Shown in pieces: positions 1 to 64,000 of a stretch of 64,000 nt of DNA. The stretch is from Chitinophaga agri. GTDB taxonomy: Bacteria > Bacteroidota > Bacteroidia > Chitinophagales > Chitinophagaceae. A program made the translations under genes and the position numbers. Every line of letters begins with the position of its first letter. The stretch's first letter is position 1. The stretch covers positions 4,216,001 to 4,280,000 of the forward strand of contig NZ_CP048113.1 of the NCBI RefSeq assembly GCF_010093065.1, in the 5' to 3' direction. Under the pieces are notes generated by a model. It searched no databases. It had not been told where the DNA came from and worked only from the letters and a program-made list of their open reading frames with translations.

Positions 1-2190
1 GGACAACGTATCAGACAAGCGATCAGTAATACGAAATTCCCATACAATCTGAGTATGGAAATTATCACTGCGTATATGGAGCTCTCCCGGGAATACGGAC
101 AGGACGTTACGGATGTTGCCGTGCGCTCTTCCGCCACTGCAGAAGATCTGCCGGATGCTTCATTTGCGGGCCAGCAGGAAACCTATCTCAACGTAAGAGG
201 CCCGGCCGCATTGATAGATGCTGTAAGGAACTGCTTTGCATCCCTGTTTACTGACAGAGCCATCAGCTACCGGCAAAACTTCGGATACGATCATTTCAGT
301 ATAGGCCTATCCGTATGTATTCAGAAAATGGTCCGTTCTGATCTTGGTGCTTCAGGTGTTGCATTCTCTCTTGATACAGAATCCGGGTTCAGAGATGTCG
401 TTGTTATCAACGGCTCATTCGGTCTTGGGGAAATGGTCGTTCAGGGTGCCGTCTCGCCTGATGAATTTATTGTATTTAAACCGGCTCTCAATGGCAGATA
501 TGCACCTATCATTGAAAAGAGACTGGGTGTAAAAGATAAGATGATGGTCTATGGTGAAAGTAATGATCAGCGTACGAAGATCATCCCCATTGAGAGATCC
601 AACCAGCAAAGATTTTGTCTGCGGGACAGACAGATACTGCAACTCTCCGAATGGGTATGCAGGATTGAAGCATACTATACGCAGTTAAAAGGTAAATGGT
701 GTCCAATGGACATAGAATGGGCCGTAGATGGACTTAGTAACGAATTATTCATTGTACAGGCACGCCCCGAAACCATTCATTCGCAGAAGGAACATCATAC
801 CATCACCTCCTATAGTATGACACAACAGGCTACGCCACTTTTAAAGGGCATTGCTGTGGGAGATAAGATCGCTGCTGGCAAAGTAAATATTCTCTTCTCT
901 CTGGATAAACGTGTGACGGAAGGCGCTGAATTCAAACCCGGAGACGTGCTTGTTACAGATATGACAGATCCGGACTGGGAGCCGATCATGAAGATGGCCG
1001 CAGCCATCGTCACCAACAAAGGCGGACGTACCTGTCACGCGGCGATTGTCGCCAGAGAAATGGGCATACCGGCAATCGTAGGCTGTGGTAATGCGACTGA
1101 GCTGTTATCTAGAGGACAGGTCATTACGGTCAGCTGTGCAGAAGGCAATGAAGGCATGATCTATGAAGGACATATTCCTTTCACAGAAACGTCACTCGAT
1201 CTACGGGAACTGCCCGACATTCACACAGATCTGATGTTAAATGTAGCATCGCCTTCAATGGCCTTTCAATACGCACATCTGCCCAATAAAGGCGTCGGAC
1301 TGGCCAGAGAGGAATTTATCATCAATAACTATATCAAAATACATCCACTGGCATTGCTGCATCACAAAGAACTGAATGATGCTGCCCTCACAGCAGAGAT
1401 CACCCGGATGATCAAAGGATACGACAGTGAAGAGGCTTATTTTGTAGAAAAGCTGGCGTATGGTATCGCGAAGATCGCTGCCGCTTTCCATCCAGGAAAA
1501 GTAATTGTGCGCTTCTCTGACTTCAAAAGCAATGAGTATTACAATCTGCTGGGCGGGAAATACTTTGAGCCGGAAGAAGAGAATCCGATGATCGGCTGGA
1601 GAGGCGCTTCCAGGTATTACTCCGATAAATACAGTGCCGCTTTTGCACTAGAATGCAAGGCTATTAAAAAGGTAAGAGAAGAAATGGGATTAAAGAATGT
1701 AGTGGTGATGATCCCCTTCTGCCGCACGGTGGAAGAACTTCTCAAAGTATTGGACACCATGAAACAATACGGTATAGAGAGAGGGAAGAACGGACTGGAA
1801 GTTTTTCTGATGGCAGAGATTCCTTCAAATATCATCCTGGCAGAGGAATTTGCTGCGCATATTGACGGTTTCTCCATAGGCTCTAATGATCTCACACAGC
1901 TCACACTCGGACTTGACCGTGACTCCGCCCTCATCGCTCCCCTGTACAATGAACGTAATCCTGCTGTGTTAAGGATGATCAGTATGCTGATCGCTACCGC
2001 GAAGAAGCAACAGGTCAAAGTAGGCATTTGCGGACAGGGGCCTTCTGATTTTCCGGACTTCACTAAATTCCTGGTAGAACAGGGAATAGATAGCATCTCC
2101 GTTACACCGGATGCACTGATGAAAACAGTGCGGGCTATTTATGAAGCAGAAGAAACGCTGAAAGAGAAAGAACATGTTCCTTATCTATAG
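1..2190 (+). CDS. ppsA: Phosphoenolpyruvate synthase, 5'-truncated by window edge
   Basis: The reading frame is open from base 1, so the start lies outside the window; 729 codons are visible. The protein would convert pyruvate and ATP to phosphoenolpyruvate, AMP and phosphate in gluconeogenesis. The ATP-grasp part contains VRSSATAEDLPDASFAGQQ, and the phosphohistidine domain has GGRTCHAAIVAREMGIPA with the catalytic His at about 1036-1038. The C-terminal PEP/pyruvate barrel has SIGSNDLTQLTLGLDRD and ICGQGPSD. All domains seen look intact. It is followed by two hairpins and a convergent gene. Identification is secure; only the N-terminus is missing. Confidence 0.95.
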   Translation, partial: GQRIRQAISNTKFPYNLSMEIITAYMELSREYGQDVTDVAVRSSATAEDLPDASFAGQQETYLNVRGPAALIDAVRNCFASLFTDRAISYRQNFGYDHFSIGLSVCIQKMVRSDLGASGVAFSLDTESGFRDVVVINGSFGLGEMVVQGAVSPDEFIVFKPALNGRYAPIIEKRLGVKDKMMVYGESNDQRTKIIPIERSNQQRFCLRDRQILQLSEWVCRIEAYYTQLKGKWCPMDIEWAVDGLSNELFIVQARPETIHSQKEHHTITSYSMTQQATPLLKGIAVGDKIAAGKVNILFSLDKRVTEGAEFKPGDVLVTDMTDPDWEPIMKMAAAIVTNKGGRTCHAAIVAREMGIPAIVGCGNATELLSRGQVITVSCAEGNEGMIYEGHIPFTETSLDLRELPDIHTDLMLNVASPSMAFQYAHLPNKGVGLAREEFIINNYIKIHPLALLHHKELNDAALTAEITRMIKGYDSEEAYFVEKLAYGIAKIAAAFHPGKVIVRFSDFKSNEYYNLLGGKYFEPEEENPMIGWRGASRYYSDKYSAAFALECKAIKKVREEMGLKNVVVMIPFCRTVEELLKVLDTMKQYGIERGKNGLEVFLMAEIPSNIILAEEFAAHIDGFSIGSNDLTQLTLGLDRDSALIAPLYNERNPAVLRMISMLIATAKKQQVKVGICGQGPSDFPDFTKFLVEQGIDSISVTPDALMKTVRAIYEAEETLKEKEHVPYL

Positions 2191-2202
2191 CTGTAAAAAT
2201 AA

Positions 2203-2230
2203 ACAGCGGGTCACTTCAGGGGCCCGCTGT
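2203..2230 (+). terminator. Hairpin downstream of ppsA
   Basis: ACAGCGGG pairs with CCCGCTGT 13 bp after the ppsA stop codon. There is no clear T tract, so it may be a weak terminator or an mRNA 3' stabilising hairpin. Confidence 0.5.
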
Positions 2231-2325
2231 CGTCAATCATGTTAATATCTGATAGTCTGTTAATATAGATGAAGAGGTCATATCACCAGGATCATTGATA
2301 TTGCGAGGTAATGTGATCCTGATCT

Positions 2326-2376
2326 GTTTAAAATAACGAAGGCGCCTCATTGATGAGACGCCCCGTTATTTTAAAC
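2326..2376. terminator. Bidirectional terminator between convergent genes
   Basis: A long imperfect palindrome: GTTTAAAATAACG and GGCGCCTCAT pair with ATGAGACGCC and CGTTATTTTAAAC around a 2-nt loop. A/T-rich arms on both sides suit termination of ppsA (plus) and the lipoprotein gene (minus). Confidence 0.8.
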
Positions 2377-2394
2377 AGTTATTTATGGCAACTA

Positions 2395-3816
2395 CTAGTA
2401 TTCAGTAGATTCAGCAGCCCAGTTGGTCCAGCCTTTAGTCCAGTCAGTAGTAGCATCGAATGCACCACGGTACTCAGCTTTAACAAAGCCCAGTGTAGTT
2501 ACATCCATACCGCCGGTTACTGCAGGAGATTCAGCTTTCAGCAGGAAGTTAGGAGTACCAGTGGTAGCACCTACAGCAGGAGAGAATACGTTTGGTGTAG
2601 TCATCAGTGCTTCCTCAGCTTTAGCTAATACAGTTGTATTTGTAGCAGCCCACCATGCAGCCCATGCAACCGGGTCCTGAGTAGACCACTCGCTCTTAGT
2701 GATAGTAGATGGGTTAGCACCTGCAATGATGTTGTTTTTGAACATCAGAGAACCTTCAGCAGCGTTCTGAGAAGTCTTGTGGCTAGCGACTTTGCTATCA
2801 TCAATGTACAGACCGATAGGGAAACCAACGATGAGGGAGTTCACCAGGCTCATAGAAGAGTTACGACGGATCTGTGCACCGTGCTGGAAGTTAGCGTTAA
2901 TACCGGAGTTAGAATTACCAGCTACGATCGGTCCAACGATAGTCATATTAGAGAAGATAGCTTTGGTCTGCGGAGCGTTAACGGAACCGTTAGCATCGTT
3001 ATCAGATTCGAAACCATTAGAACCAGATACGTCAGCGATCGCTTTGTAACGGTGAGCAACACCAAACTGTACTTTACCAGAGAAACCGTTATCAGTATCG
3101 AAATCGTCATCCCAGGTATAAGTAGCAACCAGGTGATCACAGTTTACAGAACCACCAAACCATTCGAATGCGTCGTCACCGGAACGGTAAACCTGTACAT
3201 AAGAGATCTTGGTACCGTTACCAACACCGCCCATAGTCAGACCGTTGATTTCGTTATCAGGAGAGTAAGCGATACCAGCGAACTCGATACGTACATATTC
3301 CAGGGTACCAGAGTTGTCAGTATCGTTAGTACCACCGTACCAGATATATTCTTTTTCAGCACCACCTGCAGTTGGAACCAGACCACCTTCGATCTTAGCT
3401 TCACCATCAGTAGCATTTGTTTTAGCTTTACCCAGGATGATCACACCACCCCAGTCACCCTGAGAACGGGCGCCTTTAGGCTGAGAGGAAGTGAACACAA
3501 TTGGTTTTGCAGCTGTACCTTTCGCTTCGATCTTAGCACCACGGGTGATGATCAGCGTACCTTTATCAGCTTTGTCACCCATGATCACTGTACCTGGCTC
3601 GATAGTCAGGGTAGCACCACTTTTAACATATACGAAACCGTCCAGTAAATATTTTTTGTCTGCAGTCAGCGTCTTGTTAGCAGTGATATCACCTTTCAGA
3701 ACAACTACATCATCACCGGTAGTAGGGGGAGTCACATTGTTATCTTTATCATCGCTGCAGGAAGAAAGCACGCCAATAGACAATGCGGTCGCAAATAATA
3801 AGAAATACCTTTTCAT
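2395..3816 (-). CDS. Secreted lipoprotein, right-handed beta-helix-like (phosphate-starvation candidate)
   Basis: A 473-aa protein of unproven function. The chosen ATG at 3816 gives a lipoprotein signal, MKRYFLLFATALSIGVLSSC, with the lipid-modified Cys at residue 20; a TTG nine codons upstream would spoil it. Next comes a low-complexity D/N/T linker, then repeating short strands (SGATLTIEPGTVI, GTLIITRGAKIEAKGT, KPIVFTSS) typical of beta-helix surface proteins. It lies 103 bp downstream of a TonB receptor on the same strand but has its own promoter region with the same 11-bp-period repeats. I infer a surface partner of that receptor, perhaps for a phosphorus-containing ligand. Function is not established. 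Confidence 0.75.
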   Translation of the reverse strand: MKRYFLLFATALSIGVLSSCSDDKDNNVTPPTTGDDVVVLKGDITANKTLTADKKYLLDGFVYVKSGATLTIEPGTVIMGDKADKGTLIITRGAKIEAKGTAAKPIVFTSSQPKGARSQGDWGGVIILGKAKTNATDGEAKIEGGLVPTAGGAEKEYIWYGGTNDTDNSGTLEYVRIEFAGIAYSPDNEINGLTMGGVGNGTKISYVQVYRSGDDAFEWFGGSVNCDHLVATYTWDDDFDTDNGFSGKVQFGVAHRYKAIADVSGSNGFESDNDANGSVNAPQTKAIFSNMTIVGPIVAGNSNSGINANFQHGAQIRRNSSMSLVNSLIVGFPIGLYIDDSKVASHKTSQNAAEGSLMFKNNIIAGANPSTITKSEWSTQDPVAWAAWWAATNTTVLAKAEEALMTTPNVFSPAVGATTGTPNFLLKAESPAVTGGMDVTTLGFVKAEYRGAFDATTDWTKGWTNWAAESTEY

Positions 3817-3851
3817 GGAATGTTTCAATTGTTTAGACTTCAAAATTATAT

Positions 3852-3896
3852 CCGCACTATGATGCCTGTGTTACGGAAATGTTACGGTTATATTAA
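3852..3896 (-). promoter_or_regulatory. Pho-box-like direct repeats plus -7 region for the lipoprotein gene
   Basis: Plus-strand TGTTAC, TGTTAC and TATTAA start at 3869, 3880 and 3891, exactly 11 bp apart. On the gene strand they read TTAATA, GTAACA, GTAACA, then 9 nt, then TAGTGCGG (3852-3859), a degenerate TAnnTTTG. The geometry matches the sites at 6788, 7440 and 8487. Binding of a PhoB/PhoP-type regulator is inferred. Confidence 0.65.
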
Positions 3897-3919
3897 GACT
3901 TTACGTTTATGCTTACTTA

Positions 3920-6748
3920 TTATTTACTAAGATGAAAGCTATAGGTCAATGTGAATGTTGTACCCGGGCGATACTGCTGCAGGATATAGTCTTCACCTGA
4001 ATTAATAGCACCTCTTTTGTAAACAGGATTATCGAATTTGTTGTTACCGTTCTGGTCATAATAGAAGCGGTATTGTGCGTTCAGTATATCCTTTACATTC
4101 AGCCGCAGGTTACTGCGTTTGCTGAGGTTCATGTTAGCCTGGAAGTCGAGCAGGTTACGCGGACTTTCATAAATGTTACCCAGTCTGCCGGAACCGTCAG
4201 CACCACCTCCTTCACCTACCAGGAACAGACGCTGACCGATCCTGTTATACAGTACATTGAAGCTCACTTTATCGTTTGGCAGTGTATAGGAAAGGCTGGT
4301 ATTGATCACGTAGTTAGACTGACCAGACAGCGGTCTGCTCTTGGCACTTGCAGTAGTATTATCATCTACTACGGATTTGATGTAAGCAACGTTTGCATAA
4401 AAGGTAGTATTCTTCAGCACAGCGCTTTCACCAAGGAAGCTCAGTTTCTTACGCAGTTCAATTTCAGCACCAACGTTATATGCACTTGGATAGTTATAAG
4501 GAGTGATATCATACTGGCTCAGACCAGAAGAAGTTACCCTGCTTTCAATCGGGTTCTTAAAGTGTTTGTAGAATACAGATCCGGAGAAAACTTCACCTGC
4601 GTTCGGGAAGAGCTCATAACGGATATCCGCATTGTTGATCTGGCTGCGTAACAGACGTACATTACCATTGATCAGGGAAGACATTTCGTAGTCATAATAA
4701 GACAGTGGAGCCAGCTCACGTAATTCCGGTCTTGCGACTGTTTTGTAATAAGAACCACGCAGATTGGACTTTTCACTCAGAGAGTAAGTCAGGTTAGCGG
4801 AAGGTAATACATCGATCCAGTTATGATCAACATTCACAGTCGGGTTATTGATCGGCGCTTTCATTTTCAAACCGAAAGACTCTACTCTTACACCCCATAC
4901 CAGGCGGAATTTGTCAGACAGTCTGTTATCTAACTGTGCATAACCGGCACCCGTAGTAGTAGTTGCTCTGTATTCATCCACAGAAGAAGTGATATCGTCC
5001 AGTGTGTAGAAACCATTATCGACTGCATCATTACCAAACAGCGTAGAGATAGGGCGCTGAGCGATCTCCATGTTACCATCTTTCAACGGATCCAGTTTGA
5101 GCCCAAGGTAACGGGCATAGAAATCTCTGCTACGGTACTGGAACAGGCCACCTACTTTCAGAGAACTTTTGTTATTCAGGAAACGGAACGGATGTGAATA
5201 ATTTGCGCTGGCGATGTAGATGTTCTCATTCAGATCGGAGAACAGGCGGTTGTTCGCTTTACCTACTGTACCGACATCCGCAGTCATGATCGCCGCTTCA
5301 TCACCTAATGTTTTACCGTAGGAAACTTTACGCTGATCAGGCTGATTGTTGGTCACTTTATTGTAAGACAGCAACCAGTTTATTTTACTCTGGCCCTGAC
5401 CTACCTGGTGTTCACCTTCCAATGCTGTCTTGAACAGGGATTTCTGCACCAGGTCAAATGCATAGTAGTTAATGAACTTGTTGTTGCTCAGGTTATCACC
5501 TTCGCGGAAGAGGAAGTTATCATCAAAGATCCTGTTGTACAGGTTTTTCCATACAAACTTGCTTTTACCTGCAGCGTAACCGAAGTTCAGCACGCCACCC
5601 AGGTTAGAAGAATATTTGTATACATTATCAATGTAATCAAAGTTGTCGTAGCGGCGTTTTACATCACGTTGTACAGTTTCCTGGTGTGTATAGGTCATTG
5701 CAGCTATCATACCCAGGCTACCATCTTTTTTAGTATTCCAGTGGTCACCGTAAGAAGCCTGTAAGTTCATGGCAGGCAGGCCATTTTTCTCTTTAATGCT
5801 GAAATCGTTGTTCAGTGACTTGATGGCAGTTTGTTGCTGCGTCATGGTCAGCTGATTATTCACGATCGCACCAGTGGTCGGGAAAGAAGAAGGCAGTTGG
5901 CGACCACCGTCGAATCCGAGGAAGTCGGTACTGCTCTTGTAGCCAGATTTGAATGATTTGAAAGTAGAAGCAGTGTTATAACCAGTACCTACAGATATGT
6001 CGAAGAATTTCTGATCAGGGATTTCCTTTGTCTGTACATTGATCACACCACCGGCGAAGTCACCAGGCAGTTCAGGCGTGGCAGATTTAGTAATAACGAT
6101 ATTATCGATCATGTTAGATGGGATAATATCGAAGGAGAACGCTTTACGGTTAGGCTCTGTGCTAGGAAGAACGGCATTGTCAACCAGTGCAGTATTGTAA
6201 CGATCGCTCAGGCCACGTACAATAACGAATTTATTATCCTGGATCGTGGTGCCGCTCACACGTTTCAGGACTTCACCGGTGCTGCGGTCAGGAGATTTCC
6301 GGATCACATCGCCAGAGATACCATCGGATACGGAGGCATTGTTTTTCTGGGCGGTATATAATGCGTTGATCGTTTCCTGTTTGTAGGAACCTCTGATAAC
6401 AACTTCCTGCAGGTCTTTGGACTTAGGTTCGTCCATGATCACCGGGAGCTGCGTGGGGGCACCTGCTTTTACGACAACGTCGCTGACAGCTTTTGTTTGG
6501 TAGCCCATATATTTAAACTCCAGGGTGTAAGTACCGGGAGCAACATTAATAGTATAACGACCTTCGACGTCAGTAACGGCGCCATTGGATGTACCCTGTA
6601 CAATAACGGTAACGCCTATGAGGGCCTCACCGGTTTTCTGGTCAGTGACCTTACCGGTTACTTTACCATTCTCGATGGCAAAAGCAGACAAAAAGGTACT
6701 CAAAAGAAGGCAAACACATAACAGTGCAGACGCAAGAGAATGTTTCAC
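3920..6748 (-). CDS. TonB-dependent receptor with CarboxypepD-like N-terminal domain
   Basis: A 942-aa outer-membrane transporter. It starts at GTG 6748, followed by a signal peptide ending near AFA (residue 24). Residues about 29-110 form the carboxypeptidase-regulatory-like domain (GKVTGKVTDQKTGEALIGVT, then GTYTLEFKYMGYQT). The plug follows (VLKRVSGTTIQDNKFVIVRG; PSTEPNRKAFSFDIIPS), then a 22-strand-type barrel ending in aromatic-rich YSFHLSK. The substrate cannot be read from sequence. The upstream Pho-box-like repeats and the neighbouring phosphate genes suggest uptake of a phosphorus source; an energised receptor plus surface lipoprotein is a common Bacteroidota arrangement. The family is sure, the substrate is inference. 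Confidence 0.9.
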   Translation of the reverse strand: MKHSLASALLCVCLLLSTFLSAFAIENGKVTGKVTDQKTGEALIGVTVIVQGTSNGAVTDVEGRYTINVAPGTYTLEFKYMGYQTKAVSDVVVKAGAPTQLPVIMDEPKSKDLQEVVIRGSYKQETINALYTAQKNNASVSDGISGDVIRKSPDRSTGEVLKRVSGTTIQDNKFVIVRGLSDRYNTALVDNAVLPSTEPNRKAFSFDIIPSNMIDNIVITKSATPELPGDFAGGVINVQTKEIPDQKFFDISVGTGYNTASTFKSFKSGYKSSTDFLGFDGGRQLPSSFPTTGAIVNNQLTMTQQQTAIKSLNNDFSIKEKNGLPAMNLQASYGDHWNTKKDGSLGMIAAMTYTHQETVQRDVKRRYDNFDYIDNVYKYSSNLGGVLNFGYAAGKSKFVWKNLYNRIFDDNFLFREGDNLSNNKFINYYAFDLVQKSLFKTALEGEHQVGQGQSKINWLLSYNKVTNNQPDQRKVSYGKTLGDEAAIMTADVGTVGKANNRLFSDLNENIYIASANYSHPFRFLNNKSSLKVGGLFQYRSRDFYARYLGLKLDPLKDGNMEIAQRPISTLFGNDAVDNGFYTLDDITSSVDEYRATTTTGAGYAQLDNRLSDKFRLVWGVRVESFGLKMKAPINNPTVNVDHNWIDVLPSANLTYSLSEKSNLRGSYYKTVARPELRELAPLSYYDYEMSSLINGNVRLLRSQINNADIRYELFPNAGEVFSGSVFYKHFKNPIESRVTSSGLSQYDITPYNYPSAYNVGAEIELRKKLSFLGESAVLKNTTFYANVAYIKSVVDDNTTASAKSRPLSGQSNYVINTSLSYTLPNDKVSFNVLYNRIGQRLFLVGEGGGADGSGRLGNIYESPRNLLDFQANMNLSKRSNLRLNVKDILNAQYRFYYDQNGNNKFDNPVYKRGAINSGEDYILQQYRPGTTFTLTYSFHLSK

Positions 6749-6787
6749 GATATAAGCTGATTCAGTTACTTGATTGAATTACTGACG

Positions 6788-6843
6788 CAAAACTATCTCC
6801 GGCGTGTTACCGCAGTGTTACAGCAAGGTTACCAGAATGTTAA
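6788..6843 (-). promoter_or_regulatory. Pho-box-like operator and promoter of the TonB receptor gene
   Basis: TGTTAC (6805), TGTTAC (6816), GGTTAC (6827) and TGTTAA (6838) on the plus strand are spaced exactly 11 bp. On the gene strand they end 9 nt before TAGTTTTG (6788-6795), a perfect TAnnTTTG -7 box, so the repeats occupy the -33 position as in activator-dependent Pho promoters. The predicted start of transcription gives a leader of about 33 nt. Confidence 0.75.
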
Positions 6844-6958
6844 TTGTTAAGGAATGATTAAAAAATAGTTAACACGGCATCGGAGTGCAGGTTTCATCGG
6901 ATAGATAGTAATACAATAAGGTATAAAGGATATGGATATACGGTCATGTCAACGCAGA

Positions 6959-7369
6959 TCAGCAGGCAATTTGCTGGGAACCCGGAAAGTTATTGTTCAG
7001 CAATCTGTCTATTGTAATATCCAGCTGCGCATTGTATTCAGCATTGAGCTTCATCCCGTCAGACAGGGCCGCGATCAGCTGAAAGAGGTGCATACTTTTA
7101 TTTGTGAAGGGTTTATTGTCCTTATTACAAAGTTCCAGGGTAAAGTTGAATTTGTCTTCCAGTTCTTCTTCGAACTCACGGAGGCTCAATGTTTCATCAA
7201 TAGGGAACTCGATCAGTATCTGTTCCAGGAACCCCGCTTCCTGCAGGGTGTCAAATGCATTGGCAGGGGAGTTACGCATATAAACAGCGATATTACAGGA
7301 GAGCAGTCGCTGGAACTGCATCTGTAACAGGGACACCGTCATTTGAGGATGTAACTTCAATACTTTCAT
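6959..7369 (-). CDS. Small protein of unknown function under a Pho-box-like promoter
   Basis: A 136-aa protein with no signal peptide or membrane segment. I do not recognise the family. It is rich in Leu and acidic residues in its middle (FEEELEDKFNFTLELCN, DETLSLREFEEELED), has three Cys (25, about 102 and the C-terminal residue) and looks alpha-helical, so it is probably cytoplasmic. The start at ATG 7369 is the only good one. It is monocistronic, lying between the TonB receptor promoter and the metallophosphatase. Its upstream region has the strongest form of the repeat/-7 arrangement, so a role in the phosphate-starvation response is the best guess. No enzymatic motif is seen. Confidence 0.65.
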   Translation of the reverse strand: MKVLKLHPQMTVSLLQMQFQRLLSCNIAVYMRNSPANAFDTLQEAGFLEQILIEFPIDETLSLREFEEELEDKFNFTLELCNKDNKPFTNKSMHLFQLIAALSDGMKLNAEYNAQLDITIDRLLNNNFPGSQQIAC

Positions 7370-7439
7370 CTTACTTATATGTTAGCATTACCCGTCTAAC
7401 CCAGGAATATTTGTACGTTGATAATTGTATATAACACTG

Positions 7440-7484
7440 CAAACTTAATAGGTCTGTATTAAGTGAATATTAAGCAGTTGTTAT
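7440..7484 (-). promoter_or_regulatory. Pho-box-like operator and promoter of the 136-aa gene
   Basis: Plus-strand TATTAA (7457), TATTAA (7468) and TGTTAT (7479) are spaced 11 bp. On the gene strand they end 9 nt before TAAGTTTG (7440-7447), a perfect TAnnTTTG. Geometry is identical to the site at 6788-6843. The predicted leader is about 64 nt. Confidence 0.7.
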
Positions 7485-7527
7485 TATATCATAAATTAAT
7501 GTTAAATAACAACAACTTATATATGTG

Positions 7528-8364
7528 TTATTGTTGTGGAAAGCTGATCACCTTGGAGATGTCTTCCCATGGCATAACGGAGGGATCTTCTTCCTCTTCT
7601 GGTAATGTAACGCGGGTTTTAGATACCGGATACTGATAAAGGCTCCATTGGCCATTGGTATATTCAAGAGAGGTAAGGCTTTCAACCCAGTCACCGGAGT
7701 TCAGATAGGTCACGGACTTACCATTATGTTCCATTTCCTTGATGATAGGCTGGTGGATATGTCCACAGCATACGACATCAAATTCTTTGTCAATGGCGAT
7801 CTCGGCAACCACCTGTTCAAAGTCTGAGATGAACTTAACTGCCTGTTTCACACCATGTTTCACCTTTTTTGAAAAGCTCATCTTTTCCTTACCAAATCTT
7901 TCCAACAGGTTATTAACCAGTCTGTTAATAATAATTAGCAGGTCATACCCCTTTCCACCCAGTTTGGCCAGCCACTTAGAATTTTTCATAGTCACGTCAT
8001 ATACGTCTCCGTGGAAGAACCAGTGTCTTTTACCGTCGACCTCGAGGATCAGTTTATTATCTATGGTTAGGTTACCCAGTCCGAAACCTGCAAATTTGCG
8101 AAGCGCTTCATCATGATTACCAGTCAGATAATATACTTCAGTGCCCTTTCCGGTCATTTTCAGTATCCTGCGGATCACTTTGGTATGTGCTTTAGGGAAG
8201 TAACGTTTGCTGAATTGCCAGATATCTATGATATCACCATTCAGTACCAATATCTTAGGATCGATACTATCCAGATATTGGACCAATTCCCTGGCATGAC
8301 AGCCATAGATTCCGAGGTGGACGTCAGATATAACGACGATATCGAGAGGGCGCTTTTCAGACAT
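7528..8364 (-). CDS. Calcineurin-type metallophosphatase (UDP-2,3-diacylglucosamine diphosphatase / PlcP-like)
   Basis: A 278-aa metallophosphoesterase with all metal-binding motifs: DVHLG (14-18), NGDIID (42-47), GNHDE (82-86), HGD and GHIH, plus the C-terminal GDWVES signature. It belongs to the COG2908 group that includes LpxH-like pyrophosphatases of lipid A synthesis and the phosphate-starvation phospholipase PlcP, which replaces phospholipids by phosphorus-free lipids. The shared signatures, remembered rather than aligned here, and a Pho-box-like site upstream make a PlcP-like role plausible. No glycosyltransferase (agt) is adjacent, which weakens that reading. It is soluble, with no signal peptide. 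Confidence 0.85.
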   Translation of the reverse strand: MSEKRPLDIVVISDVHLGIYGCHARELVQYLDSIDPKILVLNGDIIDIWQFSKRYFPKAHTKVIRRILKMTGKGTEVYYLTGNHDEALRKFAGFGLGNLTIDNKLILEVDGKRHWFFHGDVYDVTMKNSKWLAKLGGKGYDLLIIINRLVNNLLERFGKEKMSFSKKVKHGVKQAVKFISDFEQVVAEIAIDKEFDVVCCGHIHQPIIKEMEHNGKSVTYLNSGDWVESLTSLEYTNGQWSLYQYPVSKTRVTLPEEEEDPSVMPWEDISKVISFPQQ

Positions 8365-8486
8365 TTTTTAGCGTATTGAACCGGAGGAGCCGGACAGTTG
8401 TTAGGTTTGTGATAAATAGTTTCGTGCACCAAAATACGGCTCCAATACAAGCCCAGCTTGCCTTCGGAGAGTATTTTTTCACAATA

Positions 8487-8542
8487 CAAAGAAAAAATTG
8501 CTATATTACTTTTATATTAATCCAGTGTTAAGGAATCATTAA
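8487..8542 (-). promoter_or_regulatory. Pho-box-like repeats in the divergent metallophosphatase/pit region
   Basis: Four hexamers on the plus strand, TATTAC (8504), TATTAA (8515), TGTTAA (8526) and CATTAA (8537), are exactly 11 bp apart. On the minus strand they end 9 nt before TTTCTTTG (8487-8494), one mismatch from TAnnTTTG, so they are oriented towards the metallophosphatase. The pit operon promoter lies 37 bp away on the other side and may be co-regulated. Confidence 0.65.
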
Positions 8543-8579
8543 GGATAATTTTTTCTTGGCGGTATTGCCCGCGGAAAGC

Positions 8580-8587
8580 TATTTTTG
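8580..8587 (+). promoter_or_regulatory. -7 box of the PhoU-like/pit operon
   Basis: TATTTTTG matches the Bacteroidota TAnnTTTG consensus exactly, 23 nt before the start codon at 8611. A CTTG at 8555-8558 is a weak -33 candidate. Confidence 0.55.
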
Positions 8588-8610
8588 CGCCAAATTTTCA
8601 AACAAAGAGT

Positions 8611-9264
8611 ATGGGAGGCTTCAATTCCTTTGTAAAGTTATTTATTCCGAAAGACAGGGTATTTTATTCACTGTTCGAAGACGTGGCTGCCAATCTGGTA
8701 GAAATGGGTAAAACGCTCGTAGAGCTGGTATCCAGTTCCGATATGGCTGTACGTAAAGATAAAACCCATCTGATTGAGCGACTGGAGCACAAAAACGACG
8801 ATTTCACACATCGCATTTTTGTCGAGCTGGGACAGAACTTCATTACTCCTTTTGATCGTGAAGATATTCACCACCTGGCCGCTACCCTGGACGACGTGGC
8901 TGACTATATCCATGGTTCTGCGAAAAGGCTGGACTTGTATAAAGTACATGAGATCAATGACAGTGTGCGTAAATTGGCTGACCTGATCTATCAGGGTACC
9001 CTGGAACTGCATAAAGCAATCCCTGAACTGCGTTCTATGTCTAATATGCGTAATATCACAGATGCCTGTGTAAGGATCAACAGTCTGGAGAACCACGCAG
9101 ATGACATTTATGACATGGCTATTGCGGACCTTTTTGAAAAAGAGTCTAATAATGCAGGTGAATTGCTGAAAATGCGTGAATTGTACCAGGCATTGGAAAT
9201 TGCAACTGACAAATGTGAAGATTGCGCCAATGTGATAGAATCAATTATCATAAAATATGCATAA
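8611..9264 (+). CDS. DUF47 / PhoU-like phosphate transport regulator
   Basis: A 217-aa cytoplasmic all-helical protein of the DUF47 (PhoU-like, TIGR00153) family. It begins MGGFNSFVKLFIPKDRVFY, followed by a four-helix pattern with conserved acidic positions (HLAATLDDVADYIHGSAKRL; NSLENHADDIYDMA; CEDCANVIESIIIKYA). These proteins are usually encoded directly before a Pit transporter and are thought to control it. Here the pit gene starts 50 bp downstream on the same strand. Length is normal for the family. Confidence 0.9.
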   Translation: MGGFNSFVKLFIPKDRVFYSLFEDVAANLVEMGKTLVELVSSSDMAVRKDKTHLIERLEHKNDDFTHRIFVELGQNFITPFDREDIHHLAATLDDVADYIHGSAKRLDLYKVHEINDSVRKLADLIYQGTLELHKAIPELRSMSNMRNITDACVRINSLENHADDIYDMAIADLFEKESNNAGELLKMRELYQALEIATDKCEDCANVIESIIIKYA

Positions 9265-9313
9265 TCAAGAGATTATGCATTAGGCCAGCCTCTTTAATAC
9301 AAATTTCTTTCTA

Positions 9314-10318
9314 ATGATCTTACTTGTCACGATCATCATTCTGGCGTTTATATTTGATTATATCAACGGCTTTCATGATGCGGCTAACTCTATAGCGACT
9401 ATAGTATCAACAAAAGTACTTACGCCCTTTCAGGCTGTACTGTGGGCAGCAGTATTTAACTTCGCTGCCTTCTTTATCTCGAAATATGTGTATGGTGAGT
9501 TCAAGGTAGGTAACACTATCGCGAAATCAGTATTTGAGCAGTTTATCACCCTGAAAGTGATCCTTTGCGGGCTGATTGCTGCGATCACCTGGAACCTGCT
9601 CACCTGGTGGTATGGTATTCCTTCGAGCTCTTCGCATACCCTGATCGGGGGATTTATCGGAGCAGCTGTGGCAGCCGCTCATGGTTCTTTCGCAGTGATC
9701 AACTATGCGAAGGTGATGCCGATCATCTACTTCATTGCACTGGCGCCATTCATTGGTATGGCCGTCGCCTTTATCATCACTATCATTATTATGAACGTTT
9801 GCCGCAGGGCAAATCCGTACCGGGCGGAAAACTGGTTCAAACGCCTGCAGCTGGTATCATCCGGCGCGCTGAGCCTTGCACACGGTGGTAACGATGCCCA
9901 GAAGGTAATGGGTATCATTGCGGCAGCCCTGGTAGCGCATGGAACAATTGACAACATTGCTGAAGTACCGAACTGGGTTCCTCTTTCCTGTTTTATCGCA
10001 ATTGGTCTGGGTACCATGAGCGGTGGCTGGAAAATCGTTAAAACAATGGGTTCCCGTATCACCAAGGTAACACCACTCGAAGGTGTGGCTGCAGAAACTG
10101 CCGGTGCGGTAACGCTTTATCTTACTGAGTCACTGGGTATTCCGGTGAGTACCACACACACTATTACCGGTTCAATTATCGGGGTAGGGGCTACCAAACG
10201 TCTCTCCGCCGTACGCTGGGGGGTTACCGTAAGCCTGCTGTGGGCGTGGATACTCACGATTCCGATCAGTGCATTACTTGCTGCTGTAGTCTATTTCATA
10301 GCAGACCTGTTCTTCTGA
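9314..10318 (+). CDS. pit: Pit-family inorganic phosphate permease
   Basis: A 334-aa inner-membrane transporter with about ten hydrophobic segments. The duplicated family signature is clear: an N-terminal half with NGFHDAANSIATIVSTKVL and a C-terminal half with HGGNDAQKVMG, plus SSSSHTLIGG and SVSTTHTITGS motifs. Pit carriers import metal-phosphate complexes using the proton gradient. It is the second gene of a two-gene operon with the DUF47 protein and is followed by a terminator. Length is typical for the short bacterial and archaeal type. Confidence 0.95.
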   Translation: MILLVTIIILAFIFDYINGFHDAANSIATIVSTKVLTPFQAVLWAAVFNFAAFFISKYVYGEFKVGNTIAKSVFEQFITLKVILCGLIAAITWNLLTWWYGIPSSSSHTLIGGFIGAAVAAAHGSFAVINYAKVMPIIYFIALAPFIGMAVAFIITIIIMNVCRRANPYRAENWFKRLQLVSSGALSLAHGGNDAQKVMGIIAAALVAHGTIDNIAEVPNWVPLSCFIAIGLGTMSGGWKIVKTMGSRITKVTPLEGVAAETAGAVTLYLTESLGIPVSTTHTITGSIIGVGATKRLSAVRWGVTVSLLWAWILTIPISALLAAVVYFIADLFF

Positions 10319-10344
10319 TCAGCACATTACTGACAATATTATAC

Positions 10345-10393
10345 GCCCTCCGGTATCCTCATCCTTTGATGAAACGACCGGAGGGCTTTCTCT
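10345..10393 (+). terminator. Terminator of the pit operon
   Basis: GCCCTCCGGT (10345-10354) pairs with ACCGGAGGGC (10377-10386), followed by TTTCTCTTT. The loop is long (22 nt) and can form a second small stem (CATCC..GATG). Confidence 0.8.
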
Positions 10394-10444
10394 TTACAAT
10401 ACTTCCGTTTTTTAGTTTTTCCTTTTTTATATCCCGGAGCCCCC

Positions 10445-10452
10445 TATTTTTG
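10445..10452 (+). promoter_or_regulatory. -7 box of rfbA
   Basis: TATTTTTG matches TAnnTTTG exactly, 50 nt before the rfbA start. The -33 position is T-rich but has no TTTG. Confidence 0.5.
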
Positions 10453-10502
10453 TAAGGCTTTTTGAAAGACCCGATCTATTATTCATTATTATAATAAATG
10501 CT

Positions 10503-11372
10503 ATGAAAGGTATTATACTGGCCGGAGGTTCCGGAACACGTCTGCACCCCATTACCTATGCCATTAGTAAGCAAATCATGCCGGTATATGATAAACCAAT
10601 GATTTATTACCCCCTTTCAACGCTTATGCTGGCAGGCATCAGGGAGATCCTGATCATTTCCACGCCTCACGATCTGCCCGCTTTCCAACGCTTATTCGGA
10701 GATGGCTCACAACTGGGACTTCAACTGGAATATGCGGAACAGCCACAACCTAATGGCCTGGCACAGGCATTTGTGATCGGCAGGGAATTTATTGGGAATG
10801 ACAGTGTTGCACTGGTATTGGGTGATAATATCTTTTACGGATCAGGTCTGGGTACACAACTGGCTAACAATGCACATCCTGACGGAGGCATCGTATACGC
10901 CTATCAGGTATCCGATCCGGAACGTTACGGCGTAGTTGAATTTGATGATAAAATGCAGGCAGTATCAATAGAAGAGAAGCCGGCTAAGCCCAAAAGCAGC
11001 TATGCAGTACCGGGACTTTATTTTTATGACAATGATGTAATCAATATAGCCGCGGATCTTCAGCCAAGTCCACGTGGTGAATATGAGATCACGGACGTTA
11101 ACAGGGAATACCTGAAACGTGGTAAACTGAAGGTTTCTATCCTGCCAAGAGGTACAGCCTGGCTGGATACTGGTACCTTTGACTCTCTGATGCAGGCTTC
11201 CCAGTTTGTACAGGTAATTGAGCAACGTCAGGGCATCAAGATTGCGTGTATCGAGGAAATTGCCTACAGACAGGGATTTATCTCCCGCGAGCAGTTACAG
11301 GTACTGGCCAGGCCGTTGCTGAAAAGCGGCTACGGACAATACCTGGAAAAAATTATTGAACATAAACGCTGA
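10503..11372 (+). CDS. rfbA: Glucose-1-phosphate thymidylyltransferase
   Basis: A 289-aa nucleotidyltransferase that makes dTDP-glucose from dTTP and glucose-1-phosphate, the first step to dTDP-rhamnose. The N-terminal [11 protein letters not shown] loop (residues 8-18) binds the nucleotide; [29 protein letters not shown] and GTAWLDTGT are hallmark RfbA motifs. Length is the family norm. The other rfb genes (B, C, D) are not in the window; galE follows after 144 bp, so this is a nucleotide-sugar neighbourhood rather than a complete rhamnose operon. Confidence 0.95.
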
Positions 11373-11516
11373 CAATTGCCGGCAGGCACTACGAATTACG
11401 GATTTGGAACCGTACATTCGTAACGCCGCATGCTGCAACATGTACGAGCATATATACTATATCGCTAACATCTGATTGTACTTAATCCTAAAAGAAAATT
11501 TAAAAAATAAAGACAT

Positions 11517-12545
11517 ATGAAGGTTCTAGTTACCGGTGGTTGTGGATATATAGGTTCTCACACTATCGTAGATCTGATTAACAATGGCTTTGATGTAGTT
11601 TCGGTAGACAGTAATATACGCAGCAGTACTCAGCTGCTGGAAGGCGTAGAAAAGATCACCGGCAGAAAGATCCGTAATTATAAGGTAGATCTTTGCAACC
11701 TGGAAGATACCCACGCCGTGTTCCACGAAAACAGGGATATCGTAGGCGTTATCCACTTCGCAGCACTTAAAACAGTGCCTGAATCAGTAGCTGATCCGTT
11801 ATTTTATTTCCACAATAACATCGAATCACTCGTAAACATCCTGAAATGTGTAAAAGAGTTTAATATCCCTAACCTGGTATTCTCCTCTTCCTGCTCCGTA
11901 TATGGTAATGCCACGGAATTACCCGTAGTAGAATCCACCCCACTGCTGGAAGCCCAGTCTCCATACGCCCGTACCAAACAAATGGGCGAACAGATCATCC
12001 GGGATTACAGCAGGGTAAATAGCACACAATCCATACTCCTTCGCTATTTCAATCCGGTAGGAGCCCATTCATCTGCCCTGATCGGAGAATTACCGCTTGG
12101 CCGTCCTGATAACCTGGTTCCGTTTATTACGCAGACCGCTATCGGGAAACTACCTAAGCTGACAGTATTCGGTCATGACTATGACACACGTGATGGTTCC
12201 TGCATCCGTGACTACATCCACGTAATGGATATCGCCAATGCCCATACAAAGGCCCTGCAGTACCTGCTGGACAAGAAAAACAAGGAAAACTGCGAAGTTT
12301 TCAACCTGGGTACCGGTAACGGTGTTACAGTGCTGGAAGCTATCAAGGCCTTTGAAAAAATATCAGGTGTAAAACTGAACTACGAACTGGGCCCCCGCCG
12401 TCCAGGTGACGTTATAGCCATCTATGCCAATAATACCAAAGCAAAAGAGCTTTTAGGCTGGGAAGCCAACACCGGCATAGAGGATATGATGCGCACCGCA
12501 TGGCAATGGGAAGTTGCCTTAAGGGACCGGGTGCTTAGCAATTAA
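11517..12545 (+). CDS. galE: UDP-glucose 4-epimerase
   Basis: A 342-aa short-chain dehydrogenase/epimerase. NAD-binding GGCGYIGSH (7-15) is at the N-terminus, with a catalytic Ser in SSSCSVYG and a YARTK Tyr-Lys pair. RDYIHVMDIANAH and NLGTGNGVTV are typical of GalE, which interconverts UDP-glucose and UDP-galactose. The last 50 nt before the start are A-rich, with no Shine-Dalgarno site, as usual in this phylum. The transketolase subunit gene begins 45 bp after its stop, so the two may be co-transcribed. Confidence 0.93.
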   Translation: MKVLVTGGCGYIGSHTIVDLINNGFDVVSVDSNIRSSTQLLEGVEKITGRKIRNYKVDLCNLEDTHAVFHENRDIVGVIHFAALKTVPESVADPLFYFHNNIESLVNILKCVKEFNIPNLVFSSSCSVYGNATELPVVESTPLLEAQSPYARTKQMGEQIIRDYSRVNSTQSILLRYFNPVGAHSSALIGELPLGRPDNLVPFITQTAIGKLPKLTVFGHDYDTRDGSCIRDYIHVMDIANAHTKALQYLLDKKNKENCEVFNLGTGNGVTVLEAIKAFEKISGVKLNYELGPRRPGDVIAIYANNTKAKELLGWEANTGIEDMMRTAWQWEVALRDRVLSN

Positions 12546-12590
12546 AAAGTTTATTTCTTACATTTATGACTCAATTCTTAATAAAAGGCT

Positions 12591-13553
12591 ATGGTAAAAG
12601 ATATTAAACCGTTAAATGAGAAAGAGACACGCGCAGGCTTTGGAGAAGGTATATTGGAAGCTGGGCGTAAAAATCCTAATGTAGTAGCACTGACCGCCGA
12701 CCTCCTGGGTTCGATGAAACTGAATGCCTTTATTAAGGAGTTTCCAGACCGCTTTGTACAGGTAGGAATCGCAGAAGCTAATATGATAGGTATTGCTGCC
12801 GGTATGACTATCGGTGGTAAAATCCCATATACAACTACATTCGCAAACTTTTCTACCGGCCGTGTATACGACCAGATCCGTCAGTCGGTTGCCTATTCCG
12901 GCAAAAACGTTAAGATCTGTGCTTCACATGCCGGTCTGACCCTCGGTGAAGATGGTGCCACCCACCAGATCCTCGAAGATATCGGTATGATGAAAATGCT
13001 GCCAGGTATGACGGTGATCGTTCCATGCGATTTCAACCAGACCAAAGCTGCTACTATCGCTATTGCTGACTATGAAGGTCCGGTATATCTCCGCTTCGGT
13101 CGTCCAAAATGGCCAAACTTCACACCGGAAGACCAGGCATTCGAAGTAGGTAAGGCACAGGTCCTGCACGAAGGAACTGACATCACCCTGTTCGCCTGCG
13201 GCCATATGGTATGGTTATCTGTTGAAGCAGGTAAGATACTGGAAGAGAAAGGCTACAGCGTAGAGATCATCAACATACATACTATCAAGCCACTGGATGA
13301 AGAAGCAGTACTGCGTTCTATCCAGAAAACAGGTTGTGCTGTAACATCTGAAGAACACAACGTTCTGGGCGGTCTGGGTGACAGCATCGCGCAGGTAGCT
13401 GCACGCCAGCATCCAATTCCTATTGAATATGTAGGTACTAATGACACATTCGGTGAAAGTGGTAAACCACTGGACCTGTTAAAGAAATACGGTCTGGACG
13501 CGGAACATATCGTTGCTGCTGCTGAAAGAGCAATTGCAAGAAAGAAGAAATAA
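12591..13553 (+). CDS. Transketolase C-terminal subunit
   Basis: A 320-aa protein covering the pyrimidine-binding and C-terminal domains of transketolase (EKETRAGFGEGILEAG; QVGIAEANMIGIAAGMTIGG; SHAGLTLGEDGATHQ; ITSEEHNVLGG-type end). In the split form it pairs with a separate N-terminal, diphosphate-binding subunit to move two-carbon units in the pentose phosphate pathway. That N-terminal subunit gene is usually next to it but is absent here: the upstream gene is galE. A DXS-like role is unlikely because the long N-terminal domain is missing. A terminator follows. Confidence 0.88.
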   Translation: MVKDIKPLNEKETRAGFGEGILEAGRKNPNVVALTADLLGSMKLNAFIKEFPDRFVQVGIAEANMIGIAAGMTIGGKIPYTTTFANFSTGRVYDQIRQSVAYSGKNVKICASHAGLTLGEDGATHQILEDIGMMKMLPGMTVIVPCDFNQTKAATIAIADYEGPVYLRFGRPKWPNFTPEDQAFEVGKAQVLHEGTDITLFACGHMVWLSVEAGKILEEKGYSVEIINIHTIKPLDEEAVLRSIQKTGCAVTSEEHNVLGGLGDSIAQVAARQHPIPIEYVGTNDTFGESGKPLDLLKKYGLDAEHIVAAAERAIARKKK

Positions 13554-13577
13554 TCTGCTTCAGATTAAACTTTATGT

Positions 13578-13609
13578 AAAAAAAGCCATCTTAAAAGGTG
13601 GTTTTTTTT
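13578..13609 (+). terminator. Terminator after the transketolase subunit
   Basis: A-run plus GCCATC pairs with GGTGGT and a T8 run around TTAAAA, 25 nt after the stop codon. Confidence 0.8.
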
Positions 13610-13631
13610 ATTTAAACCATTTAACCTAAGA

Positions 13632-14183
13632 ATGAGCATACATCAGGATGATAAGACATTATTGGCTATATACCGGGACCCTGCCACAAGGGAAAAGGGC
13701 TTTACATATATCATCCAGAAATACCAGGAACGCCTGTATTGGCACATCAGGAGACTGGTATTAGATCATGATGACGCCAATGATGTACTGCAAAACGTAT
13801 TTGTAAAAGTCTGGAAAAATCTGGAAGGATTCAGGGAAGACGCGCAACTCTACACGTGGCTGTACAAAATAGCTACCAATGAGTGCCTCACCTTCCTCGA
13901 AAAGCAGAAGAAAAACCATTCTGTGTCCCTGTCAGACGTAGAAACGGGACTCAGTAACACTTTAAAAGCTGATGCCCAGTTCGACCCCAATAAACTGGAA
14001 TGGAAATTACAGAAGGCTATCCTCGGATTACCAGAAAAACAAAGGATCGTATTCAATCTGAGATATTATGATGAAATGCCCTACGAAGAAATGAGCCGTG
14101 TGCTTGACACCTCAGAAGGCGCCCTGAAAGCATCCTACCATCACGCCGTAAAAAAGATAGAAGAGTTCATAAGAAATAGCTGA
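13632..14183 (+). CDS. ECF-type sigma-70 factor
   Basis: A 183-aa sigma factor with region 2 at about residues 20-90 (HIRRLVLDHDDANDVLQNVFVKVWKNL, carrying the DDANDVLQ motif) and region 4 at about 125-180 (LPEKQRIVFNLRYYDEMPYEEMSR, then SEGALKASYHHAVKKI). It would direct RNA polymerase to a specific gene set. The next genes encode a single-pass membrane protein with a large cytoplasmic part, a likely anti-sigma partner, and a periplasmic CpxP/Spy-like protein. This sigma / membrane protein / periplasmic protein order recurs in Bacteroidota and suggests envelope-stress sensing. Confidence 0.92.
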   Translation: MSIHQDDKTLLAIYRDPATREKGFTYIIQKYQERLYWHIRRLVLDHDDANDVLQNVFVKVWKNLEGFREDAQLYTWLYKIATNECLTFLEKQKKNHSVSLSDVETGLSNTLKADAQFDPNKLEWKLQKAILGLPEKQRIVFNLRYYDEMPYEEMSRVLDTSEGALKASYHHAVKKIEEFIRNS

Positions 14184-14285
14184 AAATGCGACATCTTCGT
14201 ACTTTTAAGAGGTGAATCATAATTTTTTAGAGACGAAAACACAACTTTTTTAAACTATTACTATCTTCTGCTGTCTAAAAGCTGT

Positions 14286-15200
14286 ATGATATCCAGAGAC
14301 AACGATATTGCGAACGAACTGCGGGAAATCATCCCAGCTGCTGAATGGACCGGACTCCAACCCTCCCCGGGAGAGGTGCCCACCGGTTACTTTGACCAGC
14401 TGCCGGAACTGATCCTGCAGAAAGTACGTGCTGCCGAAGTAAAAGAGGAGCTCGAAATGCTCTCTCCACTACTCGCAGGCACGCCAAAGTCCGTTCCATT
14501 ATCCGTTCCGTCCGGCTATTTCAACCAACTGTCACAAAACGTATTGCAGCATATTTCGGTCGCTGAACTGCAGCAGGATAGGCTTACGGAGGAACTGCCT
14601 TCCATATTGGCAGATTTGCCAAAAGCATTTCCCATGAGCGCACCGGCTGGCTACTTTGATCAACTGCCTGCACAGCTCCTGCAAAAAATACAGGCAGCTG
14701 AAGCCGCGGAAGAGCTGTCCACACTATCTCCGCTACTGGCGGAAATACCTAAAACTGTTCCATTATCAGTACCTGCCGGCTATTTTGACGGATTGAGTGA
14801 TGATATAATGACTGCTATTGCAGCGTCAGCTATTGATAAACCTGCAACTGTTACATCTGACCAACCCTTCATGCCGGTAGCACCGGTAATCCGGAAGATG
14901 CATACCCGTCGTTATATCAAATGGGCAGTCGCAGCTAGTTTGATAGCCCTGGCGAGTATCAGCACACTCTTTTTTGTACGGGAAAATAACTACTCAACCA
15001 ATACAGTAGAAAATACCCTGGCCAATGTCAGTGACCAGGAAATAATGGAATACCTGCAATCCCACACAGACGCTTTTGATAAAGAAGAAATGACCTCCTA
15101 CACATCCATGGCAGAAGAAAGTAACGGGATCCCGGAAGTAGAGGAATTACCTGCAGAAGCCATTCAACACTATTTAGATAACACCGGTTTGTTACAATAA
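14286..15200 (+). CDS. Membrane protein with four PxGYFxxL repeats, putative anti-sigma factor
   Basis: A 304-aa protein built from four similar units of 43-45 residues before a single membrane span. The core VP(T/S/A)GYF(D/N)xL occurs with GYF at residues 34, 77, 122 and 165, each followed by xxILQKIxAAE and xxLSPLLAxxPK-like segments. The membrane segment is about 213-231 after a basic stretch (RKMHTRRYIKW), so the repeats should be cytoplasmic and a short acidic tail periplasmic. The place after an ECF sigma gene suggests an anti-sigma function. No zinc-binding HxxxCxxC motif is present, so classic ZAS-type binding is not supported. Confidence 0.75.
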   Translation: MISRDNDIANELREIIPAAEWTGLQPSPGEVPTGYFDQLPELILQKVRAAEVKEELEMLSPLLAGTPKSVPLSVPSGYFNQLSQNVLQHISVAELQQDRLTEELPSILADLPKAFPMSAPAGYFDQLPAQLLQKIQAAEAAEELSTLSPLLAEIPKTVPLSVPAGYFDGLSDDIMTAIAASAIDKPATVTSDQPFMPVAPVIRKMHTRRYIKWAVAASLIALASISTLFFVRENNYSTNTVENTLANVSDQEIMEYLQSHTDAFDKEEMTSYTSMAEESNGIPEVEELPAEAIQHYLDNTGLLQ

Positions 15201-15219
15201 AGCCTAACAGACAACTGAA

Positions 15220-15702
15220 ATGAAACATTTTTACACACTGTTTATATTTATTGTCCTCACATTGTTTTGCCACCCGTTCGCAGGCCATGCGCAACAGGGC
15301 GGTAGTGACGATCAGGTGAAGGACAAGATCCGCGCGGCAGAAATTGCTTACCTGTCGCAGAAACTGGATCTTACCCCGGAGGAAGCACAGAAGTTCTGGC
15401 CACTTTATAATAAATACACAAAGGAAGTTGAAACGCTGATCGCTGAACGACACCAGCGTACGCCACCGGGTCCTAAACCATCTGAACAGCCGGCTGCTGA
15501 TCAGAAAGAACTCAAATACGACCGCCGTCTGCTGGATATTAAAACACATTACAATCAGGAATTCCAGAAAGTACTGCCAGCTGCCAAAGCCGGTAACGTA
15601 TTTAGTGCTGAAAGGGACTTCCGGAGATTACTGATACAGCATATGAAGGAGCGGCAATTACGGAACATCAATGGTCCGGGAGCCAGGAGAGGCAGAAATT
15701 GA
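15220..15702 (+). CDS. Periplasmic CpxP/Spy-like protein
   Basis: A 160-aa exported protein: signal peptide to about residue 24 (ending GHAQQ), then a mostly helical, highly charged region with LTPEEAQKFWPLYNKY, a pattern common in Bacteroidota proteins annotated as Spy/CpxP-like or periplasmic heavy-metal sensor. It starts 19 bp after the repeat-containing membrane protein and is almost surely in the same operon with the ECF sigma factor. A role in sensing envelope state or as a chaperone is inferred. The C-terminus is Arg-rich (GPGARRGRN). Confidence 0.75.
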   Translation: MKHFYTLFIFIVLTLFCHPFAGHAQQGGSDDQVKDKIRAAEIAYLSQKLDLTPEEAQKFWPLYNKYTKEVETLIAERHQRTPPGPKPSEQPAADQKELKYDRRLLDIKTHYNQEFQKVLPAAKAGNVFSAERDFRRLLIQHMKERQLRNINGPGARRGRN

Positions 15703-15750
15703 TTACGACTGCTCCTGATACTTAAACAATAAGATCCTCCCGAAAATACA

Positions 15751-15791
15751 AATAACAAGGGCGCTTCAACTACTGAAGCGCCCTTGTTATT
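15751..15791. terminator. Bidirectional terminator
   Basis: AATAACAAGGGCGCTTCA pairs with TGAAGCGCCCTTGTTATT around ACTAC, a perfect 18-bp stem between two convergent operons. Confidence 0.9.
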
Positions 15792-15808
15792 GAAAGAAAG
15801 TGTATTAA

Positions 15809-16561
15809 CTATTGTGTCAGTTTACCAAAAGGCACTTTTGTGTCATGATAATACAGGAATGTCCATCCATCTCTGATCCCCCGCTCTTTAAACTGCTCTC
15901 TTAATTCCATTCCACGCTTGCCGTCATAGTCATACTTGGCAGCAAAACGGCGCTTCATATAAGAGATCTGCGGGGCTTCATCTCCACCGAAGAAAATCTT
16001 GTCATCTCCAGTATCAATCAGGAATGTCTGATGATAAGGACAGTGCCCACCTGTTACCTCATAAGTGATATATCCATCAATGGAACCATCTCCCTCAGTA
16101 AAAACCACATTATCACGTTCACGGAGTATACGGATATCATCTGCATGATAAGACTTGCCATCATTATCGAACGCATATTGCATCTCCTGGGCATTCACAT
16201 AGTAAGTAGCCTGTGGAAAACTCAGGTTACGCTGTCCGGTAACAGGATCTGCTGTAGAAATACCTCCGCTGTGATCTTTATGAAGATGACTCATCAGTAC
16301 TTTGGTGATGTCCATCGGGTTTACGCCGTGGTTGATCAGGTGCTGATGGATCTGCAATACGCCATCCGGATTACGGTAGCCCAATCCGGAATCAAGCAGG
16401 ATATAATCCTGATCAGTGATCACCAGGAAAGGCTGGATCTCTACCAGCAATGATCCGCCGGACCGTTGCTGCATAGTATCCTTTTCAGGATTGTACGGTA
16501 TAAACTTCTTCGTCGCGTCTACTGTAAAAGCTCCTTCTGATAGTGGTATGATACGTGCCAT
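15809..16561 (-). CDS. MBL-fold metallo-hydrolase (AHL-lactonase-like)
   Basis: A 250-aa metallo-beta-lactamase-fold protein with the metal motif SHLHKDHSGG (HxHxDH), a downstream His in GGHCPYHQ and an Asp/His region FFGGDEAPQ. It most resembles the N-acyl-homoserine-lactonase-like branch of the superfamily, but the substrate cannot be inferred. It has no signal peptide, so is cytoplasmic. It lies 17 bp upstream of nothing on its own strand except its terminator; rodA ends 17 bp before its start, so it may be the last gene of the rod-shape operon. Confidence 0.8.
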   Translation of the reverse strand: MARIIPLSEGAFTVDATKKFIPYNPEKDTMQQRSGGSLLVEIQPFLVITDQDYILLDSGLGYRNPDGVLQIHQHLINHGVNPMDITKVLMSHLHKDHSGGISTADPVTGQRNLSFPQATYYVNAQEMQYAFDNDGKSYHADDIRILRERDNVVFTEGDGSIDGYITYEVTGGHCPYHQTFLIDTGDDKIFFGGDEAPQISYMKRRFAAKYDYDGKRGMELREQFKERGIRDGWTFLYYHDTKVPFGKLTQ

Positions 16562-16578
16562 TCGTCAAAGATAGGTAA

Positions 16579-17868
16579 CTATCGCAAAACCATCTGCCTG
16601 TCTGCATCCAAACGAAGCATAATGAAGATCAGCATTGTAAACGTCATCAGGGAAGATCCCCCATAACTTACCAATGGCAACGGAATACCAATAACTGGTG
16701 CCAGACCAATGGTCATAGAGATATTAATGGCCATATGGAAGAATATTATACTCGCAACCCCGTATGCATATACACGGCTGAATGTCGATCGTTGTCGTTC
16801 TGCGACAAATATGATCCGTAAGAGGAGGGCGACATATAGCCCTATAAATATCAGCGACCCTATAAAGCCGAAATCCTCGCCTATGGTACAGAAGATGAAG
16901 TCGGTACTCTGCTCAGGTACGAAATCGTAACGTGTCTGCGTGCCTTTCAGATAGCCTTTTCCTATCAGACCGCCGGAACCGATCGCAATCATACTCTGAC
17001 GTGTATTGTACGTCGCCTTCGGATCATTCTCTTTACCCAGCATCACCTCAATACGACGCACCTGATAGTCCTTCAATACCTTGGTGAAAGCAAAAGGCAC
17101 GATAAACATTACGAACACGGAACAGAACGCCCATATCGCGAGTATAAGCGCCAGTCTGGAACGGTTACGTTTAATCTCCCGCCGGCTGAAATAGACAACC
17201 AGCGCCGTGATGACCGAGAATATGATAAAGAGGATATTTTTATCTACGAGTAAGGCTGACAAGACCAGCACAATCGCCGAAAATGCGATCACCAGTAATA
17301 CACCAGGTAATCCTTCCCTGTACATGACGAGGAAGAAAGAGAAGTATACCAGTGCCAGACCGGTTTCCGACTGCAATATGATAATCGCGCAGGGGATGAG
17401 CGCCAGTGAAACGGCGATGAGCCTCGAACGGAGTTTTGTAAAGTCAGTCTCAATAGAAGACAGGTACTTGGCGATAGCCAGGTTCGTACAGAGCTTTGTC
17501 AGCTCTGCCGGCTGGAACTGGAAACCGCCGATCACCAGCCAGGAATGTGATCCCTTTACATCTTTACCAATCCCGAGTACCAGTAATAACAACAGGATAC
17601 CACCTGCATAAAGCAGGTTAGCTGTAGCAGTAAAGAATTTACTGTCAGTCAGCCAGATAATGGTGGCCAGTACTGCTGACACCCCCAGCCACATCAGCTG
17701 ACGTGAGTAGTTTTTATTCAGATGAATGATGTCGTTCCAGATGTTATCTCCTTCCCTGTACTCAGCTGCGAAGATCGATAACAGTCCCACGATTACGATA
17801 CCGAGGTAAAGACCCATAGTAGGCCAGTCAATACCTTCTGTCAATTTTATTTGCTGCCGACGGTTCAT
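16579..17868 (-). CDS. rodA: Rod-shape-determining protein RodA (SEDS glycosyltransferase)
   Basis: A 429-aa polytopic protein of the SEDS family that polymerises lipid II during elongation together with PBP2. Signatures include KGSHSWLVIGGFQFQPAELTK, YNTRQSMIAIGSGGLIGKGY, FVPEQSTDFIFCTIGEDFG and the C-terminal GIPLPLVSYGGSS. About ten membrane helices are visible. It begins 6 bp after pbp2 on the same strand, as expected for the mreBCD-pbp2-rodA cluster. The middle contains an extra hydrophobic and basic segment (residues about 215-260), common in Bacteroidota RodA. Confidence 0.95.
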   Translation of the reverse strand: MNRRQQIKLTEGIDWPTMGLYLGIVIVGLLSIFAAEYREGDNIWNDIIHLNKNYSRQLMWLGVSAVLATIIWLTDSKFFTATANLLYAGGILLLLLVLGIGKDVKGSHSWLVIGGFQFQPAELTKLCTNLAIAKYLSSIETDFTKLRSRLIAVSLALIPCAIIILQSETGLALVYFSFFLVMYREGLPGVLLVIAFSAIVLVLSALLVDKNILFIIFSVITALVVYFSRREIKRNRSRLALILAIWAFCSVFVMFIVPFAFTKVLKDYQVRRIEVMLGKENDPKATYNTRQSMIAIGSGGLIGKGYLKGTQTRYDFVPEQSTDFIFCTIGEDFGFIGSLIFIGLYVALLLRIIFVAERQRSTFSRVYAYGVASIIFFHMAINISMTIGLAPVIGIPLPLVSYGGSSLMTFTMLIFIMLRLDADRQMVLR

Positions 17869-17874
17869 AACTGA

Positions 17875-19830
17875 TTAATCCCGGAAATAAAGTTTAAGTA
17901 TCTGATCAGATGTCATTTTTGCACTGGCGCCATTCAATGAGTCCAGTTTTGATTTTTCTCTCACCACAGGATCGAGTGTGTTATACTCGAGCAATGTCTT
18001 CATCTGTGGTTTACGCTTTACAGAGATGGTGTCATGCAGGTATTTCTCCATGATCAGGCTCGCGATTGGAGCGGCGTAGGTACTACCGAAACCGGCGTTT
18101 TCCACAATCACCGCAACAGCGATCTTCGGATTATCTCTCGGAGCGAAAGCAACGAATACAGAGTGGTTTTTCAGTTTGGTAAGCTTTCCATTTACAATGG
18201 CGTTATTCTCTGCCGTACCTGTTTTACCACACACGATCTCGCCTTCTATCTTTGCAATTTGACCAGTACCTCTTTCTACCACATCCTGCATACCGTAAAT
18301 TACCGGCATATAAGAAGAGTCAGAAATTTTCGCTACTGTATGTCTCTCTTTGAATTTCTTCAGCAGATCGCTATCATCATTGTCAATATTATCCACGAAA
18401 TGCGGCAGATAATAATATCCTTTATTAGCAATGATACACATCGCGTTCGCCATTTGTAAAGGCGTGGCAACAACCTGTCCCTGGCCCATCCCTACGTACA
18501 GTTCTGAGCATGAGTTCCACTGACCATGATATAATCTGTTCATACCGGCAGTATCAATAGCCTTACCACCAGATTCACCCGGAATATCTATCCCGAGTTT
18601 GTGTCCGAGACCGAAAGAAGAGATGTAATCATGCCAGTGCTGGTGTCCTTTTTTCACCCCGCCCCATTTCGCGGCGTCCACTTCCATACGGTAAAGGTGC
18701 ACAAAATAGGCGTTACAGGAGTTGGCAATTGCCAAACGCAGGTTGGCTGCGTGTCCTGCATTGTGGTGCGTACAGGCGATAGGACGGCCACAATAAGTAT
18801 AAGCGCCACCACATGGGAAGCCAAAGCTTGGTGTGATCACACCCTCATCCAGCGCGATGAGCGCCGTCAGTGGTTTCATGGACGATCCTGGTGGATAACC
18901 AGCCTGGATGGCACGGTTAAACAGCGGTTTTGTCGTATCGGTAAACAAGCGGCTGAAGTTGCGGGTACGGTAGGAACCTGTCAGCAGGTTTGGATCAAAA
19001 GTAGGCGCACTGACCATGGTAAGGATACCACCCGTCTTCGGATCGATGGCAACGATACTACCGATCTTATTACGCATCAGGTGTTCACCTAATACCTGCA
19101 GGTCTACATCCAATGCGAGGCGCAGGTTTTTACCTGCGATAGCGGCCGTATCAAATTCACCCTTCTCATATGGCCCCTGCGGACGGTTGAGGTTATCTTT
19201 TACGAGATACTGTATACCACGCTGTCCCATCAGCACACTTTCATATGTTCTTTCCAGACCGGTCATACCCAGGTAGTCCCCCTGATTATAGGCGGAATAA
19301 GCGGGCTTCTGTAACATCTGTGGAGATACCTCACCGATATAACCAAGGATATTGGCCGCAGCATTGAAAGGGTAGGAGCGGATCTGACGTTGCACGAGCT
19401 CAAACCCTGGCTGGAACATATACATACTTTCCTGCAAACGGCCGAACATATCCGGCGCCAGCAGGGGATAGAATATAGATACACGGCGGCTGCCGTTTTT
19501 AATAATAGCGGTAGTGATACGTTTTCTGAACTCTTCCTTGTCAATGCGAAGGATCTCACACATGTAGGCAGTGTCAATATTTTTCACACTGATGGGTGTA
19601 ACGACGAGGTCGTACATAGCATCGTTGCTGAGAATACTTCTGCCTTTGCGGTCATATATAATACCGCGGCTTGGGTAAACCACCTTACGGAGTACCGCAT
19701 TGGCATCCGCCAGCTTGGAGTATTTCTTCTCAACAATCTGCAAAAAGAACAGCCTTGTAATGATCAGAAGGACCATTCCAAGGATAATAAACTGAATGAC
19801 TCTTTTCCTGGGCTGATTATAGACAGACAT
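17875..19830 (-). CDS. mrdA: Penicillin-binding protein 2, peptidoglycan transpeptidase
   Basis: A 651-aa class B PBP. A membrane anchor lies at residues about 10-31, the PBP dimerisation domain follows (YPSRGIIYDRKGRSIL), and the transpeptidase domain has the active-site SSMK (S316, K319), an SCN motif in LAIANSCNAYF and KTGTAENN. It cross-links peptidoglycan during lateral growth with RodA. The order mreB-mreC-mreD-pbp2-rodA is conserved. A 196-bp gap separates it from mreD, unusual in an otherwise tight cluster. Confidence 0.95.
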   Translation of the reverse strand: MSVYNQPRKRVIQFIILGMVLLIITRLFFLQIVEKKYSKLADANAVLRKVVYPSRGIIYDRKGRSILSNDAMYDLVVTPISVKNIDTAYMCEILRIDKEEFRKRITTAIIKNGSRRVSIFYPLLAPDMFGRLQESMYMFQPGFELVQRQIRSYPFNAAANILGYIGEVSPQMLQKPAYSAYNQGDYLGMTGLERTYESVLMGQRGIQYLVKDNLNRPQGPYEKGEFDTAAIAGKNLRLALDVDLQVLGEHLMRNKIGSIVAIDPKTGGILTMVSAPTFDPNLLTGSYRTRNFSRLFTDTTKPLFNRAIQAGYPPGSSMKPLTALIALDEGVITPSFGFPCGGAYTYCGRPIACTHHNAGHAANLRLAIANSCNAYFVHLYRMEVDAAKWGGVKKGHQHWHDYISSFGLGHKLGIDIPGESGGKAIDTAGMNRLYHGQWNSCSELYVGMGQGQVVATPLQMANAMCIIANKGYYYLPHFVDNIDNDDSDLLKKFKERHTVAKISDSSYMPVIYGMQDVVERGTGQIAKIEGEIVCGKTGTAENNAIVNGKLTKLKNHSVFVAFAPRDNPKIAVAVIVENAGFGSTYAAPIASLIMEKYLHDTISVKRKPQMKTLLEYNTLDPVVREKSKLDSLNGASAKMTSDQILKLYFRD

Positions 19831-20026
19831 TTACGCTGAATAATGTGGCCACTTCACGGCCTCCCCTACCGTCTGGCAGAAAGATGAAGCAAGCGACCTG
19901 TTGCTTTATAATAAACTTTCAATTCCTAAAGATAGATATTACGTTCTGTGGTATCTGTTATCGTGCTTCTAATTAACAAAACATAATCTCTCAAAAAATA
20001 TGGTCTTTATACTGGTTCCCGGCCTA

Positions 20027-20536
20027 CTACTTCCTGGAAAAGAACAATAATTCATACAGCACTATCAGCAGGATACTGGCGGCTGTCGATAAGAGGATCT
20101 TCAAAAGCAGGTAGAAAAAGCTCGCAAAGCTGAACACTTCCAGTGGGAAATACACCAGGTTGTGCAAAAATACCAGGATTGCGATATAGGTCAGGAATTG
20201 GGACACTCCCATGCTGGTCATGGATGGTGTTTTCTGAGTGGTCTCAAAACCACCCTGTGGCGATAATACGTTGATGATAAACGGACGGAGATAAGCGATG
20301 AAGACACAGGCAGCTGCGTGCATCCCCATGGTGTTCATAAACATGTCCATACCGAGCCCCATGAGCAATGCCAGCAGCATTAATGCCGGGCGGGGCAGGT
20401 TGAATGGCAGTAACAGGACGAACAACATGTACAGGTTAAGCCCTACCAGCTGGTGCAGCAGGATATTATTCAGTACAAATACCTGCAACAGCAGTAAAAG
20501 CACAAAGCGGATAATATTTCTTAACAGTATACTCAT
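20027..20536 (-). CDS. mreD: Rod-shape-determining protein MreD
   Basis: A 169-aa inner-membrane protein with five or so hydrophobic helices and few charged residues. Identity rests on position and topology: its ATG overlaps the mreC stop (ATGA, 20533-20536), and it is followed by pbp2 and rodA. MreD links the MreB cytoskeleton and MreC to the wall-synthesis enzymes. The sequence GLNLYMLFVLLLPFNLPRP and GMGMHAAACVFIAYLRP fit Bacteroidota MreD. Length is normal. Confidence 0.88.
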   Translation of the reverse strand: MSILLRNIIRFVLLLLLQVFVLNNILLHQLVGLNLYMLFVLLLPFNLPRPALMLLALLMGLGMDMFMNTMGMHAAACVFIAYLRPFIINVLSPQGGFETTQKTPSMTSMGVSQFLTYIAILVFLHNLVYFPLEVFSFASFFYLLLKILLSTAASILLIVLYELLFFSRK

Positions 20537-21420
20537 TTAATCAGCCTGTAGGTTGAATCTTCTAAAGATTGTTGTTCTTCCTTCAGCAGGTTGTCAATGA
20601 CATATACGTACTGAAGATTGTAAAAGTTAGTAGCCAGTTTAATCCTGATGGTATAGGCGGTACTGGATTTATCAGCGAGCGTATAGGATTCTACGTAACC
20701 GATAGGGATATTTTCAGGAAACAGGGCAGAGTAACCACTGGTCACTACGGTATCTCCTTTAATGAGTTTCACACTTTTCGGTACATCTTCCATCACGGCA
20801 TAGCCGGCTTCTCCACCGTACCAGCGTACGGTACCCATTTCCTTGCTATAGCTCAGACGGGCACTGAAGCCGAAGCTTTTTCCTTTGGAAAGGAGGGAAA
20901 GCACAACGGCATAGTCTTTATTCACGCTACGTACCACACCCACAACGCCACTTGGACCTACGACACCCATGTTTGGTCTGATACCATTATCGCTACCGCG
21001 TCTGATGGTAATATAGTTAATAGGATTATTAACGCTGTTATTCACCACTTTCGCTTCCTTGTAGAAGTAACGGCGTACTTCAGTACCGATCACCTTACGG
21101 GTGGTGTCAGTGCTGTAGTGACGGATGGTATCCGTTTTTACGATATTTTGAAGGGTAACGCTGTCGAAGCTGGTGCGCAGCATGTTATGGAGGCGGGCAT
21201 TTTCTTTCACCAGGCTATCATTGGTAGCTTTCAGGTGGAAGTAATACTCCACATTGTTGTAACGCTCGTATAACCTGGCGCTGAGACTATTGGCAGAGTT
21301 GAGGTAGGCTGATTTCTGAAGATCGTTGTTCCGGAATACCAGCACAATACAAATCACTTCCAGCAGCAGAAACAGAAAAAAATTAAAATAGCGCCTAAAG
21401 AAAATGATGAGATTACGCAC
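20533..21420 (-). CDS. mreC: Rod-shape-determining protein MreC
   Basis: A 295-aa bitopic protein. It starts at GTG 21420 with one membrane helix (FFRRYFNFFLFLLLEVICIV), then a coiled-coil region (residues about 55-80: LYERYNNVEYYFHLKATNDSL is part of it) and two beta domains (NPINYITIRRGSDNGIRPNM; VGPSGVVGVVRSV). MreC scaffolds the elongasome in the periplasm. No better ATG start exists upstream in frame. The stop overlaps the mreD start, indicating translational coupling. Confidence 0.93.
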   Translation of the reverse strand: MRNLIIFFRRYFNFFLFLLLEVICIVLVFRNNDLQKSAYLNSANSLSARLYERYNNVEYYFHLKATNDSLVKENARLHNMLRTSFDSVTLQNIVKTDTIRHYSTDTTRKVIGTEVRRYFYKEAKVVNNSVNNPINYITIRRGSDNGIRPNMGVVGPSGVVGVVRSVNKDYAVVLSLLSKGKSFGFSARLSYSKEMGTVRWYGGEAGYAVMEDVPKSVKLIKGDTVVTSGYSALFPENIPIGYVESYTLADKSSTAYTIRIKLATNFYNLQYVYVIDNLLKEEQQSLEDSTYRLIK

Positions 21421-21484
21421 AGGATGTATTTTCTTGGTAGAAGATGTACAGGGCAGCTGTTACTGCCCCGTACATTTCCTGATA

Positions 21485-22507
21485 TTATTGCATAAGGAAC
21501 GGATACTTACCTACGTGTTTCAGTGCGATTCCGGTACCTCTTACTACCGCACGTAACGGATCGTCCGCTACGTGAACAGGTAATTTAATCTTCTGAGTGA
21601 GACGTTTGTCCAGTCCGCGGAGCAATGCACCACCACCAGTCAGGTAAAGACCCCTGCGGTAGATATCTGCAGCCAGCTCCGGAGGAGTGGTTTCGAGTGC
21701 TTTCAGGATAGCTTCTTCGATCTTGAAGATAGATTTATCAAGCGCTTCGGCTACTTCCTGGTAAGACACCATGATTTGTTTAGGAATACCGGTTACCAGG
21801 TCACGACCGTTTACAGCCACGTCATCTGGTGGGTTATCCAGTTCTTTCAGGGCGGAACCGATCTGGATCTTGATCTGTTCAGCGGTCCTTTCGCCGATCA
21901 ACAGGCTATGATAACGACGCAGGGCTTCCATGATATCAGCGGTAAATTCATCACCGGCGATACGGATACTCTGGTCACAAACGATACCTGCGAGGGCTAT
22001 TACGGAGATACCGGTGGTACCACCTCCGATATCAATGATCATGTTACCAACGGGTTCTTCCACGTCTATGCCGATACCTAATGCAGCGGCCATTGGTTCA
22101 TGTATGAGGAACACTTCCTTCGCGCCTGCCTGTTCAGCAGAGTCGCGTACGGCGCGTTTTTCTACTTCTGTAATGCTGGAGGGTATGCAGATAACCATAC
22201 GCCAGCTTGGGGAGAATAAGGGCTTTTTGGGATACACCAGTTTGATCATCTCACGCAACATACCTTCTGCCGCGTTAAAGTCGGCTATCACACCATCTTT
22301 CAACGGACGGATCGTACGCAGGTACTCGTGTGTCTTCTCGTGCATCATCATGGCCTTCTTTCCTACCGCCACGATTTTACCGCTTGCGCGCTCTATAGCA
22401 ACAATGGAAGGTTCATCCACCACCACCTGGTCATTGTGAATGATCAGCGTGTTAGCTGTACCTAAGTCAATCGCTATTTCCTGTGTTAAAAAATTAAAGA
22501 ACCCCAT
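21485..22507 (-). CDS. mreB: Rod-shape-determining protein MreB (actin homologue)
   Basis: A 340-aa actin-like ATPase. Phosphate-binding IDLGTANTLI at the N-terminus, IDIGGGTTGISVIAL in the second phosphate loop and LTGGGALLRGLD in the adenosine loop are all intact. It forms the cytoskeletal filaments that guide wall synthesis and is the first gene of the mre-rod cluster. A membrane-binding hydrophobic start (MGFFNFLTQEIA) is present. The 354 bp upstream hold its promoter; CATTTTTG near 22540 is one mismatch from the -7 consensus. Confidence 0.97.
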   Translation of the reverse strand: MGFFNFLTQEIAIDLGTANTLIIHNDQVVVDEPSIVAIERASGKIVAVGKKAMMMHEKTHEYLRTIRPLKDGVIADFNAAEGMLREMIKLVYPKKPLFSPSWRMVICIPSSITEVEKRAVRDSAEQAGAKEVFLIHEPMAAALGIGIDVEEPVGNMIIDIGGGTTGISVIALAGIVCDQSIRIAGDEFTADIMEALRRYHSLLIGERTAEQIKIQIGSALKELDNPPDDVAVNGRDLVTGIPKQIMVSYQEVAEALDKSIFKIEEAILKALETTPPELAADIYRRGLYLTGGGALLRGLDKRLTQKIKLPVHVADDPLRAVVRGTGIALKHVGKYPFLMQ

Positions 22508-22861
22508 TGCTTAATATGGTCAAAATATTATTGTGTGCAAAAATGAATAATTCCAACGAATATACAATCTTAAAATTGTTTGTTTTCTCAATAATACAAC
22601 TATAATATTAAAAAATGTTATTTATTGTATCTGATGAGCCGGTTAATAAGTTGCAACAGTTATTGACAAGGTAACGGCCGGCATAGTAATGACTCTCGAA
22701 AACGCTTAAACGAAAATGGTTTGTGTTATTTCTGTACTCTGTATGAATGAGTTATGCTCTCCCAGACCCTCCCTTTGGCCTCTTCCGGCACACACCGGAA
22801 CCCTCGATCAGACTACACTTTTCGCGCCGTATGGGCGCGAAAGGCGCAAATGAACATCTTG
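22508..22861. other. Intergenic region between mreB and purD with two hairpins
   Basis: A 354-bp stretch without a credible gene. The half next to mreB is AT-rich and should carry its promoter. Near purD there are two compact hairpins: TTCCGG/CCGGAA (22783-22800) and TTTCGCGCC/GGCGCGAAA (22820-22842). The second lies just 3' of purD on the minus strand and probably ends purD transcription, though it lacks a T run. Confidence 0.6.
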
Positions 22862-24139
22862 CTACACGAACTCGTAACCAATATCCCTCCTGTAATATTT
22901 GCCTTCAAAGTCAATAATTTCAGCAGTCTGCCGGCTGTGCGTCAACGCAATGCCCAGATCAGTTGCAAGGGAAGTTACAGTCAGTACACGACCACCATTC
23001 GTAAGGATTTCCCCTCCCGCGGCTTTTGTTCCTGCCTGAAATACCAACTGGTCCTGCGTAGGTGCCGGTATATTGCTGATCACCTTTCCTTTTTCGTATG
23101 CCTCCGGATAGCCTTTTGCTACCAGCATAACGGTGGTTGCCACACGGGCATCCTCGTAGATCGTTTGTGATGAAAGCTGCCCTTCCTGTACTGCTTTGAA
23201 CAGTTCCAGCAGATCGTTCTGCAAACGTGGTATCACCACCTCTGTTTCCGGATCGCCCATACGGCAGTTGTATTCAATCACGAACGGTTCTCCATTCACA
23301 TTAATCAAGCCAAAAAAGATGAACCCGTTATAAACGATGTTCTCTTTTTCCAGTCCGGACACTGTCGGACGGATAACGCGGTCTTCCACCAATGCCATGA
23401 ATGCCTGGTCAGCAAACGGCACAGGGGAAACGGCACCCATACCACCGGTGTTCAGACCAGTGTCTCCTTCTCCGATCCGTTTATAGTCTTTTGCTGTAGG
23501 CAGGATCTTGTAGGAATGACCATCTGTCAGTACAAATACCGACAGCTCAATTCCTGTCAGGAACTGCTCTACAACTACTGTCTTACTAGCATCACCAAAC
23601 TTCGCATCTTTTATCATCTGTGAGAACTCCACCACAGCTTCTTCCCGATCATTCAGGATCACAACCCCTTTACCTGCTGCCAGTCCATCGGCCTTCAGTA
23701 CGATCGGCAGGGTATGACTACGCAGATATGCCACGCCTTCTTCATAATTTTCCTCACTGAACTCGCGATAAGCGGCAGTAGGAATATTATGACGCTGCAT
23801 AAACTGCTTGGCAAACGCTTTACTGCCCTCCAGCTGTGCTCCCAGGGCAGATGGGCCCATTACCGGAATATGCTGTAAAGCGGCATCCTGCTGAAAGTAA
23901 TCGTAAATTCCTTTTACCAGCGGTTCTTCAGAACCCGGCACTACCAGAGAGATCGCATTCTCTACACAGAAACTCTTTATTTTCTCAAAATCAGAAACAG
24001 CGATATCAAGGTTCTGTCCGTATTGGGCAGTACCCGCATTCCCAGGAGCAATAAACAACTGTTCACAATAAGTGCTCTGTGCCATTTTCCATGCGAGGGC
24101 GTGCTCACGACCGCCGCTTCCTAATAGTAATATCTTCAT
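22862..24139 (-). CDS. purD: Phosphoribosylamine-glycine ligase
   Basis: A 425-aa ATP-grasp enzyme of purine synthesis that joins 5-phosphoribosylamine and glycine. It begins MKILLLGSGGREHALAWKM, the PurD hallmark, and has the ATP-grasp motifs VLKADGLAAGKGVVI and EYNCRMGDPETEV, plus DTGLNTGGMGAVSP. Length is normal. It is monocistronic on the minus strand and divergent from the peptide transporter at 24341. Confidence 0.96.
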   Translation of the reverse strand: MKILLLGSGGREHALAWKMAQSTYCEQLFIAPGNAGTAQYGQNLDIAVSDFEKIKSFCVENAISLVVPGSEEPLVKGIYDYFQQDAALQHIPVMGPSALGAQLEGSKAFAKQFMQRHNIPTAAYREFSEENYEEGVAYLRSHTLPIVLKADGLAAGKGVVILNDREEAVVEFSQMIKDAKFGDASKTVVVEQFLTGIELSVFVLTDGHSYKILPTAKDYKRIGEGDTGLNTGGMGAVSPVPFADQAFMALVEDRVIRPTVSGLEKENIVYNGFIFFGLINVNGEPFVIEYNCRMGDPETEVVIPRLQNDLLELFKAVQEGQLSSQTIYEDARVATTVMLVAKGYPEAYEKGKVISNIPAPTQDQLVFQAGTKAAGGEILTNGGRVLTVTSLATDLGIALTHSRQTAEIIDFEGKYYRRDIGYEFV

Positions 24140-24340
24140 ATGAAAAAATAAAAAATTCGCTTGCGCGCTTTAAATACATTCACCTGGTCAATCGGCCCCG
24201 TTCTTCTAAATTTTTTGCAAAGAAAGGCCAAAATTTAACCAAAAACACCATTTTACCCGATAAAAAGCTGAATTTATTTAACTTGCCGGATTCGGACGAC
24301 TGACTAACACCATAAACAACAAAAACTAAACGTACCTATT

Positions 24341-26041
24341 ATGACTCAATCTGCTGTTGAGCAGCCTGTAATCTCGCCCTCTTCTAAAGGAAAAGGGCAC
24401 CACAAAGGATTATATGTACTCTTTTTTACAGAAATGTGGGAACGCTTCGGTTATTACCTGATGATCGGTATCTTCTTTCTTTACCTCGTAGACCCTGCGA
24501 CTAATGGTGGTAAAGGACTAGACACGACCAAAGCGGCTGACCTCGTTGGCTCCTACATCGCATTAGTTTACCTTTCTCCATTCCTTGGCGGCCTTATGGC
24601 TGACAGGTATCTTGGCTACCGCCGCGCCGTTATACTCGGTGGTGTGCTGCTGGCGGCTGGTTATTTCAGTCTGGCCGTTCCCGGCGACATGGCCATGTAT
24701 GTCGGCCTGGGCCTGATCATTATTGGTAACGGTTTTTTCAAACCGAATATCGGTACGATCCTCGGAAACATCTACAACAGGGAAGACCTACGCGCCAAAA
24801 AAGATGTTGCATATAACATTTTTTACATGGGTGTAAATATCGGCGCCTTCATCTGCAACTTCGTAGCCGCTTATCTTCGTAACCATTATGGATGGGGACA
24901 CGCATTTGCTGCTGCCGGTGTAGGTATGCTGATCGGTCTGATCATCTTCGCGACCAACCAGAAAGTGATTGCTTCAGGCGATGTAAGAAAAGAGCCTTCT
25001 CCGGACGACATGCCAATGGCTAAGATTGTATCCCTGGTATTCCTGCCTGCCATCATCGCTGCTACGCTCGGCTATTTTATGAACGATATCCTGGGACATA
25101 CCCTGTTCCACACCCGTTCAAATGACGCCTTCATGTTTGCCTGCGTACCGATCATTATCTTCTATATCCGCTTATATACTACCTCTCAGAAACGTGAAGA
25201 CAAACGCGGACTGGGTGCCCTGCTGGCATTCTTCGCCGTGGCGATCGTATTCTGGGTGATCTACAACCAGAACAGTACAGGTCTGACCATCTGGGCTGAC
25301 CAGTATACCGACCGCTCTATGTCCGCTGGTGTCGAAGAAGCTGCCAAACCACTGGGTATGCTGCAGACGGTGACTACCGATCCTCACGCTGTGACACAGG
25401 TTGACGAACACTTCCGTGCTGTAACAGATGCTTCCGGTAAGGTAGTTGAAACACAGGGCCCGGACCTGTATTTCCAGAACGTTCCCAAAGATCAGTGGCC
25501 TAAAGACGGTAAAATGAGACTGATCTCCACCGAGATCTTCCAGTCTATCAATCCGTTCTTCATTGTGGCATTCAGTCTCATGGTTGTTGGTTTATTCGGA
25601 TGGCTGGCTAAACGAGGCAAGGAACCAACCACGCCTGTGAAAGTGGCCATGGGTATATTCCTGGCGGGTGCATCTTCGCTGCTGATGGTGGTAGCTGCGT
25701 CCATGACCAACGTTTATCTTGACAAAACCTCTATGGGATGGCTCTTCGGAACCTATGCCGTGTTTACGGTAGGTGAGATCCTGGTAAGTCCTATCGGTCT
25801 GTCCATGGTATCTAAGCTCTCTCCGCCACGTGTAACAGCGCTTATGATGGGTGGCTGGTACCTGGTAAATGCGATCGCAGGTAAAGTAGCCGGTCTGATG
25901 GCCACCTTCTGGGATGAGTTCATCGACAAGAAACTGTACTTCCTGATCCTCGTGGTATCCGCTGCTGTTGCTGGCGTCGTGATGCTGATGATCAGTAAAT
26001 GGATCGCCTCCGTAGTGAAAGAGAAAACCGGATCCTACTAA
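24341..26041 (+). CDS. Proton-dependent oligopeptide transporter (POT/PTR family)
   Basis: A 566-aa major-facilitator protein with the POT signature ExxERFxYY (EMWERFGYY, residues about 31-39), a second signature GNGFFKPNIGTILGNIY and about 14 hydrophobic segments. It imports di- and tripeptides with protons. A hydrophilic insertion of about 70 residues (residues about 325-395, VEEAAKPLGMLQTV to QWPKDGKMR) between helices is typical of Bacteroidota members. A terminator follows and then a second, unrelated peptide transporter, so the locus is dedicated to peptide uptake. Confidence 0.93.
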   Translation: MTQSAVEQPVISPSSKGKGHHKGLYVLFFTEMWERFGYYLMIGIFFLYLVDPATNGGKGLDTTKAADLVGSYIALVYLSPFLGGLMADRYLGYRRAVILGGVLLAAGYFSLAVPGDMAMYVGLGLIIIGNGFFKPNIGTILGNIYNREDLRAKKDVAYNIFYMGVNIGAFICNFVAAYLRNHYGWGHAFAAAGVGMLIGLIIFATNQKVIASGDVRKEPSPDDMPMAKIVSLVFLPAIIAATLGYFMNDILGHTLFHTRSNDAFMFACVPIIIFYIRLYTTSQKREDKRGLGALLAFFAVAIVFWVIYNQNSTGLTIWADQYTDRSMSAGVEEAAKPLGMLQTVTTDPHAVTQVDEHFRAVTDASGKVVETQGPDLYFQNVPKDQWPKDGKMRLISTEIFQSINPFFIVAFSLMVVGLFGWLAKRGKEPTTPVKVAMGIFLAGASSLLMVVAASMTNVYLDKTSMGWLFGTYAVFTVGEILVSPIGLSMVSKLSPPRVTALMMGGWYLVNAIAGKVAGLMATFWDEFIDKKLYFLILVVSAAVAGVVMLMISKWIASVVKEKTGSY

Positions 26042-26060
26042 TATCACTGATTATCATATC

Positions 26061-26098
26061 ATTAAGAAAGGCGTGGTTCCCTCCGCGCCTTTCTTAAT
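26061..26098 (+). terminator. Terminator between the two peptide transporters
   Basis: ATTAAGAAAGGCG pairs with CGCCTTTCTTAAT, 20 nt after the POT stop. Confidence 0.85.
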
Positions 26099-26216
26099 TT
26101 GTAGCCGGTAAGATCGGCGCCAGCATTGACCGGTTATCCGAAAACCAGCCACAAAAAAGGATTTTTCGCTTATATTGCCGTTTAATCAACAAAAATCTAC
26201 ACTATCAAACCTACTT

Positions 26217-28265
26217 ATGGCAGATAAATTCAAGCCTTTCGTATCGCCGGAAGTGCATATGAAAGAGTTTACGCTCAAGTCCATTATACTGGGCTGTATT
26301 TTTGGGATCATCTTCGGAGCCGCAACTGTATACCTCGCATTAAAAGCAGGTTTGACTGTTTCTGCCTCTATTCCTATCGCCGTGATCGCTATCACCCTGG
26401 GTCGTAAGTTCTTCAAAACGACCATTCTTGAAAACAACATTATCCAGACCACGGGTTCTGCAGGTGAGTCTATTGCTGCTGGTGTAGTATTTACCCTGCC
26501 AGGTTTCCTGTTCCTGACAGATGGTGGTGGTGAGGAGTTCTTTAATTACATGACGATCCTGATCCTCGCCATCTTTGGTGGTATCCTGGGTACGCTTATG
26601 ATGATCCCACTGCGCAAGTCATTGATCGTAAAAGAGCATGAAACACTACCTTATCCGGAAGGTACTGCCTGTGGTGAGGTACTGATCGCTGGCGAGAAAG
26701 GCGGTGATTTTGCTAAGACGGCCTTTCTGGGTCTGGGATTTGCTGCGGTTTATGCTGTCTTTCAGAAGATATTTCATGTGGTGGCTGAAGCGCCTTATTT
26801 CGTCACTCAACAAGTCAATAAATACTTCCCTTCTGCACGTGTAGGTGGTGAAATTACACCGGAATACATGGGTGTCGGCTATATTATCGGCCCACGCATC
26901 GCTGGTGTACTGGTAGCTGGCGGCGTGCTATCCTGGCTGGTACTAATCCCTTTACTGGCTTCTCTGCTACCGGCTGATATGATTGCTACCCAACTTGTTA
27001 AACTAGGCTATCTCGCGAATCTTCAAACTGAAGGTGGTGGTGCGGGATGGGATCCGGCTTTACATACCTTCAAAGATTATCCAAAGGCCGTTTATCTGGC
27101 ATATGTACGTCAAATCGGTGCTGGCGCGGTAGCGGCGGGTGGTTTTATTACGCTGATTAAAACAATCCCTACCATCATTTCCTCTTTCAAAGGCAGCATC
27201 GGCTCCCTGAAAAAAGATGAACAGGATACGACCAGCGGAAAAGGAGCTGTGCCACGTACTGAAAGAGACCTGAACATAAAGATCGTATTATTCGGTAGCA
27301 TCGCCCTGATCCTATTGATGGCATTTCTGCCTCAGTTACCTGGCGACTCTATCGTAAATAAATTGTTGGTAGGTGTTCTGGTAGTTATATTCGGCGCCTT
27401 CTTCGTAACTGTATCCAGCCGGATCGTTGGTCTGATCGGTTCTTCAAATAACCCTATCTCTGGAATGACAATCGCTACTTTGATGGGTACCTGCCTCGTA
27501 TTCATTTCTGTTGGATGGAGTGGGAAAGCATATGAGCCTATGGCGCTGGTAGTAGGTGGTATGATCTGTATTGCTGCTGCGAATGCTGGTGGTACCTCAC
27601 AAGACCTGAAATCTGGTTATATAGTGGGTGCAACACCTATGTATCAGCAGATATCCCTGTTCATAGGTGCGATCGTTTCCTCTATCGTGATCGGGCTGAC
27701 CGTGAAATTCCTGGATAAACCAACTGCTGCAATGATTGCAAAAGGTGTAACTAAACATGCCATTGGTAGTGAATTCTATCCGGCTCCGCAGGGTACACTG
27801 ATGGCAACCCTCGATAAAGGTATTCTGTCTTACAACCTGGATTGGCAGTTCGTACTGGTAGGGGTGTTTCTGGCTATCACCATGGAACTCTGCGGTATCA
27901 AAGCCCTCTCCTTCGCTGTAGGAGCCTATCTGCCACTGTCTACCACCCTCCCGATCTTCATTGGTGGTGCCATTCGTGGTATAGTTGATAGAAAACGTAA
28001 AAAGGATAATGCACAATTATCCGCAGAGGAAGAAGAGCTTGGTAAAGGTAATTTGTTTGCCACTGGACTTGTAGCCGGTGGAGCAGTTTCCGGAGTTATT
28101 ATAGCCATACTTGCGGGATTTGACGGTTCCGCCAAAGCATTGGAAGCTATCAATATGGAAGGTACTTTAACCAATGTACTGGGCCATGGCGGATACTTCC
28201 TTTTAGGTACGCTGGCGTTTGCGGGTATGGGTACTTACCTGTACCGTATCGCGATCAAAAAATAA
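26217..28265 (+). CDS. OPT-family oligopeptide transporter
   Basis: A 682-aa polytopic membrane protein of the oligopeptide transporter (OPT) family. I chose ATG 26217 (MADKFKPFVSPEVHMKEFTL) over an upstream in-frame TTG because the first 14 residues would be unlike the family. Motifs: LKAGLTVSASIPIAVIAITL, NNIIQTTGSAGESIAAGVVF, PYPEGTACGEVL and NPISGMTIATLMGT. About 16 hydrophobic segments are seen. Bacterial OPT proteins carry peptides or metal chelates. It stands alone between two terminators. Confidence 0.92.
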   Translation: MADKFKPFVSPEVHMKEFTLKSIILGCIFGIIFGAATVYLALKAGLTVSASIPIAVIAITLGRKFFKTTILENNIIQTTGSAGESIAAGVVFTLPGFLFLTDGGGEEFFNYMTILILAIFGGILGTLMMIPLRKSLIVKEHETLPYPEGTACGEVLIAGEKGGDFAKTAFLGLGFAAVYAVFQKIFHVVAEAPYFVTQQVNKYFPSARVGGEITPEYMGVGYIIGPRIAGVLVAGGVLSWLVLIPLLASLLPADMIATQLVKLGYLANLQTEGGGAGWDPALHTFKDYPKAVYLAYVRQIGAGAVAAGGFITLIKTIPTIISSFKGSIGSLKKDEQDTTSGKGAVPRTERDLNIKIVLFGSIALILLMAFLPQLPGDSIVNKLLVGVLVVIFGAFFVTVSSRIVGLIGSSNNPISGMTIATLMGTCLVFISVGWSGKAYEPMALVVGGMICIAAANAGGTSQDLKSGYIVGATPMYQQISLFIGAIVSSIVIGLTVKFLDKPTAAMIAKGVTKHAIGSEFYPAPQGTLMATLDKGILSYNLDWQFVLVGVFLAITMELCGIKALSFAVGAYLPLSTTLPIFIGGAIRGIVDRKRKKDNAQLSAEEEELGKGNLFATGLVAGGAVSGVIIAILAGFDGSAKALEAINMEGTLTNVLGHGGYFLLGTLAFAGMGTYLYRIAIKK

Positions 28266-28278
28266 GAACACCTTACAG

Positions 28279-28294
28279 ATCCGGCGTGCCGGAT
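28279..28294 (+). terminator. Small perfect hairpin after the OPT gene
   Basis: ATCCGGC and GCCGGAT flank GT, 13 nt after the stop codon; it probably acts together with the stronger terminator downstream. Confidence 0.45.
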
Positions 28295-28315
28295 GCAAAC
28301 ATATTCTTCTCAAAA

Positions 28316-28349
28316 GAAAAATCCTGATCTGGTACAGATCAGGATTTTT
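28316..28349 (+). terminator. Terminator of the OPT gene
   Basis: AAAAATCCTGATC pairs with GATCAGGATTTTT around TGGTACA, followed by TACTTT. Confidence 0.9.
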
Positions 28350-28414
28350 ACTTTAGGCAGCCGCTATTTACAATTAACTGCTTATTATTGCGTTATAAAC
28401 AAAATACCCCCTTT

Positions 28415-28912
28415 ATGCGCCTTATCCTAACCATTCTTTGTGCCTGTCTGTTGTTATCCGCCTGCGAACAGGAACATCAGGAAGAATTACGCAAATTTGT
28501 TGCTTTCGAACTCGACAACATGATATTTGAAGGCGAAAATCCCAATGCCGTCCTTACAATGGCCAATCTTACCGATACTGATCCCAATAATGATATTGAC
28601 CAACTGGTCATCACAGCAAATGGCTATACAGCAGATGAAGTAACGATCACACTCTTAGGCACCGGCGACGGGCTCAGAAAAGGCATCTTTCATTCAAGTG
28701 ATGGGAATAGTCTTACACTATTTTCCAGCATTCCCAACACCCATCAGATCGCAAATCAACAGCTCGGTACTTTCACATTTGAAATCACCACGGTACAAGA
28801 CAGCCTTATCGAAGGTAAATTCTATGGCACACTGGTAGATAGTTCAGGCGCCATCTCTCCCAAAGAAGCAAAATATGGTTTCATCCGCACCATCGTCAAA
28901 GCTGCCCGTTAA
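28415..28912 (+). CDS. Lipoprotein of unknown function
   Basis: A 165-aa lipoprotein. ATG 28415 gives MRLILTILCACLLLSAC, a clear lipobox with Cys at residue 17; an upstream TTG is less likely. The mature part is rich in acidic residues and threonine and appears to be a beta-sandwich (NDIDQLVITANGYTADEVTI; QQLGTFTFEITTVQDS). I do not recognise the family. Its stop codon shares the tetranucleotide TTAA with the stop of the convergent DUF1501 gene (28909-28912). Confidence 0.7.
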   Translation: MRLILTILCACLLLSACEQEHQEELRKFVAFELDNMIFEGENPNAVLTMANLTDTDPNNDIDQLVITANGYTADEVTITLLGTGDGLRKGIFHSSDGNSLTLFSSIPNTHQIANQQLGTFTFEITTVQDSLIEGKFYGTLVDSSGAISPKEAKYGFIRTIVKAAR

Positions 28913-30123
28913 ACAAACGACAGGTGAGGATATTGCTGCTTCAGAATGGCCGCATCATCTGCCGCAAGCCATTTCTTCAGCAAGGTCGCATATACACTTT
29001 TGAAATCGACGGTATACTGCAGGTCTCCATCTTTCAGATTGGCCAGATCAGGTCCTTCATTAAGCAGGCCCCGTTGCTTAAGACCTCCACCAATGATGAA
29101 CATGTTATTGGCGGTGCCATGGTCGGTGCCACCGCCGGCATTTTGCTCCACACGACGACCAAATTCAGAAAAGGTTACAATCACCACATCCTGAAAACGG
29201 TGATTATTCTTCAGTTCCTTTGTCAATGCCGTAATTGCCTCATCCAGTCGTTTCAACTGCGTTTGCTGTGAAGCCAGCTGATTCACATGGGTATCAAATG
29301 CACCGTGAGAGACGTAGTATACTTTGGTACTGATATCTGACATGATCAGGCGTGCAATCGTCTGCATATTTTTACCCAGTTCCGTAGCAGGGAAGAGCTC
29401 TTTCGTTTTATATGCCCTGAACTGACCTTTAATATATTCAGCAGAAGACATTGTCGCGCCCATCGTCTTATACAGATAATCCACTGGTTGATGATCATCT
29501 GTTACTGTATGTCCACCCGAGTGCTTATTCAACAGCTCTCTGAACATACGATCATTGGCCGCAGCCTGCAGTTTATCAGGATCCTTAAAGGCCAGTCCTT
29601 TCTGCACATCACCCTTCATCGCCAGACTTAACGTATCGTCTATTTCCAGTGCCTGTACCGGCTTATCACATCCTTTACACTGTGCATCAAGAAAACGACC
29701 GATCCAGCCATCTGTCCAGTTCTCCGCAGATGAACTTGCGGACTGCCAGATATCCATTGACCGGAAATGTGAGCGATCAGGATTAGGATATCCTACATTG
29801 TTCAGCAATGCCAGCGATCCTTCGTCATACAATGCCTTCATACCCTGTAACGCAGGATGTAAGCCTGTTTCATCTGTGAGTGATAAGGCCTGCTCCCGGG
29901 AAATACCCAGCGTAGGACGTAGTTTGTAGTAAATATCATTCCGGTAAGGAATGACCGTATTCAATCCATCATTGCCGCCCGACAATTGTACCACTACCAG
30001 TACCTTGTTTCCTGGAGGCACCATATTATCTCTTTCCAATGCCTTGAGGAACCTGGGCATCATCAGGGAAGCAGAGGCCAATGATCCTACCTGTAAAAAA
30101 CGTCTTCTGTTTAAGATCTCCAT
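28909..30123 (-). CDS. DUF1501 family protein (Tat-exported)
   Basis: A 404-aa protein of the DUF1501 family, an alkaline-phosphatase/sulfatase-like fold of unknown activity. A twin-arginine-type signal is seen (MEILNRRRFLQVGSLASASL). Family motifs: VQLSGGNDGLNTVIPYRND, NPDRSHFRSMDIWQSAS, YVSHGAFDTHVNQ, and FSEFGRRVEQNAGGGTDHGT. It is encoded 25 bp downstream of a DUF1800 gene; the two always travel together in Bacteroidota, Planctomycetes and others, but their substrate is unknown. Confidence 0.92.
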   Translation of the reverse strand: MEILNRRRFLQVGSLASASLMMPRFLKALERDNMVPPGNKVLVVVQLSGGNDGLNTVIPYRNDIYYKLRPTLGISREQALSLTDETGLHPALQGMKALYDEGSLALLNNVGYPNPDRSHFRSMDIWQSASSSAENWTDGWIGRFLDAQCKGCDKPVQALEIDDTLSLAMKGDVQKGLAFKDPDKLQAAANDRMFRELLNKHSGGHTVTDDHQPVDYLYKTMGATMSSAEYIKGQFRAYKTKELFPATELGKNMQTIARLIMSDISTKVYYVSHGAFDTHVNQLASQQTQLKRLDEAITALTKELKNNHRFQDVVIVTFSEFGRRVEQNAGGGTDHGTANNMFIIGGGLKQRGLLNEGPDLANLKDGDLQYTVDFKSVYATLLKKWLAADDAAILKQQYPHLSFV

Positions 30124-30148
30124 GAGTTAATTTTTTTAAGTGGATACA

Positions 30149-31588
30149 TTAGCACAACTGGTATTCCGGTGTGCTCATGACTGCAATCGCAATGGTTTTA
30201 ATATAATTTTCACGGGAGGAGGCATCAGCATAGTTCTCCAGTAATTGTCTGCTGACATGCTTATTTGTTTGCAGTAAAGATCCTGCAATCGCATCTGCCA
30301 GTTTCTCACGTGGTACCTTCTCATAATCTTTCAGCAACGCATCCCAGTTAATAACCCCTTTGATCTTTTTTGCATATTGTTTCCGGACAGATTCATTCAG
30401 CTGCATCGTCACTTTATAACTACCCATGCCCATTTCAGGCGTGATCTCTTTGGGCGTGATGTTAAACTCTTCTTCATAAAAGATCATCTTAGGCAGTTGC
30501 ATACGATACATCAGACTGGAGCTGTCTATCCAGTTGCGTCCACCTGGCCATCCGGCTACATTGGGCGGATAAAACAACACTTGCCCCAGTACCTGTTGAA
30601 AAGATAATAGCACCTCTTCTTTTTCAAACGCTACCGGTACTGTCTTGCGTAAACCTACAAGTAGTTCCACCGGTGATTTTATCCGTGTGCCAATAAGGCG
30701 CTCATCATAAAACCAGTCTGCATTGAAGAGGTGTTGCATTAATGCATCAATATCATATCCGGAGGTATAGAACTTATCTGCCAGTGCATTTATTCTTGCT
30801 TCATCAGGATTTTCATCGACAAAGTACCGGTATATTTTCCCGGTGATATATCTGGCTGTTTCTTTTCTTTCAAGTAATATCTTCAATACATCATCGCCTG
30901 TAAAGTTGCCTGTCTTCCCTAACACAGTCTTATCGCTATTGTCATGTCGTTTGGGCCTGAATACAAAACTGCCATCACCTTCATATCCCCAGCCGGTAAA
31001 GGCACGGGCAGCTTCTTTAATATCCATTTCCGTATAATGTCCTCTACCCATCGTGAACAGTTCCATTACTTCGCGGGCAAAGTTCTCATTGGGATGCGCT
31101 TTGTAGTTCTGCTGATTGTTCAGGAACTGTAACATAGCTGGAGACTTGGATACAGCCGTCAGTAATTCGGCGAAATTGCCCAATGCATTCTCTCTTATAA
31201 CCTGCAACAGCTGCTGATTGAACAGCACATTTTGCGTACGGCACGCAAAGTGGCCATGCCAGAAAAGCGCCATCTTCTCCCGGAGAGGATGTTCGCTTTG
31301 CACCATTTCGTTTAACCATTGCAGATTAAGTTCCCTGATGCCCTGGCGGTTCATCCTGTTCACTTCCCGCTTCTCTTCCGGTGACATTGATTTGTTGCGA
31401 TCAGGGAGATCCGAGACGTCCCTTACCTTCAGTGGTGTCTGCGCATCTTTCTCAGGCCCGGTCAATATTCTGCTGATGACCTTACTACGTTTTTTATGGG
31501 TCCAGTCTTCTATGATGGAGGGGGAAGCACCAAAACCGGCTCTCCATGCCAGGTGTTGCATTTGCAGTTTTTCAGGAATAGCGGCCAT
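30149..31588 (-). CDS. DUF1800 family protein
   Basis: A 479-aa protein of the DUF1800 family. ATG 31588 (MAAIPEKLQMQHLAWRAGFG) is preferred over an upstream TTG. Motifs include LRVGFGAS-like HLAWRAGFGAS, KMALFWHGHFACR, NENFAREVMELFTMG, AARAFTGWGYEG and LGQVLFYPPNVAGWPGG, all typical. No signal peptide is evident, unlike many homologues. It is the first gene of a two-gene operon with the DUF1501 protein. Function is unknown; a joint role in surface polymer handling has been proposed but nothing here tests it. Confidence 0.9.
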   Translation of the reverse strand: MAAIPEKLQMQHLAWRAGFGASPSIIEDWTHKKRSKVISRILTGPEKDAQTPLKVRDVSDLPDRNKSMSPEEKREVNRMNRQGIRELNLQWLNEMVQSEHPLREKMALFWHGHFACRTQNVLFNQQLLQVIRENALGNFAELLTAVSKSPAMLQFLNNQQNYKAHPNENFAREVMELFTMGRGHYTEMDIKEAARAFTGWGYEGDGSFVFRPKRHDNSDKTVLGKTGNFTGDDVLKILLERKETARYITGKIYRYFVDENPDEARINALADKFYTSGYDIDALMQHLFNADWFYDERLIGTRIKSPVELLVGLRKTVPVAFEKEEVLLSFQQVLGQVLFYPPNVAGWPGGRNWIDSSSLMYRMQLPKMIFYEEEFNITPKEITPEMGMGSYKVTMQLNESVRKQYAKKIKGVINWDALLKDYEKVPREKLADAIAGSLLQTNKHVSRQLLENYADASSRENYIKTIAIAVMSTPEYQLC

Positions 31589-31755
31589 ACAGGAAATAGA
31601 TTTGGGATTTGACAACTGGCGATCGTAAAGGTTTAACAGCGGGCACAGGATTTAACATGATGAAATTGTTAACAGTGCACATGCAGCTATTACAAAATAA
31701 AAATAGCCCGTTTCACTGTTAACAAATATCATTACGGCAGTTGTGAATCATGTAA

Positions 31756-32964
31756 TTACTGACGGAATCGCCATACCGGATAACTGCTCCCCTTTGCAAA
31801 TACCCTCTGCTCTGGGGGTAATTCCAGGAATCCATCCGCCTGCAGCAATGCAGCCAGATCACCGGAACCATGATAGGGTGGGGGAAGGGCTACTAACTGT
31901 CCACCCGCCACAGGGTGCAGGCGTACCGGCATAAAATAGGTCAGCGGAGAGGCGAAGTTCACATCGGCACCTAATACCGCATGTGGTACAGGCGGTGCGT
32001 CATACTGCATACAGGCACGTAACCATGGCAACACGTACCGGTAGCAGCACATAAAACCCGACACAGGATTACCCGGCAACGCAAATACTACCGGCCCTTC
32101 TTCAAACTTTCCGAACAGAAAAGGTTTGCCCGGACGTTGCTGTACTTTATGAAATACCTGCTGCATACCCATCTGTTCCAGTACATGTGGCAGATAATCG
32201 TATTTTCCAGCGGATACAGCTCCTGTACATATCCAGGCATCCATTGTCTTTAAGGAAGTAAATAACGCCTGTATAGCAGCCTCGTTATCTTCCACGTGAT
32301 AACAGGTAGCCTCTATACCCAGTTCTTTCAGGGCAGCGGCCAGGCTATAGGAGTTGGAGATCCTTACCTGATGGATATCCGGGGTATCACCTACAGGTAC
32401 CAGTTCATCACCAGTAGCAATCACTGCCACTTTGGGCAACCTGCTCACATTAACCATCGTCTTACCAACCGATGCAAGCACACCAATCTCCGCCGCTGTC
32501 AGCCAGGTACCTGCAGGAATAACCAGCTGACCTGCAGCCGCATCGGTACCCTGCCGGTGAATATGCTGCCCTTTTGCTACTGCGGCATTAATGGTAAAGC
32601 GCCTGAACCCTTCATGCTCTGAGACTGTCAGATGCTCATACTGTATCACCGTATCGGTCATTTCCGGCATGATCGCTCCGGTCATCACTTCCATACAATT
32701 CGCAGTATTTCCCAGTTGTTTACGGGGCATACCGGCTGCCTGCATATCTTCCACACCAAAGACAGTCTGACCTTTGGCATAAGTTTCATAGTCTATGGCT
32801 ATTCCATCCATCATGGCCCTGTCATAGGGAGGAAAGTCTCTGTCAGATAATACCGGTTCCCGCAGGATACGTCCGGTGGCAGCAGTAAATGGCAATTGTT
32901 CCATTCCGAAATCACGAACGGTACTCATTACCGCAGCATATGCGGCTGTTACGTCTATCAGCAT
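31756..32964 (-). CDS. moeA: Molybdopterin molybdenumtransferase MoeA
   Basis: A 402-aa protein that inserts molybdenum into adenylylated molybdopterin. Motifs: FPPYDRAMMDGIA near residue 44, ANCMEVMTGAIMPE, VAVIATGDELV, RISNSYSLAAAL and ALPGNPVSGFMCCYRYV. It is divergent from moaC, with start codons 43 bp apart, so the two share a promoter region. Other cofactor genes (mobA, moaE, moaD, moeB) lie within 10 kb; moaA and mog are not in the window. Confidence 0.95.
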   Translation of the reverse strand: MLIDVTAAYAAVMSTVRDFGMEQLPFTAATGRILREPVLSDRDFPPYDRAMMDGIAIDYETYAKGQTVFGVEDMQAAGMPRKQLGNTANCMEVMTGAIMPEMTDTVIQYEHLTVSEHEGFRRFTINAAVAKGQHIHRQGTDAAAGQLVIPAGTWLTAAEIGVLASVGKTMVNVSRLPKVAVIATGDELVPVGDTPDIHQVRISNSYSLAAALKELGIEATCYHVEDNEAAIQALFTSLKTMDAWICTGAVSAGKYDYLPHVLEQMGMQQVFHKVQQRPGKPFLFGKFEEGPVVFALPGNPVSGFMCCYRYVLPWLRACMQYDAPPVPHAVLGADVNFASPLTYFMPVRLHPVAGGQLVALPPPYHGSGDLAALLQADGFLELPPEQRVFAKGSSYPVWRFRQ

Positions 32965-33007
32965 TGTTTTGGAGGTTTGATTGCTTTAGTTGTAAATTTA
33001 TTCCATT

Positions 33008-33490
33008 ATGAGCAATGATTCAAGTCAACAGGAATTTTCGCATCTCAACGCAGCAGATCAACCAACCATGGTAGATGTGAGCGGGAAGTCAGCAACCGTG
33101 CGTGTGGCAGTAGCGGAAAGCAGGGTATTTCTACCGGAAATCGTCAGGCAGCAGTTCAGCGGAACGGATATTCAGACAAAGAAAGGGGCCGTATTCCAGA
33201 CCGCTATACTAGCGGGCATCATGGGTGCAAAAAGAACACCGGAGCTGATCCCGCTATGTCATACATTGCTGCTGGACGGTTGTCAGGTGGATATTACGCT
33301 TGAAAATGAGGAAGCCGTGATACGCTGTACTGTGAAGACCACCGGAAAGACAGGCGTGGAAATGGAAGCGCTGACAGGTGCCAGTGTAGCAGCATTAACC
33401 ATTTATGATATGTGTAAAGCATTCACACATGAGATGGTGATACAGGGAACACGACTGATCAGTAAAACAGGCGGCAAACGCGATTTTTAA
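33008..33490 (+). CDS. moaC: Cyclic pyranopterin monophosphate synthase MoaC
   Basis: A 160-aa enzyme that, after MoaA, forms cyclic pyranopterin monophosphate. Motifs: FSHLNAADQPTMVDVSGKS, KKGAVFQTAILAGIMGAKRT, IPLCHTLLLDG and TGVEMEALTGASVAALTIYDM, including the conserved His and Lys residues of the active site. It is followed 10 bp later by mobA on the same strand. Length is normal. Confidence 0.96.
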   Translation: MSNDSSQQEFSHLNAADQPTMVDVSGKSATVRVAVAESRVFLPEIVRQQFSGTDIQTKKGAVFQTAILAGIMGAKRTPELIPLCHTLLLDGCQVDITLENEEAVIRCTVKTTGKTGVEMEALTGASVAALTIYDMCKAFTHEMVIQGTRLISKTGGKRDF

Positions 33491-33500
33491 AAACAGTGAC

Positions 33501-34085
33501 ATGGCAGCACCATTAAAAGGACTCATTCTCTGCGGAGGCCGGAGTACGCGTATGCAACAGGATAAAAGTCAAATTGCATATCATGGCAAACCGCAATGGC
33601 AATATCTATACGAACTCGTACAATCTGTTATTCCAGATGTGTATGTTTCGTGCCGGGAAGAACAAAAAGCGACACTACATACAGGCATTCCTGTGATAAT
33701 GGACAATGTGGAAGGAGCAGGACCTTCTGTAGGACTGCTGAGCGCAAGTGCTGCCTATCCCGAAACCGCGTGGCTGGTACTGGCAGTAGACCTTCCACTG
33801 ATCAGTGAACAGACCATCAACTATCTGCTTGCAGAAAGAAAGCCGGACAAAGACGCAACCTCACTTATCAGCCCCTTTAATCAGCTACCGGAACCATTGA
33901 TTGCGATATGGGAGCCGTCGGGGTTGAAAAAGCTACAGGAGAACTTTGCTGCCGGCAGGAACTGTCCGCGTAAAACATTGCTGAATGCTGATATTTTCCA
34001 GATAGAGAATCCTTTTTCGGCAGAGCAATACAATGCTAATACGCCTGAAGAAATGAGAGAAGCTGGCAGGCAGCTGGGATTATGA
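33501..34085 (+). CDS. mobA: Molybdenum cofactor guanylyltransferase MobA-like
   Basis: A 194-aa nucleotidyltransferase with the N-terminal loop LCGGRSTRMQQDKSQ, a slightly changed form of GGxSxRMGxDK, and the acidic DLPLIS metal site (AVDLPLISEQT). MobA attaches GMP to molybdenum cofactor. It is in an operon with moaC (10 bp gap). The Gly after RM is replaced by Gln, so nucleotide choice (GMP or CMP, as in MocA) is not certain. Confidence 0.88.
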   Translation: MAAPLKGLILCGGRSTRMQQDKSQIAYHGKPQWQYLYELVQSVIPDVYVSCREEQKATLHTGIPVIMDNVEGAGPSVGLLSASAAYPETAWLVLAVDLPLISEQTINYLLAERKPDKDATSLISPFNQLPEPLIAIWEPSGLKKLQENFAAGRNCPRKTLLNADIFQIENPFSAEQYNANTPEEMREAGRQLGL

Positions 34086-34145
34086 TGCATGGCCCTTGTC
34101 GTATTCATCTTTCAGCTAATATATGTTGCTAAAAAATAGTAAATC

Positions 34146-34167
34146 GTCCGCTAATGGCGGACTTTTT
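34146..34167 (+). terminator. Terminator after mobA
   Basis: GTCCGC pairs with GCGGAC around TAATG, followed by TTTTT, about 60 nt after the mobA stop. Confidence 0.8.
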
Positions 34168-34279
34168 CATACCTCCCTGTCATAAACGTCCCCGGTAAAT
34201 CTCCGGTCGACCCACACTGCCTTTTCTGACCCAGTATTTATTTCGTGCAGCCCAATAAGTAAGTTTTTCTTCAAAACTA

Positions 34280-34311
34280 TTTGCAACAAAGATGCAAACT
34301 GTATATATTTG
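34280..34311 (+). promoter_or_regulatory. Promoter with embedded inverted-repeat operator for the metal-type uptake operon
   Basis: A -33 TTTG (34280-34283) and a perfect -7 TATATTTG (34304-34311) are 20 nt apart. The spacer holds an inverted repeat, TTTGCA-ACAAAGA-TGCAAA (34280-34298), that overlaps the -33 box. A repressor bound here would block polymerase; the size and A/T character suit a Fur/Zur-family site, which is inference. Confidence 0.65.
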
Positions 34312-34315
34312 CTGC

Positions 34316-34633
34316 GTGATAAGATCAATTCTATACAGAGCCGTAGCATATCTCCTGCTCATAGCATTCAGCTATGTACAGGCAGTACAGGTTCTGCATG
34401 ATTATCGCCATCATCACTACTCATCCGGAAAAAGTCTGCATTTTGGCAAAGACCCTGCCTGTAAGATATGCGAACATCTGCTGGTGAAAAAGCACCAGTC
34501 ACTAACGGGTGAGATCTATTCACTACTTGACGTTAACACAACATTTGAAATAATCAGGGAGGTACCATGCAATACACCTCCCGCGATTGCCTTACCCAGC
34601 AGTCTGAATAAAGGTCCTCCATCTATAGCATAA
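34316..34633 (+). CDS. Small exported His/Cys-rich protein, first gene of metal-type uptake operon
   Basis: A 105-aa protein if started at GTG 34316 (MIRSILYRAVAYLLLIAFSY), which gives a good signal/anchor; an in-frame ATG at 34292 lies upstream of the predicted -7 box and inside the operator, so is unlikely. After the hydrophobic segment come LHDYRHHHYSS and CKICEHLLVKKH, which look like metal ligands (three adjacent His, CxxC, further His). I do not recognise the family. It precedes a TonB receptor by 58 bp and two His-rich lipoproteins, so a role in periplasmic metal handling is inferred. Start of transcription and translation may nearly coincide. Confidence 0.6.
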   Translation: MIRSILYRAVAYLLLIAFSYVQAVQVLHDYRHHHYSSGKSLHFGKDPACKICEHLLVKKHQSLTGEIYSLLDVNTTFEIIREVPCNTPPAIALPSSLNKGPPSIA

Positions 34634-34691
34634 CTATTGTTCTGCCATCAACAGTTTTGAGTCTCTTCAAAACACTTTAAACTATACATAC

Positions 34692-36728
34692 ATGTCGATT
34701 TCAAAACAGCTGCCGCTGTTTTGCCTGTTGTCTTTTGCCATACCCTTAGTGGCACAGGATAAGAGAGGCGATACTATTCGCCTGCGCGACATCGAAGTGA
34801 AAGGTAAATCGCCTGTAAAAACAGGTACTGCCACTGCCATGTCGTTACGCAATGAACAGTTAGAACAAACACGCGGTAAAAGCCTTGCCGGCGCGTTATC
34901 CAGCCTTCCGGGTGTAAGCATCCTTAAAACAGGTCATTCCATCGAGAAGCCTGTCATCAACGGGATGCACAGTAACAGGGTACTGATACTGAACAATGGC
35001 GTACGGCAGGAAGGACAGCAATGGGGTACTGAGCATGCGCCCGAAGTAGATGCCTACATCGCTAAAGAACTGACCGTTATTAAAGGCGCGGAAGGCGTAC
35101 GCTATGGCGCGGATGCACTAGGCGGAGTGATACTGGTGAAACCAGCCCCTTTACCGGATACAGGCATAGTAAAAGGAGAAGTGCATCTGAATGCTGCCAG
35201 CAATGGACGCTCCGGCAATATCGCCGGTGTCCTGAATGGCAACATACACGGACTGGGCTGGCGGGTACAGGGCTCCTTCAAAAAAGCAGGAAATATAAAA
35301 ACAGCCGGCTATTACCTGGGCAATACCGGTATGAATGAAAGTAACTTTTCAGGTGCCCTCAAATACAGATCACTGGATGCCTACTTTAGCCATTTCAGCA
35401 CACAGATCGGTATTCTGCACAGTGCGCATATTGGTACTATAGAAGATATCGAAGCACGTATCGCACACGGCAGGCCATTTGAACAATATAATTTCACTTA
35501 CGACATCAATGCGCCACGTCAGCAGGTAACGCACGATCTCGGCAAACTTACCTGGCATCATAAAGACCTGGAGATACAGTACGCCATACAGCGCAATCGC
35601 CGGCAGGAATTTGATGTCCGAAGAGGCGCCGGCAATGACGTCAAACCGATGATGGATCTTGTACTCACTACCCAGACACTGGACGCAGCCTATACACGCC
35701 GGCATAAGAGTGGACTGAAAAGCACGTGGGGAATGAATGGCATGATGCAGGTTAATAACAATACACCTGGTACCGGCACGACACCACTGATACCGAATTA
35801 TGATAGTTATTCATTCGGTACCTATGCTGTAGCACGACTGGTAAAAGAGCAGTACGAGCTGGAAGCAGGCATCAGATATGATGTTAAATATTTTGACGCA
35901 GCCGGCTACCGGTATGACTATTCCCATTTCAATGACAATGGCGGTTTTGACCTCAATCTCTTTACTGCTAACAGAACATTTCATAATGTCTCCGGCGCAT
36001 TAGGTGGCGTATTACATATCGACGACTACTTTGAATTACGCACCAATATAGGACTGGCATGGAGAGCACCAACTGCCAATGAATTGTATAGCGACGGATT
36101 ACATCATGGTGCCGCTATCTATGAGATCGGCAATCCGGATATGAAAAGTGAACAGGGATATAAATGGGTCAACTCTTTATCATACACCAGTAAACAAATA
36201 CAGTTACACCTGGATGTATATGGTCACTACATCAGGAATTACATCTATGCACAACCTAATCCGGACACGGTCAGGAGAACGGTGCGCGGTACATTCCCGA
36301 TCTTCATGTACGAGCAGACCGATGCGGCTTTTGCTGGCTTTGACTTCGGAGGAAGCTATCACTTTCTGCCACCCCTTACATATACAGCGAATGTATCTCT
36401 CATCAGAAGCAGGGAATACCTTCCCTACATACCAGCTGACCGTATAGATCATGGTCTGCAATGGGATTATAAACACGCTTACTTAAAAATGGAGCACCGG
36501 TATGTTGCCCGGCAGCGACGTTACAGGGTGCATAGTGATTATGCGCCACCACCACCTGCGTATCACCTGCTTTCCGCGACAGCAGCCATGAAGTTTACAT
36601 CACTATCAGTAAGCCTTACGGTAGAAAACATCACCAATAATCTTTATAAAGATTACATGGACCGGTTCAGGTATTACGCACATGAAATGGGTAGAAACTT
36701 TACACTCAGGATTCATTATACATTCTAA
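34692..36728 (+). CDS. TonB-dependent receptor, likely metal (zinc/copper-type) uptake
   Basis: A 678-aa outer-membrane receptor. Signal peptide to about residue 21 (IPLVAQ), no CarboxypepD domain, then a plug (ALSSLPGVSILKTGHSIEKP, VINGMHSNRVLILNNGVRQE, QQWGTEHAPEVDAYIAKELT, VIKGAEGVRYGADALGG) and a barrel ending with Phe (FTLRIHYTF). The short, ancestral-type architecture resembles ZnuD-like and siderophore receptors more than sugar SusC receptors. Flanking His-rich proteins and an operator in the promoter suggest zinc, copper or a similar metal. The ligand itself cannot be read from the sequence. Confidence 0.88.
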   Translation: MSISKQLPLFCLLSFAIPLVAQDKRGDTIRLRDIEVKGKSPVKTGTATAMSLRNEQLEQTRGKSLAGALSSLPGVSILKTGHSIEKPVINGMHSNRVLILNNGVRQEGQQWGTEHAPEVDAYIAKELTVIKGAEGVRYGADALGGVILVKPAPLPDTGIVKGEVHLNAASNGRSGNIAGVLNGNIHGLGWRVQGSFKKAGNIKTAGYYLGNTGMNESNFSGALKYRSLDAYFSHFSTQIGILHSAHIGTIEDIEARIAHGRPFEQYNFTYDINAPRQQVTHDLGKLTWHHKDLEIQYAIQRNRRQEFDVRRGAGNDVKPMMDLVLTTQTLDAAYTRRHKSGLKSTWGMNGMMQVNNNTPGTGTTPLIPNYDSYSFGTYAVARLVKEQYELEAGIRYDVKYFDAAGYRYDYSHFNDNGGFDLNLFTANRTFHNVSGALGGVLHIDDYFELRTNIGLAWRAPTANELYSDGLHHGAAIYEIGNPDMKSEQGYKWVNSLSYTSKQIQLHLDVYGHYIRNYIYAQPNPDTVRRTVRGTFPIFMYEQTDAAFAGFDFGGSYHFLPPLTYTANVSLIRSREYLPYIPADRIDHGLQWDYKHAYLKMEHRYVARQRRYRVHSDYAPPPPAYHLLSATAAMKFTSLSVSLTVENITNNLYKDYMDRFRYYAHEMGRNFTLRIHYTF

Positions 36729-36741
36729 ACAATATACAACT

Positions 36742-37341
36742 ATGAACAAGTTACACAGCTATCTCCTCCTAGGGATAATCAGCTTCGGTATTATGACATT
36801 TTCATCGTGTTCCAAAGAAGATCCGGTACCGGAAAAAGACCAGGAAGAGGTAGGTAAAACATCACTGCTGCTACAGGAAGTTGAATGGGATGGTGATTTT
36901 AGCACAGGACATGCACATGCTATTGATGGTGCTGCCATTGATACTATACAGTTTGATGAGCAGGGTAATGCGCCTGCCGGATTTCACCTCCACCTGCATA
37001 CCGGCAGATCTTACAAAATGACACTTATTGCACGCGACTATGCGGGCCGTGAAATACAACAAACCTTCCTGGACAGGGCAGATATACACCAGGCGGTCAT
37101 ACTCGGTGCACCGGATGGTGTAATGGATTATACATATGGAGATGATCAGGTAGGTGTCACCGGTTACCTGCACATTGTTAAAAGTGCATCCACTTTTACA
37201 TTACAATATCTCATGAGGCATCTTAATCCAGGTGTAAAGGCACAGGTAACACCTGATGACTGGAACAACGCCAACTACCAGACGAAGCTTGCAGGAGCGA
37301 CTGATCTCGACTTAAAATTTGAATTACACCCTGTTGAATAA
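36742..37341 (+). CDS. His-rich lipoprotein A of the metal-type operon
   Basis: A 199-aa lipoprotein starting at ATG 36742, 13 bp after the TonB receptor. The lipobox is MTFSSC. The mature part has TGHAHAIDG and FHLHLHTGRSY, and ends with DDWNNANYQTKLAGATDLDLKFELHP. That end is shared with the next gene (DWNHTDYASKYAGTDVVKLTFEVH), so the two are paralogues. A beta-sandwich fold seems likely. It may be a surface or periplasmic metal-binding partner of the receptor. The family name is not known to me with certainty. Confidence 0.75.
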   Translation: MNKLHSYLLLGIISFGIMTFSSCSKEDPVPEKDQEEVGKTSLLLQEVEWDGDFSTGHAHAIDGAAIDTIQFDEQGNAPAGFHLHLHTGRSYKMTLIARDYAGREIQQTFLDRADIHQAVILGAPDGVMDYTYGDDQVGVTGYLHIVKSASTFTLQYLMRHLNPGVKAQVTPDDWNNANYQTKLAGATDLDLKFELHPVE

Positions 37342-37361
37342 AAACCAATAAACATACGAAC

Positions 37362-38045
37362 ATGAAAAAGTATTGTTATGCATTTGCCGCCGCTGCTATA
37401 TTCTTAACAGCATGTAGTAAAGATGATGAAAAAATTACACCAGAAAATCCAGCTATTGTTGCCTCTTCACGCCTTGATTTCATTGAGGTAAATGGTAGTG
37501 CACATGGCGATCATTTTCATGATCTGGCTGAGAAGACCGGAGAGAAAGACAGCATAGCTGTGTTATTTAATGACAAAGGAGAAGCACAGAACGGACACGT
37601 GCATCTCGATCCGCATAAAATATACCGGATGCAGTTCCGCCTGTTTAACAGCGCAGGAAAAGAGTTACAGCAAAGCTTCCTCACCAGCAAAGCAGTGGCA
37701 GATTCATTTAAAGTATTCCTTAGTGGTGGCAATTTCATCCTGAATCCAACTACAGGCGATGCAGAAAACGGCGCCATATTCCAGCCGCGAGAGCAGGCAT
37801 ATGGTGATGGTAGCGCGGTGAACGGAAAGTATGAAACAACGGGTATCCTTGCTTATTTCACATTGGGGGAAGCGAACAGTGGCGCTGAAGCAGACATCTC
37901 TTATGTGCTGCGGAAATTCAATGATGCGACGACAAAAGGAAAGATTGAACGTACTGACTGGAACCATACGGATTATGCCAGTAAATATGCAGGAACGGAT
38001 GTCGTAAAACTCACATTCGAAGTACATGCAGAAGAGCATGAATAA
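37362..38045 (+). CDS. His-rich lipoprotein B of the metal-type operon
   Basis: A 227-aa lipoprotein (lipobox FLTAC), 20 bp after its paralogue. The His clusters are SAHGDHFHDL and NGHVHLDPHKIYRM, followed by FRLFNSAGKELQQSFLTS, which matches the RDYAGREIQQTFLD region of lipoprotein A. The C-terminus ends HAEEHE. It is the last gene of the operon, followed by a terminator. A role in binding metal ions outside the inner membrane is inferred from composition and context. Confidence 0.75.
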   Translation: MKKYCYAFAAAAIFLTACSKDDEKITPENPAIVASSRLDFIEVNGSAHGDHFHDLAEKTGEKDSIAVLFNDKGEAQNGHVHLDPHKIYRMQFRLFNSAGKELQQSFLTSKAVADSFKVFLSGGNFILNPTTGDAENGAIFQPREQAYGDGSAVNGKYETTGILAYFTLGEANSGAEADISYVLRKFNDATTKGKIERTDWNHTDYASKYAGTDVVKLTFEVHAEEHE

Positions 38046-38065
38046 CTAGTGATGAAGCATAAAAC

Positions 38066-38102
38066 AAAAGGGTATCCGGCGTTTTGCTGAGGTACCCTTT
38101 TT
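38066..38102. terminator. Terminator between convergent metal operon and moaE
   Basis: AAAAGGGTA pairs with TACCCTTTTT around an 18-nt loop; A and T runs on either side suit both directions. Confidence 0.8.
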
Positions 38103-38113
38103 ATATTTTATTA

Positions 38114-38530
38114 CTACGGGTGTGCAGCCACCCATATCTCCCCATCTTCAAAGTATTCTTTTTTCCAGATGGGGACCGTTTCTTTCAGTATATCAATCGC
38201 ATATTCACAGGCATCAAATGCAGCCGCGCGATGTGGAGCCGCTACTGCGATTACAACCACTACCTCGCCTGGTAATTTTTCACCCACGATGTGCAACATC
38301 GCTATTCTTCTGACACCAAAATGTTCAATGGTATAATCTGCAATCTTCTCCATTTCTGATAACGCCATCGGCTCATAACATTCAAAGAAAAGTTTGTTCA
38401 CTTTTTTTCCTTTTGTGTTATCGCGTACATTGCCGGAGAAGACTACAACGCCTCCGCAGTCGGGCGTTTCAACGAAGTCTAATGCCTGTTGCACGGTCAC
38501 ATTGCTATCTATTTTTATTAACTTGTTCAT
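38114..38530 (-). CDS. moaE: Molybdopterin synthase catalytic subunit MoaE
   Basis: A 138-aa protein that forms molybdopterin from cPMP with sulfur supplied by MoaD. Motifs: GGVVVFSGNVRDNTKGKKV, LFFECYEPMALSEMEKIA, RIAMLHIVGEKLPGE, HRAAAFDACEYAID and PIWKKEYFEDGEIWV, with the catalytic Lys in PIWKKE. The small subunit gene moaD lies 191 bp upstream on the same strand. Length is normal. Confidence 0.96.
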   Translation of the reverse strand: MNKLIKIDSNVTVQQALDFVETPDCGGVVVFSGNVRDNTKGKKVNKLFFECYEPMALSEMEKIADYTIEHFGVRRIAMLHIVGEKLPGEVVVVIAVAAPHRAAAFDACEYAIDILKETVPIWKKEYFEDGEIWVAAHP

Positions 38531-38721
38531 CTGATTTTTGCTCAGCGAATTTGAGTATTTTGAGAAGAAATATTTTTTACAGCAAAATGAAAATGCTCTA
38601 ATATTGGCCCCTTAAAACATTGTTTGTTATAAGAATACATCCAATTGTAGAGGCAATCATCTGGATCGTCTTTATCGCGAGCTTTATTCCTCCGATTATC
38701 TCAATGGTAAAGTATACTATG

Positions 38722-38952
38722 TCACCCACCACTTACCGGAGGAATCACTGCAATTTCATCACTATCCTGCAAGACATCTCCGTCATTTGCATATACCTTG
38801 TTCACCGCAATCATTAAGGAACGTAACTGTTCCAGGGAAGGGTATTTTGTGTACAACCAGGCTCTCAGTGCCGCTACTGTGGTGATCCCTTCCGCCGTAA
38901 TAACAGGCGCACCTGCTATATCTTTCGCTATGCCAAATAATAAAATGCGCAT
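38722..38952 (-). CDS. moaD: Molybdopterin synthase sulfur carrier MoaD
   Basis: A 76-aa ubiquitin-like protein that ends in Gly-Gly (IPPVSGG), the site of thiocarboxylation by MoeB. ATG 38952 (MRILLFGIAKDIAG) is chosen; a TTG 63 bp upstream would add an unlikely leader. Length and the ending are as expected for MoaD. It lies upstream of moaE and near the moeB-rhodanese gene, its activating enzyme. Confidence 0.92.
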   Translation of the reverse strand: MRILLFGIAKDIAGAPVITAEGITTVAALRAWLYTKYPSLEQLRSLMIAVNKVYANDGDVLQDSDEIAVIPPVSGG

Positions 38953-39026
38953 ATCCCTCTTATGAAATTTAGATAAAGCTACGATATTGTAGTAATTTAA
39001 CAGGTGATATATCAAATAACAATCAA

Positions 39027-39395
39027 ATGAAAATAAGAATCAGAGGCAATAGCATTCGTTATCGTCTGGACAAAAAAGACGTAGACATTCTCAAGAATGA
39101 TGGAAAAGTAGAAGAAGCAACTATCATCGGAGCAGGTACCCTGCATTTTTGTATTAAGGCAAAGCAAGGCGCTAATGCCCCCTTCATCAAACTGGAAGGA
39201 TCTGCTATACATCTATCTTTCCCAAAAGAACAGATCACCGAATGGGCGGACACCGACCAGGTAGGCTTTTCAGCAGAGATTCCCAATGCAGATGGATCGT
39301 CCCTTCACATACTGGTGGAAAAAGATTTCAAATGCCTCACAGAACGTAGCGAAGATGACAGCAATGCATTTGATAATCCATTACAAAGCTGCTAA
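39027..39395 (+). CDS. Conserved hypothetical protein beside moaD (DUF7009-like)
   Basis: A 122-aa soluble protein with no signal peptide. It begins MKIRIRGNSIRYRLDKKDV and continues as a small mixed alpha/beta domain (IKLEGSAIHLSFPKEQITEW). I recall similar proteins next to molybdenum cofactor genes in Bacteroidota (DUF7009), but cannot verify it. It is divergent from moaD with 74 bp between starts. It ends with Ser-Cys. A role linked to cofactor synthesis is guessed from position only. Confidence 0.65.
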   Translation: MKIRIRGNSIRYRLDKKDVDILKNDGKVEEATIIGAGTLHFCIKAKQGANAPFIKLEGSAIHLSFPKEQITEWADTDQVGFSAEIPNADGSSLHILVEKDFKCLTERSEDDSNAFDNPLQSC

Positions 39396-39718
39396 TCAAT
39401 TATTTATATAGAGATCAGCGGCTCAGCACATGCCATCTTGCCCGTATCAGACAAGCACACCAGTCAGCAGATGTACGTGCCGACTACTTACATCAGGAAT
39501 AACTTGTCCTACAAAATATGACATCTTTCTGACAGGGAAACACCTGTGCACCGGATTTTTCCGCTTTAGATAAATAATTTTCCCGTTTCGATTAGTCATC
39601 CGGTTCGGACTGATCGTTCTTTGTGGAAAAGTCGTCTGGTCAATGTTTAGTATTCACCTAAACATTCCGGGAAGCACCAGAAAACTGACAGGCGACAATT
39701 TCTTATACATTTCTAAGC
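39396..39718. other. Intergenic region upstream of the PepSY-TM gene
   Basis: 323 bp without a credible gene. The only distinct structure is the palindrome at 39642-39666. The rest shows no repeat or hairpin of note. Confidence 0.6.
39642..39666. promoter_or_regulatory. Fur-like palindrome upstream of the PepSY-TM gene
   Basis: AATGTTTAG-TATTCAC-CTAAACATT is a perfect 9-bp inverted repeat with a 7-bp spacer, 53 bp before the start codon. Its core TTTAG-N7-CTAAA has the length and A/T pattern of a Fur-type box. Iron regulation of the PepSY-TM gene is inferred. Confidence 0.6.
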
Positions 39719-40882
39719 ATGAAAAAAATATTTGGCTGGTTACATCTCTGGCTCGGCATCATTTCCGGCATAGTGGTCCTGATCGTAGCAGGGACGGGCA
39801 GCCTGCTTGTATTTGAAGAGGAACTGGAACATACCTTCCGGTCTTCTTTTTTCTATGTAGAAATACCCGCTAACACACCCCGGCAGCCGCTGGATAATCT
39901 CACGGATTATGTACAAAGGGAAAATCCGAAGTACAAAATCTTTCAGATTGTCGTGGAGCCGGAAGCCAATCGCAGCATCGTATACCTCTTAAGGAAGGGA
40001 AAAGTAAAGGAGATCAAGAACCAGCTGTATGTAGCGGTAGACCCTTACACCGGCAGGATCATTTCCTCATTGCCGGGCAATAAGCGATTCTTCTCTGTCG
40101 TATTACAGTTACACCGCTATCTCTGTATGGGAGAAACCGGCAAGGTCATTACAGGCGTTTCCTGTTCTATTTTTACCATCCTGATCCTCACCGGACTAAT
40201 ACTCTGGTGGCCGAAGCGAAACAACAGGAAACAGCGTTTCCGTGTGAAATGGAATGCCTCTTTCAAACGTCTCAACTGGGACCTTCATGCAGTTTTCGGA
40301 TTTTATGTCCATATCGTATTGTTCTTTATTGCAGTAACAGGGTTAGTATGGAGCTATAAATGGGTGAATAACCTGCTTTACCTGGCGTTTGATGGTAGTA
40401 CCAAACAGCAAAAGATCGTAGCTCCTACCAGCCTGGCGGTAGAAAACACCGGTATCGCTTACCTGGAAAAGATCCTGGCTAAAACCAATGAAAGATTGCC
40501 TTATGAAGGTAAGATCACTATCCGTTTTGCAGAAACAGACAGTCTGGCTATTTCTGCTGCCAAGGAAAACAGGACCAGACATGACAATGTCGCTGACTTC
40601 CTCTATTTTCAGGCAGGCACTGCTGAACTGGTGAAAGAAAGATTGTACGATAATGAGAGTAGAGGCACTATTGCCAGGAGATGGATCTACCCGATACATA
40701 CAGGAAGTTTCTATGGCGTTCCCACCAAAATAATCGCACTGATCGCATCGCTGGTGGCCTTCACACTCCCCATATCCGGATTCATGATCTGGATGGGCAG
40801 AAAGAAAAAGAAGCCGGCCGTAATGGTGAAGAAAAAACTACCGGTTAATAGAACAGCTGAACCCAGGCCTGCAATACAATAA
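39719..40882 (+). CDS. PepSY-associated TM protein (iron-reductase-like)
   Basis: A 387-aa inner-membrane protein with four membrane helices: residues about 11-33, a second before WWPKRN (about 145-165), a third (about 190-215) and a last (about 335-360). PepSY domains lie between (LTDYVQRENPKYKIFQIVVE). His residues in LHLWLGIISG, LHRYLCMGETG and WDLHAVFGFYVHI are those thought to bind haem in PiuB/FsqB-type siderophore reductases. These genes are usually iron-regulated, which fits the palindrome upstream. It is monocistronic with a terminator. Confidence 0.88.
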   Translation: MKKIFGWLHLWLGIISGIVVLIVAGTGSLLVFEEELEHTFRSSFFYVEIPANTPRQPLDNLTDYVQRENPKYKIFQIVVEPEANRSIVYLLRKGKVKEIKNQLYVAVDPYTGRIISSLPGNKRFFSVVLQLHRYLCMGETGKVITGVSCSIFTILILTGLILWWPKRNNRKQRFRVKWNASFKRLNWDLHAVFGFYVHIVLFFIAVTGLVWSYKWVNNLLYLAFDGSTKQQKIVAPTSLAVENTGIAYLEKILAKTNERLPYEGKITIRFAETDSLAISAAKENRTRHDNVADFLYFQAGTAELVKERLYDNESRGTIARRWIYPIHTGSFYGVPTKIIALIASLVAFTLPISGFMIWMGRKKKKPAVMVKKKLPVNRTAEPRPAIQ

Positions 40883-40919
40883 ATAATACAGTACCAGGCA
40901 GGCTACAACTCATAATAAC

Positions 40920-40951
40920 GGGGGGCAAAATGATGATCATTTTGTCCCCCG
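40920..40951. terminator. Bidirectional hairpin between PepSY-TM and moeB genes
   Basis: CGGGGGCAAAATGAT and ATCATTTTGTCCCCCG form a near-perfect stem around 1-2 nt, between convergent genes. Confidence 0.8.
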
Positions 40952-40990
40952 CTTATTTATGCTGACAATGGTATTTATGCCACTGTGCTA

Positions 40991-42076
40991 TTAGTACATA
41001 TTCATTTCCGCATCTATCTCAGCCGCCCAGGCATGAATGCCGCCTTCAATGTTATATACAGCAGGGAATCCAGCAGCATCCAGTTGCTGCGCGATCATCA
41101 GACTGCGCATACCATGATGGCACAACAGGGCTACGGGCACCTCTTTATTCAGCTGAGACATGACGCCACCTACCATACGCATAGGTATATGCATCGCCTG
41201 CGGAATACTGCATATCTCCCATTCATCCGGTTCTCTCACGTCGATCAGCTGTACCGGCTTACCGGTTTCTAACCATTGTTGCAGCTGATGTACGGATAAA
41301 CTTCTGACACCGCCGGTATCACATGGCTGATCATATGTTTCCTGTAAGGCCGTAATATGATGATTACCTGGCACTGGCTTGATCTGAAAGGTATGGTGAA
41401 CGTTGTAAAGTGTGTCAATTGTCAGCAGCTGATTGCTTAATGGCGCTCCTATACCAGTAATAATTTTCACTGTTTCATTGGCCTGATAGGAGCCAATAAT
41501 CCCGGGAAGAATCCCCAGCACCCCAATATCGCTGCAATTAAGCATTGTACCTGGTTCCGGTTGCTCCGGGAATAAACAACGGTAAGTGGCACTCCCATTA
41601 TAATTAAATACACTGACCTGTCCTTCATACTTATGAATAGCGCCATACACAAATGGTTTATTCAGGATAACACAGGCATCATTGACCAGGTAGCGGGTAC
41701 CAAAATTATCAGTACAATCAACCACTACATCATAGGGCGCAATAATATCCAGGGCATTATCAGGCATGATCCATGTGTCATGCATGGAAAAATTCACCTC
41801 GGGGTTCAGTTGCGCTAAACGCTGTACGGCCGTGCGCAGCTTCGGTTGTCCGACTTCATTGGTATGATAAAGTACCTGTCTTTGCAGATTGGTCAGGGAG
41901 ATATCGTCATGTTCTACGATCCCTATCCGGCCTACGCCCATTGCGGTAAGATATTGTAGTACCGGTACGCCTAATCCGCCGGCGCCGATAATCAGTACGG
42001 CGGCATTATTCAGCAGTTGCTGTTTAGCTGGTCCAAAGCCCTCTAGTTTCAGGTGTCTGTCATATCGTTGCATCAT
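40991..42076 (-). CDS. moeB: MoeB/ThiF adenylyltransferase fused to a rhodanese domain
   Basis: A 361-aa protein. The E1-like domain (1-240) has GAGGLGVPVLQYL, DDISLTNLQRQ and DCTDNFGTRYLVND, and a catalytic region YRCLFPEQPEPGTMLNCSDIG. The rhodanese domain (260-361) has DVREPDEWE and active-site CHHGMRS. It would adenylate the MoaD C-terminus and supply sulfur. The zinc CxxC pairs of E. coli MoeB are not obvious. Its start overlaps the upstream GNAT gene stop (ATGA, 42073-42076), so the two are translationally coupled. Confidence 0.93.
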   Translation of the reverse strand: MMQRYDRHLKLEGFGPAKQQLLNNAAVLIIGAGGLGVPVLQYLTAMGVGRIGIVEHDDISLTNLQRQVLYHTNEVGQPKLRTAVQRLAQLNPEVNFSMHDTWIMPDNALDIIAPYDVVVDCTDNFGTRYLVNDACVILNKPFVYGAIHKYEGQVSVFNYNGSATYRCLFPEQPEPGTMLNCSDIGVLGILPGIIGSYQANETVKIITGIGAPLSNQLLTIDTLYNVHHTFQIKPVPGNHHITALQETYDQPCDTGGVRSLSVHQLQQWLETGKPVQLIDVREPDEWEICSIPQAMHIPMRMVGGVMSQLNKEVPVALLCHHGMRSLMIAQQLDAAGFPAVYNIEGGIHAWAAEIDAEMNMY

Positions 42077-42618
42077 CCGTTCTTTATCCTTTTAGACATA
42101 AATATTGAATCGCCATATGTGCCGTCTGACTGTTTAAAAGCAGCCTGCAAACGGCCATATTCCATAAAACCAAAGTTACGATACAACTGAATAGCTCTTT
42201 CATTGTTTGCAAACACGTTGAAGTGTATGATTTCCAAATCTTCATGTTGTTCTGCCCACCGGAGCGCGGCTGTCATGAGCCGGCGCCCAATCCCCATATT
42301 CCAGTATTCGTGCAGAACAGCTATGCCCAGTTGCCCGAGATGTCTTTCTTTTCTAAAACCGGACTGTTTGATAGATACACTACCCGCGAAGCGGTTATCA
42401 ATCACGGCTATCAGCATCAGGTGCTGGGGATGATGGCAGAAGGTATGCAAAAAAGCTTCTTCATCTGCAACGGTCAATGCCGCAGCTTCCTGCTTTGTCA
42501 TGAGCAGAAAACCGGTTTCGGAAGTCAGCTGCTGATACAAAGCCAGCAGGGCAGGAGCGTCTTCGAGGGTGGCAGGGCGTAACAACAATACTTGCCCATT
42601 TGGGAGAAAGTGCTGCAT
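42073..42618 (-). CDS. GNAT-family N-acetyltransferase
   Basis: A 181-aa acetyltransferase with the acetyl-CoA loop in MGIGRRLMTAALRWAE (R/QxxGxG/A-type) and the RAIQLYRNFGFMEYGR end typical of GNAT proteins. ATG 42618 (MQHFLPNGQVLLLRPATLED) is chosen because the alternative ATG at 42651 lies inside the serS terminator. The substrate is unknown. Stop overlaps the moeB start, so they form an operon; no functional link is evident. Confidence 0.85.
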   Translation of the reverse strand: MQHFLPNGQVLLLRPATLEDAPALLALYQQLTSETGFLLMTKQEAAALTVADEEAFLHTFCHHPQHLMLIAVIDNRFAGSVSIKQSGFRKERHLGQLGIAVLHEYWNMGIGRRLMTAALRWAEQHEDLEIIHFNVFANNERAIQLYRNFGFMEYGRLQAAFKQSDGTYGDSIFMSKRIKNG

Positions 42619-42633
42619 ATTACAAATGTAAGC

Positions 42634-42666
42634 ACAAAAAAAGCGTTGCATGAATGCAACGCCTTT
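42634..42666 (-). terminator. Terminator of serS
   Basis: On the minus strand GCGTTGCAT pairs with ATGCAACGC around TC, followed by T7, 23 nt after the serS stop. Confidence 0.85.
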
Positions 42667-42688
42667 ATATTATTTAAATATTACGCTA

Positions 42689-43963
42689 TTAGAGTGTGAT
42701 CTTATCTGCACCGAAATATGGCTGCAATACCTTCGGAATATTGATAGCGTCCGGCGTCTGATTGTTCTCCAGGATACACGCCAGGATACGCGGCAATGCC
42801 AGGGAGCTGCCATTCAGCGTATGCACCAGCTGTGGTTTACCACCACCGTCCTTGAAACGGATCTTCGCACGATTTGCCTGGAAAGATTCGAAGTTAGATA
42901 CAGAGCTCACTTCCAGCCATTTCTGCTGAGCAGTGCTATATACTTCGAAGTCGTATGTTAATGCGGACGCAAAGCCCATATCGCCACCACAAAGGCGGAG
43001 GATACGGTATGGCAGTTCCAGTGATTTCACCAGTTCTTCCACATGCGCTACCATCTCATCCAGTATTTCGTAAGATTTTTCCGGATGTACAACCTGTACT
43101 ATTTCAACTTTGTCAAACTGGTGCAGCCGGTTCAGACCCCGTACGTCTTTACCATAAGAGCCAGCCTCACGGCGGAAACAAGGTGTATAACCCGTCAGTC
43201 TAACCGGCAGTTCGGTATCCTTCAGGATCTCATCTCTGAAAATGTTGGTCAGCGGTACTTCGGCAGTTGGGATGAGGTATAACTCATCTTCTCCTACAAA
43301 GTACATCTGTCCTTCTTTGTCAGGTAGCTGTCCTGTACCGTAACCGGAATCACTGTTCACCAGGTGAGGCACCTGAAATTCAGTATAACCGTGCTGGGTA
43401 TTATAGTTAAGGAAATACTGGATCATAGCGCGCTGTAAACGTGCGCCACGGTTCTTGTACACCGGGAAACCGGCGCCAGTGATCTTATTTCCCAGTTCGA
43501 AATCGATCAGGTCATATTTCTTTGCCAGGTCCCAGTGAGGAACAGCCCCTTCAAATAGTGTAGGGATGTCGCCACCGGTACGGACTTCCACATTCTCTTC
43601 CGGCGTTTTACCCGGAGGTACTAACGGAGACGGAAGGTTAGGCAGTTTTACCAAAGTATCGTGCAGAAGCTTTTCTGTAGCTGCCAGCTCCTCGTTAATA
43701 GGATGCAGCTTTTCTTTCAGTGATGCTACTTCTGCTTTACGTGATTCCGCTTCATCTTTCTGGCCCTGTGACATCAGCTTACCGATCTCTTTTGAAGTCG
43801 AGTTTACTTTTGCCTGTGTCTCATCATACTCAAGGGTTAATTTCTTGCGCTTGTCGTCCAGCTCAAGTACCTGATCTACCAGAGTCAGCTCCCTGAAGTT
43901 CTTCAGCGTAAGCCTTTCCAGCACCTCGGCCTTGTTTTGACGAATGAACGGAACTTGTAACAT
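42689..43963 (-). CDS. serS: Seryl-tRNA synthetase
   Basis: A 424-aa class II synthetase. The N-terminal coiled-coil arm (about 30-100) binds the long variable arm of tRNA-Ser; the catalytic domain has motif 2 (TPCFRREAGSYGKDVRGLNR) and motif 3 (LNGSSLALPRILACILENNQ). Length is normal. A perfect -7 box (TATATTTG, 43986-43993) lies 22 nt upstream of the start. It is monocistronic. Confidence 0.97.
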   Translation of the reverse strand: MLQVPFIRQNKAEVLERLTLKNFRELTLVDQVLELDDKRKKLTLEYDETQAKVNSTSKEIGKLMSQGQKDEAESRKAEVASLKEKLHPINEELAATEKLLHDTLVKLPNLPSPLVPPGKTPEENVEVRTGGDIPTLFEGAVPHWDLAKKYDLIDFELGNKITGAGFPVYKNRGARLQRAMIQYFLNYNTQHGYTEFQVPHLVNSDSGYGTGQLPDKEGQMYFVGEDELYLIPTAEVPLTNIFRDEILKDTELPVRLTGYTPCFRREAGSYGKDVRGLNRLHQFDKVEIVQVVHPEKSYEILDEMVAHVEELVKSLELPYRILRLCGGDMGFASALTYDFEVYSTAQQKWLEVSSVSNFESFQANRAKIRFKDGGGKPQLVHTLNGSSLALPRILACILENNQTPDAINIPKVLQPYFGADKITL

Positions 43964-43985
43964 TTTACGATTTATTAAATTTCAG

Positions 43986-43993
43986 CAAATATA
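43986..43993 (-). promoter_or_regulatory. -7 box of serS
   Basis: The minus strand reads TATATTTG, an exact TAnnTTTG match, 22 nt before the start codon. Confidence 0.6.
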
Positions 43994-43998
43994 ACAGT

Positions 43999-44235
43999 GA
44001 ATTAGGAATTAAGAATTAGGAATTACGAATTGTGACCCAAGGGATTGCCTATGGGTGAACATTTTCCACTAAAGCAGTATGTATCGTGCTTAAATAACGC
44101 GTCACAACCGGTTTACCAGGAACATCCTATAGTTAGTTCAGCGGATGATCCCGGCCTTGCCCGCCTAATGCCGCATGATGCAGTTCAGGACTGTTAAGTA
44201 CTCAGACTTCCTGATTCCCAATTCCCAATTAAGAA
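43999..44235. repeat. Intergenic element bounded by inverted GGAATTA-type repeats
   Basis: The left end (43999-44032) is a run of GAATTAGGAATTA-like units; the right end (44210-44235) is a run of ATTCCCAATT units, roughly the reverse complement. The 180 bp between have no gene. The right end overlaps the nadE stop codon. Similar units occur at 58803-58886 and 57985-58025. The nature is unknown; a REP- or MITE-like element is possible. Confidence 0.5.
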
Positions 44236-45893
44236 AGATATTTCCCTACGATCGGTACTCTTCTGCCCACACCGAATGCCTTTGACGATACACGGATGAT
44301 AGGGCAGAACTGGTTCCGTTTATACTCATTTGTATTAACAAGTTTGAGTGTACGGGTGACCAGCGCCGCATCAAAGCCCTGGGCAATAATCTCCTTAGGT
44401 CCCTGACGACGCTCTATGTACTGATAGAGGATACTGTCGAGCACTGCATAATCCGGCAGACTGTCGCTATCCTTCTGATTCGGACGCAACTCTGCGGAAG
44501 GCGCCTTATCAATGATATTGTGCGGAATGATCTCCTTATCACGGTTAATATACCTTGCCAACGCATAGACCTGCATTTTATACACATCACCGAGTACGGC
44601 CAGTCCGCCGGCCATATCTCCGTAAAGCGTACCATAACCGGTAGACAACTCGCTCTTATTAGACGTATTCAGGAGGATATACCCGAACTTATTGGATAGC
44701 CCCATCAGCAGGTTACCCCGGATACGTGACTGCGTGTTTTCTTCCGCTACATTGAACGGCCGGCCTTCAAAATGCGGTTGCAGCGTCTGCAGGAAAGTCT
44801 CATAGATATCATTAATCCGAATGATATCGTATGGATTGTCCAGATTTTTAGACAAGGCAACGGCATCGTCTACAGAATGTTCAGTAGAATAGGGAGAAGG
44901 CATCAGTATTGCTCTCACATTCTCCTTACCGAGCGCTTCTACTGCCAATGCCAGGGTAACTGCGCTGTCTATTCCTCCGGAAGAACCGAGGATGGCTTTG
45001 GTGAAGCCCATCTTCTGAAAATAATCCTTAATACCGATGATGATAGCCTGGTAAATGCGGTCAATGTTGTAGTCCGGCTTCAGCTCATCTACGGGAATAT
45101 AATCAACTGGCGGGGCCGGCTGATCAGACTGTAATAAGGTTTCCAGATCATATCCGCCGATCGCTTCCTCGAAATAAGGCAGCTCTTTTATGATATTACC
45201 GTGCGCGTCAAAGATGACTGATCCTCCGTCAAAAACGATCTCGGTCTGGGAACCGACTGCATTACAGTAATACATCGGGATGCCGTACTTACGTACGTTC
45301 TCCCGGATGATCTTTTTACGGTCCTGCGCATGGTTATAGTCAAACGGAGAAGCTGACAGGTTGATCATTACGTCCGGTTGCTGTTCCATTAGCTGGTCCA
45401 TCGGGCAGATCCTGTACAGGGGATTATCTCCCAGGTTCCAGATATCTTCACAAATGGTCACTGCCAGTTTCTTTCCTTTGAACGGCACTACGTTCCAGGC
45501 ATAGCCAGGTTCGAAATAACGATATTCATCGAATACGTCGTACGTCGGTAGCAGGGTCTTGTGAATGACCTGCTTTACCTCACCCTCATGCAGGAACCAG
45601 GCAGCATTGAACAGATCTTTACCTTCCGGTTGCGGGTTGCGGGCAGGAGCGCCTACCAGTACCGCTATATTGGCGGTATGTGCTTTTATCTTGTCGATAG
45701 CAGCATAGGACTGTTGGATGAAATCATCAAACTCCAGAAAATCCCTGGGCGGGTAGCCACACACGCATAACTCAGTAAATACAACCAGATCAGCACCCTG
45801 CGCTTCTGCAGCTTTGATGCCTTCCAGTATTTTCTGTGTATTCAGTTCAAAATTCCCGATGTGATAGTTCTGTTGAGCAAGTATAATTTTCAT
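44229..45893 (-). CDS. nadE: Glutamine-dependent NAD+ synthetase
   Basis: A 554-aa two-domain enzyme. The N-terminal nitrilase-type glutaminase (1-260) has the Glu-Lys-Cys triad regions (VFTELCVCGYPPRD, HKTLLPTYDVFDE, VTICEDIWN). The C-terminal synthetase (from about 285) has the P-loop LGSSGGIDSAVTLALAVEAL and NLLMGLSNKFG. It makes NAD from deamido-NAD with glutamine-derived ammonia. An outer-membrane gene precedes it by 14 bp on the same strand, and gldB is close, an association also known from Flavobacterium. Confidence 0.96.
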   Translation of the reverse strand: MKIILAQQNYHIGNFELNTQKILEGIKAAEAQGADLVVFTELCVCGYPPRDFLEFDDFIQQSYAAIDKIKAHTANIAVLVGAPARNPQPEGKDLFNAAWFLHEGEVKQVIHKTLLPTYDVFDEYRYFEPGYAWNVVPFKGKKLAVTICEDIWNLGDNPLYRICPMDQLMEQQPDVMINLSASPFDYNHAQDRKKIIRENVRKYGIPMYYCNAVGSQTEIVFDGGSVIFDAHGNIIKELPYFEEAIGGYDLETLLQSDQPAPPVDYIPVDELKPDYNIDRIYQAIIIGIKDYFQKMGFTKAILGSSGGIDSAVTLALAVEALGKENVRAILMPSPYSTEHSVDDAVALSKNLDNPYDIIRINDIYETFLQTLQPHFEGRPFNVAEENTQSRIRGNLLMGLSNKFGYILLNTSNKSELSTGYGTLYGDMAGGLAVLGDVYKMQVYALARYINRDKEIIPHNIIDKAPSAELRPNQKDSDSLPDYAVLDSILYQYIERRQGPKEIIAQGFDAALVTRTLKLVNTNEYKRNQFCPIIRVSSKAFGVGRRVPIVGKYLS

Positions 45894-45907
45894 CTACAAA
45901 CGTCTTT

Positions 45908-46576
45908 TTAAAAGAATAATCCCAGGTTTAAGGCAAAGCTATTCATATTTACTTTACCGTCATCCCATTTTCCATTGCGGGTAGCATCGATGAACCCGTT
46001 ACGGTAGGTCAGGCCAACCAGACCAGTAAGTTTATCACCTAAAGGATACTCAACTCCCGCGCCAACCTGTAAACCAATATTAACTGGCATAATATTACGC
46101 AATACGTTCACTTTATCTTCGTTCACATTCAGACCTACTACATTTGCGCGGCTACGTACAGGCACACCCAGGTAAGTACCGAACTGGCCCCAGAAGGCAG
46201 CAACGTTTTCCACATCAGTTTTCAGTTTCAGGGCGAAAGGCACCTCTACATAGGTAGTTTTCAGCTTGTATTCTGTTGGCGCCTGTTTATATGCGTCCAG
46301 CCCTTTACCAGCCTCATACTTCAGGGTACTCCCTGCAGTAGAGATCTGTAAACCGGAAGCAATGGCATAACGGCCGTCTTCATCCAGGAGGAAGTCTGTC
46401 ATCAGACCGAAGCTGACACCAAAACGGGATGAATTACGTTCTACGCCAGATTCCTGGGGTTGTAACCAGAAAATGGTAGGATCCAGTTTAAAGCCCAGAC
46501 GAACCTTCTTTCCGTCCTGTGCGTTCGCTACCAATGCTGATCCAAACAAAAATGCCGTTAAAATAACCTTCCTCAT
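45908..46576 (-). CDS. Outer-membrane beta-barrel protein, PorT-like
   Basis: A 222-aa protein with a signal peptide (MRKVILTAFLFGSALVANAQ) and alternating hydrophobic strands ending in Phe (FALNLGLFF), as in the PorT / OMP_b-brl_2 families. Eight strands would fit the length. PorT proper belongs to type IX secretion, but this family is broad, so the function is uncertain. It lies 14 bp upstream of nadE and is divergent from gldB, so may be linked with gliding or secretion. Confidence 0.75.
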   Translation of the reverse strand: MRKVILTAFLFGSALVANAQDGKKVRLGFKLDPTIFWLQPQESGVERNSSRFGVSFGLMTDFLLDEDGRYAIASGLQISTAGSTLKYEAGKGLDAYKQAPTEYKLKTTYVEVPFALKLKTDVENVAAFWGQFGTYLGVPVRSRANVVGLNVNEDKVNVLRNIMPVNIGLQVGAGVEYPLGDKLTGLVGLTYRNGFIDATRNGKWDDGKVNMNSFALNLGLFF

Positions 46577-46645
46577 ATAATTTTATCTTTTTTTTAATAC
46601 AGGCTATATAATATTTTTACCTGTCTGTAAGTTAGATAGTATAGT

Positions 46646-47695
46646 ATGCAAAAATACAGTAATAAATTATTCAGTAGCACTCAGTGGATATTATTCGTGC
46701 TCATCCTTACCTCCGGTCTTTCCGCCTGCAAGCACAAAAACGTGCCGGACGTCAGTCATATTGCCATGAATGTAAAGATTGAGCGGTTTGACCAGGCACT
46801 TTTCCAGCTGGATACCAATAATATACAGCCAGCATTACAGCAACTGGATAAGGCTTATCCCATGTTCCTACCTGCCTATATGGAGCATGTGATGAACTTC
46901 GGTCCCTATTCTGACAGTAGTCGTATGATCCAGCTGCAGACAAGGATGCTGGTCAGCAACCCTGATTTCCGCATGTTGCAGGACTCCATCAATGCCCACT
47001 TCCCGAAGGTTGATGCACTTGAAAAGGAGCTGGCCCAAAGCTTCCGCTATATCAAACATTACATCCCTTCCTTCAGCATCCCGGGAAAAGTCGTTGCTTT
47101 CAGCTCTGTTATCAGTAATTATGGGGCTGTAACGGTCGACTCCGTATTAGGCATAGGCCTGGATATGTACCTGGGAAAAGATTTCCCGATATATGGTATC
47201 CTGCCTGACTATCCGGTTTACATGATCCGCAAGTTTGCGCCCGAATATATTGTTACCAACGCTATTCAGGCACTGGCCCAACAGGCCTATCCGGGCGCAG
47301 AAGCGAGTGATCAGCTGGTGATACAGCTTGTAAAAGCCGGCAGACAGCAATATTTCCTGGAGCAGGTACTGCCTGAAACACCAGATAGCATCCGCTTTGG
47401 TTACACCAAAGCCCAGATGGAATGGTGCGCGGATAATGAAGTACTGATCTGGCAATATTTTGTACAACAGAACCTCTTGTATAAAACCGACTGGCAGGGT
47501 AATATGCGCTTCATGAATGATGGCCCGTCCACACAGGGAATGCCTGAAAACGCTCCTGGTAGAATCGGCCCGTTTGTAGGATGGAGAATTGTAAAAGAAT
47601 ACATGGAACACCATCCGGAGGTTACCCTTCAAAACCTGATGGAAGAAAAAGATGCGATGAAGATATTCTCACAGTCGAAATACAGACCGAAATAA
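46646..47695 (+). CDS. gldB: Gliding motility lipoprotein GldB
   Basis: A 349-aa lipoprotein with a lipobox GLSAC after a hydrophobic signal (ILFVLILTSG). Motifs such as IERFDQALFQLD, YMEHVMNFGP, GLDMYLGKDFPIYGILPDYP and GRIGPFVGWRIVKEYMEHHPEVTLQNLM are typical of GldB, required for gliding and type IX secretion in Flavobacterium. The usual neighbour gldC is missing here. Followed by a strong hairpin that also faces the tRNA array. Confidence 0.93.
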   Translation: MQKYSNKLFSSTQWILFVLILTSGLSACKHKNVPDVSHIAMNVKIERFDQALFQLDTNNIQPALQQLDKAYPMFLPAYMEHVMNFGPYSDSSRMIQLQTRMLVSNPDFRMLQDSINAHFPKVDALEKELAQSFRYIKHYIPSFSIPGKVVAFSSVISNYGAVTVDSVLGIGLDMYLGKDFPIYGILPDYPVYMIRKFAPEYIVTNAIQALAQQAYPGAEASDQLVIQLVKAGRQQYFLEQVLPETPDSIRFGYTKAQMEWCADNEVLIWQYFVQQNLLYKTDWQGNMRFMNDGPSTQGMPENAPGRIGPFVGWRIVKEYMEHHPEVTLQNLMEEKDAMKIFSQSKYRPK

Positions 47696-47712
47696 ACGCC
47701 GCAAACTATCTG

Positions 47713-47748
47713 AAAAGGTGTTACTCTTTCCGGGGGAACACCTTTTTT
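47713..47748. terminator. Bidirectional terminator between gldB and the tRNA-like array
   Basis: AAAAGGTGTT pairs with AACACCTTTTTT around ACTCTTTCCGGGGG; it can end gldB (plus) and the tRNA-like transcripts (minus). Confidence 0.8.
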
Positions 47749-47770
47749 ATTTTCCTTCTATCTGCTACTG

Positions 47771-47841
47771 CACTGGTTTAAGGATTCGATCCCTAATGAA
47801 CAGTTTTGGAGACTATCATCTTACCATTAGATGAAACCAGT
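47771..47841 (-). tRNA. tRNA-like copy 1, anticodon CCA (Trp-type)
   Basis: 71 nt, folding as a full cloverleaf: acceptor ACTGGTT/AACCAGT (7 pairs), D stem ATCT/AGAT with loop AATGGTA, anticodon stem ATAGT/ACTGT with loop CTCCAAA (anticodon CCA), 4-nt variable loop, T stem TAGGG/CCTTA. The T loop is ATCGAAT, so the invariant T54 is A, the only weak point. Discriminator G, no encoded CCA end. Last of four tandem copies. Confidence 0.7.
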
Positions 47842-47883
47842 ATACACGCTAATGTACTAACGTAAATAATTAAACGAAAAAAG

Positions 47884-47954
47884 CACTGATTTAAGGATTC
47901 GAACCTTAATGAACAGTTTTGGAGACTGTCATCTTACCATTAGATGAAACCAGT
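47884..47954 (-). tRNA. tRNA-like copy 2, anticodon CCA (Trp-type), canonical
   Basis: 71 nt and the most regular copy: acceptor ACTGGTT/AATCAGT (one G-U), D stem ATCT/AGAT, anticodon stem ACAGT/ACTGT with loop CTCCAAA, T stem TAAGG/CCTTA with loop TTCGAAT. Discriminator G as in bacterial tRNA-Trp. A TTATTTTG sequence, one mismatch from a -7 box, ends 4 nt upstream of the mature 5' end, and a T6 run follows the 3' end. No CCA is encoded. Confidence 0.8.
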
Positions 47955-47998
47955 ATACAAAATAATACGCTAACGTGTACAAGTACACGAAATAATAG

Positions 47999-48068
47999 CA
48001 CTGACTCAAGGATTCGAACCTCAATGAACAATTTGGAAACTGTCATCTTACCATTAGATGAAGCCAGT
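47999..48068 (-). tRNA. tRNA-like copy 3, shortened anticodon loop
   Basis: 70 nt. Acceptor ACTGGCT/AGTCAGT has C6-G67 instead of T6-A67, a compensated change, and T stem TGAGG/CCTTG keeps pairing through G-U. The anticodon arm has lost one base: ACAGT-TTCCAA-ATTGT gives a 6-nt loop (or a 4-bp stem with an 8-nt loop). It may be non-functional in decoding, though structure elsewhere is kept. Confidence 0.6.
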
Positions 48069-48109
48069 GAAGTAAAAATCCGCCACACGTACCAACACGC
48101 TAAAACCCG

Positions 48110-48180
48110 CACTGGTCTAAGGATTCGAACCTTAATGAACGGGGTTGGAAGCCGCCATCTTACCGTTAGATGAAACCAGC
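48110..48180 (-). tRNA. tRNA-like copy 4, divergent anticodon arm
   Basis: 71 nt. Acceptor GCTGGTT/GACCAGT pairs with two G-U; D and T arms match the other copies. The anticodon arm is GC-rich and different: GCGGC-TTCCAAC-CCCGT, with a C-C mismatch at 31-39 and anticodon CCA in the same register. It is the first copy in transcription order and begins about 10 nt after the T tract of a terminator-like hairpin. Confidence 0.6.
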
Positions 48181-48183
48181 AGA

Positions 48184-48219
48184 AAATAAAAAAGCCCGAT
48201 TGGTATACCAATCGGGCTT
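48184..48219 (-). terminator. Strong terminator upstream of the tRNA-like array
   Basis: On the minus strand AAGCCCGATTGGT pairs with ACCAATCGGGCTT, then TTTTTTATTTT. It ends a transcript that begins in the space after the RNase Z-like gene. Confidence 0.85.
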
Positions 48220-48309
48220 ACATGTCTTTATATAGACATCACACAGCAATCCGACTGGCATCTTTAGGACACCATGACCACGAATTACTATATGACTTGT
48301 TTGTTTTCA
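48186..48309 (-). ncRNA. Candidate small RNA between the RNase Z-like gene and the tRNA array
   Basis: About 124 nt between a promoter-like TATCTTTG (48316-48323) and the strong terminator at 48184-48219, with no reading frame. An inner hairpin ATGTCT/AGACAT (48222-48239) is visible. It matches none of the RNAs I would recognise (4.5S, tmRNA, RNase P, 6S). Existence as an RNA is inferred only from promoter and terminator. Confidence 0.4.
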
Positions 48310-48315
48310 TGCAAA

Positions 48316-48323
48316 CAAAGATA
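48316..48323 (-). promoter_or_regulatory. -7 box-like site of the candidate small RNA
   Basis: The minus strand reads TATCTTTG, an exact TAnnTTTG match. No TTTG is seen at -33. Confidence 0.4.
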
Positions 48324-48361
48324 GAGTGATTTTCCTGAATAAAAATCATTTAGGTAAAAAA

Positions 48362-49246
48362 TTATTTCTGGCCATTTACACTTTCTCCGCCCAATACATC
48401 CACGACCGTTTCCCCTGGCAATATGCTGTACACCGGTATATTCAGCGCATACCGTTCGCACAATTGACTGATAGCGGCATCAATCTGTTCTGCATTGTAC
48501 CTCGAAGAGAAGTGTCCTAATATGAGCTTCTCGATATTACTTCCACTCACCATTTCAATTACTTCATCAAGGCGACTATGTTTGTTCTTGTGTGCGTGCA
48601 CTTTGATCTCTTCTTCTCTCTCCAGGAATGTTGCTTCGTGAATAAGAATTTTCGTATCCTCCCATCTATGCAGATCATCAACAGGAGTGTCTCCGGAGTA
48701 AGAGAGAATATTAGTTCTCACTTCCATCGTAGTAGCTTCTTTTCCTTTCTCCATCCCTATTTTACGGATCTCTTCACCTGAAAGATGCGCCAGCTCAGGA
48801 CGTAATTTTCTCTTTGTCTGATACACCTTGAAACTCAGACTCCGCATCACCTCCGGCGGTGCAGGTACATGGCCGTTCCGCACGGGCACTACCACTATAT
48901 CATCCTTCACACGAAGCTCGTCACCTGCTGTCACCGGCCTCCATTGAGTACCGACAGCATAGGGATCGAAGCGGGAAAAGAATTCCTGCATATAAGGAAA
49001 TGAGCGGCAATCCTTCGGATAATGTATCACCGGATATCCTTCTCTTGCATTGAGCTGATTAAACTGTAACAGGCCCGTCAGATGATCTCTGTCAGCATGA
49101 GAAATAAAAACATGATTGATCTTTCTGCTTTTCTGCAACAGCGCTGACATGAGACCATCGCCTGCATCGAGGAGCAGTCCCAGCTCCTCTACAAAATACC
49201 ACGTAGAAAACAAGGCAGTAGAGTAGCCTGTAATTGTTAATTCCAT
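48362..49246 (-). CDS. RNase Z-like MBL-fold protein with altered metal motif
   Basis: A 294-aa metallo-beta-lactamase-fold protein related to ribonuclease Z (usually about 300 aa), which trims tRNA 3' ends. The core motif is HADRDH (residues 50-55) instead of HxHxDH, so the second His is Asp. Other ligands appear present (RNGHVPAPP, SYSGDTP, HEATFLE, LGHFSSRY). The change may alter metal binding or mark a non-tRNA substrate. It overlaps the upstream methyltransferase by one base and is followed by a small RNA candidate and a tRNA-like array. Confidence 0.8.
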   Translation of the reverse strand: MELTITGYSTALFSTWYFVEELGLLLDAGDGLMSALLQKSRKINHVFISHADRDHLTGLLQFNQLNAREGYPVIHYPKDCRSFPYMQEFFSRFDPYAVGTQWRPVTAGDELRVKDDIVVVPVRNGHVPAPPEVMRSLSFKVYQTKRKLRPELAHLSGEEIRKIGMEKGKEATTMEVRTNILSYSGDTPVDDLHRWEDTKILIHEATFLEREEEIKVHAHKNKHSRLDEVIEMVSGSNIEKLILGHFSSRYNAEQIDAAISQLCERYALNIPVYSILPGETVVDVLGGESVNGQK

Positions 49247-49872
49247 TAGACTTTCTTCAAAATAATAGTGAGTATCCTGGGGATACTGTTCCTGTCGTTA
49301 TCGTCAAAATATTCATTGATATCTTCTACCACCAGACCATACTTCTTTGCAGGCCGGATAAAGTCAGAGATATGATGATTAAAACACTCGAGTACTTCCG
49401 TGCCAGCTTCCGTATCAAACCGGGCTTTCGTACCTGCATATTGCTTGAAAGGGTGTAATTCACCAATGTATACACGGCCTCCCGGATGCAGTGATTTAGC
49501 TACTTCCCGGAAAATATGGTCCAGGTCATCAATGTGTTCCAGCACAAGACTAAAACTGACCAGGTCATATAAACCGTCCTGAAACTGCCATTCTTTGGTG
49601 ATATCAGCCTGCTTGAACAATACCCTGCCGGAAGAGATCTTTTCCTTTGCCTTAGCCATCATTCCCTCTGACTGGTCGATAGCCGTAATGTAATCAGCTC
49701 TTTCCTGGAACCACAAAGTATTCTTACCAGTACCACAACCTATTTCAAGGCAGGTTTTAAAGGTGATATCTGCCAAGGCAAGACGGAGTGCATGGGCTTC
49801 CAGGTCACGCGTTTTATTGTCATTAGTGTCATATTGTGAGGCCCAGAGGTTATAGGCTTGTTTGGTGTCCAT
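49246..49872 (-). CDS. Class I SAM-dependent methyltransferase
   Basis: A 208-aa methyltransferase. Motif I is CLEIGCGTGKNTLWF, followed by an acidic end of strand 2 (ITAIDQSEGMM), LYDLVSFSLVLEHIDDL and HPGGRVYIGELHPF. It resembles the Methyltransf_11 group; the substrate is unknown. The first base of its stop region overlaps the start of the RNase Z-like gene (shared base 49246), so the two are coupled. Confidence 0.87.
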   Translation of the reverse strand: MDTKQAYNLWASQYDTNDNKTRDLEAHALRLALADITFKTCLEIGCGTGKNTLWFQERADYITAIDQSEGMMAKAKEKISSGRVLFKQADITKEWQFQDGLYDLVSFSLVLEHIDDLDHIFREVAKSLHPGGRVYIGELHPFKQYAGTKARFDTEAGTEVLECFNHHISDFIRPAKKYGLVVEDINEYFDDNDRNSIPRILTIILKKV

Positions 49873-50464
49873 CGTTTATTTTTTTGGTGTTGAATAATCA
49901 GCCGGTCCGTACCGGATTAACAAATAAATTCGACTATTGTCAACTGCCGGCAGGCATAACAAGAGGCATCCTCTCCCGCTATGGGCCCATCTTTGGCTAA
50001 TATTGACTATACAATATTAGCAAGGATTTTAATGCGGTTTAAAACAAAGTAGACGAGCTGTCGGTTTGGCGTCACGAATGGGCGACTTGGCGTCATAAGC
50101 CGTTTTTATCATGTATACGCCGGATATAGGCGGTTCAACTTAGGAACTGGGGCTATACTTGAGGATGTTTGAGAAAACTACCTCAAACATAGGTGAATGC
50201 AAATGTCTTACTACTATCTCAATACAGGAGGACTTCGCCGTTTTACATCCGGGTTCAGGATTCAATTTACCTGTGAAAGCTAATCATATACCTGATAACT
50301 CAATGGTGGGCAATAAAAACCGATCTCGGCCCAATCCTGTGGGATCACGCCTTTGTTCCTGCCACCAGAACGGCTATCCAACCTAAGACAGGTTGAGGTA
50401 TAGTAACCGTATATACCCACTACAGGGGGATAAATCATGTAGGAAACATACCGGTAAACGTAAA
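49873..50464. other. 592-bp gene-free region with inverted and direct repeats
   Basis: No credible gene in either strand. Structures: an inverted repeat GCTAATATTG-ACTATA-CAATATTAGC (49996-50021); a direct repeat TTGGCGTCA at 50066 and 50087, 21 bp apart; and an inverted repeat ATGTTTGAG-AAAACTAC-CTCAAACAT (50165-50190). The 50200-50460 part has balanced composition and might be a decayed gene or RNA, but nothing is recognised. Confidence 0.55.
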
Positions 50465-50851
50465 TCAATTTAGCTTAAAGGGAACAACCATCTGAAATTC
50501 AGGAATTTTGACCTCAAACTGTTTCTTATTCAGCTGATTTTCCATCTGGTAGGAGCCGTACATTTTGCCGATCTCGGTACGCAGATTAGAACCTGAAACA
50601 TATTGGTAGCTTTCAGATGGAGCCAGTAGTGGCTGTACGCCTACTACTCCCTCTCCTTCTACTTCGCGGTGGGTACCGTTGGAATCAATGATATACCAAT
50701 GGCGGCGAAGCAATTTTATGGGGAAAGTATTATTATTCTCAATGGTGATCCGGTAGGCGAACATAAATTCACTACCAATCGGATTAGAATAATCCGGTTG
50801 ATAAAATGTCTCTACACTGATGGTAATGCCGTCTGTTACTTTCTTTACCAT
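50465..50851 (-). CDS. apaG: ApaG family protein
   Basis: A 128-aa beta-sandwich (FN3-like) protein of the ApaG/DUF525 family, tied to cobalt/magnesium resistance in enterobacteria but with unclear function. Motifs: FAYRITIENNNTFPIKLLRR, HWYIIDSNG, EGVVGVQPLLAPSESYQY and SGSNLRTEIGKMYGSYQM. The start at 50851 has an unusually strong Shine-Dalgarno site for this phylum (GGAGG, 6 nt spacing). It stands alone. Confidence 0.94.
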   Translation of the reverse strand: MVKKVTDGITISVETFYQPDYSNPIGSEFMFAYRITIENNNTFPIKLLRRHWYIIDSNGTHREVEGEGVVGVQPLLAPSESYQYVSGSNLRTEIGKMYGSYQMENQLNKKQFEVKIPEFQMVVPFKLN

Positions 50852-50857
50852 ATTACA

Positions 50858-50862
50858 CCTCC
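50858..50862 (-). promoter_or_regulatory. Shine-Dalgarno site of apaG
   Basis: GGAGG, 6 nt before the apaG ATG. Most genes in this window have no such site, so apaG may be translated more strongly or independently. Confidence 0.55.
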
Positions 50863-50997
50863 GTTTCGTTTAACGTAAAAATAAGCAAAATAAATCCAGT
50901 AGTACTAAAAATTATATATCAGTAAAGACTTTAACTTTTCCTTTAGAAGTAGCACCTGTCGGTGCCTGGATTAAAAATCCCATTGACAATTAACAGG

Positions 50998-51324
50998 TTA
51001 TACTATAACAACTCCGTCCATAATTGCAGCGTCCCGTTCTGCTGCCCTGGCCTCTACTTCAAACCGGTTTGCATGGTAGCCCACCCTGGCACATTCCCAA
51101 AGATACTTCCACAGGAAAGGCACCAACCCTAATTCTCTGTATTGCATTACATGGCATATTTCATGCCTGACCCACCATTTATGCCGTAGGAAATCCTCGC
51201 GACTGGTCCCATGCAGGTGAATTGTCTTTCCTATTACCATAGCGATCTGACTGCCACCCATGTAACGGGCGGCCAGGCGGGCCAGTAATGATCGCTCTTT
51301 TATGTAACAGGTCACGGGTTTCAT
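50998..51324 (-). CDS. HExxH protein, DUF4157-like
   Basis: A 108-aa protein with a zinc-peptidase-like motif HEICH (54-58) in WVRHEICHVMQYRELGLVPF and a possible third ligand in RFEVEARAAE. It resembles the DUF4157 group of putative metallopeptidases, but is short and may lack activity. No signal peptide. It begins 81 bp after the beta-barrel gene, separated from it by a long hairpin. Confidence 0.7.
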   Translation of the reverse strand: MKPVTCYIKERSLLARLAARYMGGSQIAMVIGKTIHLHGTSREDFLRHKWWVRHEICHVMQYRELGLVPFLWKYLWECARVGYHANRFEVEARAAERDAAIMDGVVIV

Positions 51325-51336
51325 TACTTAAAAATA

Positions 51337-51399
51337 CAAATTCAGGATGACGAATTGTGCAGCACCACCATTCATTTTGTTCATACACAATTCGCCATC
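51337..51399 (-). terminator. Long hairpin between the beta-barrel and HExxH genes
   Basis: AGGATGACGAATTGTG pairs with CACAATTCGCCATCCT (one mismatch) around 26 nt; T-rich sequence follows on the minus strand. Probably ends the upstream operon. Confidence 0.7.
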
Positions 51400-51405
51400 C
51401 TGTTG

Positions 51406-52329
51406 TTATAATGAGAATCTACGGGAGATATTGAAACCCCAACGGAACTGGCCCTGCAGCCAGGAAGATCTCGTTTCCGGAATAAACTGGTTTTCCAGAA
51501 TAGCGGTGGAGTTACCAAAGGTGATATGGAACACGTGACCGCCAGTCTCCAGCTCCAGACCTACTGCCAGCGGATTATACAGCTCACGTCCCTGGGCTTT
51601 GAAGTAGTCCTTGCTTTCCTGGCTACGGAATGGGTAGTAGTACTCTACCAGTAATCCCAGCCGCTTGGTAAATTTCAGTCTCCCACCAGCACCCAGTGCA
51701 AAGATGTCATTCTGATCCATATAGCCAACCCTGTTCCTGTGTACCAATGTAGGGAGTAATGTCAGGGACAGACTACGACTAAATTTACGGGCAATGATCA
51801 CCTGCCCTGTATAGGACATGCGGTCTGAAAATCTGCCAAAATAGCTGGCATCAGATTCGGTTTCACTAGACGTCATACCACTCACTACGGCATTACCAAA
51901 CAGTGACACGGTCAAAGGTATGTGGTCATCGGTGGTTTGCTGCAACAGCCTGTATTTTGCCAGCCCTTCATACAGCTGGGTGAGATTACCGGAACCTTTT
52001 GTACGACCGATACCGACCATCAGACGATCGGTAATACCGTACTCAAAAGCGATACGGATATCGGCAGAATTGTCCATTCCGAAGAAGGTTTTCGGGCCAC
52101 CGAACTCACCGCCCAGATCGCCAAAGTGATGGGCTACTCTAAAATCCAGCTCACGCTTCTTCAGTGTCTCCGGTGAATGCCCCTGTATGATACGGGTTGA
52201 TTTGTAGGTAGCGATCACAGGTTCATGTGTTTTCACTTCCTCTTTCTCCATAAGTGCCTCCAGGCTTTCCTGGGCAAAAGTGTTTAATACCAGGCAGCAG
52301 CCGAGCAATAGCAGATAAATATGCTTCAT
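51406..52329 (-). CDS. DUF5777-like outer-membrane beta-barrel protein
   Basis: A 307-aa exported protein with a signal peptide (LLLLGCCLVLNTFAQ) and an array of amphipathic strands (DIRIAFEYGITDRLMVGIGR; LSLTLLPTLVHRNRVGYMDQ) ending RWGFNISRRFSL. It fits the DUF5777 beta-barrel family, often encoded with cytochrome- and YceI-like proteins. It lies 27 bp downstream of the YceI-like gene, so is last in a three-gene operon. Cargo or role is unknown. Confidence 0.78.
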   Translation of the reverse strand: MKHIYLLLLGCCLVLNTFAQESLEALMEKEEVKTHEPVIATYKSTRIIQGHSPETLKKRELDFRVAHHFGDLGGEFGGPKTFFGMDNSADIRIAFEYGITDRLMVGIGRTKGSGNLTQLYEGLAKYRLLQQTTDDHIPLTVSLFGNAVVSGMTSSETESDASYFGRFSDRMSYTGQVIIARKFSRSLSLTLLPTLVHRNRVGYMDQNDIFALGAGGRLKFTKRLGLLVEYYYPFRSQESKDYFKAQGRELYNPLAVGLELETGGHVFHITFGNSTAILENQFIPETRSSWLQGQFRWGFNISRRFSL

Positions 52330-52356
52330 AGGTTCCGACAGATGATTAATGTTTTA

Positions 52357-52902
52357 TCAGGACGCAGCAGTATAGGTCGCTTTTACAGTTACTTCTACTA
52401 CTTCTGCGATGTTTTTGATAACCAGGGTAGGTATCTTGATATGATGATCAGCCAGTTTCACATTGAATTTGGCATTGGCAGTGGGTTTCCCATCCTTTAC
52501 CGTGATCGTAGCTTTTTCGCGGTAGTTCTTATCCACGCCATGCATGGACAATACGCCATCTACAGCTACCTCGTAGGTTCCATCCTTGTGAAGGTCAGGA
52601 GGTGATACCAGTTTGCCTTTAAATACAGCATAGGGGTATTTATCACTCTCGAGATAGTTTTCATTAAAATGCTCTTCCATGAGCTGTTTCTTGAATTTAA
52701 AGGTATTAACTGCCACTTTGAAATAGAGTTCTCCTGTCTTCAGGTTAATAGCGGATGTTCCTTTATCAGAAGTAGCATCTATATCCTCTACAGGTGTGGC
52801 CGAAAAGAAGGATAGTCCGGTGTTGCGGCACATAAATACGTCCTGTGCGAATCCGGCATGTGCAAGCAATAGTCCTGCAAGCAAAACAATCATTTGTTTC
52901 AT
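52357..52902 (-). CDS. YceI family periplasmic protein
   Basis: A 181-aa exported protein. ATG 52902 (MKQMIVLLAGLLLAHAGFAQ) gives a clean signal peptide; a longer in-frame start would place it internally. The mature part is a YceI-like lipocalin barrel (HFNENYLESDKYPYAVFKGK; VDGVLSMHGVDK; NVKLADHHIKIP). YceI proteins bind isoprenoid-type lipids. It sits between a CX4CH lipoprotein gene and a beta-barrel gene; all three probably form one unit. Confidence 0.87.
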   Translation of the reverse strand: MKQMIVLLAGLLLAHAGFAQDVFMCRNTGLSFFSATPVEDIDATSDKGTSAINLKTGELYFKVAVNTFKFKKQLMEEHFNENYLESDKYPYAVFKGKLVSPPDLHKDGTYEVAVDGVLSMHGVDKNYREKATITVKDGKPTANAKFNVKLADHHIKIPTLVIKNIAEVVEVTVKATYTAAS

Positions 52903-52930
52903 TGTAAACTGTTTTTTTAAGAATGGGTTA

Positions 52931-53308
52931 TCATTCTGGCATTCCATGGTTAAGCCAGCAGTCAATAGAATCGCGGGTACCCTGACTGAGTGCACCCCGG
53001 GGAGGCATGTCTGCGTTAGCGCTGGTAACGCGTTCCCTGAACAGTGCTTCATTCGCGTTGAGGTAGGTCTTCAGCTTTTCCAATGTCGAAAAATCTGATA
53101 CTACAAAGTTGCCGGTTCCTTTATGACATGCGCCATTCGTACATCTGGTCGAAATAGTGGTCATAATGTAGGCGGATGTAATTACAGCGGTATCGCAGGC
53201 AGTTGGTGGAATACCTGGTTCCGGTGCGGGCGCCTGTTCGGCCGTACAACTGTACACGAAAAGCATAAGCAGCATGGGAAGCAGCGCGGTTCTCATAGGT
53301 TTTTTCAT
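52931..53308 (-). CDS. Lipoprotein with CX4CH haem-type motif
   Basis: A 125-aa lipoprotein with lipobox FVYSC (Cys 21) and a motif C56-TNGA-C61-H62, a CX4CH form of the c-type haem site, with a possible axial Met at 101 (ADMPPRG). Two more Cys (38, 117) may form a disulfide. This resembles small cytochrome-like domains in Bacteroidota. It is first in the group with the YceI-like and beta-barrel genes, and divergent from murF. Whether it carries haem is not shown. Confidence 0.7.
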   Translation of the reverse strand: MKKPMRTALLPMLLMLFVYSCTAEQAPAPEPGIPPTACDTAVITSAYIMTTISTRCTNGACHKGTGNFVVSDFSTLEKLKTYLNANEALFRERVTSANADMPPRGALSQGTRDSIDCWLNHGMPE

Positions 53309-53484
53309 TTCACTTTCGATTTAAGGGCGGACTTATCCGGCCGGGTCTTTGAATGGTTATTTGTTTTAACGCGTAAAACAAAAATATATTTTATAATTGA
53401 GAGTCCATAGTACTGTTCATTTAAGTAATCAAAGGAGTAAGGCTACTGACGCACTATCTGATGAATTTTAATATTTTTGTTATT

Positions 53485-54765
53485 ATGAACATTGATCAGC
53501 TTTACGACATATACCGGCAGTACCCTTCTGTCCAGACAGATACCAGGCAACTCAAAGCAGGCGATATATTCTTCGCACTGAAAGGCCCTAATTTCAACGG
53601 GAACACCTATGCAGCAGCCGCACTTGAAAAGGGAGCAGCTTTTGCAGTTGTGGATGAAGCCGCCTATTATACGCAACCGGATAAAATGATGCTGACAGAA
53701 GATGTGCTACAAACATTGCAGCAGCTGGCACTTCATCACAGGAAACAGCTGAATATTCCCTTCCTGGGCATTACCGGTTCTAACGGTAAAACAACTACGA
53801 AAGAACTTATCAGTACGGTGCTTGCCACCACATTCAAAACTACTGCCACTATTGGTAACCTGAACAATCATATAGGCGTTCCGCTGACGATATTACGCAT
53901 ACCTGCTGATGCTGAGATCGCGGTCATTGAAATGGGGGCTAATCACCAGCATGAAATTGAAGCATATTGTAAGGTGGCCCTACCTACACATGGCATCATC
54001 ACTAACATCGGAAAGGCACACCTGGAAGGCTTCGGCGGTCCGGAAGGTGTACGCCGGGCTAAGGGAGAGCTGTACGATTTTCTGCGCAATAATAACGGGA
54101 CAGTATTTTTATGCAATGAGTACCCATACTTAACGGAGATGAGTAAAGGTATTCCGACTGTGATCACTTACGGTTCATCTGCGGCAGACTATATTGGCCA
54201 GCCACTGGCAGACAGTGCCCTGCTCAGCGTCAAAGTAACCAGCAATGAGGCGATCGGACAGATCGATAGTCAGCTGGTAGGCGCTTACAATTTCCCTAAT
54301 GTGATGGCGGCTGTCGCCGTTGGACTGCACTTCGGTGTACCTGCTGAGAAAATAAAGAATGCCATTGCATCCTATACACCATCAAATAACCGTTCACAGG
54401 TCATCAAACAGGGCAGTAACACCATCATTATGGATGCGTACAATGCGAACCCTTCCAGTATGAAGGCCGCGATTGAAAATTTCGCAGGTATTGTTGCCGA
54501 GAAAAAAGTACTGTTATTGGGTGGCATGATGGAACTGGGCACTGACAGTGTAAAGGAACATCAGGCACTGGTAGATCAGCTGCAACGTACACACTGGCAT
54601 GCTGTAGTACTGGTAGGAGGGGACTTTATCAAAACAACGCACCCTTATATCTATCTTGAAAATGCTGCGGCTGCGACCACCTGGTTACAGCAACAGGGAT
54701 TCACCAATACATATTTGCTGATCAAAGGATCGAGAAGTATAGGTATGGAGAAGGTGATCTCATAA
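53485..54765 (+). CDS. murF: UDP-N-acetylmuramoyl-tripeptide-D-Ala-D-Ala ligase MurF
   Basis: A 426-aa Mur ligase that adds D-Ala-D-Ala to the UDP-MurNAc-tripeptide. ATG 53485 (MNIDQLYDIYRQYPSVQTDT) is preferred to an in-frame ATG 24 bp upstream. The P-loop is GITGSNGKTTTKE; NHIGVPLTILRI, AVIEMGANHQHEIEAYC, TNIGKAHLEGFGG and IMDAYNANPSSMKAAI follow, all canonical. A second MurF-like protein, fused to alanine racemase, is encoded at 60988. A perfect terminator follows. Confidence 0.95.
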   Translation: MNIDQLYDIYRQYPSVQTDTRQLKAGDIFFALKGPNFNGNTYAAAALEKGAAFAVVDEAAYYTQPDKMMLTEDVLQTLQQLALHHRKQLNIPFLGITGSNGKTTTKELISTVLATTFKTTATIGNLNNHIGVPLTILRIPADAEIAVIEMGANHQHEIEAYCKVALPTHGIITNIGKAHLEGFGGPEGVRRAKGELYDFLRNNNGTVFLCNEYPYLTEMSKGIPTVITYGSSAADYIGQPLADSALLSVKVTSNEAIGQIDSQLVGAYNFPNVMAAVAVGLHFGVPAEKIKNAIASYTPSNNRSQVIKQGSNTIIMDAYNANPSSMKAAIENFAGIVAEKKVLLLGGMMELGTDSVKEHQALVDQLQRTHWHAVVLVGGDFIKTTHPYIYLENAAAATTWLQQQGFTNTYLLIKGSRSIGMEKVIS

Positions 54766-54790
54766 TACTGTAAAGAAATAGCTACTGGCA

Positions 54791-54830
54791 TAAATGACAA
54801 GAGGCGCCTCAAGGCGCCTCTTGTCATTTA
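54791..54830. terminator. Terminator of murF
   Basis: TAAATGACAAGAGGCGCCT pairs perfectly with its reverse complement around a 2-nt loop, followed by TATTTTAAT. Confidence 0.9.
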
Positions 54831-55119
54831 TATTTTAATGCATCAGATAAATATAAATAATTGTAGAATAAAAAAACATGTAAATACGGTAGGTATGAAC
54901 TATTCAATACAGGCACACGGTATAAGTACAATCAACCATGAAACATAGTCTGACAGGAGATTGTAGGCTAATATCACTATTCTTTTTACAGGTAGGAAAA
55001 GGTAGCAGCGATCTGCTTAGATGTTAGTATAAAATAAAATTCAAGCAGCCATATACTATGCCGGAAAATATCACGTTCTAAAGATTACCTTCTCAATAAC
55101 CTTAGTCAACTTTATATAT

Positions 55120-55155
55120 AAAAAAAGAGACCTGCAAGCTGGAAAGCCCGCAGGT
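55120..55155 (-). terminator. Minus-strand terminator 400 nt beyond mce
   Basis: On the minus strand ACCTGC..GCAGGT with an inner stem is followed by CTCTTTTTT. It lies about 410 nt after the mce stop, so either mce has a long 3' leader-free tail or an unannotated transcript ends here. Confidence 0.65.
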
Positions 55156-55562
55156 GTTCATAACCTATGCCAACTTTAGAGTATCTTATAAAGAAGTTTT
55201 ATCAGTTACGTCTTTTGTGATTATATGTATATGTGTAATGATAATAATAGTGATGAATTAGTTTTTACAAGGCATATGAGAACATTGGCGTTAATTCTTT
55301 CCAACAAGGCATAATCTAACGGAGTTACGGGCAATTGTTCAGGGTAAAGCTTGAGTTAATAAGATAATATAAGGTATATCATATTGCTGCTAATACACTT
55401 GAGATCACTTCCGCGCTCTTAACATCAACAACTCGTGCATCTTTTTGTTTAAAACCTTTAGTTATTCTGATTTAGTTTTTCCTCCTAACGTGTCTGACTA
55501 CCTGTGTCTGAAATATATGTACGAACACTTTAATCTTCCGGATTTCATTATTTGAAAAAAAA

Positions 55563-55961
55563 TCAGATTTCCTGGCAAAGCTCCACCAGTAAGCCATTCG
55601 TGCCCTTCGGGTGCAGAAAACAAACCAGTTTATTATCTGCTCCTCGTTTTGGTTCAGTTTGCAATAAAACAAATCCCTCGTCAGTGAGTCTTTTCATTTC
55701 CGCATATATATCAGCAACTTCGAATGCGATATGATGCATGCCCTCACCCTTTTTGTCCACAAATTTGGCAATAGTACTGTCGGGACTGGTTGCTTCCAGC
55801 AACTCAATTTTAGTTTCTCCCTGCCGGAAAAAAGCGGTTTGTACGGACTCACTTTCAACGTGTTCTTTTTTATAGCAATCACTGTTCAGAAGCCTCCTGA
55901 ATAAGGGAATGGAGGTGTCCAGGGATTTAACGGCTATTCCGATATGTTCAACTTTCAGCAT
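55563..55961 (-). CDS. mce: Methylmalonyl-CoA epimerase
   Basis: A 132-aa vicinal-oxygen-chelate protein that interconverts the two forms of methylmalonyl-CoA in propionate and odd-chain metabolism. ATG 55961 (MLKVEHIGIAVKSLDTSIPL) is chosen; longer in-frame starts are not homologous. Metal ligands: His in VEHIGIAV, Glu in KIELLEA, His in MHHIAFEVAD and Glu near the end (LVELCQE). All are intact. It stands alone, with iscS divergent. Confidence 0.92.
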   Translation of the reverse strand: MLKVEHIGIAVKSLDTSIPLFRRLLNSDCYKKEHVESESVQTAFFRQGETKIELLEATSPDSTIAKFVDKKGEGMHHIAFEVADIYAEMKRLTDEGFVLLQTEPKRGADNKLVCFLHPKGTNGLLVELCQEI

Positions 55962-56056
55962 ACAGCAATTTAATATTTTATGGTAGAAATAATTGTTCTC
56001 TATGGAGTTATCATTTCTTACAATGATCGTGGTAGGGAACCAAAGCAATTAAGCAT

Positions 56057-56064
56057 TAAATTTG
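56057..56064 (+). promoter_or_regulatory. -7 box of iscS
   Basis: TAAATTTG, an exact TAnnTTTG match, 40 nt before the iscS start. Confidence 0.5.
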
Positions 56065-56104
56065 TATTAAAGGAATCGACACGTATAATTAAAGACCGAC
56101 AGAT

Positions 56105-57322
56105 ATGCTAAAGTTGCCTGTTTACCTGGACTATAATGCCACTACCCCCTGTGACCAGCGCGTAGTAGAAGCCATGCTTCCCTATTTTTCGGAAGCATTT
56201 GGTAACGCCTCCAGCCGTAACCACTCATTCGGGTGGGCAGCAGAAGCAGCCGTCGATCTCGCCCGGGAACAGGTCGCAGCACTGATAGGTGCTGATCCTA
56301 AAGAGATCATCTTTACTTCCGGGGCCACAGAAGCCGATAACCTTGCCATGAAGGGCGTATTTGAGATGTATGCTGACAAGGGGAACCATATCATTACGAC
56401 TGAAATTGAGCATAAAGCAGTACTCGACACCTGCAAACACCTGGAAAAACTGGGAGCGGAGATCACTTATCTCAAGGTGAACAGTGATGGCTTTCCTGAT
56501 CTTAAAGAACTGGAAGCGGCCATCACATCAAAAACCATCCTGGTGTCCATTATGTACGCCAACAATGAAATCGGTGTCATTAATCCAATAAAAGAGATCA
56601 GCGCCGTTGCTAAAAAGCATGGTGTACTGATGATGAGCGATATTTCCCAGGCTGCCGGTAAGGTACCGGTGGATGTCAACCGCGATGGTATTGACCTTGC
56701 GGCTTTCAGTGCTCATAAGCTTTACGGACCGAAAGGAGTGGGCGCACTTTATGTACGCCGCAAATCCCCCAGGGTGAAAATCACTGCCCAGATGGACGGT
56801 GGCGGACACGAAAGAGGGATGCGCTCCGGTACGCTCAATGTACCCGGTATCGTAGCTTTCGGTAAGGCCTGTGAAATATGCCAACAGGAAATGGAAGCAG
56901 AAGGACAAAGACTGTCAGTACTGCGTGATAAACTTGAAAACGCATTACTTCAGCTGGAAGAAACCGTTGTCAACGGATCAAAAACCAACCGTTTACCGCA
57001 TGCCACCAACATTTCCTTCCGTTATGTGGAAGGAGAGGCCCTTATGATGGGTTTCAATAAGCATCTTGCGCTGTCATCCGGTTCTGCCTGTACCTCCGCC
57101 TCTCCGGAACCCAGTTACGTGTTGAAAGGCCTTGGTCTTACTGACGATATGGCCCATTCATCCATCCGTTTTGCACTGGGACGCTTCACCACCGAAGAAG
57201 AGATTGATTATGCCATTCAAACCGTTACAGAAACGGTGAATAAACTTAGGGAAATAAGTCCGCTGTGGGAAATGTTTAAAGAAGGCGCGGACATGAGCTC
57301 AATAGAGTGGTCCCGTCTTTGA
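56105..57322 (+). CDS. iscS: Cysteine desulfurase IscS
   Basis: A 405-aa PLP enzyme of the NifS/IscS class that releases sulfur from cysteine. N-terminus VYLDYNATTPCDQRVVEAML; TSGATEADNLAMKG and SAHKLYGPKGVGALYVRR hold the PLP Lys and contacts; the active-site Cys is in SSGSACTSASPEPSYVLKGL, matching the E. coli IscS loop. The next gene, 50 bp away, is an unusual IscU homologue. No IscR, IscA, HscA/B or ferredoxin genes are adjacent. Confidence 0.95.
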   Translation: MLKLPVYLDYNATTPCDQRVVEAMLPYFSEAFGNASSRNHSFGWAAEAAVDLAREQVAALIGADPKEIIFTSGATEADNLAMKGVFEMYADKGNHIITTEIEHKAVLDTCKHLEKLGAEITYLKVNSDGFPDLKELEAAITSKTILVSIMYANNEIGVINPIKEISAVAKKHGVLMMSDISQAAGKVPVDVNRDGIDLAAFSAHKLYGPKGVGALYVRRKSPRVKITAQMDGGGHERGMRSGTLNVPGIVAFGKACEICQQEMEAEGQRLSVLRDKLENALLQLEETVVNGSKTNRLPHATNISFRYVEGEALMMGFNKHLALSSGSACTSASPEPSYVLKGLGLTDDMAHSSIRFALGRFTTEEEIDYAIQTVTETVNKLREISPLWEMFKEGADMSSIEWSRL

Positions 57323-57372
57323 TACAGTGAACATATCGGGGACAATTAGTGAAATCTTTTATACTTATGCTT

Positions 57373-57810
57373 ATGGCTTACGCTGAAAGAGTTCTGGATT
57401 ATTACAATAACCCCAGAAATGCAGGAACACTGGATAAGTCCAGTCCGCAGGTAGGAACAGGGTTCATACATGTGCCGGAGTACATAGAGGTAGTAAGGAT
57501 ACAGATTGAAGTGAGTCCGAAAAGGCATGTTATTATGGATGCGCGCTTTAAGACATTTGGATGCGGCGCAGCCATCGCAGCCACCTCTATCACTACAGAA
57601 TGGTTGAAAGGGAAAACAATCGAGGAAGCGGCGAAACTCGATCACATGAACATCGTAGAGGCCCTCAGTCTCCCGCCAGCCAAGATTCACTGTACCATTC
57701 TCATTGAAGATGCTGTTAAAGCCGCTATCAATGATTACAGAGAAAAGAATGGTATGGGACCGCTGAGTGAGGAAGAAGAACTGGAAGAGCTGGAAGAAGA
57801 AGAGTATTAA
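57373..57810 (+). CDS. IscU-like scaffold protein lacking the first ligand Cys
   Basis: A 145-aa IscU homologue. ATG 57373 (MAYAERVLDYYNNPRNAGTL) matches the E. coli start closely. Lined up by eye with E. coli IscU, Cys37 and Asp39 (in APACGDVM) are replaced by Tyr37 and Glu39 (VPEYIEVV), while the other two ligands remain: Cys64 (TFGCGAAIA) and Cys107 (KIHCTIL). A Glu-rich tail (132-145) extends past the usual 128-residue length. It can hardly hold a [2Fe-2S] cluster in the normal way. It is encoded just after iscS, so is presumably expressed with it. Confidence 0.85.
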   Translation: MAYAERVLDYYNNPRNAGTLDKSSPQVGTGFIHVPEYIEVVRIQIEVSPKRHVIMDARFKTFGCGAAIAATSITTEWLKGKTIEEAAKLDHMNIVEALSLPPAKIHCTILIEDAVKAAINDYREKNGMGPLSEEEELEELEEEEY

Positions 57811-57969
57811 GCGGTATACCTGGAAAAGATGTCATCACTCCCCGGATGGGGTGCCAGGTTGAATGATGACCTGAATGCAAACAGAAGTGCTGGGAAAGCA
57901 CCTCACTGGGATATTGCGCATCACTGCGCAGGGAAAGTCTGATTCTCCGGAATCAGACTTTCTTTTTTT
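57811..57969 (+). ncRNA. Structured 3' region or candidate RNA after iscU-like gene
   Basis: A series of hairpins lies between the iscU-like stop and its terminator: GTCATCA/TGATGAC (57831-57870) enclosing CCCC-GGAT-GGGG, then GTGCT/AGCAC (57887-57901), TGCGCA/TGCGCA (57915-57930), and the terminator. No reading frame. It may be a structured 3' UTR or a processed small RNA; no known family is recognised. Confidence 0.4.
57933..57969 (+). terminator. Terminator of the iscS-iscU unit
   Basis: GAAAGTCTGATT pairs with AATCAGACTTTC around CTCCGG, followed by T7. Confidence 0.9.
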
Positions 57970-58042
57970 AACAACTTCCATTGTGTATTACTAATTATTA
58001 ATTACTAATTTCCAATTCTCTAATTGATCATTTTTAATTATA

Positions 58043-58050
58043 TATATTTG
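58043..58050 (+). promoter_or_regulatory. -7 box of gldF
   Basis: TATATTTG, an exact TAnnTTTG match, 16 nt before the gldF start. Confidence 0.6.
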
Positions 58051-58066
58051 TGCTTTCAGTCTCACT

Positions 58067-58801
58067 ATGCTAGCAATCTTTAAAAAGGAAATACATCAGT
58101 TTTTCAGCAGCATAACCGGATATGTCGCCATCATCCTATTTCTGCTCGCCAATGGCCTGCTGCTATTCGTTTTTCCCGATACCAGCCTGCTTGATTACGG
58201 ATATGCCAACCTCGATCCTCTTTTCGAGCTGGCTCCCATGATCTATCTGCTCCTCATTCCGGCTATTACCATGCGCAGTTTTGCGGAAGAGTTTAAAACC
58301 GGCACCATGGAGCTGTTAAGTACCAAACCATTGAGCTGGGGACAGATCGTAACAGGTAAATTCGCCGCAGGTCTACTGGTCGTGCTGATCTCATTGATCC
58401 CCACAGTCGTTTATTATATTGCAGTCAGACAACTGAGTGCCGACCCTGCCCATCTGGATAATGGTGGCATGGCCGGTTCTTATATAGGTCTCTTCCTGCT
58501 GGGAGCTGTATTTACTGCTATCGGTGTATGGTCTTCCTCTCTGACCACCAACGCAGTAGTGGCTTTTCTCATTGCAATTTTTACCTGCTACATATTCTAT
58601 AATGGCTTTGATGCGTTAAGCAAACTGCCGGCATTTAGTGGCAGCGCCGACTATTATCTGCGCATGGCTGGTATCAAGTTTCACTATACCTCCATTAGCC
58701 GTGGCGTGGTCGATAGCAGGGATGTGATCTACTTCCTGAGTGTTATTGGTCTGATGCTTTATCTGACAAGATTATCACTGCAACGCAGAATATGGGACTA
58801 A
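58067..58801 (+). CDS. gldF: Gliding-motility ABC transporter permease GldF
   Basis: A 244-aa inner-membrane permease with six helices. Motifs: MLAIFKKEIHQFFSSITGY, IPAITMRSFAEEFKTGTMEL, STKPLSWGQIVTGKF and RGVVDSRDVIYFLSVI at the end. GldF works with GldG and the ATPase GldA; gldA is not in the window. The gldG gene follows after 104 bp that contain an inverted repeat. Length is normal. Confidence 0.93.
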   Translation: MLAIFKKEIHQFFSSITGYVAIILFLLANGLLLFVFPDTSLLDYGYANLDPLFELAPMIYLLLIPAITMRSFAEEFKTGTMELLSTKPLSWGQIVTGKFAAGLLVVLISLIPTVVYYIAVRQLSADPAHLDNGGMAGSYIGLFLLGAVFTAIGVWSSSLTTNAVVAFLIAIFTCYIFYNGFDALSKLPAFSGSADYYLRMAGIKFHYTSISRGVVDSRDVIYFLSVIGLMLYLTRLSLQRRIWD

Positions 58802-58802
58802 C

Positions 58803-58886
58803 CAATTAGGAATTAGCAATCAGGAATCAGGAATTGCCTTAAAAGCCGGCTTCCCTTATTCCTCATTCCTAATTCTTAATTCCTTA
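58803..58886. repeat. Inverted GGAATTA-type repeat between gldF and gldG
   Basis: The left arm (58803-58836) and right arm (58854-58886) are imperfect inverted copies of GGAATTAGCAATCAGGAAT-like runs and fill the gap between the two genes. It belongs to the same family as the element at 43999-44235. If transcribed it forms a long hairpin. Confidence 0.6.
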
Positions 58887-58905
58887 TTTACTTAAATACT
58901 CTTTT

Positions 58906-60606
58906 GTGGCTATAAATAGAAGGAAACAATACTTACAACGGGCTATTCTTGTAGTGGGCGTTCTGGTGGGGATCAATATACTGGCTGCTTATTTTCATAC
59001 CCGCTGGGATCTGACAGCGGAAAAGAGATATACACTTACTCCTGCGACCAAAAACCTGCTTCGCGGGTTGGACAGCACGGTTACTATAGAAGTTTTCCTG
59101 AAAGGCGATTATCCCGCCAGCTTCCGTCAGCTGGCACAGTCCAGTCAGGAATTACTGGAAGAATTCAGAGAATATGGCGGCAACCGCATCCAGTTCTCTT
59201 TCCAGAACCCTGGTCAGGGGCTGCCGGACTCTTCCCGCATGGCCTTCCAGCAATCCCTCGTAGAAAAAGGTATCATGCCTTTCAATATGCAGGTACAGGA
59301 AGATGCTAACCAGGGCTATTCTGAAAAACTGATCTTCCCGGGCGCACTGGTACATTACGGTTCAAAAACTGTAGGGGTCAACCTGCTGAAAAACCAGGGC
59401 GGACTGAATCCTGAGGCGGCCATGAACAGTTCAGAGTCGCTGCTGGAATACCAGTTTGCCAACGCTATCTACCAGTTGCAGCAAAAAGAACCACCCCTAT
59501 TAGGTTACATGCTCGGTAACGGTGAGTTACTGGGTGCAGAGGTCTATGACCTGCTAACCTCGATGCAGAGCAGCTATCTACTGGATACGCTCACCCTGCA
59601 ATACATCTCTTACATACCGAAAGAATTTGATGCGATCGTATTTGCCAAACCAGCTTCCCGGTTCAGTGATGAGGACAAGCTGAAAATTGACCAGTATGTG
59701 ATGAATGGGGGGAAAGTGCTCTGGTTTATTGATGAACTGAACGCGTCTATTGACAGTCTTGCCCACCAGGAGAGCTTTGTTGCCTTTGATAAAGACCTCA
59801 ACCTCGAGGATATCCTGTTCAGATACGGCGTGCGTATCAACCAGGATCTCGTGCAGGATATGCAGTCGGACTTCGTTCCACAAGTCGTGGACCGTACAGG
59901 CCAGATGCAGCCACTGGCATTCCCTTACTTCCCATTGCTGACACCTACTGGTGCGCATCCTATTGTGAAGAACCTGGATCTTGTACTGAGTCATTTCGCC
60001 AGCTCTATCGATACTGTAAAAGGAGGGAATATCAAAAAAACTGTCCTGCTGACCACTTCCAGCAACAGCCGGAGTGTAAGCTCGCCCACAGAAGTGACCT
60101 GGAACAGTCTGCGCGTAAAGCCTAACCGACGCGATTTCAATAAGAAATTCCTGCCGGTAGCGGTATTACTGGAAGGAGAATTTACCTCTCTGTTCCGCAA
60201 CCGTCTGGATGAAAATACACAGATGGCCATTCAGAAGGCATCGGGCCGGCCATTTAAAAATAACAGCGACTCGATCAACAAAATGATCGTCGTAAGTGAT
60301 GCTGATGTAGTGACCAATGCTTTTTCCCAGAAAAGTGGCCCCCTGCAAATGGGTGTTAACCTCTACGACCAGTCTATGGTATATGCCAACCGTGAATTCC
60401 TGTTGAATTCCCTGGCATTCCTGACCAACAATGCAGGTATCATGGATGCACGTAATAAAGAGTTAACTATGCGTTTGCTGAATCCGGAAAAAGTGAAACA
60501 GGAGAAAAGCAAATGGCAGGTTATTTGTTTCGTTGTTCCCATCGGATTGATCTTATTGTTCGCATCCATCTTCCTGTTTATCAGGAAGAGAAAGTACGAA
60601 GTATAA
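58906..60606 (+). CDS. gldG: Gliding-motility ABC transporter subunit GldG
   Basis: A 566-aa protein. It starts at GTG 58906 (MAINRRKQYLQRAILVVGVL) with one N-terminal helix, a large periplasmic part (DLTAEKRYTLTPATKNLLRG; YPASFRQLAQSSQELLEEF; VLWFIDELNASIDSLAHQ) and a C-terminal helix before KKRKYEV-type basic end (IGLILLFASIFLF). This matches GldG of the GldA-F-G complex. It is a likely operon partner of gldF. Confidence 0.93.
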   Translation: MAINRRKQYLQRAILVVGVLVGINILAAYFHTRWDLTAEKRYTLTPATKNLLRGLDSTVTIEVFLKGDYPASFRQLAQSSQELLEEFREYGGNRIQFSFQNPGQGLPDSSRMAFQQSLVEKGIMPFNMQVQEDANQGYSEKLIFPGALVHYGSKTVGVNLLKNQGGLNPEAAMNSSESLLEYQFANAIYQLQQKEPPLLGYMLGNGELLGAEVYDLLTSMQSSYLLDTLTLQYISYIPKEFDAIVFAKPASRFSDEDKLKIDQYVMNGGKVLWFIDELNASIDSLAHQESFVAFDKDLNLEDILFRYGVRINQDLVQDMQSDFVPQVVDRTGQMQPLAFPYFPLLTPTGAHPIVKNLDLVLSHFASSIDTVKGGNIKKTVLLTTSSNSRSVSSPTEVTWNSLRVKPNRRDFNKKFLPVAVLLEGEFTSLFRNRLDENTQMAIQKASGRPFKNNSDSINKMIVVSDADVVTNAFSQKSGPLQMGVNLYDQSMVYANREFLLNSLAFLTNNAGIMDARNKELTMRLLNPEKVKQEKSKWQVICFVVPIGLILLFASIFLFIRKRKYEV

Positions 60607-60987
60607 CCATTCTCCGTTACCAGCCTGGTTTTTATCAGATGAGTCATGACAGCGCTTCGCTATTTGTCTTAAATAATTGATTTATAGACAATAGACCTCC
60701 ATTCCCCGGCGTTGGAAGAACATGACAAACAGGGATAACAATCACAGCTGTAGGCTATCCACAATGGCCGGCAGATATTCTTTAACCGGGCAGAACTATG
60801 GACGGAAGTCTATTGACTATGGACTATTCCACATATCTTTGCCCAACGATACATTTAAAAGCGGCTACTTGAACCCCTGAAATAGAAGAGCCAACTTTTA
60901 AATAAGAGATTAATACCGGTATACCCGGAATCATTAAGAGAAGCAGTGAAATGCAAACACGCTTTTCACATCAAAATTTAACCACAC
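60607..60987. other. Intergenic region upstream of the murF-alr fusion
   Basis: 381 bp without a credible gene. It holds an inverted pair of short repeats (AGACAATAGACCTCCAT at about 60690 and AGTCTATTGACTATGGAC at about 60807), a pattern of CTATTGACTATGGA units seen in Bacteroidota spacers, and the promoter of the fusion gene. Confidence 0.5.
60834..60841 (+). promoter_or_regulatory. -7 box of the murF-alr fusion
   Basis: TATCTTTG, an exact TAnnTTTG match; ATTG at 60812-60815 is a -33 candidate (18-nt spacing). It implies a leader of about 140 nt. Confidence 0.55.
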
Positions 60988-63492
60988 GTGTACAACGCAG
61001 AAAGTATCAGCAAGGTGCTGAAAGGTGAACTATTGCAGCAGACGGGTCATCCGGAGATCGAACACATTTTGCTGGACAGCAGGAAACTCAGTTTTCCTGA
61101 AACATCTGTTTTCATACCGCTGGTAAGCAGCCGGCGTAACGCCCACCAATACATACCTGAGCTGTATGAAAAGGGTGTTTCCAATTTTATTGTGAGTGAA
61201 CCTATCCCACAGGAAAAGTATCCAAAGGCTAACATTATACAGGTAAAGGACACCATGCAGGCCCTGCATGCACTCGTCGCCTACCACCGCCAACAGTTTC
61301 ATATTCCCGTGATCGGCATTACGGGCAGTAACGGTAAGACAATCGTAAAGGAATGGCTGTACCAGTTACTGGAAAAAGATTATAACATTATTCGTAGCCC
61401 TAAAAGCTACAATTCACAGATAGGTGTTCCCCTGTCGGTTTGGCCCCTGAAAGCAGAGCATCAGCTGGCCATTTTTGAAGCTGGTATCTCCCAGCCCGGA
61501 GAAATGGAACATCTTGAAAAGATCATTCGTCCTACTATTGGCATCTTTACCAACATTGGTGAGGCACACAATGAGGGATTTCTTAATATCCGGCAGAAGA
61601 TCAACGAAAAGCTGGTATTATTTTCCAAAAGCGAACTGCTGATCTACTGTAAAGATTATCTCACACTTAACGAATGTGTACTTAACTTCCACAACCTGGT
61701 AGGTAAGAAAGACGGCCACGATACCGGCTTACAGCTGTTTTCATGGTCCCGTAAAACAGAGGCCGACCTCCGCGTTATCAGTGTGGATAAACACGAGCAC
61801 CATTCCCGCATAGACGCGTTGTATCAAACCATTCCCATACATATCACTATCCCATTTGTGGACGAAGGCTCTGTAGAGAATGCCATCCACTGCTGGGCAC
61901 TTATGATACACCTGGGTATGGAGCAGTCCGTCATTCAACAGCGGATGGACCAGCTGGGCAATATTGCCATGCGCCTGGAATTAAAACAGGGCATCAATAA
62001 CTGCTCCGTGATCAATGACAGCTACAACTCCGACCTCGGCTCACTGACCATTGCCCTGGAATTCCTGCAGCAGCAACAACAGCATCCAACACGTACTGTC
62101 ATTCTCAGTGATATATTGCAAAGCGGCAAAAGCGACGCCTCTCTTTATGAGGAAGTAGCCAGCCTTCTGCAGCAGAAGGGTATCAATAAGGTGATCGGTA
62201 TCGGGAAAAATATCTCCAGGGAAAAGAAATGCTTTCAGCAGGTGCCTGGCCTGAAGAGCAGCTTTTTCCTGACCACAGAAGAGTTTATCCAGCAGTTTAA
62301 CCAGCAGGACTTCCAGCATGAGACCATTCTCCTGAAAGGCGCCCGTATATTCGAATTTGAGCGGATCGGGAAGCTGTTGGAACAGAAGGTACACCAGACC
62401 ATTATGGAGATCAACCTGACGGCAGTTACCCATAATGTCAAACATTATCAGTCGCTGCTGAAACCCGGTACGAAACTGATGGCAATGGTCAAAGCTTTCT
62501 CTTATGGCAGCGGAAGTTTTGAGATTGCAAATCTATTGCAGTTCCATGGTGTAGATTACTTAGCCGTTGCTTATGCGGATGAAGGAGTCGAGCTGAGAAG
62601 AGCCGGTATTACGATGCCTATCATGGTTATGAATCCGGAACCCAGCTCTTTTGATGCCATCCTGCAATGGAACCTGGAACCCGAAATATATTCCCTCTAT
62701 CTGTTAAAGCAGTTTGAAGAAGAAGTACAGCTGGCTGGTAAAACGGCCTTCCCTGTACATATTAAACTGGATACAGGTATGCACAGGCTCGGCTTTGAGA
62801 AAAAAGATATTCCTGAACTGGCCAGATCACTGAGCGATAATATTTACCTGAAGGTAAATTCTGTGTTCAGCCATCTGGCAGCCAGTGAAGATCCTGAGAT
62901 GGATGCCTTTACCCGGCAGCAGGGTCAATCATTCTTCGAAATGAGCCATGAACTGCAGAAAGCCCTTGGATATGCGGTGATAAGACACATTGCCAACAGT
63001 GCAGCTATCGAACGTCATCCTGATCTTCAACTGGATATGGTAAGACTGGGTATTGGCATGTATGGTATAGACAGCGCCGAGAAGATGCAGGAGCAGCTCC
63101 GGCCGGCCAGTTCCCTGAAAACAACCGTGGCACAGGTAAAACACCTGAATACCGGTGATACGGTAGGTTATGGTGCTAAATGGGTAGCCAAAGGCCCGTC
63201 CGTAACGGCGACAGTTCGCATCGGGTATGCGGACGGATATCCACGGAGCCTGAGTAATGGAAAAGGAAAGATGCTGGTACGCGGACAACTGGCCCCGGTG
63301 GCAGGTGTTGTGGCGATGGACATGCTGATGCTGGACGTAACCCATATTCCTGATGTAACAGAAGGAGATGAGGTAATTGTTTTTGGTAATGAGTTATCTG
63401 TACAACAGGTGGCCGCATGGGCAGATACCATTCCTTATGAAATATTAACAGGAATTTCGCAACGGGTAAAACGCGTATATTTCGAGGAATGA
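60988..63492 (+). CDS. Bifunctional MurF-like ligase / alanine racemase
   Basis: An 834-aa fusion. It starts at GTG 60988. The Mur-ligase half (1-465) has the P-loop GITGSNGKTIVKEW, NSQIGVPLSVWPL, TNIGEAHNEGF and NDSYNSDLGSLTIAL. The racemase half (470-834) has the PLP Lys in MAMVKAFSYGSG, the second catalytic Tyr region VGYGAKW, HIKLDTGMHRLGFE and RIGYADGYPR. It links D-Ala supply to its use in wall synthesis. A separate full-length MurF is encoded 6.2 kb upstream, so the MurF half may be specialised. lspA follows 53 bp later. Confidence 0.94.
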   Translation: MYNAESISKVLKGELLQQTGHPEIEHILLDSRKLSFPETSVFIPLVSSRRNAHQYIPELYEKGVSNFIVSEPIPQEKYPKANIIQVKDTMQALHALVAYHRQQFHIPVIGITGSNGKTIVKEWLYQLLEKDYNIIRSPKSYNSQIGVPLSVWPLKAEHQLAIFEAGISQPGEMEHLEKIIRPTIGIFTNIGEAHNEGFLNIRQKINEKLVLFSKSELLIYCKDYLTLNECVLNFHNLVGKKDGHDTGLQLFSWSRKTEADLRVISVDKHEHHSRIDALYQTIPIHITIPFVDEGSVENAIHCWALMIHLGMEQSVIQQRMDQLGNIAMRLELKQGINNCSVINDSYNSDLGSLTIALEFLQQQQQHPTRTVILSDILQSGKSDASLYEEVASLLQQKGINKVIGIGKNISREKKCFQQVPGLKSSFFLTTEEFIQQFNQQDFQHETILLKGARIFEFERIGKLLEQKVHQTIMEINLTAVTHNVKHYQSLLKPGTKLMAMVKAFSYGSGSFEIANLLQFHGVDYLAVAYADEGVELRRAGITMPIMVMNPEPSSFDAILQWNLEPEIYSLYLLKQFEEEVQLAGKTAFPVHIKLDTGMHRLGFEKKDIPELARSLSDNIYLKVNSVFSHLAASEDPEMDAFTRQQGQSFFEMSHELQKALGYAVIRHIANSAAIERHPDLQLDMVRLGIGMYGIDSAEKMQEQLRPASSLKTTVAQVKHLNTGDTVGYGAKWVAKGPSVTATVRIGYADGYPRSLSNGKGKMLVRGQLAPVAGVVAMDMLMLDVTHIPDVTEGDEVIVFGNELSVQQVAAWADTIPYEILTGISQRVKRVYFEE

Positions 63493-63545
63493 CCGGAATT
63501 ACCGATTTTGCACATTATTATTATTTTTGATAAAATTTTAAACCT

Positions 63546-64000
63546 TTGAAATATCGTCACGTAATCTGGATTGTTGCATTGGTACTCGTGCTTGACCAGG
63601 CACTGAAATTCTGGATAAAAACCCACATGAACTTTAGCCAGGAATTTATCATATTTCCTAACTGGTTCCGCATTCACTTCACTGAGAATCCCGGCATGGC
63701 CTATGGTCTTGAACTGGGAGGAGAGTGGGGTAAAGTAATACTGACGCTCTTCCGTCTCGCAGCTGTAGTAATAGGTTTCAAGTACATGAAGACACTGGTG
63801 AAACAGCAGCACCACACCGGTTTGCTGATCTGTGGCGCCCTGATACTGGCTGGAGCAGCCGGTAACCTGATCGACAGTATGTTCTATGGACTGATATTCT
63901 CAGAGACCAACTTCTATGATGTGGCGACCTTCCTGCCTAAAAACGGCGGTTATGCCTCTTTCCTTCATGGAAAAGTAGTTGATATGCTCTATTTCCCTGT
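63546..64000 (+). CDS. lspA: Lipoprotein signal peptidase (signal peptidase II), 3'-truncated by window edge
   Basis: An open frame from TTG 63546 to the window end (151 codons). The in-frame codons upstream reach a stop without any ATG, so TTG is the only start. The product begins LKYRHVIWIVALVLVLDQAL, and contains the LspA motifs FTENPGMAYG (N-x-G-x-A-F type), GAAGNLIDS with one catalytic Asp and HGKVVDMLYF with the other. A 26-residue insertion between them (YGLIFSETNFYDVATFLPKN) is typical of Bacteroidota. It removes signal peptides from the many lipoproteins encoded nearby. Confidence 0.93.
   Translation, partial: MKYRHVIWIVALVLVLDQALKFWIKTHMNFSQEFIIFPNWFRIHFTENPGMAYGLELGGEWGKVILTLFRLAAVVIGFKYMKTLVKQQHHTGLLICGALILAGAAGNLIDSMFYGLIFSETNFYDVATFLPKNGGYASFLHGKVVDMLYFP

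Follow-up and report, generated by a model that had tools for sequence, protein, structure and literature searches.

Predicted Pho boxes, arrays of direct repeats with an 11-bp period, precede four neighboring genes of Chitinophaga agri

The window, i.e., the whole stretch of 64 kb of DNA of this soil bacterium that was analyzed, contains a cluster with four minus-strand genes that are each preceded by direct repeats. The gene at 2395..3816 encodes a surface lipoprotein, which had no Pfam or NCBIfam match, and relatives of which are neighbors of phoBR in Flavobacterium and Kordia. The gene at 3920..6748 encodes a TonB-dependent receptor with CarboxypepD_reg, Plug and barrel domains. The next gene (6959..7369) encodes a protein of 136 aa, to which no function was assigned and for which Chitinophaga was every organism name displayed among the homologues listed. 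The fourth gene (7528..8364) encodes a PlcP-type metallophosphoesterase (Metallophos/Metallophos_2), a calcineurin-like phosphoesterase distinct from LpxH, with scores against the LpxH models that were far below the cut-off. It shares 55-60% identity with orthologues in 10 flavobacterial genomes, and a separate paralogue (27%) is present in the genome. A pf12850 PlcP is named in the main text of a study on F. johnsoniae (PMC8115612). The protein encoded here would be expected to cleave the head groups off phospholipids as part of lipid replacement. Divergent from this gene, a PhoU_div (DUF47) gene is located on the plus strand (8611..9264), and next to it, on the same strand, a gene for a PHO4-family (Pit-type) transporter (9314..10318), which may answer phosphate.

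Three to four KTAAYA-like hexamers were found in each of the four minus-strand promoters, and the period read from the sequence was 11 bp throughout all four arrays. Hexamer positions denote the first base on the minus strand. The lipoprotein array (3841..3896) consists of TTAATA (3896), GTAACA (3885), GTAACA (3874) and the weak, degenerate hexamer ATCATA (3863-3858), which is in register and precedes the -7 box TAATTTTG (3848-3841). In the receptor array (6788..6843), TTAACA (6843), GTAACC (6832), GTAACA (6821) and GTAACA (6810) are followed by TAGTTTTG (6795-6788). The array of the 136-aa gene (7440..7484) contains ATAACA (7484), TTAATA (7473), TTAATA (7462) and TAAGTTTG (7447-7440), and that of the PlcP-type gene (8487..8542) TTAATG (8542), TTAACA (8531), TTAATA (8520), GTAATA (8509) and TTTCTTTG (8494-8487). 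The distance between the last hexamer and the TAnnTTTG-like -7 box was 9 nt at all four sites, counted from the weak ATCATA in the case of the lipoprotein. The sequence-only reading had ascribed an identical geometry to the four sites; its arrays, 11-bp period and N9 spacing stand, but it had mis-assigned the lipoprotein -7 box to TAGTGCGG, which was rejected because relatives do not keep it, in favor of the consensus box TAATTTTG. ATCATA-N9-TA[AT]TTTTG was found in five of the seven sequences tested, the window being counted among the seven. Upstream of the receptor array, and out of register with it, lies a second hexamer pair on the minus strand, TTAATC-N5-TTAACA (6845..6861), which was seen by eye in many orthologues of the genus. 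That the PlcP-type array also drives the DUF47-pit genes was considered and rejected, because inspection by eye revealed an own TATTTTTG box at 8580-8587 and no plus-strand array before these genes.

Pairs of KTAAYA hexamers at a distance of 11 bp are found six times in the window, always inside the four arrays, whereas 300 random windows (Markov-1) contained a mean of 0.19 and a maximum of 3. When N9 and T[AT]nnTTTG are added, the pattern occurs three times, versus zero in 300 such random windows. The own genome (7.97 Mb) was tested by pattern searches and on stretches fetched from it. The pattern of two hexamers plus -7 box had three exact matches, two of them in this window, and 29 matches with up to two mismatches, versus 11 for the reversed control. 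The three-hexamer pattern had only eight matches in the genome, six of them inside this 10.4-kb cluster, and the control had none; the lipoprotein array is one of the eight, with two mismatches. Two further boxes were found upstream of another TonB receptor immediately left of the window. The proposed "local phosphate regulon" is thus not only local.

Two-hexamer matches are also located upstream of several ECF-sigma genes in the own genome, and a pattern match lies upstream of a gene for a 147-aa protein. The ECF-sigma matches would fit an explanation in which the hexamers are an AT-rich upstream feature of many ordinary Chitinophaga promoters and have no link to phosphate. However, these matches need not be noise, because F. 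johnsoniae induces sigma and FecR genes, too, when Pi is depleted, according to the main text of that study (PMC8115612). Together with the scarcity of three-hexamer matches and their concentration in the cluster, this makes the ordinary-promoter explanation extremely improbable.

The arrays are conserved within the genus. In 26 Chitinophaga genomes the three-hexamer pattern had 106 matches, versus two for the control; the downstream genes of these matches were inspected for the own genome and 20 fetched regions. A four-hexamer array, searched with a lenient expression, was present in all 30 fetched plcP promoters of the genus (own included), and 29 of the 30 had N9 to the -7 box. Hexamers agreeing in at least five of six bases were found at 80% (lipoprotein), 100% (receptor) and 98.8% (136-aa protein) of the positions of the predicted phase, versus 0-30% at other phases of the same three promoter sets. 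The spacers vary between the species while the hexamer phase stays in these orthologue promoters. TAnnTTTG was not found in 9 of 19 lipoprotein promoters of the genus, and the lipoprotein promoters of two close relatives (L077, L078) had no array. Simple tandem repeats can mimic such a pattern, as one genome of the class (G173) shows, in which 11-bp tandem repeats yielded 32 matches. For the arrays described here, an origin by chance or as simple tandem repeats is refuted by the random windows, the control counts and the phase that is kept despite differing spacers, and its probability is next to nil.

Outside the genus, plcP promoters from other families of this order were scored (28 of 29 loci, 13 with a -7 box); 15 of 52 hexamers were in phase 0, versus 1-7 of 52 in the other phases, and 7 of the 13 promoters with a -7 box carried two or more phase-0 hexamers. 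By eye, these promoters (25 of the 29 loci) had looked negative, and the phase scoring revealed that this verdict was too negative. Close relatives of F. johnsoniae were used for the Flavobacterium comparisons. The flavobacterial plcP promoters (10 loci) showed no array by eye; phase scoring found a -7 box in nine of the ten and 44% of phase-0 hexamers with at least five of six bases, but 36% was reached in two other phases as well. For the flavobacterial lipoprotein homologues a -7 box was present in only 12 of 30 promoters; 62.5% of the hexamers were in phase 0, versus 33% in the next phase, and 10 of the 12 had two or more in-phase hexamers. At six flavobacterial receptor promoters a blind pick found a -7 box in four cases, in two of them apparently the right one, and the array geometry at these six was judged by inspection. 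One search with a loosened pattern was partly circular, because the pattern had been relaxed after viewing these six promoters, four of which came from the eight searched genomes. The array geometry recurs in Flavobacterium. In five Flavobacterium genomes and one Kordia genome relatives of the receptor and the lipoprotein are divergent from phoBR.

The sequence-only reading had suggested checking whether the motif finds other phosphate genes. For this purpose, 296 genomes from the class were searched with the three-hexamer pattern, one mismatch being allowed. Omitting G173 and the own genome, 17 matches in 16 genomes were retrieved, and the control yielded 1 in 296. Thirteen of the 17 were upstream of Pho-type genes, i.e., of the PstS family (2), Porin_O_P (2), DUF47-pit (1), plcP (1), receptor relatives (3) and lipoprotein relatives (4); no known Pho gene was downstream of the other four. 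One boxed Porin_O_P gene is divergent from a phoB-like gene, the intergenic region being common to both, and one box is located in the region that separates a phoR-like kinase from DUF47-pit. In L340, DUF47-pit carries a box, and boxed genes are linked to phoBR also in L328 and L340. The counting of Porin_O_P as a Pho gene is weakened, because F. johnsoniae showed no induction (-1.3) of the OprP that belongs to its phoBR operon, as given in the main text (PMC8115612). All matching genomes counted, 18 of 296 match at one mismatch, and, thus, the exact array form is not universal in the class.

The best PhoB candidate of the own genome (G000:C1:5431518-5432174) is followed by a histidine kinase gene. 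No in-register box was found upstream of the phoB-like gene, and the boxed cluster is not adjacent to this candidate, phoBR linkage being seen only in other genomes. The sole strong PstS-like gene had no good box, only a two-hexamer site with two mismatches 430 nt upstream. A box before pstS or phoB is not a universal requirement of a Pho regulon. The OmpR family commonly uses direct repeats spaced near one helical turn, and another response regulator of this family might bind the arrays upon a different signal, e.g., envelope stress. The repeat spacing, the 116 matches to the PhoB model in this genome and the best candidate being neither boxed nor adjacent point in this direction. In contrast, the pattern marks PstS-family, Porin_O_P, DUF47-pit and plcP genes elsewhere, twice beside phoB-like or phoR-like genes, and the receptor-lipoprotein pair has relatives next to phoBR. 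A regulator other than PhoB is therefore improbable.

The four arrays are very probably Pho boxes, i.e., tandem sites for the PhoB-type regulator of a PhoR-PhoB system. What the sequences themselves show is the presence of the arrays, their conservation and fixed spacing, and an association with Pho-type genes across the class. Because the same repeats occur at the same promoter distance at four neighbors, and the same switch precedes phosphate-scavenging genes in distant relatives, the arrays are very probably an on-switch for phosphate starvation. We infer that PhoB is the protein that binds, that it activates these promoters, and which physiological roles the genes have. The original proposal of PhoB control and phosphate starvation thus gained support from the conservation in the genus, the geometry in Flavobacterium and the 13 of 17 class matches, with the binder being predicted. 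Upon phosphate starvation, phosphorylated PhoB would bind head to tail to the arrays, in which each helical turn presents a half site of 6 bp. The bound protein would stop 9 nt before the -7 box of the Bacteroidota promoter, substitute for the -33 element and attract RNA polymerase. The outer-membrane receptor and the surface lipoprotein would then be switched on for the capture of phosphorus compounds and the PlcP-type enzyme for phospholipid replacement, and the genus-specific 136-aa protein would be switched on as well.

Bacteroidota live in large numbers in soil, on the roots of plants, in the sea and in the gut. Their phosphate response has been described in the form of gene lists, and neither a described binding site nor a Pho-box consensus for them was found among the open-licence papers that the searches listed. 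It is rather probable, though by no means certain, that the array described here (half sites like KTAAYA with a period of 11 bp, held exactly 9 nt before TAnnTTTG, in Chitinophaga, Flavobacterium and further genera) defines a Bacteroidota Pho box at the level of the cis element for the first time and adds new regulon members. If so, a large part of the class's phosphate regulon would be readable from sequence, and new members would be the 136-aa protein of Chitinophaga, a secreted protein of 147 aa, a CarboxypepD_reg protein of 114 aa, some ECF-sigma systems and perhaps a short RNA that ends in a terminator. The strict geometry would allow regulon prediction across the class, suggests how PhoB cooperates with a promoter as unusual as that of the Bacteroidota, and singles out genes of unknown function as candidates for phosphate scavenging.

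In E. coli, the Pho box consists of 11-bp direct repeats with a CTGTCAT-like half site, which replace the -35 element near the core promoter of pst and other phosphate genes. The arrays resemble the Pho boxes of Proteobacteria in the 11-bp tandem half sites, the replaced upstream element and the location before pst or phosphate genes. They differ from the E. coli box in the half site (KTAAYA) and in the core promoter (TAnnTTTG at exactly 9 nt), and from the E. coli PhoB regulon in that a TonB receptor-lipoprotein pair is among the predicted targets. PhoP boxes of B. subtilis have TTAACA-like half sites with an 11-bp period; the half site is very similar and the period identical, but the phylum and the promoter type are different, and here the last half site is fixed 9 nt from the -7 box. 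For plcP gene clusters of marine isolates, section 13 of one report mentions putative Pho-box sites without giving a sequence (PMC4796936). In Bacteroides fragilis, of the same phylum, PhoB binds directly to the pstC promoter, as shown by EMSA with a 512-bp fragment, whereas binding is predicted here; the terms "consensus" and "binding site" are absent from the main text of that study (PMC3547664). Likewise, and unlike here, "Pho box" and "motif" are absent from the main text of the F. johnsoniae study (PMC8115612). That text reports for Pi depletion values ("FC", taken as log2) of 8.0 for the TBDT and 9.9 for the FII lipoprotein of the phoBR operon, 12.5 for the other TBDT, 14.5 for the FI lipoprotein and 8.6 for PlcP (PMC8115612). 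Published induction data come from these F. johnsoniae counterparts only. The genes described here are of the same kinds as in that PHO regulon, i.e., a TBDT with lipoprotein (FI, FII) and PlcP, and the linkage to phoBR found there (PMC8115612) is seen here for relatives in other genomes.

Arrays of (T/G)TAA(C/T)A hexamers, repeated every 11 bp and ending 9 nt before a TAnnTTTG-like -7 box, had been claimed for four intergenic regions and interpreted as Pho boxes. They were found as described, on the minus strand, upstream of the TonB receptor gene (6788-6843), the 136-aa protein gene (7440-7484) and the PlcP-type phosphoesterase gene (8487-8542). For the lipoprotein gene (3841-3896) the sequence-only reading had named the wrong -7 box, TAGTGCGG; the consensus box TAATTTTG is located at 3848-3841 instead, and a weak in-register hexamer, ATCATA, sits 9 nt before it. 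This combination of ATCATA, spacing and -7 box was present in five of the seven lipoprotein sequences tested, including that of the window. With the corrected box, one rule fits all four sites. The two-hexamer motif occurs six times in the window, always within the four sites, versus a mean of 0.19 (maximum 3) in 300 Markov-1 random windows; together with the 9-nt spacing and the -7 box it occurs three times versus never. Across the whole genome (7.97 Mb), two hexamers plus the -7 box matched exactly three times, twice in the window, and 29 times with up to two mismatches, compared to 11 for the reversed control.

The lipoprotein gene (2395-3816, minus strand) had no match in the Pfam/NCBIfam search; the receptor (3920-6748, minus strand) has CarboxypepD_reg, Plug and barrel domains. 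For the 136-aa protein, Chitinophaga was the only organism name shown among the 120 of 140 homologues listed. The phosphoesterase (7528-8364, minus strand) matches Metallophos and Metallophos_2, and its LpxH scores are far under the cut-offs; a second paralogue in the genome, 27% identical, is probably LpxH. Genes for PhoU_div (DUF47) and a PHO4 transporter are divergent from the phosphoesterase gene. The genome has one strong PstS-like gene, and its best PstC candidate reached 69.7 bits (model cut-off 196.45). Because no PstC exceeds the cut-off, this Chitinophaga may have no Pst system and depend on the window's Pit-type transporter.

Within the genus, the phosphoesterase gene was present in all 60 sampled genomes, and all 30 fetched promoters, that of the window included, matched a four-hexamer expression that is lenient at the third hexamer. 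GTAATA-N9-T[TAC]nnTTTG was found in 29 of the 30. The 136-aa gene was present in 20/20 fetched loci, and the receptor adjoined the lipoprotein in 18/20, with the order swapped in locus L085. For phase scoring the -7 box was picked without reference to the hexamers, a hexamer was counted at five or more of six matching positions, and the window was included. The predicted phase was filled in 100% of positions in receptor promoters (TAnnTTTG in 18/19), 98.8% in 136-aa gene promoters (20/21) and 80% in lipoprotein promoters (10/19, TAnnTTTG being absent from the other nine); other phases reached 0-30%. Pooling 129 positions gave the hexamer [TGA]-T-A-A-[CT]-A. A three-hexamer pattern, built from the window genome's own sites, had 106 matches with up to two mismatches in 26 genomes (control 2), eight of them in the window's genome (control 0). 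Six of these eight lie within 10.4 kb, upstream of the lipoprotein, receptor, 136-aa and phosphoesterase genes and, twice, of another TonB receptor. The latter (1078 aa, L030:12908-16471 = G000:C1:4210908-4214471), which we take to be Oar-type, lies directly left of the window and has two separate arrays, 18 and 293 nt upstream of its start. In eight Chitinophaga genomes (L215-L222) a similar array precedes the gene for a secreted protein of ~140-155 aa, the neighbor of which is presumably COX15-like in seven.

In a class-wide set of 296 genomes, 18 matched the three-hexamer pattern with one mismatch. Two of these, the genome of the window (5 matches) and G173 (32 matches), were left out, leaving 17 matches in 16 genomes versus one control match in all 296. 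In G173, most matches among those listed fall in 11-bp tandem repeats; a GTAATACGATT-like repeat of this kind (C1:44563-44651, C4:112119-112218) mimics the Pho-box pattern and accounts for many of these false matches. Pho-type genes lie downstream of 13 of the 17 matches outside the genus: plcP followed by a glycosyltransferase gene (L323), receptor relatives of 34-53% identity (L324, L327, L331), lipoprotein relatives of 34-48% identity (L325, L326, L332, L335), Porin_O_P (L328, divergent from a PhoB-like gene, and L329), PstS family members over (L330) and under the model cut-off, the latter followed by a PstC-like permease (L334), and PhoU_div-pit behind a PhoR-like kinase (L340). The three receptor relatives are the weakest assignments because TonB receptors form a large superfamily, and Porin_O_P may not be Pi-regulated. 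The remaining four are L333 and three promoters of a 114-aa protein in one family, CarboxypepD_reg by Pfam (searched with L336 only). In L336, L337 and L338 (three genera) the array ends 7-9 nt upstream of the start of the 113-114-aa protein, and a second small secreted protein follows. No convincing gene was found downstream of the L333 box (1501, reverse strand), which belongs to a distant genome; by eye, a terminator-like hairpin and T run lie ~60 nt past its -7 box, and this Pho-box site could start a short RNA. Blind scoring of plcP promoters from the order's other families placed 15 of 52 hexamers in the predicted phase and 1-7 of 52 in the other phases.

The best of 116 PhoB-model matches in the window's genome (C1:5431518-5432174) is under the family cut-off and is followed by a histidine kinase gene; it was also the best of six loci compared with PhoB of Flavobacterium sp. 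Root186 (54%, next 37%). In Flavobacterium sp. Root186, F. anhuiense, F. saccharophilum, F. caseinilyticum, F. subsaxonicum and Kordia zhangzhouensis, receptor and lipoprotein relatives are divergent from phoB and phoR, and by inspection the common intergenic region holds hexamers repeated in an 11-bp register, with a TTTCTTTG-like box following after 9 nt. With a pattern loosened after inspection of these six promoters, the same sequence type was found beside a lipoprotein homologue in eight of eight Flavobacterium genomes (16 matches in total, control 1), and phoB itself was seen in four of the eight. The closest Flavobacterium homologue of the lipoprotein has three predicted-phase hexamers in its promoter in every one of seven genomes (L236-L242).

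In F. johnsoniae, Pi depletion raised two genes of the phoBR operon, TBDT by 8.0 and the FII lipoprotein by 9.9; a TBDT and the FI lipoprotein rose by 12.5 and 14.5, and PlcP by 8.6 (PMC8115612; values from column FC, assumed to be log2). PhoB rose by 3.06, PhoR was hardly upregulated (0.76), and OprP was not induced (-1.3). ECF-sigma and FecR genes were also upregulated. In several Chitinophaga, ECF-sigma genes are preceded by two-hexamer or weak three-hexamer sites (L001, L004, L010, L011, L012, L029, L223, L224), and in view of the F. johnsoniae induction some may be real regulon members.

Several points stand against the Pho-box proposal: the one-mismatch form is found in only 18/296 class genomes, no in-register box was found before the phoB-like gene of the window's genome, the PstS-like gene has a poor, distant site only, nine of 19 lipoprotein promoters of the genus gave no TAnnTTTG, and among ten flavobacterial plcP promoters (-7 box in nine) 44% of predicted-phase hexamers matched at five or more of six positions, with two other phases at 36%. 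These points do not outweigh the class-wide gene identities. Most likely, phosphorylated PhoB would bind the tandem half sites on one helix face, the last of which would end 9 nt before the -7 box, in place of the -33 element, and would activate transcription; the fixed spacing suggests that PhoB contacts RNA polymerase. The genes under such control would serve to take up phosphorus compounds across the outer membrane and to replace phospholipids. No description of the sequence and geometry of such an element in Bacteroidota was found in the open-licence literature searched; the kind of element is already known.
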